A stretch of DNA of 28,597 nucleotides. Source: a virus. Location: IMG/VR virus record IMGVR_UViG_3300031227_000298, positions 1 to 28,597 of that record. One strand, 5' to 3'. Made by a program: the position numbers and the translations under genes. The notes beneath the pieces were generated by a model. It made no database searches. It was given only the letters and a program-made list of their open reading frames with translations, and was not told the DNA's origin. How positions within the stretch are numbered: position 1 is the stretch's first letter; every line of letters begins with the position of its first letter. This document shows, piece by piece, positions 1-28,597 of the stretch.

Positions 1-1
1 C

Positions 2-142
2 GGGAAAGGAAAAAATAAACGAGTATCATCACGTCGAGAACCTATTGGGGACAACGGAATTTTACAGCGTTTGGATTGGGCGTTTCAGGATAAAATCTTG
101 ATGGTCGATGCTTCATATTTATTGGATCAGGTAATTTCTTGA
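2..142 (+). CDS. C-terminal end of an unidentified (probable head) gene, 5' truncated
   Basis: The reading frame is open from the window edge and ends at TGA 140-142, giving the last 46 residues of a protein (…RLDWAFQDKILMVDASYLLD…). The other two frames close early (frame 1 at base 16, frame 3 at base 106). I do not recognise the fragment. It lies directly upstream of a decoration-like gene, so a capsid or head-completion protein is likely, but this is inference from position. The next promoter's -35 (TTGACC, 139-144) overlaps its stop codon. Confidence 0.6.
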   Translation, partial: GKGKNKRVSSRREPIGDNGILQRLDWAFQDKILMVDASYLLDQVIS

Positions 143-168
143 CCATATAGTAAAATACTTTCTAATTA
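139..168 (+). promoter_or_regulatory. Putative leaderless promoter for the decoration-like gene
   Basis: TTGACC at 139-144, an 18-base gap and TAATTA at 163-168; the ATG follows 6 bases later at 175. A start site about 7 bases past the -10 would fall on the start codon, the arrangement seen repeatedly in this window. Confidence 0.5.
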
Positions 169-174
169 TAAATA

Positions 175-858
175 ATGAGTTATTTACAAAAATTTTTTCG
201 CGGGACAATTGCGACTGCTGTCTTGCGAGAAATAGGAAACGTCGAGACTATCAATTCACAATCAATCCGAGTTCTTGAACGAGATTATCAGGACAATGTT
301 TCTGAATGTTCAGGAACAGTAGCCGCCCCAACAGCCGGGGGTTCAGGATTCGCAGTAGGTTGTGAGTATGTTGACACCGACGCAGCAGCAGGAGCGCAAC
401 TGTTCGTGAATGAAGGTTCAGCCACATCATGTACATTCGTTACGGTTGGAAACGTCGCTAGTCTACAGACGATCGAAGTTGACATAACCGCGGCAAACAT
501 TCTTGCCATGAATGGCGCACCCGTAGAGGTTGTCGCCGGAGAAACTGGTAAGGTTATCGAGTTTTTAGGAGCGAACCTTGTTTATGATCGGGACACAGCC
601 ACATACGGAGCAGGTGGTAATGTTTCAATTATCGAGGAGGACGGTTCAGATGTTTCTACCGTGGCAGCTAATACCGATTCATTCGGTTCTGCAACAGACG
701 AGTTGAACATCTTGAAACCACTCGCAGCTTCTTACCAACCCACATCGGGGAAGGGTCTGGACATCACGAATGCGTCAACAGCATTCACTGATCCTGGAAC
801 AGCAGTAGGAGTAGGACGATTGCAGATTTCATATCGAGTACACACGACTGGATTGTAA
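175..858 (+). CDS. Putative capsid decoration / head protein
   Basis: A 227-residue soluble protein with no signal peptide or membrane segment. It is rich in Gly, Ala, Thr and Val and reads as a beta-rich structural protein. The middle part (about residues 110-155: NGAPVEVV, VIEFLGANLVYDRDTATYG, NVSIIEEDG) resembles proteins that often follow the major capsid gene in tailed phages, and the C-terminus (VGRLQISYRVHTTGL) also looks like a virion protein. It sits between a truncated upstream gene and the neck genes, has its own promoter and is followed by a good terminator, as expected for an abundant virion component. Function is inferred from context and composition; a cement or fibre protein on the capsid is possible. 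The ATG at 175 is chosen because it follows the -10 element by 6 bases. Confidence 0.5.
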   Translation: MSYLQKFFRGTIATAVLREIGNVETINSQSIRVLERDYQDNVSECSGTVAAPTAGGSGFAVGCEYVDTDAAAGAQLFVNEGSATSCTFVTVGNVASLQTIEVDITAANILAMNGAPVEVVAGETGKVIEFLGANLVYDRDTATYGAGGNVSIIEEDGSDVSTVAANTDSFGSATDELNILKPLAASYQPTSGKGLDITNASTAFTDPGTAVGVGRLQISYRVHTTGL

Positions 859-879
859 AATTTGATCGCAATTAAAAGG

Positions 880-908
880 TAGTGCAGGGAAACTTGCACT
901 ATTTTTTT
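880..908 (+). terminator. Rho-independent terminator after the decoration-like gene
   Basis: Seven-base perfect stem TAGTGCA (880-886) / TGCACTA (895-901), 8-base loop and a run of seven T (902-908), 21 bases after the stop codon at 858. Confidence 0.8.
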
Positions 909-921
909 GTGTAAGTATTAT
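894..921 (+). promoter_or_regulatory. Putative promoter overlapping the preceding terminator
   Basis: TTGCAC (894-899), 16 bases, TATTAT (916-921). The -35 lies inside the 3' arm of the upstream terminator. The start site would be near 928, giving a short leader of about 20 bases before ATG 948. A second -10-like TAATTT at 936-941 has leaderless spacing (6 bases to ATG) but no clear -35. Confidence 0.4.
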
Positions 922-947
922 TGGATTGTATTTCATAATTTATCCAA

Positions 948-1286
948 ATGAAAAAAGGATTTCTCGGCATCGGTGGCGAAAAGGAGAACGAGGCTCCTGC
1001 CAAAACAAAAGAAGAAATAGATGCAATGACGGAAGAAGAGAAGAAAAAGTATGACGAAGAAATTGCAGCAGTAGAGGAAAAAGCAAACAAGAAAAAAGAG
1101 GATGAGAAAATAGCTGCAGCAGATAAAAAGAAAGATGAACCGAAAGAGGAAGTAAAACCAATCGGGAAAGTTGGAAAAGGATGTTTCATGAAAAACATCA
1201 TGCACAAAGGGATCATTTTCAACAAAGGACACAAACTTGATGTAAAGCATCCAGATTTTGATTTGCTCAAGAAACACCTTAACTGA
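948..1286 (+). CDS. Charged Lys/Glu-rich phage protein of unknown function
   Basis: 112 residues. Residues about 10-70 are a very charged stretch of Lys, Glu and Ala that should be a long helix or coiled coil. The C-terminal 40 residues (KGCFMKNIMHKGIIFNKGHKLDVKHPDFDLLKKH) look like a small folded domain. It resembles short proteins found between capsid and connector genes that have a compact C-terminal domain for a neighbouring head or neck protein, but I do not recognise a named family. Its stop TGA (1284-1286) overlaps the next ATG at 1286 by one base, so it is translated with the connector genes. The long minus-strand open frames here are mirror images of the Lys/Glu-rich coding. Confidence 0.75.
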   Translation: MKKGFLGIGGEKENEAPAKTKEEIDAMTEEEKKKYDEEIAAVEEKANKKKEDEKIAAADKKKDEPKEEVKPIGKVGKGCFMKNIMHKGIIFNKGHKLDVKHPDFDLLKKHLN

Positions 1287-1777
1287 TGGCTGCAGAAATA
1301 TTCACTACCGCTGCACTGACTCGTCGTGAGGCGGGGTTTCTGAATAACACAGACATCGACAACACACTTGATATCGAGCCGAATGTGAAAAGTGCCAATG
1401 CTGAGATAGAAGGATGCGTGGGGGCGCGATACGTCGTGCCTCTTTCTGATAATACGAATTATACAGGATCATCCGCTGAGAGTTTCTTGGTAGAACTGGC
1501 GACACAGCTTGCTTCATCTGAATTGCTCCTTCAACAATACGAAGGGCAAGGAGGAGATTTGCTTCGCATGGCTGACTCAAAGATCAAGTTGATCCGTAAG
1601 AAACTTGAGAACCTGAAAGCCGGAAAGATATTATTGCTTGATACGGAAGGAGTTGAACTTGCTTTAATAGCAGCCGCACTGAGTGCTGTTTCTGGATTTC
1701 CATTGAATTCTGATTTTGACGACCCGGACGAGCCGACAATTGTCAATCCGGCGGTAACTATGAATGAAAAGTTCTAA
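1286..1777 (+). CDS. Head-tail connector, Mu Gp36 / DUF1320-like
   Basis: 163 residues. The N-terminal half has the pattern of the Gp36-type connector family: an N-terminal helix, then a segment (SANAEIEGCVGARYVVPLS) like the family's 'A…I…rY.lPL' signature, then a helical region (FLVELATQLASSELLLQQYEG) and a second one (MADSKIKLIRKKLENLKAGKI) ending in the usual 'L..l..Gk..L' segment. Family members are about 130-180 residues and sit at the portal vertex, adapting the head to the tail. Gene order agrees: directly before the virion-morphogenesis protein, overlapping it by one base (stop TAA 1775-1777, next ATG 1777). Confidence 0.7.
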   Translation: MAAEIFTTAALTRREAGFLNNTDIDNTLDIEPNVKSANAEIEGCVGARYVVPLSDNTNYTGSSAESFLVELATQLASSELLLQQYEGQGGDLLRMADSKIKLIRKKLENLKAGKILLLDTEGVELALIAAALSAVSGFPLNSDFDDPDEPTIVNPAVTMNEKF

Positions 1778-2205
1778 TGAAACCATTTATCAGTATTGAT
1801 ATTCAGGGCGAAAAACAACTTGCCGCAGGATTTGTGCGAGTTCAACGAGGAATAAGTAATTTCATACAACCGCTTACTGAATCGACTTCTTTGTTGCGAA
1901 GAGTGATTGACGATAACTTTGACTCAGAAGGTTCTACTCTTGGCAGACCGTGGAAGAAATTAGCAAACCCACGAAGCGGGAAAATTTTACAATTGACAGG
2001 AAATATGCGAAGGAGCTTTATAGATAAGGTTTCAACGAGCAAAGCAGAAATATCAAACAAAACTAATTACTTTAAATTCCACCAGAGCAATAAAGCAAGG
2101 ACGAAATTGCCTCGACGTATTATGATGAGGATTGACGCAACACGAAGAAACGAAATCATGCGTATATTTACCAAGTTTTTGAATAAAGTTGCAAAACGAT
2201 TCTGA
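1777..2205 (+). CDS. Phage virion morphogenesis / tail completion protein (Mu gpG / P2 gpS-like)
   Basis: 142 residues, strongly basic. Motifs of the virion-morphogenesis family are present in order: F-x-S-E-G (NFDSEGSTLGRPWKKLA, about residues 46-62), a 'gkiLqlTGnmrrSf' segment (about 69-83), a 'yfkFHQsNKA' segment (about 98-108), and 'LPRRImmRI' near residue 115. In relatives these proteins complete the head-tail interface. Located between the connector and the tail-terminator-like gene, as usual. Start at 1777 overlaps the upstream stop codon. Length is typical for the family. Confidence 0.75.
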   Translation: MKPFISIDIQGEKQLAAGFVRVQRGISNFIQPLTESTSLLRRVIDDNFDSEGSTLGRPWKKLANPRSGKILQLTGNMRRSFIDKVSTSKAEISNKTNYFKFHQSNKARTKLPRRIMMRIDATRRNEIMRIFTKFLNKVAKRF

Positions 2206-2216
2206 GCAAGTATTAT
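2189..2216 (+). promoter_or_regulatory. Putative leaderless promoter for the tail-terminator-like gene
   Basis: TTGCAA (2189-2194), 16 bases, TATTAT (2211-2216), then 7 bases to ATG 2224. The promoter starts inside the end of the preceding gene. Confidence 0.5.
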
Positions 2217-2223
2217 TTAAGTA

Positions 2224-2703
2224 ATGGACAGAATCATCGATCGAATAATCGCTTTGCTTACTGCCAACGTGAAAACAGCACGAGGGATACAGCAGATATA
2301 CAATGGGGATGTTTTTCTTATACCGAAAAACAGTATTCCGGCAATAATCGTTGAAGCGAAAGGAACGAAAACACAAACAATAACGAACACCCAGGATTTT
2401 GATATTTATACAATCGACATTCTTGTGATTTTAGATGCCCGGGATTACATGAACGCAGATATGAATACCGTTTCTGCGAATCAGGTATTGCGGAAGATTA
2501 TGGAGGAACGGATAAGTGGAACGTCAAACGAATTGAAAAGCGACACGATAGAAAAAACAATCCGATCCGGTCTTGACTCCGATTCGGATTATTCATTGCG
2601 GGCAGAAATTGCCACAAACTATATTTATAATGTCGATCGCGAATTCCCAACAGCGGAAGCAGTGATGACAATACAGATACTTTCTAAAATCTACACAAGA
2701 TGA
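2224..2703 (+). CDS. Tail terminator-like / tail completion protein
   Basis: 159 residues. The protein opens with an amphipathic helix (MDRIIDRIIALLTANVKT), has a central IPAIIVEAKG segment followed by beta strands (DFDIYTIDILVILDARDYMN), a helical part (NQVLRKIMEERI) and ends in a strand (AVMTIQILSKIYTR). This helix-strand order and length fit tail terminator proteins that cap the tail tube under the neck. Position right after the virion-morphogenesis protein supports this. No enzymatic motif. The call is structural and positional; family membership should be treated as probable. The stop TGA (2701-2703) overlaps the next small ORF. Confidence 0.6.
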   Translation: MDRIIDRIIALLTANVKTARGIQQIYNGDVFLIPKNSIPAIIVEAKGTKTQTITNTQDFDIYTIDILVILDARDYMNADMNTVSANQVLRKIMEERISGTSNELKSDTIEKTIRSGLDSDSDYSLRAEIATNYIYNVDREFPTAEAVMTIQILSKIYTR

Positions 2704-2828
2704 TTGAAATGGTACAATCTCGTCCTCCAAAAAAAAAGTTGTACGAAATGGAGGACGGAACTAGAATTGAAGCAGAAAGTTTTGAACAGGCTTTAAAAAT
2801 TTATAATTCTAAACATGAAAAAGTTTAA
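2700..2828 (+). CDS. Small protein of 42 residues, unknown function
   Basis: ATG 2700 overlaps the upstream stop as ATGA; TAA at 2826-2828. Translation: basic N-terminal part (RPPKKKLYEM) followed by a short helix (FEQALKIYNSKHEKV). It overlaps the next gene's start (2815) by 14 bases, and the promoter for that gene (2780-2807) lies inside it. No recognised family; too short for a confident call, but the tight coupling to its neighbour supports it as real. Confidence 0.55.
   Translation: MIEMVQSRPPKKKLYEMEDGTRIEAESFEQALKIYNSKHEKV
2780..2807 (+). promoter_or_regulatory. Putative leaderless promoter of the secreted-protein cassette
   Basis: TTTTGA (2780-2785), 16 bases, perfect TATAAT (2802-2807), then 7 bases to ATG 2815. 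It gives the three signal-peptide genes their own transcription start inside the late structural region. Confidence 0.55.
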
Positions 2829-3231
2829 ATTACTCGCTCTCGCACTCGTCTTAACCTGTGGTATTGTTTTTATAGCACACGCCGCAGTAACAAAGACATT
2901 CATTAGCTCAAAGTTGGATAAGGCAACTTATACTTACGAACTGACAGCAGACCTTGATACTTCGGGGATTCATGACCTCACGGGTGCTTCCTGGGTTGGA
3001 CTGAGTTCAACGGGGATCGCAGCAGACACAATTTCAGTACAGGTTTCCGTTCTCCCCGCGCCTACGATAGCAGGGCAATGGTTTACTTTGACGGATAATT
3101 CAGGGGTAAACCCTTTTGCAGCAGATAATAACCTCTGGCAACAGAATGTTTCAGGAATGAGAGCATTGAGATTTGTTAGGGCAGGAGCAGTTGACGGAGA
3201 CATTACAATGCAGATAACTTTGAAAAAATGA
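2815..3231 (+). CDS. Exported protein with signal peptide, unknown beta-rich domain
   Basis: 138 residues. The N-terminus is a clear Sec signal peptide: basic start (MKKFK), hydrophobic core to about residue 21, and an AHA cleavage motif before AVTKT. The mature part (about 115 residues) is beta-rich with no Cys (WVGLSSTG, QVSVLPAP, GQWFTLTDNSG, MRALRFVRAGAVDGDITMQITLKK). The last part resembles short structural domains in phage proteins, yet the signal peptide predicts export. First gene of a three-gene run of signal-peptide proteins, translationally coupled to the next (ATG 3228 overlaps TGA 3229-3231). Function unknown; a secreted or surface-bound accessory subunit of the larger neighbours is an inference. 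Confidence 0.8.
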   Translation: MKKFKLLALALVLTCGIVFIAHAAVTKTFISSKLDKATYTYELTADLDTSGIHDLTGASWVGLSSTGIAADTISVQVSVLPAPTIAGQWFTLTDNSGVNPFAADNNLWQQNVSGMRALRFVRAGAVDGDITMQITLKK

Positions 3232-4829
3232 AGAAATTTTTATTACTCGGGTTCGGAGTTCTCTTAATGGGAACAGTTTTTGCTATTAATGGTAGCTTCG
3301 TTCCGTCAGAATACGCGAACCGGGCAGATAATATTTTACAAAGGAATGCTGCGGGAGAAATTACTTCCACAACGTCTACTGATACGCTCGGTAGTTCGAG
3401 TGATAGATGGGATAAAATATGGGCAGATGATATTGATACAACTATCGCCACAATCGGCGGTCTTTCAACAGGGGCAATTACAATCGACGTTGACGACACA
3501 GAGGCTTTACTTGTCCGGAAGGATGGAGATGCGGGAGACATATTTACAGTCGATACAGTGGGCTCACAGGTCAAACTTCTCTCTACGGGTGTTTTGGGTG
3601 CGGCTACAACTCCGACTCTTTCTTTTGGAGATGGAGACACAGGATTTTATGAAAGTGCGGATAATACGATTAACGTTGCCCTTAATGGGCTTAATCGGTG
3701 GAGTCTTGCAGGGGCAACATTTGGTGGTGCGGCTGGAACAAGATTTGAAATAAAGAATGTTGATGCCACTGCTACTCTTCCTGTATTTGTTCCGAAAGGA
3801 AACGATGAAGACACAGGAATCGGATATAACGCTAACGACCAACTCTCCCTCATCGCAGGAGGAAAAGAAATGATTCGACTCGTAGAGGACACTGTTTCCT
3901 ATGTACAAATCGCCGCAAATGATATGTGGCTCACTTGGACAGACGTAGCTACTACAGGAACTATCAACGCGATGAAAGTAAACTCTGACGATGAAATAGA
4001 ATTCGGTACAGCAATAAATATAGGAACGCTCGATTTATCTGACGATTCAGGGCTTGTGACTCTTGTTGATATGGGAGTTACAGCAACACCCGGATCAGGA
4101 ACGGTTGAAGGGTACAATTTTGCGGTAGACGCGACTGATATTCTAACGGTGTACGCAGAAGCGGACGGTTCGGGAGGGATTCAGAATGAATCAGTAGGAG
4201 TTGGTACAACAGCACCAGACGGTACATTTCATGTATCAGGGAGCGGGAATATTATTTCTCGGATACAATCAGAGGCGAGTACGACTAGTTCATATGCTTC
4301 TTTAGTTTTCACAAATTCTACATCTGCTACGGTTGATAGCACAGAGATTCGATCTACTCGTACAAATTCTCCGACAAGCTCCGATTCAAATTTAACATTC
4401 TTCACAAGAGGGAATGGTGCAGTAGTAACAGCAATGACAATAGCAACAACTGGAGAGGTTGGAATCGGGACGATAACACCAAGCACAACACTCGAATTAG
4501 ATGGAACATTATCCTACACTCCGAGTGCAGACCAAGCAAGAGCTGACGACTCAACAATTACTATCGACAACACGATTGTAAGGGTAGCAGGTGACGCAGG
4601 AGCGGCAGTATTGGATACCGACCCCGCAATTGAAGACGGAGCTTCTGACGGGCAAATAGTAATCATTCAGGGGACACATGACACGAACACGGTAACAATC
4701 GCGGACGCGGTGAATACAGCAAATCCGGGAGGAGTATCTTGTGTACTCGGTGCTAACGATACAATAAGTTATATGTGGGATTCAGGGGAGTCTCTTTGGG
4801 TGGCTACATCGCAATGTAACGACAACTAA
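3228..4829 (+). CDS. Exported fibre-like protein with VGIGT motifs
   Basis: 533 residues. N-terminal signal peptide (MKKFLLLGFGVLLMG, predicted cut after VFA at about residue 19). The rest is a long, acidic, Thr/Gly/Asp-rich beta protein, nearly free of Cys. Near residues 320-345 and 410-430 it carries two copies of a 'VGVGTTAPDGTFHVSG' / 'VGIGTITPSTTLELDG' motif, a repeat known from phage tail fibres and from large bacterial surface proteins. Earlier blocks (DTLGSSSDRWDKIWADDI; TLSFGDGDTGFYESADNTI) also look like fibre shaft repeats. Normal phage fibres lack a signal peptide, so this protein is either exported from the infected cell or has an unusual hydrophobic anchor. Overlaps the preceding gene by 4 bases; one base separates it from the next. 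Confidence 0.8.
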   Translation: MKKFLLLGFGVLLMGTVFAINGSFVPSEYANRADNILQRNAAGEITSTTSTDTLGSSSDRWDKIWADDIDTTIATIGGLSTGAITIDVDDTEALLVRKDGDAGDIFTVDTVGSQVKLLSTGVLGAATTPTLSFGDGDTGFYESADNTINVALNGLNRWSLAGATFGGAAGTRFEIKNVDATATLPVFVPKGNDEDTGIGYNANDQLSLIAGGKEMIRLVEDTVSYVQIAANDMWLTWTDVATTGTINAMKVNSDDEIEFGTAINIGTLDLSDDSGLVTLVDMGVTATPGSGTVEGYNFAVDATDILTVYAEADGSGGIQNESVGVGTTAPDGTFHVSGSGNIISRIQSEASTTSSYASLVFTNSTSATVDSTEIRSTRTNSPTSSDSNLTFFTRGNGAVVTAMTIATTGEVGIGTITPSTTLELDGTLSYTPSADQARADDSTITIDNTIVRVAGDAGAAVLDTDPAIEDGASDGQIVIIQGTHDTNTVTIADAVNTANPGGVSCVLGANDTISYMWDSGESLWVATSQCNDN

Positions 4830-4830
4830 A

Positions 4831-7056
4831 ATGAAAAAACTTTTAATACTGGCTTTCGGGATTCTAACAATCTGTACAGCTTCGGCTTTCAGTATAATTT
4901 ATAGCGGAGGGGATTTGGTAACGAATGGTGAGTTTTATACTGATACGGATTGGACGAAGGAAGCAGGGTGGACAATTAGTGGAGGCACGGCAAATTGTAA
5001 TGGTAGCCAGTCTGGAGACTCCGCTTTATTTCAAGCATCAGTAGTTGATGTAAGTAAAAAATACAGATACTCGTTCGATTGGACTCGTTCAGCTGGTGAT
5101 GTTGGATTAAGGACACATGACGGTTCATATAATATCCACAGAACAATAACCACTGGTAGTAGTGGAACAGCAACTGGTGATTTCACAACAACTGCGACAT
5201 CAAATGGAACATTATATATTTTTGGAAGTATAGATTTTGTAGGTTCAATCGACAACGTAATAGTCAAAGAAGTAAAGGAGAGTGCGAAGATAGACCCAGC
5301 ACTTGACCCTACTAGAATGCCCTACTCTCCACAAAAGATAGGAGAATGGACACTCGCGGAAAGCGACCAACAATCTGACACTCGGACTCTTTTGAATTCC
5401 TCGGCAGGGACTTCATACGTTACGAGTACTCAGGCATACGGGAAGTTTGATTTCTCGCTATACACGACAGGAAGTAATCACGCAAAGAATACTTTCATTT
5501 CAACAACAACGGACGCTCACGGAAGCGGGGACGGATACACGCTTTATTCAGATAATAACAATGCGATTTCTCTTCGCCTCAAAGATGATACTGTCCTCTT
5601 CACAACGGCAGACTCCTACACGGCAGACGATACATGGTACTTTTTTCGTATAGAAAGACTTGGGGACGGCACTTTCACAGTTTATATCAAAGGGGGGGTG
5701 TATTCTGACTTTACTTTAATAGATACTGTAACAAATAATACGTATACTACGAGTGCCTACATGGTTGCCGACTTGGACGTAGGAGATGCGATACGCGGAG
5801 TTCATGTAGGGGGATTTAAACCTGTTTCAGATTTTGTTGATGGAACAGGCACGACAAGCGTTACAGGCAATCTGGTAGTTTCGGACAAAGCCTCTGGTCA
5901 TAATCATGGGACGTGGTACGGTGAATCTCGAAGAGGTGAATACACACGATTTGACGGGACAGATGATTACATTGATGTTGGAGATACAGGAAAGACAGTA
6001 AACACTGTTTCGTTTTGGATAAAACCAACAACGACCTCGGAAGATATTATGGACTTGGACGGAGGAACTCATACGATTGAAGTTTCCAGTGGAACAATTA
6101 CAGCGACAGGATTTTCTTCTCCAACGATTTACGTTGACGGTTCTGTTTCTTCTACTCTTGATACTGATTGGCATCATGTAGCGATTACAACGGCGACAGG
6201 ATTTTCGGCTTCGGATTTAGATATTGGAAAAGAAACGACATATTTTGACGGTACTTTGGCGAGTGTTCAATTGTTCGGGAAAGAATTATCAATCGTGCAA
6301 ATCAATCAACAACTCACGCAGACAAAACCTGTAACGAAATGGGTAAAGATTGGCGATCAAGTTTGGATGCAAGACCATCTCAATGTGGGAACCAAGATAG
6401 ATGATCCGGGGTCAAGTGCTATCGCCACTGCTTGTGCGGGACACATTGGAGATGTTGTACTAATACCAGCAACAACGGGTATAGAATGCTATTGTATTTC
6501 GGCGACCTATGCCAGTTGTCAACGAAGCGGGATTCTTGGAACGACACAGAAATACTGCTACAGCAACTTAGAATCGAACTGTGATACAAACGGAGCTTTA
6601 TACGAATGGCAAGAAGCCATGGATTTACCCGCAAATTGTGCGTACACTGATTGCTCTGCACAGATAAATACGCCCCACCAAGGAATTTGTCCTGATGGGT
6701 GGCATATTCCTACCGATACAGAATGGAAAACGCTTGAGGGACAGCTGGGAATGACTACAGCTCAACAAGATCTCACTGGATGGCGTGGAACGAACGAAGG
6801 GGATAAAATGAAGACCGTTGACAAATGCTTCGGAAGTAGTAATTGTGGCACTTCTGGATTTTCCGCTCTTTTAGCGGGCTACCGTTATATAGCAGGAGGG
6901 TTCTCTAATAGTGGTTCGAGTGCCTACGTTTGGTCGGCGTCGCAGACTAGCTCAGCGTATGCGTGGAGGCGCAGCTTGGGTTCGGGCTACTCGACGGTGA
7001 CCCGTTCTGCAGGCACTAAGCACTTCGGCTTTTCCCTTCGGTGTTTGCGAGATTAG
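4831..7056 (+). CDS. Exported LamG/FISUMP lectin-like protein with DGR-type variable C-terminus
   Basis: 741 residues. Order of parts: signal peptide (MKKLLILAFGILTICTASA); a CBM4/9-like jelly-roll start (LVTNGEF, TDWTKEAGWTISGG) to about residue 150; a second jelly-roll-like region (about 160-340); a LamG/concanavalin-like domain at about 368-490 (RFDGTDDYIDVGD, VSFWIKPTT, DTDWHHVAI); and a Cys-rich Fibrobacter succinogenes major paralogous (FISUMP) domain from about residue 502 (IGDQVWMQDHLNVGT, LYEWQEAMD, GICPDGWHIPTDTEWKTLE, VWSASQTSSAYAW, GFSLRCLRD at the end). FISUMP domains have a C-type-lectin-related fold. The last ~49 codons differ sharply in composition from the rest (see separate entry). 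Export by signal peptide suggests the protein acts on the cell surface or outside. Likely role: ligand binding or adhesion; the target is unknown. Confidence 0.8.
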   Translation: MKKLLILAFGILTICTASAFSIIYSGGDLVTNGEFYTDTDWTKEAGWTISGGTANCNGSQSGDSALFQASVVDVSKKYRYSFDWTRSAGDVGLRTHDGSYNIHRTITTGSSGTATGDFTTTATSNGTLYIFGSIDFVGSIDNVIVKEVKESAKIDPALDPTRMPYSPQKIGEWTLAESDQQSDTRTLLNSSAGTSYVTSTQAYGKFDFSLYTTGSNHAKNTFISTTTDAHGSGDGYTLYSDNNNAISLRLKDDTVLFTTADSYTADDTWYFFRIERLGDGTFTVYIKGGVYSDFTLIDTVTNNTYTTSAYMVADLDVGDAIRGVHVGGFKPVSDFVDGTGTTSVTGNLVVSDKASGHNHGTWYGESRRGEYTRFDGTDDYIDVGDTGKTVNTVSFWIKPTTTSEDIMDLDGGTHTIEVSSGTITATGFSSPTIYVDGSVSSTLDTDWHHVAITTATGFSASDLDIGKETTYFDGTLASVQLFGKELSIVQINQQLTQTKPVTKWVKIGDQVWMQDHLNVGTKIDDPGSSAIATACAGHIGDVVLIPATTGIECYCISATYASCQRSGILGTTQKYCYSNLESNCDTNGALYEWQEAMDLPANCAYTDCSAQINTPHQGICPDGWHIPTDTEWKTLEGQLGMTTAQQDLTGWRGTNEGDKMKTVDKCFGSSNCGTSGFSALLAGYRYIAGGFSNSGSSAYVWSASQTSSAYAWRRSLGSGYSTVTRSAGTKHFGFSLRCLRD
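6911..7050 (+). other. Candidate variable repeat (VR) of a diversity-generating retroelement
   Basis: I counted 18 A in these 140 bases (13%) and 84 G+C (60%), whereas flanking coding DNA is clearly A-rich. The stretch encodes the end of a FISUMP/C-type-lectin-like domain, the usual place for a VR. Codons such as AGC, GGC, TAC, ACC, CAC and TTC alternate with constant ones, as expected if AAC codons of an A-rich template were mutated at adenines. No template repeat, reverse transcriptase or Avd gene is visible in this window, so this is a candidate only. Confidence 0.5.
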
Positions 7057-7072
7057 AAAAATATGTTATAAT
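7044..7072 (+). promoter_or_regulatory. Putative leaderless promoter after the exported cassette
   Basis: TTTGCG (7044-7049), 17 bases, perfect TATAAT (7067-7072), then 6 bases to ATG 7079. The -35 lies within the last codons of the FISUMP gene. Confidence 0.6.
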
Positions 7073-7078
7073 TAAACC

Positions 7079-7273
7079 ATGGAAATTTACTCAACAATGG
7101 ACACAATGAATGAAGACATCTCCGCTTTGCATCAAGCTGACTGCGATATTCAGCAGGAATATGTAGATGAATTAAAGTCTAAGAAAATTACACCCGAGCA
7201 GTTCACACAAAAGCAGGAGGTTTGGGAGAAAGAGTTCAAAGAAAGGTTGGCAATACTTATTGAAAAAAAATGA
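7079..7273 (+). CDS. Small helical protein, unknown function
   Basis: 64 residues, very rich in Glu, Gln and Lys, predicted as one or two long helices (IQQEYVDELKSKKITPEQFTQKQEVWEKEFKERL). No Cys beyond one, no membrane segment. Starts 6 bases after a TATAAT element and overlaps the next ATG (7270) by 4 bases. A downstream Met at codon 7 or 10 is possible, but the first ATG fits the promoter. No recognised family. Confidence 0.7.
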   Translation: MEIYSTMDTMNEDISALHQADCDIQQEYVDELKSKKITPEQFTQKQEVWEKEFKERLAILIEKK

Positions 7274-7752
7274 AGAAATTTTATTTAACCGTTGGCGGCA
7301 TAATTACAATCCTCGGAACGGGGGGTGCTTATAATCAGTTTGATGTCCAAATTGTAACAGGGGACAAGATTATTGTATTTGACACGAAAGTTGAATGCCG
7401 AGAAAGAAAAGCTGAGATAATCGAGATGTTTGAGGATCAGAAATTGAATCCAGATCAGGCATTCATATTGAAAGCGTTTGAGGAGCAAGATTGCGGGATA
7501 ATTTTTGAGGAATCAGTACCACTCGGGGCTGCTCAAATGACCGTCACGGAATCAACAATTTATTACACGAAGGATAATTATAATGAAAGAAAAGACACTC
7601 TTTATAAAAAAACAAAAGCAGACCCGGATGGGCTTGATTTATTTGAACTTCGGGAGCTTACAGGAATACTCAACGAGGAAATAAAGGATCGAGGCGAAGT
7701 GAACATTAGTGATTTCACTCCAAAAGGACTTATTCTTGAGCTTGAAAAATAA
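7270..7752 (+). CDS. Protein with N-terminal membrane/signal segment, unknown function
   Basis: 160 residues. The first 20 (MKKFYLTVGGIITILGTGGA) form a short hydrophobic segment after a Lys pair, either a weak signal peptide or a membrane anchor. The remainder is acidic and mixed: a beta-containing part with two Cys (C43, C75 approximately) and a helical C-terminal part (FELRELTGILNEEIKDRGE). It is the fourth gene in this area with an MKK plus hydrophobic start, so it may belong functionally with the exported cassette, although it is transcribed from the next promoter. No named domain recognised. Confidence 0.7.
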   Translation: MKKFYLTVGGIITILGTGGAYNQFDVQIVTGDKIIVFDTKVECRERKAEIIEMFEDQKLNPDQAFILKAFEEQDCGIIFEESVPLGAAQMTVTESTIYYTKDNYNERKDTLYKKTKADPDGLDLFELRELTGILNEEIKDRGEVNISDFTPKGLILELEK

Positions 7753-7754
7753 AT

Positions 7755-7783
7755 TTGCATAAAATTATTTCCAAAACTAAACT
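7755..7783 (+). promoter_or_regulatory. Putative leaderless promoter of the major tail protein operon
   Basis: TTGCAT (7755-7760), 17 bases, TAAACT (7778-7783), then 7 bases to ATG 7791. The -10 is weak but the spacing matches the other leaderless promoters exactly. Confidence 0.45.
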
Positions 7784-7790
7784 TACAATA

Positions 7791-7922
7791 ATGACAGACA
7801 AAAAACCAGAACCAGAAAAGATTATTCCGCGCAGAAAGCGTTGGTATATTTCTCCTATAAAGTCGATATTTGCTCTCGATAACAAAGAAGCAAAACTATC
7901 CGTTAAAAAACTTTCCAAATGA
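7791..7922 (+). CDS. Small basic protein of 43 residues preceding the major tail protein
   Basis: ATG 7791 follows the -10 element by 7 bases; TGA 7920-7922 overlaps the next ATG (7919). Translation begins MTDKKPEPEKIIPRRKRWYIS and ends NKEAKLSVKKLSK: basic, no membrane segment. Unknown family. Its leaderless start and 4-base overlap with the major tail protein gene suggest it feeds ribosomes into that gene, whatever else it does. Confidence 0.6.
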   Translation: MTDKKPEPEKIIPRRKRWYISPIKSIFALDNKEAKLSVKKLSK

Positions 7923-8902
7923 GCAGAATAATTGGTCGGCGTATGACAGTAGCTATCGGTCGAGAAGAAACGACATACGGTACAAAATCGGGTCAGATAG
8001 TAGATTTTCCTATTATGGAAATGACACTTGATCTCACGCAGGATATTCTTTTGAACGATCAGGCGTTTGGTTTAATAGACGACAATTGTCTCGGTAGTAC
8101 GATTGGGAAAAAAGCAGCTTCATTTTCAATCAAAGGAGTTGTTTCTGATGCTTTCTTCGGACAGATTTTGAAAGGAACATTTGGAACACTTACAACAACA
8201 GTAGATTCGCCAGTTGCGGGAGCAAATAGTCACGCATTTACATTACTGCAGGACAACGATCATCCATCGTATTCGTTCATTTATAAAGATGTAAACGACG
8301 TGAAAGCGATTCTTGGGGCGTTGTGTGGACGATTAGAGGTTGTGATTGTCGCAGGAGAGTGGGTTTCTTATACAGCAAATTTCACTGGAAGATTTCCGGT
8401 AGACACAACAGAAACAATCACGCCAGTAAAAGAAGAATACTTCACAGCGGCTCAATCAGTTTGTAAAATTGCATCAGCAGTCGCAGGACTCGCGGCAGCA
8501 GCAGCAGTGCCACTTGAAACCGGGACACTCGTTCTCGAGAAAAATCTTGAATCTCACTTCGTGTGGGGATCAACGGACATCGAGCAGGTTACAAATAAAC
8601 AATTCAGCGTTAGTGGAACATTTGAATTGTTGAACGAGAGCGACACGATATTCGATAACTTCAACGACCACGATATTCAAGCAATGTCAATCACGCTTAC
8701 GTCGGATGTAATGATTACAGGAACTACACCATTCTCACTTGCGTTTACGATTCCGGCATTCCATATTGCGAACTGGTCAAGCCCGAAAACAAACGATGAT
8801 CTGGTAAAACAAACATTCGAGATAAAAGCAGAATATGATACCGTCACATCAAAGACGATTGACGCGGTTCTTATAAACGATACTGCAACAGCAGTTTACT
8901 AA
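7919..8902 (+). CDS. Major tail tube protein
   Basis: 327 residues, soluble, beta-rich. The start (MSRIIGRRMTVAIGREETTYGT) and following region (FPIMEMTLDLTQDILLNDQAFG, STIGKKAASFSIKGVV) resemble major tail proteins that begin with 'g.r..l.vgkEttyGT' and polymerise into the tail tube. The position supports this: it is followed by a strong terminator, then by a frameshifting tail-chaperone pair and the tape measure gene. Its length (about 330) is within the long class of siphovirus tube proteins. No Ig-like extra domain was obvious, though the second half (residues about 190-327: FSVSGTFELL, TPFSLAFTIPAF) is a second beta domain. Confidence 0.8.
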   Translation: MSRIIGRRMTVAIGREETTYGTKSGQIVDFPIMEMTLDLTQDILLNDQAFGLIDDNCLGSTIGKKAASFSIKGVVSDAFFGQILKGTFGTLTTTVDSPVAGANSHAFTLLQDNDHPSYSFIYKDVNDVKAILGALCGRLEVVIVAGEWVSYTANFTGRFPVDTTETITPVKEEYFTAAQSVCKIASAVAGLAAAAAVPLETGTLVLEKNLESHFVWGSTDIEQVTNKQFSVSGTFELLNESDTIFDNFNDHDIQAMSITLTSDVMITGTTPFSLAFTIPAFHIANWSSPKTNDDLVKQTFEIKAEYDTVTSKTIDAVLINDTATAVY

Positions 8903-8912
8903 GACACAATTT

Positions 8913-8949
8913 AGAGGGGGTTTCTGGCGTTTCCCCCTCTTTTTGTTTT
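8913..8949 (+). terminator. Strong rho-independent terminator after the major tail protein
   Basis: Eight-base perfect stem AGAGGGGG (8913-8920) / CCCCCTCT (8933-8940), 12-base loop, followed by a T-rich run (8941-8949). It should cut transcription between the very abundant tube protein and the lower-abundance chaperone and tape measure genes. Confidence 0.9.
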
Positions 8950-8995
8950 ATTAAAAAAGATTTGACTTTTTGTTTTATGTAATCATGATGGGGGC

Positions 8996-9217
8996 ATGGA
9001 AAAACGAACAGAAGACGGTATTAAGTCAGGCGTTACTATGCTTGCGGCATCTGTGCCAGTTGGCATTTTGGCTATGTTTCTTTTTGGATTCGTTGTAGGA
9101 ATATACGCATTTTTTATTTGTTTACTCCTTTCTCTTGTGTCTTTTATTTCTTTAATTTTACCAGATGTCAGCAATAACTCTCCCGAAAACGAAAGTCGAA
9201 GTCGTATTGAAAGATAA
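8996..9217 (+). CDS. Small two-helix membrane protein
   Basis: 73 residues. Two hydrophobic segments, about residues 15-38 (MLAASVPVGILAMFLFGFVVG) and 39-57 (FFICLLLSLVSFISLILP), then a polar tail rich in Ser, Glu and Arg. It overlaps the next gene by 53 bases, more than any other pair here, which lowers confidence or implies a start further along in the chaperone gene. TTGACT at 8962-8967 could be a -35, but no convincing -10 follows. A holin-like or membrane accessory protein is possible; function unknown. Confidence 0.5.
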   Translation: MEKRTEDGIKSGVTMLAASVPVGILAMFLFGFVVGIYAFFICLLLSLVSFISLILPDVSNNSPENESRSRIER

Positions 9218-9479
9218 ATTAACGCGGAAGGAATTTCGTGAATATAATGCTGTTTTATTCGAGGGCGCAAAGTCTACGGATTCAGGAGTGTTCGATCAGG
9301 CATCGATCTTGAATAATATTGAAACGCAGAAGGACAAACTCGTCCTCTTATACGTTTCTCTTTATGATGGAAAGAAAATCACTCAGGATGTTCTTGATGC
9401 AATGGATGTCGCAGATTATGAATTCGTATTGGCTAAGTGTCAGAAACATTACAAAGACCACACTGAAAAAAAAAGCTAA
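9165..9479 (+). CDS. Tail assembly chaperone, short form (lambda gpG-like)
   Basis: 104 residues (MSAITLPKTKVEVVLKDKLTRKEF…), a small mostly helical protein of the size and position of lambda gpG: right after the major tail protein and right before the tape measure. It ends GAA AAA AAA AGC TAA; the run of nine A (9466-9474) is a slippery site. Chaperones of this type bind the tape measure and recruit tube subunits; they are absent from the finished virion. Identity rests on position plus the frameshift architecture, both classic for this gene. Confidence 0.85.
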   Translation: MSAITLPKTKVEVVLKDKLTRKEFREYNAVLFEGAKSTDSGVFDQASILNNIETQKDKLVLLYVSLYDGKKITQDVLDAMDVADYEFVLAKCQKHYKDHTEKKS

Positions 9480-9673
9480 CAGAAGAAGAACGCAGATCAA
9501 TTGTGTTTTATGAAAAAAATGGGTACTCCGGGAAAAACGGAGTGCCTGTTGTTTATGAGCAATATGCTTTATGTAAAGAATTCGGGTGGACTCCGGAGCA
9601 GTTGGACAACCAGGCAGATGTTGTAATTTCTCGATTCCTGCAGGTAATGGGTATCGTAAATGAAACAAAATAG
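9165..9673 (+). CDS. Tail assembly chaperone, -1 frameshift fusion form (gpGT-like)
   Basis: A -1 slip at the nine-A run (9466-9474) moves ribosomes into a frame open from 9473 to TAG 9671-9673. The fusion would have about 103 + 66 = 169 residues. The extension reads KLTEEERRSIVFYEKNG… and FGWTPEQLDNQADVVISRFL…, typical of gpT-like extensions. That frame has no ATG until near its end, so it is not an independent gene. A 9-bp hairpin with one G-U pair (9522-9530 / 9538-9546) lies about 47 bases downstream, further than a normal stimulatory element. Without the frameshift, 9480-9697 would be an unexplained gap in a tightly packed genome. Confidence 0.8.
9466..9474 (+). promoter_or_regulatory. 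Slippery site for -1 ribosomal frameshift
   Basis: Nine consecutive A read as gAA AAA AAA A in the zero frame, two codons before the stop (TAA 9477-9479). This is an A-AAA-AAA type heptamer, as used in dnaX and several phage chaperone genes. Confidence 0.8.
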
Positions 9674-9697
9674 ACAAACGGATAAAAAGAAATAATA

Positions 9698-12094
9698 ATG
9701 TCATTGATGAATGACGAACAATTAAAAATTGTAATAAATGCAGTGAATAATACAAAGGGTGTTTTCACTCAGGTAAGTTCGCAGTTGAAAACTGTTTCGT
9801 CAAAAATTACAGAGGTCGGACGGAAAACAACACAAGCGGGACGATCACTTGCGCCTTTAAGTTTGGCATTTACTGCTGTTGCGGGGATTGGAGTGAGAGC
9901 TTTTGCAAAACTCGATAAAGCGTTGACAGAAAGTACGGCAATTATGGGAAAAGTAACAGATGAAACGAGAGAAAAAATGAAGAAACTCGCAGAAGAAATG
10001 AGTATAAAATTTCCTTTCGCGGCAGATAAAGTAGCAGAAGCATATTTCTTTTTGGCTTCTGCCGGACTCGACGCAAAACAATCTATGGCGGCATTACCCG
10101 CAGTGATGAATTTTGCCACCGCAGGGGCGTTTGATTTGTCTCAAGCTACCGACTTACTAACTGACGCACAAAGCGCGTTAGGATTGACCGTGGATGATTC
10201 TAGTGAGAACATGAAAAATATGGTGCGGGTTTCAGATGCTCTTGTGAAAGCAAATACACTCGCAAATGCTAGTGTTATTCAGTTCTCTCAAGCACTAACT
10301 GGTGGAGCTGCTGCGGTTATTCGGTCGTATAATTTAGAGTTAAATAATTCCGTTGCTGTTCTTGCTGCTTACGCGGATCAAGGAATAAAGGGTGCGGAAG
10401 CGGGTAATATGTTTGGACGAATGACTCGGCTTTTAGTTAAGTCGGCAATTGATAATAAAGAAGCATTTCGAGATATGGGGATTTCTGTTTTTGATGCAGG
10501 AGGGAATTTGCGAGACTTTGCAGAGATTACTGGAGATATGGAAAAGGCTTTTGCGGGGATGGGAGCAGAGCAAAAGGCAATTGCTCTTGAACTCTTGGGG
10601 TTTCAAGCACTTTCGCAAAAGGCAATTTTGCCGCTCATTGGAATGTCAGAAAAAATCAGAGAATACGATAAGGCACTGAGCGACGCGGGTGGAACGACAC
10701 AGGAGGTTTCAGATAAGCAATTGAAGTCTTTCACAAATCAGATGATAACAACGTGGAATCAAATTAAGGTTCTCGTCGGCTCAATAATGGAACAACTCGC
10801 CCCGGCATTAGCGGCTGTTGCTGAAAAAATAAAATCAGTTACAAAACGATTTAATGAACTTTCACCACAGACTAAAAAAATAATAGGAATTGTTGTGTTA
10901 TTGGTTGCGGGGCTTGTTCCGTTGTTATTGATAGTCGGTCAAATTGTAATCGCTGTTGCGGCGTTGATCCCTGTTATAGGATTTCTTGGCGCGTCTTTTA
11001 TAGCACTTGCGGCTAATCCGATTGTTGCGATAATCGCAGCACTGGCACTCGTTAGTCTCGAACTCACGAAATTAACAACGAATTTTGATGTGAATATATC
11101 AAAAATTAAAAAAGAGGTTAAAAGTTTAGAAGAAAATTTATCAGAAACATTCAAACAAACCGTGGAGGAACATTTGATTCTCGCGAATAATATTGTTCAG
11201 ATTGAGCGTCAACTTATTGATGCAAGAAAGGCAGGAATGGATGAGGTTGTGGTGGCAAAACAAAAAGAATTGAATACGCTTTTATCTCTTGAAAAACAGG
11301 GCGCAAAGGACAGAATCGCGGTTTTGACTGCGGAATTTAATGTGCGACAGCAAAAAAGAGGCGAGTTGATGAGAACGATAAAAGAACTCGAAGAACGGAA
11401 CGCAGGGATTTTGGGAATATTGGGAAGAAAGGACAGAACAAAGAAAATTGCAGAACTACAAAGACAGGTAAAAGGACTTGCGGGACAAGCCATCGCCGCA
11501 GCAAATGCAATAAATCAAATTGAGCAAGTTGGACAACAACAGGAATTGGAAAAAATCTTTGAAGAACGTGGTGGTGTTCCTGATATAAAAGTGGAGGGGC
11601 TTGAACCAGTAGCAGAAAAAAATAAAATAATTCAAGAAGCACAAAAGGAAACTGCTGAGGTTACGGAAGAAATGGTGGATGATATGACGACGGGATATAA
11701 TAATCTCGAAAATAAGGTGGGGGATTCAGTAGACTTTCTTGTAAAAAAGAATGAACAACTCCGCGCGGAACTAGAAAAGTTCAAGGCTTTGACTGCTCCA
11801 ACGGAAGGAGCCGACAGGAGAACATTCCAGGACGTAGTAAATCAGGCGGGAGTTCCCGATCCGACATCAGGAGGAGTATTTACTCCACGAAATCCAGATT
11901 TTAATGAACAATATCCGGACAGGGCATTAAGTAGAATCCAGGATAATGTGAGGGAAGGGGCAAACCCTCTTTCACCTGTTATAAATTTTATAAACACAAC
12001 GATTGACAGCGATCAACGCCGCAGAGATTTGATTGAGGGGTTAAAGTTAGCACTTGGGAGAAGTTATAAACAAGTTTCACTTGGTAGTTCATGA
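9698..12094 (+). CDS. Tape measure protein
   Basis: 798 residues. Helical N-terminus (SQLKTVSSKITEVGRKTTQAGRSL), then a TP901-type tape measure core at about residues 70-300 (ITESTAIMGKVTDE, MSIKFPFAADKVAEAYFFLASAGLDAKQ, ALPAVMNFA, DLLTDAQSALGL, AVLAAYADQGIKGAEAG). A very hydrophobic stretch at about residues 393-455 (IIGIVVLLVAGLVPLLLIVG…) could insert in the host membrane during DNA entry. Coiled coil follows (about 465-680), and the end is more polar. Tape measure length sets tail length; by the usual rule of about 0.15 nm per residue the tail would be roughly 120 nm. Starts after the chaperone extension and overlaps the Dit gene by 4 bases. No Shine-Dalgarno; the upstream sequence is A-rich. 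Confidence 0.9.
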   Translation: MSLMNDEQLKIVINAVNNTKGVFTQVSSQLKTVSSKITEVGRKTTQAGRSLAPLSLAFTAVAGIGVRAFAKLDKALTESTAIMGKVTDETREKMKKLAEEMSIKFPFAADKVAEAYFFLASAGLDAKQSMAALPAVMNFATAGAFDLSQATDLLTDAQSALGLTVDDSSENMKNMVRVSDALVKANTLANASVIQFSQALTGGAAAVIRSYNLELNNSVAVLAAYADQGIKGAEAGNMFGRMTRLLVKSAIDNKEAFRDMGISVFDAGGNLRDFAEITGDMEKAFAGMGAEQKAIALELLGFQALSQKAILPLIGMSEKIREYDKALSDAGGTTQEVSDKQLKSFTNQMITTWNQIKVLVGSIMEQLAPALAAVAEKIKSVTKRFNELSPQTKKIIGIVVLLVAGLVPLLLIVGQIVIAVAALIPVIGFLGASFIALAANPIVAIIAALALVSLELTKLTTNFDVNISKIKKEVKSLEENLSETFKQTVEEHLILANNIVQIERQLIDARKAGMDEVVVAKQKELNTLLSLEKQGAKDRIAVLTAEFNVRQQKRGELMRTIKELEERNAGILGILGRKDRTKKIAELQRQVKGLAGQAIAAANAINQIEQVGQQQELEKIFEERGGVPDIKVEGLEPVAEKNKIIQEAQKETAEVTEEMVDDMTTGYNNLENKVGDSVDFLVKKNEQLRAELEKFKALTAPTEGADRRTFQDVVNQAGVPDPTSGGVFTPRNPDFNEQYPDRALSRIQDNVREGANPLSPVINFINTTIDSDQRRRDLIEGLKLALGRSYKQVSLGSS

Positions 12095-12927
12095 CATATA
12101 ATTCAACGCTTTTCAACGTAGGACTTTACAACGGGAATTTCAATCTCGGGGCGGTTCTGACATCTACAGAAGACATTTCTTTTAATGGGTACGGATTGCA
12201 GAATTCAAATATTCTGACATCGAGTATTGATATCGAACAAATTGATCGTGATTTTCAAACAGTAGCAGTACCAAATGGAAACGGGCAGATATTAAACTCT
12301 GATTACTGGCGAGGAAAAGAAATCAAGATAAGTGGAACATTGCTTGCCGATTCGAGAGAATCTTTAGAAGCATTGGTATTTAATTTCAAAAAAGAACTTT
12401 CTATTCAATCGAAAAACTTTGACCGCGTCATGGGGGATGGATCAAAGCGGAGATTTATCTGCACAGCAACAAAAATAAATGTAGATGCTTCACAGCACTG
12501 GGCGATCACGAGAGCGACGTTCAGCGTTACATTTACTGTCCTGGTTCCATTCGGGCAGAATACCGCTTACACCGCAAAGAGTTTCACTGTATCTGATTTG
12601 ATATTCTCTGAAATTTTAGAAAACGATGGAAATGCTGACGGAAGCCCTGTGTGGATTCTTATAGTGACATCTGCAACGGATGTGACAGCAATAAATATAA
12701 AGAACAATACAACTGACGAGGAAATAGAAATAACTGAATCTATTTCTGCCGGGGAAGTGATTATCATTGATTCAGAAAACAAAGAAGTTACCGTCGATGG
12801 AACAGAAATTGATTTCGATGGACAGTTCCCTATACTTGACCCTGAAAGTAATTCGTACACAATAACCGTAACAGGTACAGATATTGAGTACGAGCTCACC
12901 GCTAAAAATTTATCCAAATACCTATGA
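12091..12927 (+). CDS. Distal tail protein (Dit-like)
   Basis: 278 residues. It follows the tape measure directly, where siphoviruses encode Dit, the ring at the tail tip. The N-terminal domain has the family's usual pattern (SSIDIEQIDRDFQTVAVPNGNGQILN, then YWRGKEIKISGTLLADSRESLEALVFNFKKELS), followed by FDRVMGDGSKRRFICTATKI and a beta-rich strand 'RATFSVTFTVLVPFG'. The C-terminal half (residues about 165-278) is a beta sandwich (GSPVWILIVTSA…, SNSYTITVTGTDIEYE) as in long Dit proteins of the Sipho_tail type. Overlaps genes on both sides by 4 bases. Confidence 0.8.
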   Translation: MTYNSTLFNVGLYNGNFNLGAVLTSTEDISFNGYGLQNSNILTSSIDIEQIDRDFQTVAVPNGNGQILNSDYWRGKEIKISGTLLADSRESLEALVFNFKKELSIQSKNFDRVMGDGSKRRFICTATKINVDASQHWAITRATFSVTFTVLVPFGQNTAYTAKSFTVSDLIFSEILENDGNADGSPVWILIVTSATDVTAINIKNNTTDEEIEITESISAGEVIIIDSENKEVTVDGTEIDFDGQFPILDPESNSYTITVTGTDIEYELTAKNLSKYL

Positions 12928-14831
12928 GTGGCATTATCCCGATTCCGAAAGACAACGCTTCTGGACAATTTAACGCAGGAATTAGCGCGAGTTCTCTCGC
13001 ACTGGTTCTCAAAGCGGGAGAAGGGGCAAGTTTCCCACAACCAATAACTGACAGCGCAACCAGTTTGGGATCAGGAACGCTTCTTAATTGTACCGGGATT
13101 CAAGCGTTAGGGGTCGCTGTAGGCGATTTTATCTATAATTTGACTGACAGTACCCCTTCTACGGATACGTGGAGTGGTGCGGTTGTTCTGGCGGTTTCCG
13201 CAAACAGTGTCACAACATCTCCTTTGACGGGTGGGTCAGATAATCTCTGGCAATCATCGGACGAATGGGCAGTGAAACCGTTTGTCGTGAATGCGTCAAT
13301 ACGAACAGGCGCGGTTTTAACGGGAGCGGTTACTCAATATGAGAAAATTTTAATTACAGAGCGAAGTACTGATACATTATCAATGCCTGTTGCTTCTGGA
13401 TACAGGGGATTTGATGGCACAACTCCAAACACGTTTTCCGCAGATGATTTCGTGACAATCGAGGTAGATCAATCAATTTCAGATGGAATGCGTATTGCGT
13501 TGGCAAATGTGTTTATTCAAAAGGCAGAAAAAGACGACACAATGCTCTTGGATGGTTCAAACGCCATGACAGCAGCGTTGCAGATGGGATCAAATAAAAT
13601 TACCGGGCTTGGCGACGGAGTAAACCCACAGGACGCGGTCACGCGGGCGCAGCTTGACGCAGTGGCGTCGGCATCATCTTTAACGGGGGAACGCGACAAT
13701 ACCTTCGCTGTTCGTGTTATTTCATGGAACACCGCAACGGTGGGTGGAAATTATGAAGTTAAAAGAGGAGTAGGGGTTGTTGATAGTGGTGCAAATGTTG
13801 ATGGTAGTGGAAGCTATCGAGACTCCGTACCATTGTCGGGGGATATTGAATACACGGTTGAAGTCACCGACGATGAAGATGTCCGAGTGATTACTCCTAT
13901 TTTATATTTCGACAATACTGTCGACGATGTTGTTCCTGTTGGATATTACGGTGACGGTGGCGATGGGGCTTTTGCAGGAGGAGCAATTGAGAGAGGATCC
14001 GTGTACAACTTTTCTTCTTTTATATTGGCATCAGATGCAGTGTTTTCAGCAGGGGGAAAAACGATTATTTTTGTGGAAGGGGATTTGACTATTCCTTCAG
14101 CATGGAAATTGGATTTTGAATCTGGTACACAAACAACAACAAAAGACGACGACACTTTTTTTCCCGAGTCAATAAGTGTTGGGGGGTCAGGTTATGCAAC
14201 CGCAACTGGTGAAAGTTCAGGTGGAACGGGAGGGGCTGGTGGTACTATTTCAGGAAATGCAGGAGGAGCAGGAGGAACAGGAAAGTTCGGAATAGGAGGT
14301 ATTGGTGGCAATGGGGGATCACATGGTTCGGCGGGTAGTGTGGGTACAGGTGGAGGAGGAGGAGGTGGAGGAGGAGGAGGAAGTTCCCCTAGTGGTGGTG
14401 GTGCGTGTGGAGGACCTGGAGGAAATGGAGGTGCCGCGGGTACTGCGCCAGAATACCAAAACACGGTTTTATTCATCGTCGGTGGTGATATTTTAATTGA
14501 GGGAGATATACACGGAAGGGGTGCGACAGGAACAACGGGATCGGTTGGTGCTGATGGGAGTAGTTCATATGCCGGAACGGGAGGAGCAGGTGGTGGTGGT
14601 GGTGCGGGAGGTGCTGGCCCAGACGGATTAAAGTTATTGATGGCACACGCGGGGTCATACGGAAACACAGGAACAACACTTCTCGGTGCAGGAAGCGGTG
14701 GTGCGGGTAGCGCAGGTGGAGCAGGTGGTACAGGGTGTGGTTCTTCCGGTACTTGGGATGGAACACCCGGGGCTGTCGGGGGATCTGCAACGAATGGTTC
14801 AAACGGTGTTATTACAACGCAACAGCTATAA
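12924..14831 (+). CDS. Tail fibre / receptor-binding protein with polyglycine-rich tip
   Basis: 635 residues. About residues 205-245 carry a well-known fibre motif (DGSNAMTAALQMGSNKITGL…PQDAVTRAQLD) that leads from the tail-attachment part to the distal part. From about residue 415 to the end the protein becomes extremely Gly-rich in three blocks (about 419-508, 533-570 and 590-630), including a run of eleven Gly near 14351-14383. In known adhesins such as the S16 gp38 tip, such blocks fold as packed polyglycine-II helices that display receptor-binding loops; applying that here is inference. The gene lies between Dit and the hub. The minus-strand Pro-rich open frame opposite the Gly blocks is a mirror artefact. 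Confidence 0.8.
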   Translation: MSGIIPIPKDNASGQFNAGISASSLALVLKAGEGASFPQPITDSATSLGSGTLLNCTGIQALGVAVGDFIYNLTDSTPSTDTWSGAVVLAVSANSVTTSPLTGGSDNLWQSSDEWAVKPFVVNASIRTGAVLTGAVTQYEKILITERSTDTLSMPVASGYRGFDGTTPNTFSADDFVTIEVDQSISDGMRIALANVFIQKAEKDDTMLLDGSNAMTAALQMGSNKITGLGDGVNPQDAVTRAQLDAVASASSLTGERDNTFAVRVISWNTATVGGNYEVKRGVGVVDSGANVDGSGSYRDSVPLSGDIEYTVEVTDDEDVRVITPILYFDNTVDDVVPVGYYGDGGDGAFAGGAIERGSVYNFSSFILASDAVFSAGGKTIIFVEGDLTIPSAWKLDFESGTQTTTKDDDTFFPESISVGGSGYATATGESSGGTGGAGGTISGNAGGAGGTGKFGIGGIGGNGGSHGSAGSVGTGGGGGGGGGGGSSPSGGGACGGPGGNGGAAGTAPEYQNTVLFIVGGDILIEGDIHGRGATGTTGSVGADGSSSYAGTGGAGGGGGAGGAGPDGLKLLMAHAGSYGNTGTTLLGAGSGGAGSAGGAGGTGCGSSGTWDGTPGAVGGSATNGSNGVITTQQL

Positions 14832-15937
14832 TGAAGCAATTCAATATCAAGTTTTACAATTCTAGTGCCACTTTCCAAAAGAATCTCACGCCGCAGATTC
14901 CAGAAAGTGATATATCTTTTACTCAAAAAATTAATGGCGGGCAGGGAGAATTGATGATTGATCTCGCGATTCCGTTTGATGATATCCCCTCGTATATTGT
15001 CCCGTTCAATTTTGTTCGTGTATATATGGTTGATCCATTAACTCCTCTCGGGCAATTGATTTATTCAGGATGGATTTCACAGGTTGCCCCTTTTAGTTCA
15101 GGAAGCAGGAATGGGGTACGGATTATTTGTCTCGGGCTTGTTTCGCTTTTATCACTTTCTCTTTATAAGGACGGTGCGAATTTTGATGTAGTTCATTCGG
15201 GAGTTGATCCAAGCGCGATTATTGCAGATATTATTACAAATTTTCAAAGCGTATATCCTCCGTCGGTGTTTGAATGGATCGGCACGGATGCAGTGACAGG
15301 AATTCGGGACGGAGGAAATGTTGATTCTGTTGGTACAAATGTTGATTACACGTTCCAAAAAAGAAAATGGAATCGGGCGGTTGAGGATACTCACGCGCTT
15401 GCGGACGCGGGTTGGTTTTGGTTTGTGGACAAAGGAGGAGATTTTTATTTCCAGGACAAATCAGCAACAGCAGATCACACTTTCACTATCGGGAAAGACG
15501 TACAAAGCATCGATATCCCGAAATCAATCGAGGATATTGTGAACGATGTCACGGTTGCATATACAGGAGGAACGGTAAATGCCACGGACGCGACTTCTAT
15601 TGCCGCTGTGGGGAAAAGGGAGAAATATATTGACCGAACATCCGATACAAGCGATTCGACGACTGCACAGCAAATTGCAGACAAAGAGGTGGCAGATAAT
15701 AAGGACGAAACAATTGAGGCGACGTTGGTTTTAAATAATCAGTACGATATTGAGTCAGTTCGTCCCGGGCAGACATGCCAAGTTCTCAATTATAAAAAGG
15801 GCGCAGACATCTTTACAACTAATATGCTCATCGTTTCTACGAGGTATCGAAACGGTGAAACATTAAATATTTCACTCGAGACAAAAAAGGATATCGGAAC
15901 AGAAATTAAAAATTTAATTGACGAAGAGACCACATAG
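14831..15937 (+). CDS. Tail hub / tail-associated protein (gp27-like)
   Basis: 368 residues from ATG 14831, which overlaps the upstream stop codon (TAA 14829-14831); the longer open frame from 14735 runs inside the fibre gene and is not needed. The sequence resembles baseplate hub proteins: N-terminal beta domain (FNIKFYNSSATFQKNL… FNFVRVYMVDPLTP…IYSGWISQV), a central domain (WNRAVEDTHALADAGWFWFVDKGGDFYFQDKS), and the typical end (NQYDIESVRPGQTCQVLNYK, NMLIVSTRYRNGETLNISLE). In siphoviruses this protein closes the tail tube below Dit and carries or contacts the fibres. No peptidase or lysozyme motif was seen in it. Confidence 0.75.
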   Translation: MKQFNIKFYNSSATFQKNLTPQIPESDISFTQKINGGQGELMIDLAIPFDDIPSYIVPFNFVRVYMVDPLTPLGQLIYSGWISQVAPFSSGSRNGVRIICLGLVSLLSLSLYKDGANFDVVHSGVDPSAIIADIITNFQSVYPPSVFEWIGTDAVTGIRDGGNVDSVGTNVDYTFQKRKWNRAVEDTHALADAGWFWFVDKGGDFYFQDKSATADHTFTIGKDVQSIDIPKSIEDIVNDVTVAYTGGTVNATDATSIAAVGKREKYIDRTSDTSDSTTAQQIADKEVADNKDETIEATLVLNNQYDIESVRPGQTCQVLNYKKGADIFTTNMLIVSTRYRNGETLNISLETKKDIGTEIKNLIDEETT

Positions 15938-15959
15938 GCATTAAAATAAAATCGTTTTC

Positions 15960-15965
15960 TAATAA
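15960..15965 (+). promoter_or_regulatory. Possible -10 of a weak leaderless promoter for the lysis cassette
   Basis: TAATAA at 15960-15965 is followed by 6 bases and ATG 15972. The -35 position holds only a weak GGCATT-like element (15937-15942), so this is a low-confidence call. Confidence 0.25.
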
Positions 15966-15971
15966 AAAAAC

Positions 15972-16172
15972 ATGAAATCACCAAAATTTAGTTTCAGCGG
16001 TACAGGTAAGTCGTTGCTTATTTCTCTTGGGCTTTCGCTTTTAACAGCACTCGCGACTTGGCTTGCAACAATCACTCAGCAATTTGATTTTGGAGCATAC
16101 GCGCCCCTCGTTGGTGCGTTGGCAATATTCGCGGTGAACGCAATTCGTAATTATATAAATGAGAAAAAATGA
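15972..16172 (+). CDS. Putative holin (two membrane segments)
   Basis: 66 residues. A basic N-terminus (MKSPKFSFSGTGKS) is followed by two hydrophobic segments, about residues 15-34 (LLISLGLSLLTALATWLATI) and 44-61 (APLVGALAIFAVNAIRNY), and a short charged C-terminus (NEKK). Size, two helices and charged tail fit small class II holins. It sits directly after the tail module and before a cysteine peptidase, the position where holin and endolysin are expected. Overlaps the next ATG (16169) by 4 bases. Holin function is inferred from topology and position only. Confidence 0.6.
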   Translation: MKSPKFSFSGTGKSLLISLGLSLLTALATWLATITQQFDFGAYAPLVGALAIFAVNAIRNYINEKK

Positions 16173-16393
16173 GAAAGTCTATTCAAAACTACCCGTATCA
16201 ATGGATTATAGGAATTATTATTACATTTATAGGTAGTTTTTTTACAGTTATTGTGTCAGGAACGAATCTTGTTCGTGACGTTCAGGAAAACACAATCGGA
16301 ATCGAGGGGAATAGAGAAGCGTTGAAGGGGATTACTGAAATTAGAGAGGGCTTAATCGCGGCTGGAATAATTAAACCAATAAACCAAAAATGA
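16169..16393 (+). CDS. Small membrane protein of the putative lysis cassette
   Basis: 74 residues. One long hydrophobic segment at about residues 12-36 (WIIGIIITFIGSFFTVIVSGT), then an amphipathic helical tail (VQENTIGIEGNREALKGITEIREGLIAAGII). It may be a second holin, an antiholin or a lysis regulator. The helical tail with 'EGNREALKGITEIREGL' resembles the periplasmic or cytoplasmic helix of small phage haemolysin-like (XhlA-type) proteins, but this is only a resemblance. Overlaps neighbours on both sides by 4 bases, so all three genes are translated together. Confidence 0.65.
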   Translation: MRKSIQNYPYQWIIGIIITFIGSFFTVIVSGTNLVRDVQENTIGIEGNREALKGITEIREGLIAAGIIKPINQK

Positions 16394-17163
16394 GGAATTA
16401 TCAATCATTATCTGATTATTTAAACGAGGTAATCAATAAAGTATTACACAAGAGGCAAGGTGGTGCTTTATATGAAGTAGTTCCAGAAGATGAAATCAAA
16501 CTAAGGGCATCGGTAAAAAAACTCGTAAAACACCCTATTCTTGATCCACACGGCGAGTTGGCTTGGGAAAATTTTCACAACCAGGATCAAGGAAGGACAC
16601 CGTGGTGTGTAGCATATACAATTGCACACGTTCTTTCGTATATGTTGACAGCAAAATATACAAAACGAATAACAATAGAGGGATATTATATTGCAGGACT
16701 CCTTTTAGAGGCAGGAATAATGACAAAGAAGGGAGCTTCTATTATGAGGTCAGTAAAATACATCACTGGATACAGTCAAAGAATAGGAATAAAAGACACA
16801 GAAAAAAATTTATATAATATAAAAGACTGTGAAGCACACGAGCGAAGGGCGACAAAAGATTTGTTATTAAAAGGATTCCCGGTAATATTTGGGGACATGA
16901 TCGGTTCTCCTATGTGTGATAGTAGATATGTTTTGCGGGACGTTCCAACTTCACGAAGTGGTCACGCATTTATGGGTGCGCCATCTAAAAAGGTAATTAC
17001 AATTGAAGATGGTACAGAATGTTTGAACGGAGAAAATTCATGGGATAATTACGGAATCCCGTACATGAACGGAAAAGGAAGAAGCGGGCAGTTCCATATT
17101 GAAGTTGAACACTTGGAAACATTATTCACTCCTTGGATATTTCTCGATGTTAGTAAGGTATGA
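16390..17163 (+). CDS. Papain-like (C1 fold) cysteine peptidase, candidate endolysin
   Basis: 257 residues, no signal peptide. The catalytic elements of the papain fold are present in order: Q67-G within NQDQGRTPWCVAYTIAH with the nucleophile C73 six residues later, the same spacing as Q19/C25 in papain; H192 in SGHAF; and N216 in ENSWDN, matching the family N-S-W motif. Helix after C73 (VAYTIAHVLSYM) also fits. The N-terminal ~60 residues may be a small pro- or binding region. No amidase, lysozyme or NlpC/P60 endolysin is seen elsewhere in the window, and this gene is third in the cassette after two membrane proteins, so it may cut peptidoglycan peptides. That role is inferred; virion maturation or host-protein cleavage are alternatives. 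Confidence 0.75.
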   Translation: MRNYQSLSDYLNEVINKVLHKRQGGALYEVVPEDEIKLRASVKKLVKHPILDPHGELAWENFHNQDQGRTPWCVAYTIAHVLSYMLTAKYTKRITIEGYYIAGLLLEAGIMTKKGASIMRSVKYITGYSQRIGIKDTEKNLYNIKDCEAHERRATKDLLLKGFPVIFGDMIGSPMCDSRYVLRDVPTSRSGHAFMGAPSKKVITIEDGTECLNGENSWDNYGIPYMNGKGRSGQFHIEVEHLETLFTPWIFLDVSKV

Positions 17164-17182
17164 AACAATTAGTAAAAAAGAT

Positions 17183-17211
17183 TTGATTTTGTTTTAGATT
17201 TGTTTTAATCT
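17183..17211 (+). promoter_or_regulatory. Putative leaderless promoter for the HTH regulator
   Basis: TTGATT (17183-17188), 17 bases, TAATCT (17206-17211), 7 bases to ATG 17219. First promoter of the early region. Confidence 0.5.
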
Positions 17212-17218
17212 TTTCGTA

Positions 17219-17443
17219 ATGAATAAATTAGATTTAAAATCGTTTATGGCGCGGGAGGAATTTGCTCATGTATCAAATCCACGAAAACTCGCAGATAAGA
17301 TCGGAAAAATTACAGGAAAGCGTCCTCGTGACGTTTCAGTCTGGGGGTGGGTTAATCGCGAAAGGAAACCAGTCAACCGGAAATGGATCAACTCATTGGC
17401 GCAAATTTTTAAGGTAGATTTTGGTGAAGAGTTTTTCTTATGA
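17219..17443 (+). CDS. Small helix-turn-helix DNA-binding protein
   Basis: 74 residues, basic. The pattern (NPRKLADKIGKITGKRPRDVSVWGWVNRERKPVNRKWINSLAQIFKVDF) reads as a Cro/XRE-type HTH: a first helix (KLADKIGKIT), a turn and a recognition-type helix (RDVSVWGWVNRERKPVNRKWI), then the usual 'L a.if.v' last helix. It opens the early region from its own leaderless promoter and overlaps the next gene by 4 bases. Probably a transcription regulator of the early genes; no integrase or divergent repressor gene is present in the window, so lysogeny control cannot be claimed. Confidence 0.65.
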   Translation: MNKLDLKSFMAREEFAHVSNPRKLADKIGKITGKRPRDVSVWGWVNRERKPVNRKWINSLAQIFKVDFGEEFFL

Positions 17444-17694
17444 TATATTCAGACATCGTTTGCACAACTGTTGAAGGAGGAAACATAAACACCTCAGTAC
17501 ATTTTGATTTTTATGGAGTTAAAAAAGAAGAAGATTTCTGGAAAAAGAAAATAACTGAATATATGGAATCCCAAAAGAATCCATCAAACATTGATATTTT
17601 CCGGTTCTTTGCGCTCAACGGATGGCGTCGTGCAGGGCGACTTTCGTTCTACAAAGAAAGTGTTGGAAAAAAGTCGAAAACCGACTTGCTTTAA
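17440..17694 (+). CDS. Unknown early protein, 84 residues
   Basis: Starts inside the HTH gene's stop (ATGA). Translation: a beta-rich beginning (MIYSDIVCTTVEGGNINTSVHFDFYGV), a charged helix (KEEDFWKKKITEYMESQ) and a basic end (NGWRRAGRLSFYKESVGKKSKTDLL). No membrane segment and one Cys. No recognised domain. Its last codons contain the -35 of the next promoter (TTGCTT at 17686). Confidence 0.7.
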   Translation: MIYSDIVCTTVEGGNINTSVHFDFYGVKKEEDFWKKKITEYMESQKNPSNIDIFRFFALNGWRRAGRLSFYKESVGKKSKTDLL

Positions 17695-17714
17695 TCTTAA
17701 ATCTGATTTAATAT
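17686..17714 (+). promoter_or_regulatory. Putative promoter with TTGCTT and TAATAT
   Basis: TTGCTT (17686-17691), 17 bases, TAATAT (17709-17714). Transcription should start about 17721, within or just before a hairpin that ends at the next start codon. Confidence 0.6.
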
Positions 17715-17718
17715 CTAG

Positions 17719-17738
17719 GGTGCTAAACAAAAAGCACC
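17719..17738 (+). promoter_or_regulatory. 5'-terminal hairpin abutting a start codon
   Basis: GGTGCT (17719-17724) pairs with AGCACC (17733-17738) around an 8-base A-rich loop; the ATG follows at once at 17739. No T-run follows, so it is not a terminator. It would sit at the extreme 5' end of the transcript. Confidence 0.5.
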
Positions 17739-17861
17739 ATGTACGAAGATTATTTATTAGAATCGGCAGGACATACTCACTTGGATGAGAGCAGACAATG
17801 CTCCCAAGCAGAGGAACGAGCTGATTTCATGATTGATAGTTTGGAGCATGGAGATTTTTAA
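17739..17861 (+). CDS. Small acidic protein of 40 residues
   Basis: ATG directly after a 6-bp hairpin, TAA at 17859-17861. The product (MYEDYLLESAGHTHLDESRQ…EERADFMIDSLEHGDF) is acidic with several His and one Cys, and no membrane segment. No family recognised. Supported by its promoter, leader hairpin and by filling a gap in a compact gene array; too short for a firm call. Confidence 0.5.
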   Translation: MYEDYLLESAGHTHLDESRQCSQAEERADFMIDSLEHGDF

Positions 17862-17872
17862 TTTTTAATTAA

Positions 17873-18049
17873 ATGTTAAAAACGGAATTATCGGATTTTA
17901 TGGAGGTATGGAGTTCACAAGGATATGTTTTCATACAGGATCAAGAACACGTTTTGAGCATGGGGAAGAAAGGAGTTGTCCTTTGTTTGGAGGAAGCAAT
18001 GAATTTAAAAAACTTTTTAAATAAAAATCTTACAGATGCCAGCCATTGA
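17873..18049 (+). CDS. Small protein of 58 residues, unknown
   Basis: ATG 17873, TGA 18047-18049. Translation MLKTELSDFMEVWSSQGYVF…HVLSMGKKGVVLCLEEAMNLKNFLNKN… : a helix, a beta hairpin and a last helix, so it looks like a compact alpha/beta domain. Eleven bases after the previous stop and overlapping the next gene by 14 bases. No recognised family. Confidence 0.5.
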   Translation: MLKTELSDFMEVWSSQGYVFIQDQEHVLSMGKKGVVLCLEEAMNLKNFLNKNLTDASH

Positions 18050-18179
18050 CGTAACCCCGATTCTTCCAAAACCTTGCATTTACTGCTCTAAAATATTAAA
18101 AACGAGTACAAGTATCAAGCGAGGGTTTGGGAGGGCGTGTGGAAAGAATCAGCAGCTAAAACTACCATTAGATGAATGA
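18036..18179 (+). CDS. Small protein of 47 residues with a CxxC zinc-knuckle-like motif
   Basis: ATG 18036, TGA 18177-18179. Contains KPCIYCSKILKT and, 23 residues after the second Cys, GRACGKNQQ, so three Cys in a CxxC…C arrangement (a possible incomplete zinc ribbon). Overlaps genes on both sides. It could be a small nucleic-acid-binding or protein-binding factor; no family recognised. Confidence 0.5.
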   Translation: MPAIDVTPILPKPCIYCSKILKTSTSIKRGFGRACGKNQQLKLPLDE

Positions 18180-18318
18180 AATAAACACCGACATCGCTTG
18201 TGAACAATGCGGACTTAGTCTTGAAGAAATTTCAGAAAACGGTGAGAACTGTTTGGTAGAAGAATTTGAACACATTATGGATTTTGGTATTTGTATAAGC
18301 TGTCAGAACGATGATTGA
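18172..18318 (+). CDS. Small zinc-ribbon-like protein of 48 residues
   Basis: ATG 18172 overlaps the upstream stop; TGA 18316-18318. Two Cys pairs in treble-clef or ribbon spacing: CEQCG near residue 10 and CISC near residue 41, with one more Cys (ENCLVEEF) between them. The rest is acidic. Looks like a small zinc ribbon of the kind common among phage early proteins. Function unknown. Confidence 0.55.
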   Translation: MNEINTDIACEQCGLSLEEISENGENCLVEEFEHIMDFGICISCQNDD

Positions 18319-18580
18319 TGATTCTATCGAGCGCGAAGTATTAACTAATCTCGGGTGGGAAAGAGTAATGATGGATAAAAAAATAGTTGATTTATTTGCT
18401 TGGGCAACAGAATTAGAAGAAAGAACCCCCGCAATACCTGCTTCTGAAAAATGCATAATACAAAAAAGAAAAACTGATTTCTTTGACGAGGAAGAAACCT
18501 TTTCAAAAAAATTCCATGAAGATCCACATTTTTTTGACCAAATAGAACCGTTTTGTAAACCTAATCCAATAAGACAATGA
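18311..18580 (+). CDS. Unknown early protein, 89 residues
   Basis: MIDDSIEREVLTNLGWERVMMDKKIVDLFAWATELEERTPAIPASEK… then a charged tail ending in KPNPIRQ. The first 40 residues are helical; the region from about 55 (RKTDFFDEEETFSKKFHEDPHFFDQI) is acidic and Phe-rich. Start 18311 overlaps the previous gene by 8 bases; stop overlaps the next ATG (18577) as ATGA. No recognised domain. Confidence 0.65.
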   Translation: MIDDSIEREVLTNLGWERVMMDKKIVDLFAWATELEERTPAIPASEKCIIQKRKTDFFDEEETFSKKFHEDPHFFDQIEPFCKPNPIRQ

Positions 18581-18990
18581 CTAAAACCCTATTATCGCTC
18601 CGCAGTAATTTCAGTTTTTTTACACGAAAACAAAAAAAACTTGATGCCATGGCAAAAATTGAAGCAAAAAAAAAGAAGGAGGACGAAAAGGTAAAAAAAG
18701 ATAAAGAGTGGAAAGCGCATCTGAAAAACAGAGAACTTATTAAAAACGAAGTAGAACAAATAAAACAAGATTCTATGGCTTCATGGCGACAAGAATTTAT
18801 TAAGGAAGAGCGGCAAAGAACTCTTGATGTCATTTACAAAAAAAATTACATAGAATTTTTGGAAAAGAGTGGTGCTTCTGAAGAAAAAATCCTATTAAAA
18901 AGTTTTTTAACAGCAGAATACGAGGGCTATCTCGGACTGTATCAGCTCGTTGATAGAATTAGAATGGATAAAATAAAGAATAAAAAATGA
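18577..18990 (+). CDS. Coiled-coil early protein, 137 residues
   Basis: The first ~70 residues after a short start are almost entirely Lys, Glu and Ala (KIEAKKKKEDEKVKKDKEWKA…), predicted as a long basic helix; the C-terminal half is a mixed helical domain (FLEKSGASEEKILLKSFLTAEYEGYLGLYQLVDRI). ATG 18577 is favoured by the ATGA overlap, but Met at 18649 is an alternative. Its gene precedes the SWIM and large coiled-coil genes with 4- and 8-base overlaps, so it likely works with them. No family recognised. Confidence 0.65.
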   Translation: MTKTLLSLRSNFSFFTRKQKKLDAMAKIEAKKKKEDEKVKKDKEWKAHLKNRELIKNEVEQIKQDSMASWRQEFIKEERQRTLDVIYKKNYIEFLEKSGASEEKILLKSFLTAEYEGYLGLYQLVDRIRMDKIKNKK

Positions 18991-19175
18991 ATAAAGAAAA
19001 ACCAATCATCAAGCGCGTTTTCTTCTCGGACACTTCCGATAAGATGTATCATGCGGCAATTTATGACACTCACGATACTTGCGACTGCCCGGGATTCCAA
19101 TTTCGGAATACTTGCAAACATATAAAAGAGTTACAAAAAAAGCTATATCACATAACCCCACAAAAAAATGGCTGA
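18987..19175 (+). CDS. Stand-alone SWIM-type zinc finger protein
   Basis: 62 residues. C32-x-C34-x8-C43-x-H45 (TCDCPGFQFRNTCKHI) matches the SWIM signature CxCx(n)CxH, normally a DNA- or protein-binding module in SWI2/SNF2 helicases and in MULE-type transposases. Here it is almost the whole protein, with only a short beta start (KRVFFSDTSDKMYHAAIYD). Lies between two coiled-coil genes, overlapping the next by 8 bases. A small DNA-binding adaptor for the recombination genes is plausible but unproven. Confidence 0.75.
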   Translation: MNKEKPIIKRVFFSDTSDKMYHAAIYDTHDTCDCPGFQFRNTCKHIKELQKKLYHITPQKNG

Positions 19176-20172
19176 TGGAAAAACGGTTTCAGTAAAAGCA
19201 CCAGTTGACTTCATGTCGCTTGTGAAATTCGACAAGACAAAAAAAGATATTTTGGACTTGGCAAAAAAGAGCAAGGATTTGAAGATTGACGGTATGGAGG
19301 ACAAAGAAGGATACAAGGCTGTGCATGAGGCGCAGATGGTATTACAGAAGATTCGAGTAAAAGGAGAAAATGATCGACTTGAATTCAGCAGGATGTTGAT
19401 TGCTACGAGAGATAAATTAAAAGAATATCACGACGATGTTTTCTCTCCGGTTATTGAGGAGGAGGCACGATTGAAAGCAATGAAGGATGAAATAGAAGCG
19501 GAGAAGCAGAAAATCAAAGCCGCGGAAGCGGACAAGGAGCGGGCGAGAATTCAGGACATGGTTTCGCGATTGACGGAAAGCGGGGCAACTTACAATCCGA
19601 TGTCGCCACAAAATAATGCAGAATATGGATACGGAGATTTAAAAATTGATATGGTTATGCTTTCAACGATGGCAGAATCCGTATTTGATTCTTTTATTGA
19701 AAATGTCGTAGAAACGAAAAAAATTGAAGATGATCGAATCGCTGCAGAAGAAGCAGAAAGCGTAGCCGCGCAGAAAAAACTTGACGATCAAGCGGCTGCA
19801 CAAGAAGCAAAACAAAAAGAACTCGACGCGAAGGAGGAAAAAATAAGAATCGCGCAGAAAGAAATTGACGATAAAAAAGTGGAGGAATTAAAACAAAAAG
19901 AAATAGCTGCAGGAATAGAAAAAGCAAAGGAAGAAATGGCGGCGCAACTTAAAAAGGAGGCAGAGGAAAAAGATGAACGTGAAGCAGAAGAAGAGAGTGC
20001 CGCAGCTTACAAAGCAGCAAAAAATAAAAAATATATCGCATGGTTGGCAAAACACCATTTGACGATAGAAGAAATAAGCGGTGCGACTCCGTTGAAATCT
20101 GAATACTGGGTCGAAGGAAAAGACGGAGTATTCACTCTGTACAAAAAAATTGATGAAATAACTATTAAATAA
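19168..20172 (+). CDS. Coiled-coil protein of the phage recombination locus (DUF1351-like)
   Basis: 334 residues. N-terminal segment (APVDFMSLVKFDKTKKDILDLAKKS…YKAVHEAQMVLQKIRVKGENDRLEFSRML) looks like the N-terminal helices of DUF1351-type phage proteins that are often encoded beside single-strand annealing proteins. Residues about 85-120 and 180-285 are long Glu/Lys/Ala-rich coiled coils. A short C-terminal domain (AKHHLTIEEISGATPLKSEYWVEGKDGVFTLYKKIDEI) closes the protein. The recombination set (annealase and exonuclease) follows about 0.6 kb downstream. Role in recombination is inferred from context; only the coiled coil is directly visible. Confidence 0.65.
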   Translation: MADGKTVSVKAPVDFMSLVKFDKTKKDILDLAKKSKDLKIDGMEDKEGYKAVHEAQMVLQKIRVKGENDRLEFSRMLIATRDKLKEYHDDVFSPVIEEEARLKAMKDEIEAEKQKIKAAEADKERARIQDMVSRLTESGATYNPMSPQNNAEYGYGDLKIDMVMLSTMAESVFDSFIENVVETKKIEDDRIAAEEAESVAAQKKLDDQAAAQEAKQKELDAKEEKIRIAQKEIDDKKVEELKQKEIAAGIEKAKEEMAAQLKKEAEEKDEREAEEESAAAYKAAKNKKYIAWLAKHHLTIEEISGATPLKSEYWVEGKDGVFTLYKKIDEITIK

Positions 20173-20173
20173 A

Positions 20174-20590
20174 ATGACAACATTACAAAAAACCGTTTAC
20201 GAGGACGACAATCAAATAGTTCTTGTCAGAAAGGATGGGGGAGGAATAAACATAACACAGATATTCTCGGCACTATCATTTAGAAACAAAAACCGTGAAA
20301 CAACGGTAACTATAGACAAGGAAACGCTCGACAGAATACACGACATATACGTCAAAAACACGGAATCAGAAGTGATTCCGATTGAGCTTCTCGGATTAAG
20401 TAGGGGTACAGAAAACGCCCTACTAAACGAGGGGATAGGGACAGTGAACGACCTCCTGAAGCATACAGTCTTTGATATAGAGTCGATTCGGAGAGTCGGA
20501 TATAAAGCAAAACGCGAAATCATTGACGTGTTGGCAGAAAGAGGACTATCCCTCAAGAAATTGTGGAGAAAAAACTTGCACAAAAGTTAA
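20174..20590 (+). CDS. RNA polymerase alpha-CTD-like protein
   Basis: 138 residues. Residues about 68-128 reproduce the alpha C-terminal domain pattern: 'IPIELLGLSRGTENALLNEG' like 'P.e.L.LS.R..N.L...', then 'IGTVNDLLKHTVFDIESIRRVGYKAKREIIDVLAERGLSL' like 'I.tv.dL...t...L..irn.G.ks..Ei...L...Gl.L', the two helix-hairpin-helix units that bind UP-element DNA and activators. The N-terminal 65 residues show no alpha-NTD assembly domain (expected about 230 residues), only a short beta/helix region. So it is a separate alpha-CTD mimic, which could redirect host polymerase. An unrelated helix-hairpin-helix DNA-binding protein is the alternative. Confidence 0.75.
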   Translation: MTTLQKTVYEDDNQIVLVRKDGGGINITQIFSALSFRNKNRETTVTIDKETLDRIHDIYVKNTESEVIPIELLGLSRGTENALLNEGIGTVNDLLKHTVFDIESIRRVGYKAKREIIDVLAERGLSLKKLWRKNLHKS

Positions 20591-20604
20591 AACTCATTTA
20601 ATAT
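20576..20604 (+). promoter_or_regulatory. Putative leaderless promoter with conserved core
   Basis: TTGCAC (20576-20581), 17 bases, TAATAT (20599-20604), 7 bases to ATG 20612. Shares the 19-base stretch from 20587 to 20605 with the promoter at 26844-26872. Confidence 0.65.
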
Positions 20605-20611
20605 TAAACCA

Positions 20612-20821
20612 ATGAAAACAGCAAAATACGCAATCGGCACAAAGTTCAAAAGAAGGAATCGCAAATATGCGAAAGTTGAAACCGTTACAGATATTTTGAC
20701 AACGAAAAACAGCGCGGGTGAAGTTGTGAAAATAAGATACGCAACAGAGCATGAATTTTGCGAGCAAATGGTTTCAAGCTCATGTCCCGGAACAACTATT
20801 GCTTTATCAGACATACTATGA
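20612..20821 (+). CDS. Small basic protein, possible beta-barrel, unknown
   Basis: 69 residues (MKTAKYAIGTKFKRRNRKYAKVETVTDILTTKNSAGEVVKIRYATEHEF…). Alternating hydrophobic strands around a basic start suggest a small beta barrel. One Cys pair (FCEQM, SSCPG). Leaderless start. The stop TGA (20819-20821) overlaps the annealase start (20818) as ATGA. No named family. Confidence 0.65.
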   Translation: MKTAKYAIGTKFKRRNRKYAKVETVTDILTTKNSAGEVVKIRYATEHEFCEQMVSSSCPGTTIALSDIL

Positions 20822-21474
20822 AAAACGACCTCCCGGTACTGGCAGACTTATACTCGCAACAAGCGATTGTAAAAAAAGAGAATGATTTAAATATACTTTT
20901 GAATCAAGAACCAAATGAAAAATGGATAAAGAATCATCCAATGGCAAGCGGAGTAAAATATATTCCGATTGAAGTTATTGAATATCTGCTGACTTCGATT
21001 TTTGTGAAGTGGAAAGTAGAGGTTCGGAAAACAGAACTCATTGCAAATTCCGTTTTAGTTACGGTTCGATTGCACTACAAAGACCCAGTATCAAACGAAT
21101 GGGAATGGCAAGACGGAATCGGAGCCAGCCCCGTTCAAACAAACAAAGGGGCGGCTGCTACTGATTTTACTCAAGTAAAAAACGATTCGATCATGAAATG
21201 CGCTCCGGCGGCAGAATCTTTTGCAATCAAGGACGCGGCAGAAAAGCTCGGTAAGTTGTTTGGGAAGGACTTAAACAGAAAGGATGCAATGACTTACGAA
21301 TCATTGAAAACAAAAAAAGTTTCTGACATAAAAGAACTTCCATGGTTGGCACCTGAATCGAATGATTGGGAAGAGGTGAAAGAAGGGCTGCGCGACACTC
21401 CGGGCAGAACCACGAAATATTATGAGACTTGGTTTAATATTTCAGAGGAAAATAAAAAGTTACTAATTTCATAA
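20818..21474 (+). CDS. Single-strand annealing protein, Rad52-like
   Basis: 218 residues from ATG 20818, which overlaps the previous stop; the longer open frame from 20758 runs inside the upstream gene. Signature elements of Rad52-superfamily phage annealases are present: a beta-rich core (KWKVEVRKTELIANSVLVTVRLHY), the glycine turn 'DGIGASPVQTNKGAAATDF' (about residues 99-117), and a conserved helical stretch 'APAAESFAIKDAAEKLGKLFGKDLNR' (129-154), which parallels the 'P.A.s.A.k.A...lG..FG..L' motif. It pairs with the exonuclease encoded 1 base downstream, forming the usual annealase-exonuclease module that recombines and concatenates phage DNA. Confidence 0.75.
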   Translation: MKNDLPVLADLYSQQAIVKKENDLNILLNQEPNEKWIKNHPMASGVKYIPIEVIEYLLTSIFVKWKVEVRKTELIANSVLVTVRLHYKDPVSNEWEWQDGIGASPVQTNKGAAATDFTQVKNDSIMKCAPAAESFAIKDAAEKLGKLFGKDLNRKDAMTYESLKTKKVSDIKELPWLAPESNDWEEVKEGLRDTPGRTTKYYETWFNISEENKKLLIS

Positions 21475-21475
21475 C

Positions 21476-22282
21476 ATGAAACAATTTAAAATCAGATGCA
21501 GTTGTCTTGGTCACATAATGAGTGAACCAAAAGGATATGGGATCACAGAGAAGCAGCTCTTGACCCTCCAAGACCTCGCTGTGAAGAAGTTAGAGAAGGG
21601 ATTGACGGATAAGCAGGAGGAAACACTTGTGGGGCTTGTGGCGAAACGTGACGCGCCTCCGATGCTATCAGAGACAGCAAAAACATATCTGCGCGATTGG
21701 TTTATTGCGGAGCGATTCGGAAGGGTTCAGGAATTTACAAACAAATTTCTTGAAAAGGGGATTGCGGTTGAGGATGAGGCGATTGAATTGTACAGTCGGG
21801 TTTCGGGCAGAAAATTCATTAAAAAGAACGAGGAAGAGCTTGAGAACGAATACTGCACTGGAACACCTGACATTATTATGGATATAGTCACGGATATAAA
21901 AAGCTCGTGGAACATTTTCACGTTTCCGATGTTTTCGGATCACGTTGAAAGCAAATTGTACTACGCACAACTTCAAGGATATATGTATTTAACGGAAAAA
22001 CAGGGCGGCGCGTTGGCATATTGCCTTGTGGATACTCCGGAGGAACTTATACTCAAAGAAATAAACAGAACGAAATGGAACGCATCGGGAACGCTCAATG
22101 AAAAAGAAGAAATGACATTATACGAACTGGCAGAAAAAAACATGAAGTTTTCGGATATTGAAGAGAAAATTCGAGTGAAAATATTTGATATCCCTCGCGA
22201 TCACGAATTCATTGCTAAAATCCCGCAGAGAGTTCAGATGTGTCGTGACTATATTAAAACGCTAGAAAAAGCTATTTCATAA
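21476..22282 (+). CDS. PD-(D/E)XK (YqaJ/lambda-exo type) exonuclease
   Basis: 268 residues. Nuclease motifs: 'EKGIAVEDEAIELY' with E99 (the 'G...E..a...y' helix), 'CTGTPDII' with D132, 'DIKSSW' with D140 and K142 (D-x-K), then 'YYAQLQGYMYLT' (about 162-172) with the Q-x-x-x-Y segment of the YqaJ family. These are the metal-binding and catalytic residues of lambda-exonuclease-like 5'-3' resection enzymes. One base after the annealase gene, so co-transcribed and likely coupled. The first 60 residues (GITEKQLLTLQDLAVKKLEKGLTDKQEE…) are an extra helical region. Confidence 0.85.
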   Translation: MKQFKIRCSCLGHIMSEPKGYGITEKQLLTLQDLAVKKLEKGLTDKQEETLVGLVAKRDAPPMLSETAKTYLRDWFIAERFGRVQEFTNKFLEKGIAVEDEAIELYSRVSGRKFIKKNEEELENEYCTGTPDIIMDIVTDIKSSWNIFTFPMFSDHVESKLYYAQLQGYMYLTEKQGGALAYCLVDTPEELILKEINRTKWNASGTLNEKEEMTLYELAEKNMKFSDIEEKIRVKIFDIPRDHEFIAKIPQRVQMCRDYIKTLEKAIS

Positions 22283-22292
22283 TTTTTATAAA

Positions 22293-22592
22293 ATGACGGA
22301 CAAAATTTATTGCGGAAACGGAAGAGTTCTTACTACAAAGTTTGGTCAAATGCTCAAGCTAAGTTTGACATCGGAGGACGTACAGGCACTTATGGACAAC
22401 ATCGACAACGGATGGGTGAACATAAAAGTTTGTAAACGGAAGGAGCCAAGCGAAAAGGGAACAACTCATTATTTAGAGATTGACACATGGAAGCCAGAGA
22501 AAAAAGCAGATGCAAAACCAGAAGAAAAGGCTGTTGAAAAATCTCCGGACGACCCGGCAACTAAGGAGGACTTAGAATCACTCCCATTTTAA
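22293..22592 (+). CDS. SSB-like protein with acidic C-terminal tip
   Basis: 99 residues. N-terminal 65 residues are beta-strand rich (KIYCGNGRVLTTKFGQMLKLSLT, WVNIKVCKRKEP, THYLEIDTW), then a Lys/Glu/Pro-rich linker and the end DDPATKEDLESLPF. The last residues resemble the acidic D-D-x-x-P-F tip by which SSB proteins recruit replication and repair partners. This fits its place right behind the annealase and exonuclease. The domain is shorter than a normal OB-fold SSB (about 110 residues for the fold alone), so it may be a minimal SSB or only an SSB-tail mimic. Confidence 0.6.
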   Translation: MTDKIYCGNGRVLTTKFGQMLKLSLTSEDVQALMDNIDNGWVNIKVCKRKEPSEKGTTHYLEIDTWKPEKKADAKPEEKAVEKSPDDPATKEDLESLPF

Positions 22593-22593
22593 A

Positions 22594-22740
22594 ATGAAAA
22601 TTCCTGACTGGATACGAGAAAGCGAAAACCCGATGTCGAGCTTGTTCTTTTGGTGCATGATACCGGAGAACAAGAAAAGGATATTGGAAGAAAACAGGAG
22701 AGAGTCTGCGCGATTCGAGAAAAAGGCACAACTTAATTAA
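22594..22740 (+). CDS. Small basic protein of 48 residues
   Basis: ATG 22594 is one base after the previous stop; TAA 22738-22740. Begins [29 protein letters not shown] and ends in a Lys/Arg/Glu helix. The middle part (SSLFFWCMI) is mildly hydrophobic but too short for a clear membrane segment. Unknown family; kept because it fills the gap between two clear genes. Confidence 0.5.
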
Positions 22741-22744
22741 AAAA

Positions 22745-23404
22745 ATGAAAGATTTACTCGTCCAGTTTAAATTCAAAAACAACATATTTGCAAAAGCACT
22801 TGAGAAAAAAATGCTTGAATATGGCATTGAGACAATCACAGAATTTTCAAAACTAATGATAGAGAAAGGAATTTTCTCTAACCGATCGATAAGGAAAGGA
22901 GAGGTTAGTTCGTTTGGGAATCTTACTGGAAATCCAAGACTCAAAGACGGGAGATTCAGACCCTCTGCAATAGAAATATCAAAGGCTCTAGGTGTTCCCC
23001 CGGAAGAATTATATCCAGTTGGATTATACGCATACGTTTCTATCGGATTAGCACTTCCAAAAATAGAGCTTGAAACAGATAGCAATAATTTCATTGCTCT
23101 TGATTCTCCAGAAGTGCTTTCTCTTGATTCGGGTGTAGATATAGAAGAAGAAGTGTCAAAACAAATAAGTAGAGAAAAATTCCACGAATTATTACAAGCA
23201 TTATTCTTGCTCATTTCTTCACGGGAACGGAAAATTCTTACAATGCGTTTCGGATTAGAGGATGGAGTACAACATACGCTGGAAGAAGTTGGTATAGAAT
23301 TTAACGTAACACGCGAGAGAGTTCGATCTATAGAGGCGAAAGTTCTTGAAAACCTAAGAAATAATAAAATATCAGAGAAGTTTTTTGCAGAAAGTACAAA
23401 ATAG
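22745..23404 (+). CDS. Hybrid regulator: HTH domain fused to sigma70 region 4
   Basis: 219 residues. About residues 148-206 match sigma70 region 4: [39 protein letters not shown] and [11 protein letters not shown], closely parallel to the primary-sigma consensus 'R-E..vl.mRFGl.d...hTLEEVg..f.VTRERIRQIEaKaL.kLR', which binds -35 elements. There is no region 2 (no -10-melting helices). Instead, residues about 14-90 hold a helix-turn-helix-like segment ([20 protein letters not shown]…, [19 protein letters not shown]) of XRE type. So it cannot be a full sigma factor; it could dock on RNA polymerase or DNA as a sigma4 mimic. Followed by the TTGCTT/TAATAT promoter. Confidence 0.75.
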
Positions 23405-23406
23405 AC

Positions 23407-23435
23407 TTGCTTTTTTCTTCAATATGATTTAATAT
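23407..23435 (+). promoter_or_regulatory. Putative promoter with short leader
   Basis: TTGCTT (23407-23412), 17 bases, TAATAT (23430-23435). ATG 23459 is 23 bases past the -10, so a leader of about 17 bases is predicted, rich in A and C and free of a Shine-Dalgarno sequence. Confidence 0.6.
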
Positions 23436-23458
23436 TGTGAACGTAAAGCAAACAAACA

Positions 23459-23722
23459 ATGAAATTCACAATTTACGAATCCGGGCAGATACTCTTTGAT
23501 GGCAGGAAGTTTGAAAACTTTAAGGATGCAGAGGATGCACTTCAGGAATACTTCATGCTTTCTGAGAAAGAAAAGGAACAGTTTACGATTGAAACTATTC
23601 TTTCAGGAGGGGAGATTGAACTTCATATCATTCAAAATAATTTCTTTAAAAGAATATTTTGTAAAAGAGTTGTCACGGATTACGAGGAGGCGGTAAAAGA
23701 AGATTTTAATTCATTACGATGA
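23459..23722 (+). CDS. Small acidic protein, 87 residues, unknown
   Basis: MKFTIYESGQILFDGRKFENFKDAEDALQEYFMLSEKEKEQFTIETILSGGEIELHIIQ… : a beta hairpin, a helix (DAEDALQEYFMLSEKEKEQF) and two further strands, with a helical, acidic end. Looks like a compact alpha/beta fold. First gene behind its promoter and overlapping the next (ATG 23719) by 4 bases. No recognised family. Confidence 0.65.
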   Translation: MKFTIYESGQILFDGRKFENFKDAEDALQEYFMLSEKEKEQFTIETILSGGEIELHIIQNNFFKRIFCKRVVTDYEEAVKEDFNSLR

Positions 23723-23862
23723 GAAAAACAAAACTGGCTGACGGTAGAAAAGCATGGGAAGTGTGTCCAGAAAAAAACGACACAATCCCGGCTGTTCTAA
23801 ATTTAGGATTTTTGATCCTTTCAATCGGATCTATGGTATATTTAATAAATTTATTTCAATGA
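23719..23862 (+). CDS. Mini membrane protein of 47 residues
   Basis: ATG 23719, TGA 23860-23862. A polar start (MRKTKLADGRKAWEVCPEKND) is followed by one clear membrane segment (about residues 24-46: AVLNLGFLILSIGSMVYLINLF) at the C-terminus. Overlaps both neighbours by 4 bases. Part of a run of small membrane proteins; the function is unknown. Confidence 0.6.
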   Translation: MRKTKLADGRKAWEVCPEKNDTIPAVLNLGFLILSIGSMVYLINLFQ

Positions 23863-24107
23863 AAAAATTAGTAAAACACCGAATACAAAGTGGGAAATGG
23901 ATTGAATTTGCTATTGAAAAATGGGATGAAAGAGGAATTGATGCGATACTTTATACGAAGACATCAAGAGAAGAATTCAATGAGTTTAAAAAAGAGATTA
24001 CAGAAAAATATCCAGAAATACATTTTGTGAGCAATGACATTTCAGTTGTCTCACCACATGTTATTCAGAGTCTTTTTAAAAAAAATCCTAACTATAAAAA
24101 AGCATGA
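23859..24107 (+). CDS. Unknown protein of 82 residues
   Basis: Start at 23859 is chosen because it overlaps the previous stop (ATGA); the in-frame upstream Met at 23754 would lie inside that gene. Product: MKKLVKHRIQSGKWIEFAIEKWDERGIDAILYTKTSREEFNEFKKEITEKYPEIHFVSND… A mixed alpha/beta pattern, basic at both ends. No membrane segment. Family not recognised. Confidence 0.6.
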   Translation: MKKLVKHRIQSGKWIEFAIEKWDERGIDAILYTKTSREEFNEFKKEITEKYPEIHFVSNDISVVSPHVIQSLFKKNPNYKKA

Positions 24108-24427
24108 AATACAAAAATATGATCAACAAGACAAAACTTACTTTTTCTAAAGTAAAAACCCCTACACCAAAAATTATAATAATTCTATTGCTCTGTGTGG
24201 CAGCATACTACGTTTTAAATTATTATTCGGTAGATGTAACCGTCTTTCGTAAAAAAAACGAAATTTACGCGCTTGAGGCGAAGCACGACAGGTTGATGTG
24301 CGAACTAGGACGGTACATGGAGGAACACGGGAAAGATGGCGCAGTAGGACTTATGCATTGTGCTGATAGGAACGCGGGGGAGATTGTGGCAATGGGAAGA
24401 GAATTTTCTGATAAATTCGCACAATGA
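24104..24427 (+). CDS. Single-span membrane protein, 107 residues
   Basis: Basic start, one membrane segment at about residues 24-42 (IIIILLLCVAAYYVLNYYS), then an extramembrane domain of about 60 residues with charged helices (IYALEAKHDRLMCELGRYMEEHGK, GEIVAMGREFSDKFAQ) and two Cys. Overlaps neighbours on both sides. N-in topology by the positive-inside rule, so the C-terminal domain would be outside. A superinfection-exclusion type role is possible; no family recognised. Confidence 0.65.
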   Translation: MKYKNMINKTKLTFSKVKTPTPKIIIILLLCVAAYYVLNYYSVDVTVFRKKNEIYALEAKHDRLMCELGRYMEEHGKDGAVGLMHCADRNAGEIVAMGREFSDKFAQ

Positions 24428-24537
24428 GAAGAACAAGAATCTGGTTTCGCGTAGAAATCCCAAGATTTGCGAAAGAATTGATCCCATTAATTCTGTTATT
24501 TGGCGCAATGTTCATGCTTGCACCATTTCTACGATAA
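24424..24537 (+). CDS. Mini membrane protein of 37 residues
   Basis: ATG 24424 overlaps the previous stop; TAA 24535-24537. Basic start (MRRTRIWFRVEIPRFAKE) and one hydrophobic helix at the C-terminus (LIPLILLFGAMFMLAPF) ending in Leu-Arg. Third membrane protein in this stretch. Too short to assign. Confidence 0.5.
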   Translation: MRRTRIWFRVEIPRFAKELIPLILLFGAMFMLAPFLR

Positions 24538-24542
24538 AAAAC

Positions 24543-24570
24543 TTGCAATGATTTTAAATAAGACTATATT
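24543..24570 (+). promoter_or_regulatory. Putative promoter of the replication operon
   Basis: TTGCAA (24543-24548), 16 bases, TATATT (24565-24570). An ATG follows after 7 bases (24578), the same leaderless geometry as elsewhere, but the first large gene starts only at 24684. Confidence 0.55.
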
Positions 24571-24577
24571 TACCGAG

Positions 24578-24697
24578 ATGAACTACTCAAAAACTTCTTC
24601 GATCATAGCTTGCACCTCACCTTTGGGTAGTTCTTTTTGTGGGGTGCAATTTGTGATTGATCTATTTTTTAAAGAACTACAAAATGGCAGAGAATAA
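24578..24697 (+). CDS. Possible 39-residue leaderless leader ORF
   Basis: ATG 24578 lies 7 bases after a -10 element and the frame stays open to TAA 24695-24697, overlapping the next gene's start (24684) by 14 bases. The product would be a Ser/Thr-rich peptide with a short hydrophobic part (MNYSKTSSIIACTSPLGSSF…). Its coding region spans the candidate pseudoknot, so ribosomes translating it would unfold that structure and end just past the replication gene's ATG. It may therefore be regulatory rather than functional as a protein. No family recognised. Confidence 0.4.
   Translation: MNYSKTSSIIACTSPLGSSFCGVQFVIDLFFKELQNGRE
24610..24680 (+). promoter_or_regulatory. Candidate RNA pseudoknot in the replication-operon leader
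   Basis: Stem A: TTGCACCTCAC (24610-24620) with GTGGGGTGCAA (24639-24649), 11 pairs including one G-U. Stem B: GTAGTTCTTT (24627-24636, in the loop of stem A) with AAAGAACTAC (24671-24680), 10 perfect pairs, ending 3 bases before ATG 24684. An upstream copy, GAACTACTC (24580-24588), can compete for the same loop bases. No ribosome-binding site or terminator pattern is visible. Confidence 0.5.
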
Positions 24698-25379
24698 GAA
24701 ATCTGTATTACTTTATTGTGACATTATTCACACGGTTGAAAAACTAAGTGATGAAAATGCCGGGAAATTATTCAAACATTATTTAAAATATGTGAATGAT
24801 TTAAACCCAAAACCAGAAAATGAAATTGTGGATTTGGTTTTTGAACCCATAAAACAACAACTAAAACGCGACCTGTCGAAATGGGAAGAGTTTAGAGAAA
24901 AGCAGTCAGAGAACGGTAAAAAGGGAGGAAGACCAAAAAAGCCAACCCTTAGCCAAAAAACCCAAGCCTTTTCTGGAATAGCCAAAAAAGCCGTAACAGT
25001 AACAGATACAGTAACAGATACAGTAACAGATACAGTAAAAGATACAGTAAAAGATAGTGTAATAAGTAAGAAGTTTATCGCGCCTTCGCTTGAGGAATTT
25101 CTGGAATACATAAAAGAATGTGGGTATCGCGTAGATGGAGAAAATATTTATCGTGGGTATGAAGTGAATAATTGGAAGGACTCACGAGACAAACAGATCA
25201 AGAACTGGAAAATGAAATTGCGGCAGGTGTGGTTCAAAGAAGAAAATAAAATAATCAAACCAGAAAATATTGACTGGGAGAAAGTCACTATCGAGGAGGC
25301 GAGAGAAATGTTAAAGAACGAAGACTTATCGCTGATGCTTGAGATTAAGAATCCTACTCTTTACTTCCAAGCACAATGA
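24684..25379 (+). CDS. Replication organiser-like protein (DUF6291-like N-terminus)
   Basis: 231 residues from ATG 24684; the frame opens at 24657, but that Met lies within the leader structure and the family starts at 'M..nkKsvllY.D'. The N-terminal ~70 residues (SVLLYCDIIHTVEKLSDENAGKLFKHYLKYVNDLNP…VFEPIKQQLKRDLSKWEEFREKQSENGKKGGRPKK) fit DUF6291, which is found in phage replication genes next to DnaB or DnaC. The centre has TDTV repeats encoded by 12-bp tandem repeats; the C-terminal part (PSLEEFLEYIKECGYRVDG…YEVNNWKDSRDKQIKNWKMKLRQVW) resembles the C-terminal helical DNA-binding region of DnaD/replisome organisers. It probably recruits the DnaB-like helicase encoded next door (overlap 4 bases). 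The exact family is not certain. Confidence 0.65.
   Translation: MAENKKSVLLYCDIIHTVEKLSDENAGKLFKHYLKYVNDLNPKPENEIVDLVFEPIKQQLKRDLSKWEEFREKQSENGKKGGRPKKPTLSQKTQAFSGIAKKAVTVTDTVTDTVTDTVKDTVKDSVISKKFIAPSLEEFLEYIKECGYRVDGENIYRGYEVNNWKDSRDKQIKNWKMKLRQVWFKEENKIIKPENIDWEKVTIEEAREMLKNEDLSLMLEIKNPTLYFQAQ
24993..25058 (+). repeat. 12-bp tandem repeats inside the replication gene (possible origin iterons)
   Basis: After a half unit (GTAACA, 24993-24998) there are five 12-bp units: three GTAACAGATACA (24999, 25011, 25023), GTAAAAGATACA (25035) and the diverged GTAAAAGATAGT (25047-25058). All are in frame and encode VTDT-type residues. Iterons inside the initiator gene are known from lambda O; the similarity of layout is inference. 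Confidence 0.8.
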
Positions 25380-26644
25380 ATAATTTAATTGAAACATCGG
25401 AAAGGGCAGAAGCATCCTTCTTGGGTGGGTTATTGCTTGACCCGGAAATGATAAAAAACCACAAAGCGATTCTTCCGGGAGATTTTTCTATCAAGGCGCA
25501 TAAAAATATTTATAAAGCGATTCTTGAATTAGAGGCGAATGAGCAACCCATTGATTTAGTCACCGTTTCAACGAAACTACAGTCGTTCGGGCAATTGGAC
25601 GACATAACGCCAGAATACATTGCGGAGATTCAAAACGGAGTACCAGTGGCAACGCACACGCCACAATATGCCGAGATCGTAAAACATCGTTCTCTTTTGC
25701 GGGAACTAGAAACAGTCGGGCAGAGAATATCTAAAATCGAAGGAAGCCCGGAGGAAATAACACATAGTCTAGTTCAGGAGTTGGCGGGGATAAAAAAGAA
25801 ACTGAGTTTCTGGAGCCCGGCAGAAGAAATTGAAACCATTGATCCAATCGATACAACGCGAAAACAATTGACGTGGGGAACGCCCGGGCTTGATCAAGTG
25901 ATTACCCCGATTGAAGATCATCATTTGATTGTTGTTGCGGCAGAAACAAAGACGGGAAAGACCGCCTTCATCTTCGACGTAGCGATCAAAAACTGCGACG
26001 TAGGAAAGGTTTTGTATATATCCTTGGAAATGTCCAAGTCTCAAATAATAACGCGTATTGCGCGGGATTACGCAGGAATAAGAAAAGACCAGTGGCGGGA
26101 TAGAACAAGCATCCCGGAACAGCAATATTATGCGTATAAAAAGAAACGAAGCGAGTTACTGGCGAAACAAAGCCTCGTTGCAACAGGATTGGACAATCGC
26201 ACAGTTGGCGCGATTACCGACATGATCAAAAAAGAAGCCCCTGTGCTGACGGTTATTGATAATCTTGATTTAATTGATTCTCCGCTGCAGGAAAAAAACG
26301 ATCAGCAGGAAAGTATTACAAAACAACTCGCAAATTTCACGACGAAACAAAAAACCCCGATCATCCTGATTCACCATTTGAAGAAAGGGGCAGAAGGGAA
26401 ACAAAAGATTCGAGGGATCAACGCAATCAAAGGAAGTTCAAAAATCACCCACAATGCAGATACAATTTTGATGTGCCACAGGATGCAGTCAAACACGATG
26501 CAATTGATGCCAAAAGAAAAAGCACAGTTTACGGTTGTGCAGATTGCAGATCGTGATTTCGGCGCGGAAGGAGTAAAAACGGTGTACTTCAACAAAGGAA
26601 CTTTTGAGGACGAATATCGTGGAGAAAACCAACCTGGCTTTTAA
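25376..26644 (+). CDS. dnaB: Replicative DNA helicase, DnaB-like
   Basis: 422 residues. N-terminal DnaB domain (SERAEASFLGGLLLDPEMIKN…HKNIYKAILELEANEQPIDLVTVSTKL…YIAEIQNGVP), linker, then the RecA-like core: Walker A 'AAETKTGKTAF' (GKT about 194-196), the typical 'LYISLEMS' (about 213-220), Walker B 'PVLTVIDNLDLID' (about 283-295), and 'IILIHHLKKGAEGKQKIRGINAIKGSSKITHNADTILMC' with the DnaB motif-4-type 'G.s.i...aD.il'. It unwinds DNA ahead of the phage fork as a hexameric ring. Slightly shorter than bacterial DnaB (about 470), common in phages. Coupled to the upstream organiser by 4 bases. Confidence 0.9.
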   Translation: MNNLIETSERAEASFLGGLLLDPEMIKNHKAILPGDFSIKAHKNIYKAILELEANEQPIDLVTVSTKLQSFGQLDDITPEYIAEIQNGVPVATHTPQYAEIVKHRSLLRELETVGQRISKIEGSPEEITHSLVQELAGIKKKLSFWSPAEEIETIDPIDTTRKQLTWGTPGLDQVITPIEDHHLIVVAAETKTGKTAFIFDVAIKNCDVGKVLYISLEMSKSQIITRIARDYAGIRKDQWRDRTSIPEQQYYAYKKKRSELLAKQSLVATGLDNRTVGAITDMIKKEAPVLTVIDNLDLIDSPLQEKNDQQESITKQLANFTTKQKTPIILIHHLKKGAEGKQKIRGINAIKGSSKITHNADTILMCHRMQSNTMQLMPKEKAQFTVVQIADRDFGAEGVKTVYFNKGTFEDEYRGENQPGF

Positions 26645-26654
26645 TAAAAACAAA

Positions 26655-26825
26655 ATGGCAAGAGACTGCCCCGATTGCGGCGAGGCGTTAGTTATCCGGG
26701 AAGACCGGGGAACGGGAAAAAAATTCTATGGATGCTCGGCATTTCCTGAGTGTGATTACACAGAAGAGATTAATGAATTCGTTGAAGGATGGGATGAAAG
26801 ACAAATTGACATAAACAGGAAATGA
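26655..26825 (+). CDS. Topoisomerase-type C4 zinc-finger protein, stand-alone
   Basis: 56 residues from ATG 26655; a longer open frame starts at 26604 within the helicase gene, but its extra N-terminus overlaps the helicase C-terminus. Zinc ligands C5-x2-C8…C27-x5-C33 (CPDCGEALVIRED, FYGCSAFPECDYTEEI) match the zf-C4_Topoisom domain that repeats at the end of topoisomerase I, where it binds single-stranded DNA. Here only one finger is present with an acidic tail. A ssDNA-binding replication helper is likely. Confidence 0.8.
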   Translation: MARDCPDCGEALVIREDRGTGKKFYGCSAFPECDYTEEINEFVEGWDERQIDINRK

Positions 26826-26843
26826 AAAAAGTCGGAAATAGAT

Positions 26844-26872
26844 TTGCATTAAAATTAAAACTCATTTAATAT
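26844..26872 (+). promoter_or_regulatory. Putative leaderless promoter with conserved core
   Basis: TTGCAT (26844-26849), 17 bases, TAATAT (26867-26872), 7 bases to ATG 26880. The stretch 26855-26873 is identical to that at 20587-20605. Confidence 0.65.
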
Positions 26873-26879
26873 TCTAACG

Positions 26880-27269
26880 ATGTACAAACAAGACGAGGCA
26901 GACAAATGGTTTTCATATTTCATCCGAGAAATGGCTGATTGGAAATGCTCGAAGTGTGGGACTCAGTTTGAGCGGAAATCAACAGGATTGCATTGTTCTC
27001 ACTTCTTTTCTCGCAGGGCAGAGTCTACAAGGTTTCTGCCCGACAACGCAGATTCACATTGTGGATCAGTTTGCCACCCGTATTTTACCGCGAATCCGGC
27101 ACGACATCGAGAGTGGAAATTAGCGAGACTGGGGGCGAGAGCGTTTGGTAAATTGCTGTGTACGCACTACACGATGAAAAAAAAGAACCGGGCAGAAGAG
27201 GCAAAATACTGGAAGCAGGAGTTGAAGAATTTATGCGAGGAGAAGGGAGTAGATTTTAATATTTTTTAA
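26880..27269 (+). CDS. NinG/HNH-type nuclease
   Basis: 129 residues. Zinc and HNH-like residues in order: WKCSKC (C23, C26), LHCSHFFSRR (C39, H41), STRFLPDNADSHC (N56, C61), CHPYFTANPARHREW (C65, H66, H76). This arrangement ('W.C..C…lHCsHf.sR…tRf.pdNa..hC..CH…NP..H..W..rLG') is that of lambda NinG (Rap)-like recombination endonucleases and related HNH proteins, which act on Holliday-junction or replication intermediates. Its own promoter precedes it. The family is HNH-like; NinG-type is my best reading, but another HNH homing-type nuclease cannot be excluded. Confidence 0.75.
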   Translation: MYKQDEADKWFSYFIREMADWKCSKCGTQFERKSTGLHCSHFFSRRAESTRFLPDNADSHCGSVCHPYFTANPARHREWKLARLGARAFGKLLCTHYTMKKKNRAEEAKYWKQELKNLCEEKGVDFNIF

Positions 27270-27280
27270 ACACACAAAAG

Positions 27281-27520
27281 ATGTCATTCTCAAATACAAT
27301 AAAAATCTGTGGGTTCTGTGGCGAAAGATCAAAACTGAAATGTAACTACTGCACCACAAAGGAGAAGCGGAGGAACATGGTGTTGAAACAGATCGAAATA
27401 AACAAGGAAAACGCTGCGAAAGGATTCAATATTCAGGCGTTGACATTCGGAGGAAAAACCGAAGCTGAAATCCTTGTGGAATACGAGATAGAAAGCCCCG
27501 TCTACCCGAATGCCAAATGA
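27281..27520 (+). CDS. Zinc-ribbon protein of 79 residues
   Basis: N-terminal cluster of four Cys in pairs: CGFCG (residues about 10-13) and CNYC (about 21-24), a compact ribbon, followed by a basic helix (TTKEKRRNMVLKQIEINKENAAKGF) and an acidic end (EAEILVEYEIESPVYPNAK). Starts 11 bases after the nuclease gene and overlaps the next by 4 bases. A small nucleic-acid-binding protein is likely; no named family. Confidence 0.65.
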   Translation: MSFSNTIKICGFCGERSKLKCNYCTTKEKRRNMVLKQIEINKENAAKGFNIQALTFGGKTEAEILVEYEIESPVYPNAK

Positions 27521-27624
27521 AACAAAAAGAACCGACATCGTTGCAGAAATGGTTTGATTATTTAAGGATCAAGCACACGAACCACCAACGCAAAGACAAA
27601 ACTTTTTCTAGACCAATAAAATGA
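27517..27624 (+). CDS. Small basic protein of 35 residues
   Basis: ATG 27517 overlaps the upstream stop; TGA 27622-27624 overlaps the next ATG (27621). Product MKQKEPTSLQKWFDYLRIKHTNHQRKDKTFSRPIK: basic, one helix. Included because both ends overlap neighbours in the ATGA manner typical of this genome; otherwise unsupported. Confidence 0.45.
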   Translation: MKQKEPTSLQKWFDYLRIKHTNHQRKDKTFSRPIK

Positions 27625-27833
27625 AACAACAATACTATATCACTTTCGGGCAAGGACATTTGCACAGAATAGCGAATAAAATATTAAATCATGATTCGGT
27701 AGGAGTTATCTGCGCGAAATCAGAAAAGGAAGCAAAGAAGATTGTTTTGATGGTTTTTGGAGAAGATTTTGCAGGAATAAGAAAAACGAAGCCAAACATG
27801 GCAGACTTCCCACGTAAACTCATAAAACTATGA
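27621..27833 (+). CDS. Small alpha/beta protein of 70 residues
   Basis: MKQQYYITFGQGHLHRIANKILNHDSVGVICAKSEKEAKKIVLMVFGEDFAGIRKTKP… : strand-helix-strand-helix pattern ('YYITFGQGHLHRIANKIL', 'VGVICAKSEKEAKKIVLMVFG'), a common form of small phage proteins that begin with a 'yyitFG..h' strand. Basic C-terminus. Function unknown. Overlaps both neighbours by 4 bases. Confidence 0.65.
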   Translation: MKQQYYITFGQGHLHRIANKILNHDSVGVICAKSEKEAKKIVLMVFGEDFAGIRKTKPNMADFPRKLIKL

Positions 27834-28024
27834 AATTATCACAACTAAAACCGAATCCGAAAAACCCGAGAACTATCTCAGAGGATCAGATGGAGAAATT
27901 GAAAAAATCAATCAGAAAACTTTTAGAGCAACGGAAAACAATCACTCGAAAGCAGGAAGAAGTAGACAGACTCAGATCATTACTAAAAGGAGCAAGGCAA
28001 AAAATTGACGAACTATCCAAATGA
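27830..28024 (+). CDS. ParB-N-like fragment fused to a coiled coil
   Basis: 64 residues. The first ~28 (MKLSQLKPNPKNPRTISEDQMEKLKKSI) copy the start of a ParB/Srx-type domain ('…L.pNP.NPR.i.…..L..SI'), but the catalytic/CTP-binding core that normally follows is missing. A coiled coil of basic and acidic residues follows instead (LEQRKTITRKQEEVDRLRSLLKGARQKIDEL). Probably a remnant or hijacked N-terminus rather than a functional ParB. Overlaps neighbours by 4 bases on both sides. Confidence 0.6.
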   Translation: MKLSQLKPNPKNPRTISEDQMEKLKKSIRKLLEQRKTITRKQEEVDRLRSLLKGARQKIDELSK

Positions 28025-28248
28025 AAAAACAACGAAAACGTATCGGCACACTTGGAACGCAATTAGTACAGAGGTTGCGGAAACTTTATTTTCTAGGGAT
28101 TTATGGATTGCGGAAGAACAGGTACGAGCAAAAGACGTGTGAAACAATCGCGGATCATGAAATAGTGTGGGATGGTTGTGGATATGTTTGTCGAATCTGT
28201 GGAAAAAAATTTAACCCGGCAGAAACAATAACCAAACCACATAAATGA
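28021..28248 (+). CDS. Basic protein with a C-terminal zinc knuckle, 75 residues
   Basis: Begins with a basic, Leu-rich helical segment (KKQRKRIGTLGTQLVQRLRKLYFLGIYGLRK), then a ribbon-like end with CGYVCRICGKKFN (three Cys in C-x3-C-x2-C spacing) plus an earlier Cys (KTCETI) and nearby His. Nucleic-acid binding is plausible from the charge and Cys pattern. No named family recognised. Overlaps the next ATG (28245) by 4 bases. Confidence 0.6.
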   Translation: MKKQRKRIGTLGTQLVQRLRKLYFLGIYGLRKNRYEQKTCETIADHEIVWDGCGYVCRICGKKFNPAETITKPHK

Positions 28249-28597
28249 GTGAACAAATAACGAGAACCGAAGTAGACAGCCTTATTGAGAGGCTCGCAGA
28301 AACAGGAATAAATAAGGTTTTTGACCCACAATCGGGAGGGCTGATTAACGAGGAGGAATACCAAAAAGACGTAATGATTGGCAATGTGCTTGAGCGGGGG
28401 TTAAGAGACGCCATTTTAACGCCTAAAGTGCAAAGAACTATAACTTTATTGTGGGACCCCTGCGGACTCTCTAGCTCCCTCCAAGAAATAGCAAAGGAAA
28501 GCGGGTGGAAGAAAAGATATTGCCAACAGTGTGATGTGGAGCATCGCTATGGAGACCACGACACCCTCAAATCACCAGAATGCAATAACTTACTTGT
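28245..28597 (+). CDS. Unknown protein, 3' truncated at window end
   Basis: ATG 28245 overlaps the upstream stop and the frame is open to the window edge (117 codons). Product MSEQITRTEVDSLIERLAETGINKVFDPQSGGLINEEEYQKDVMIGNVLERGLRDAILTPKVQRTITLLWDPCGL… The N-terminal half is helical and acidic; the visible end contains two Cys near WKKRYCQQCDVEHRYGDHD and another further on (ECNN), a possible zinc ribbon. I do not recognise the family. Confidence 0.6.
   Translation, partial: MSEQITRTEVDSLIERLAETGINKVFDPQSGGLINEEEYQKDVMIGNVLERGLRDAILTPKVQRTITLLWDPCGLSSSLQEIAKESGWKKRYCQQCDVEHRYGDHDTLKSPECNNLL

Follow-up and report, generated by a model that had tools for sequence, protein, structure and literature searches.

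The 3' end of a FISUMP (Fib_succ_major) gene carried by a tailed phage is very probably the variable repeat (VR) of a diversity-generating retroelement (DGR). We lean towards a joint reading in which the phage captured this target from a cell and has it diversified in trans by the DGR of its host. The gene lies in what we call the window, the whole 28.6 kb stretch analysed here (28,597 nucleotides), a linear IMG/VR fragment of a tailed phage with genes for DnaB and for the tail tube, tape measure, Dit and tail fibre. These 28.6 kb yielded no gene for a terminase, portal or capsid, indicating that at least about 10 kb of the phage is missing. When viral contigs were searched with one protein at a time, neither the FISUMP domain nor DnaB brought up a relative, and the relative in phage LR756501 is only 28% identical.

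An adenine-poor tail on a phage FISUMP gene

The features on which the argument turns are as follows.

4831–7056, + strand: FISUMP (Fib_succ_major) gene, 741 aa, with PF09603 at residues 505–740 (E = 1.2e-34)
6870–7056, + strand: predicted VR, from A depletion and codon architecture; its 5' edge is approximate and taken from true VR/TR pairs
6909–7051, + strand: low-A core of the predicted VR, from A depletion
6964–7044, + strand: core of the TGG-x-R-x-L...K-x-x-GFS.RC architecture, from the match to codon architecture
3228–4829, + strand: gene upstream of the FISUMP gene, with a Phage_depo_C domain (PF25692, E = 1.7e-5)
7079–7273, + strand: 64-aa open reading frame at the position of avd in the relative G011, matching no family and by sequence no Avd homologue
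7270–7752, + strand: homologue of the G011 gene 3' of avd, by synteny (28% over 119 aa, E = 1e-7)

A first-pass annotation of this DNA had described 6911–7050 as depleted in adenine, and counting gave 12.9% A and 60% G+C, against averages of 34.3% and 40.7% over all 140-base segments. When the whole window was scanned, only 0.014% of such segments were equally A-poor, and every one fell within 6909–7051. Adenine occupies 6% of third codon positions in the tail and 29% in the remainder of the FISUMP domain; of the codons for which an A ending is possible, 3 of 36 have it in the tail versus 138 of 343 upstream (P = 5e-5). Ranked among the C-termini of 85 genes from three phages, the window FISUMP tail is the most extreme and that of the G011 FISUMP gene the second. 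Codon shuffling showed the drop in A to be specific to the 3' end of gene 4831–7056, with 5,000 shuffles never yielding an equally A-poor 3' end and only once an equally A-poor stretch anywhere. The extent first proposed, 6911–7056, holds for the low-A core but probably begins too late, as true VR/TR boundaries in relatives put the start of the VR near 6870, some 40 bases further 5'; a likelihood analysis sets the change point at 6843.

Counts of NNY codons were set aside, since such codons are also plentiful in ordinary FISUMP tails, and A-ending synonymous codons proved the better discriminator of VR tails. The many NNY codons of other FISUMP tails, several of them (L008, L089 and L027) without A depletion, would suit a tail with no DGR history at all, simply G+C-rich and serine- and glycine-rich as is usual at the C-terminus of FISUMP proteins. 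We regard this as very improbable given the depletion of A-ending synonymous codons in the tail, the position of the domain as sister to true DGR targets and the avd gene that adjoins the orthologous gene in G011, the latter two described below.

The tail also lies where it had been placed, at the end of a FISUMP lectin-related gene: the match at residues 505–740 scores 120.6 bits, against a Fib_succ_major cut-off of 33.9, and spans profile positions 1–187 of 187. An AlphaFold model of the domain (pLDDT 82) gave weak matches to the PDB, the best being the C-terminal domain of Legionella Lcl and 4EPS, followed by C-type lectins; the modelled fold fits the scaffold known from DGR targets without proving it. 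By its Fib_succ_major tail and this weak fold match, the predicted VR occupies the 3' end of a C-type-lectin-like gene, and Fib_succ_major is a reported DGR target domain (PMC4159848). The gene product is a putative exported or virion-associated C-type-lectin-like binding protein.

By eye, signal-peptide-like starts are present on two adjoining window genes, at 4831–4893 and 3228–3280 (MKKLLILAFGILTICTASAFS; MKKFLLLGFGVLLMGTVFA), and on the G011 homologue. Export would be unusual for phage tail fibres, and the signal-peptide-like N-terminus, as judged by eye, suggests that the window FISUMP protein may be exported rather than part of the tail. The N-terminal part of the 3228–4829 product is homologous to the N-terminus of the G011 FISUMP gene (55% over 154 aa). 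Elsewhere in the window, a repetitive glycine-rich stretch (14200–14740) lies within the putative tail fibre 12924–14831, and a sigma-factor-like gene occupies 22745–23404 (phrog_351, E = 1.9e-15). Repeats at 17149–17211, 17652–17714, 20558–20614, 23373–23435 and 26810–26872 are intergenic, precede genes and end in a TTGC...TTTAATAT block; they are probably phage promoters.

Genuine DGRs of the same architecture

Requiring exact constant codons, some of them guessed, gave no matches, and a degenerate pattern of the tail architecture was used instead, matching 102 stretches in the genome collection. Ten AAY-rich, template-like copies in the genome collections carry AAC or AAT at the same codon columns, eight of them with a reverse transcriptase (RT) bearing an RYVDD motif on the same contig. 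In five genomes (L009, L012, L016, L039 and L088), template and target differ at 9–22 template adenines and at 0–1 other bases; differences confined almost wholly to template adenines identify these as genuine DGRs of the same architecture. At L009, the VR, avd, template and RT all lie on one contig. In G004, the genome of L039, the order VR-avd-TR reaches the contig end and no RT was seen, probably a contig-edge effect since the cassette runs up to that end.

At the eight columns that are mostly AAY in templates, the window reads AGG, AGC, GGT, TAC, ACC, TCT, GGC and TTC, so that seven of eight codons are NNY and none is AAY, in agreement with the earlier proposal that its NNC/NNT codons stand in register with template AAC codons. 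The first column is AAA or AGA in several templates, and the single non-NNY codon of the window there is thus no conflict. Variable codons in the AAY register are accompanied by constant codons that avoid A. This A-avoiding architecture, like that of true DGR targets, combined with a sister position to Patescibacteria-type targets, leads us to read the window tail as a VR. The DGR variable repeat proposed at first pass is thereby upheld, by the codon architecture of true pairs, by FISUMP kinship and by the avd beside the G011 gene.

Kinship was assessed with a tree built from 45 FISUMP domains, the bootstrap of which had yet to settle fully; there, the window domain is sister to the cellular targets L009, L040, L043, L071, L094 and L105 (support 98/93). 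The genomes of this clade are all 0.7–0.9 Mb, several coming from bins titled Patescibacteria. The G011 FISUMP gene is sister to L039, from a Gracilibacteria bin (support 99/92). The phage rows of the tree require four separate label changes, suggesting that phages probably acquired FISUMP targets independently. The most likely source of the domain in the window's phage lineage is a cellular DGR target of a Patescibacterium. A distant homologue of a tail protein occurs in 1 of 287 Patescibacteria genomes and in none of 296 from the phylum to which the Bacteroidales genome G003 belongs; together with the domain kinship and the G011 Avd, this suggests a host among the Patescibacteria.

In the flanks of these repeats, a repeated GACTATTT(GACTATTT) element occurs within 100 bases 3' of 24 of the 102 VR-type tails versus 28 of 13,124 background windows (P = 4e-38), and after 0 of 15 templates. 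It sits after VR stop codons in L007-L108, G011 (L004) and L162 and is a candidate target-side homing signal shared across phyla. The element is absent after window position 7056. No hairpin was found after the window VR, and likewise none follows the true VR of L009.

VR-bearing phages and the search for RT, template and Avd

The first-pass annotation had reported no template repeat, Avd or RT in the window, and this held up. A copy search found no near-copy of the VR inside the window, and an Avd search found no Avd there, the 64-aa frame at the avd position having no recognisable kinship. Neither a DGR-RT HMM nor tblastn detected an RT in the window, itself a fragment, or in the phages G011, G012 and G013. 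Of the parts that complete a DGR cassette, RT, template and Avd, the window fragment therefore yielded none.

G011 (IMG/VR 3300023292_000021; 39,664 bases) provides a complete relative, as its first bases recur at 39,107, making it terminally redundant by 557 bases. It shares with the window more than 15 genes in common order, including a Dit-like protein 63% identical, and its FISUMP gene has a tail of the same VR type. Directly 3' of that gene lies a 113-aa bAvd (PF22296, E = 4.7e-13) with 68–71% identity to the Avd of DGR loci L104 and L039. G011 has no match to RVT_1 or to a DGR RT profile, and no template copy was found in it. The region corresponding to the missing part of the window holds genes for S-adenosylmethionine (SAM) synthetase, terminase, a Mu-like portal and protease; a ParB/N6_N4 methylase fusion (27164–29733; 7500–10066 in L144) adjoins the SAM synthetase.

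These results bear on a further possibility, that the phage itself encodes RT and TR in a portion of its genome that the window does not cover. A 28.6 kb linear fragment that lacks terminase, portal and capsid genes and at least about 10 kb of sequence leaves room for them. However, the RT genes of DGRs normally adjoin target and avd, and the window genes after the FISUMP target lead into tail genes with no RT among them; moreover, complete G011 has neither RT nor TR, other genes filling the corresponding region. We consider this explanation quite improbable.

The architecture recurs in ten IMG/VR contigs, and an RVT_1 search found an RT in none of the ten; an RT in the viral record G014 was left out of this count because its motif is RYADD and no FISUMP domain was found in G014. 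G013 (sample 3300008255) is a second complete VR-bearing phage, an unrelated one of 44,430 bases with a terminal repeat at 44,307 and a terminase. Terminase genes are also present in G012 and L163, a portal gene in L159, and baseplate and virion genes in L160. Avoidance of A in the tail was significant (P ≤ 1.3e-4) for the window, G011, G012, G013, one L160 gene, L162, L163, both G402 genes and G406; L159 and L164 have more coding sequence past the repeat, making the codon test as run uninformative there. Two neighbouring VR genes of L160 differ in their tails at 20 nonsynonymous and 1 synonymous codons, versus 22 and 18 upstream, and tail differences that are nearly all nonsynonymous are expected if one template rewrote both tails after the genes had diverged. 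The same comparison for the G402 pair was undistinctive (12 and 5 in the tail versus 12 and 4 upstream). L160 also contains a tandem of three FISUMP genes (4490–6589), with VR-type tails on at least two.

The idea of a retroelement placed beyond the window or working in trans became likelier with two complete VR-bearing phages lacking RT and TR, but is unproven, and the cognate template was not found. No template compatible with the window tail was present in viral contigs, in 295 genomes of the order of L009 (allowing up to three mismatches) or in the fetched loci. For G011, a 57-base compatibility pattern searched against 353 genomes of the class of L039 gave a sole match, rejected as a poly-A artefact. 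All the templates compared are excluded as the source of the phage VRs by 10–18 mismatches at non-A sites. The template nearest to the window VR in the genome collection has at least 13 non-A mismatches; since the pattern should fit the window's own template, the host is probably outside that collection.

A mutator proposed to come from the host

In the mechanism that we favour, a DGR target gene of a cell, most likely a Patescibacterium, would have been the source of the FISUMP domain in the phage lineage, and the phage would hold the target only. The mutator, a template RNA and RT acting in trans, would come from the host, and Avd from host or phage. Host template RNA and RT would then yield cDNA mutagenised at adenines, which would take the place of the phage VR in the course of infection or lysogeny and so alter the ligand-binding face of the lectin-like protein. 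On this reading, the variation of the phage VR would be current, and the window FISUMP protein would bind a receptor or ligand.

The main competitor is that a host DGR target was picked up with its VR already in place and has since been passed on without change, as a binding domain of the ordinary kind. The window, without template, RT or avd and missing the GACTATTT element seen after many VRs, looks as it should in that case, and a recent capture would be expected to look like this too, given that tail and gene body contrast in the same way in host targets. Yet the third positions of the tail have not drifted towards the A-rich usage of the phage (3 of 36 versus about 40%) despite the deep divergence of the window phage and G011, and a dead repeat would make the retention of avd in G011 hard to understand. 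Independent recent captures could account for both of these observations. Weighing these points, we consider an unchanging inherited repeat unlikely, though a serious contender to continued diversification by the host.

Among known systems, the DGR of Bordetella phage BPP-1 (mtd VR, TR, avd and brt) resembles the window in having its VR at the 3' end of a C-type-lectin-fold phage gene. BPP-1, however, has TR, Avd and RT in cis and a hairpin following its VR, features that were all looked for in the window and not found. In experiments, a BPP-1 recipient phage without the retroelement was retargeted during lytic infection when a donor plasmid supplied avd, brt and TR (PMC3240598). E. coli supports a reconstituted BPP-1 DGR (PMC12875486). 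The cellular DGRs of Patescibacteria (L009, L012, L093 and L104, and L039 with its RT unseen) share with the phages a Fib_succ_major target and the VR codon architecture, and their Avd is homologous to that of G011; they differ in having a complete VR-avd-TR-RT cassette, whereas the phages hold the target only (the window and G013) or target and avd (G011). These Patescibacteria DGRs would belong to clade 2 of Roux et al. 2021, described as almost entirely cellular (PMC8144416). In Thiohalocapsa PB-PSB1, some VRs without local RT or TR are best explained by activity in trans (PMC10907252), there inside one bacterial genome and in our proposal from host to phage. In the literature searched, with subscription literature outside its scope, no natural phage was reported to depend on the DGR of its host.

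DGR surveys start from the reverse transcriptase, and the authors of one of the largest say that it misses remote targets (PMC8144416); the A-avoidance test used here detects orphan DGR targets without need of an RT. We tentatively entertain, with somewhat less confidence than the reading of the window itself, a recurring phage class, chiefly on Patescibacteria, whose members carry DGR targets with or without avd, lack template and RT and are diversified in trans by the host DGR. If this is true, VR-bearing phages without an RT would form an unseen group of hypervariable viruses, and a use would be found for the many cellular DGRs of Patescibacteria. A host's diversity generator would then have been turned to the benefit of the virus, with the phage parasitising the mutation machine of its host.
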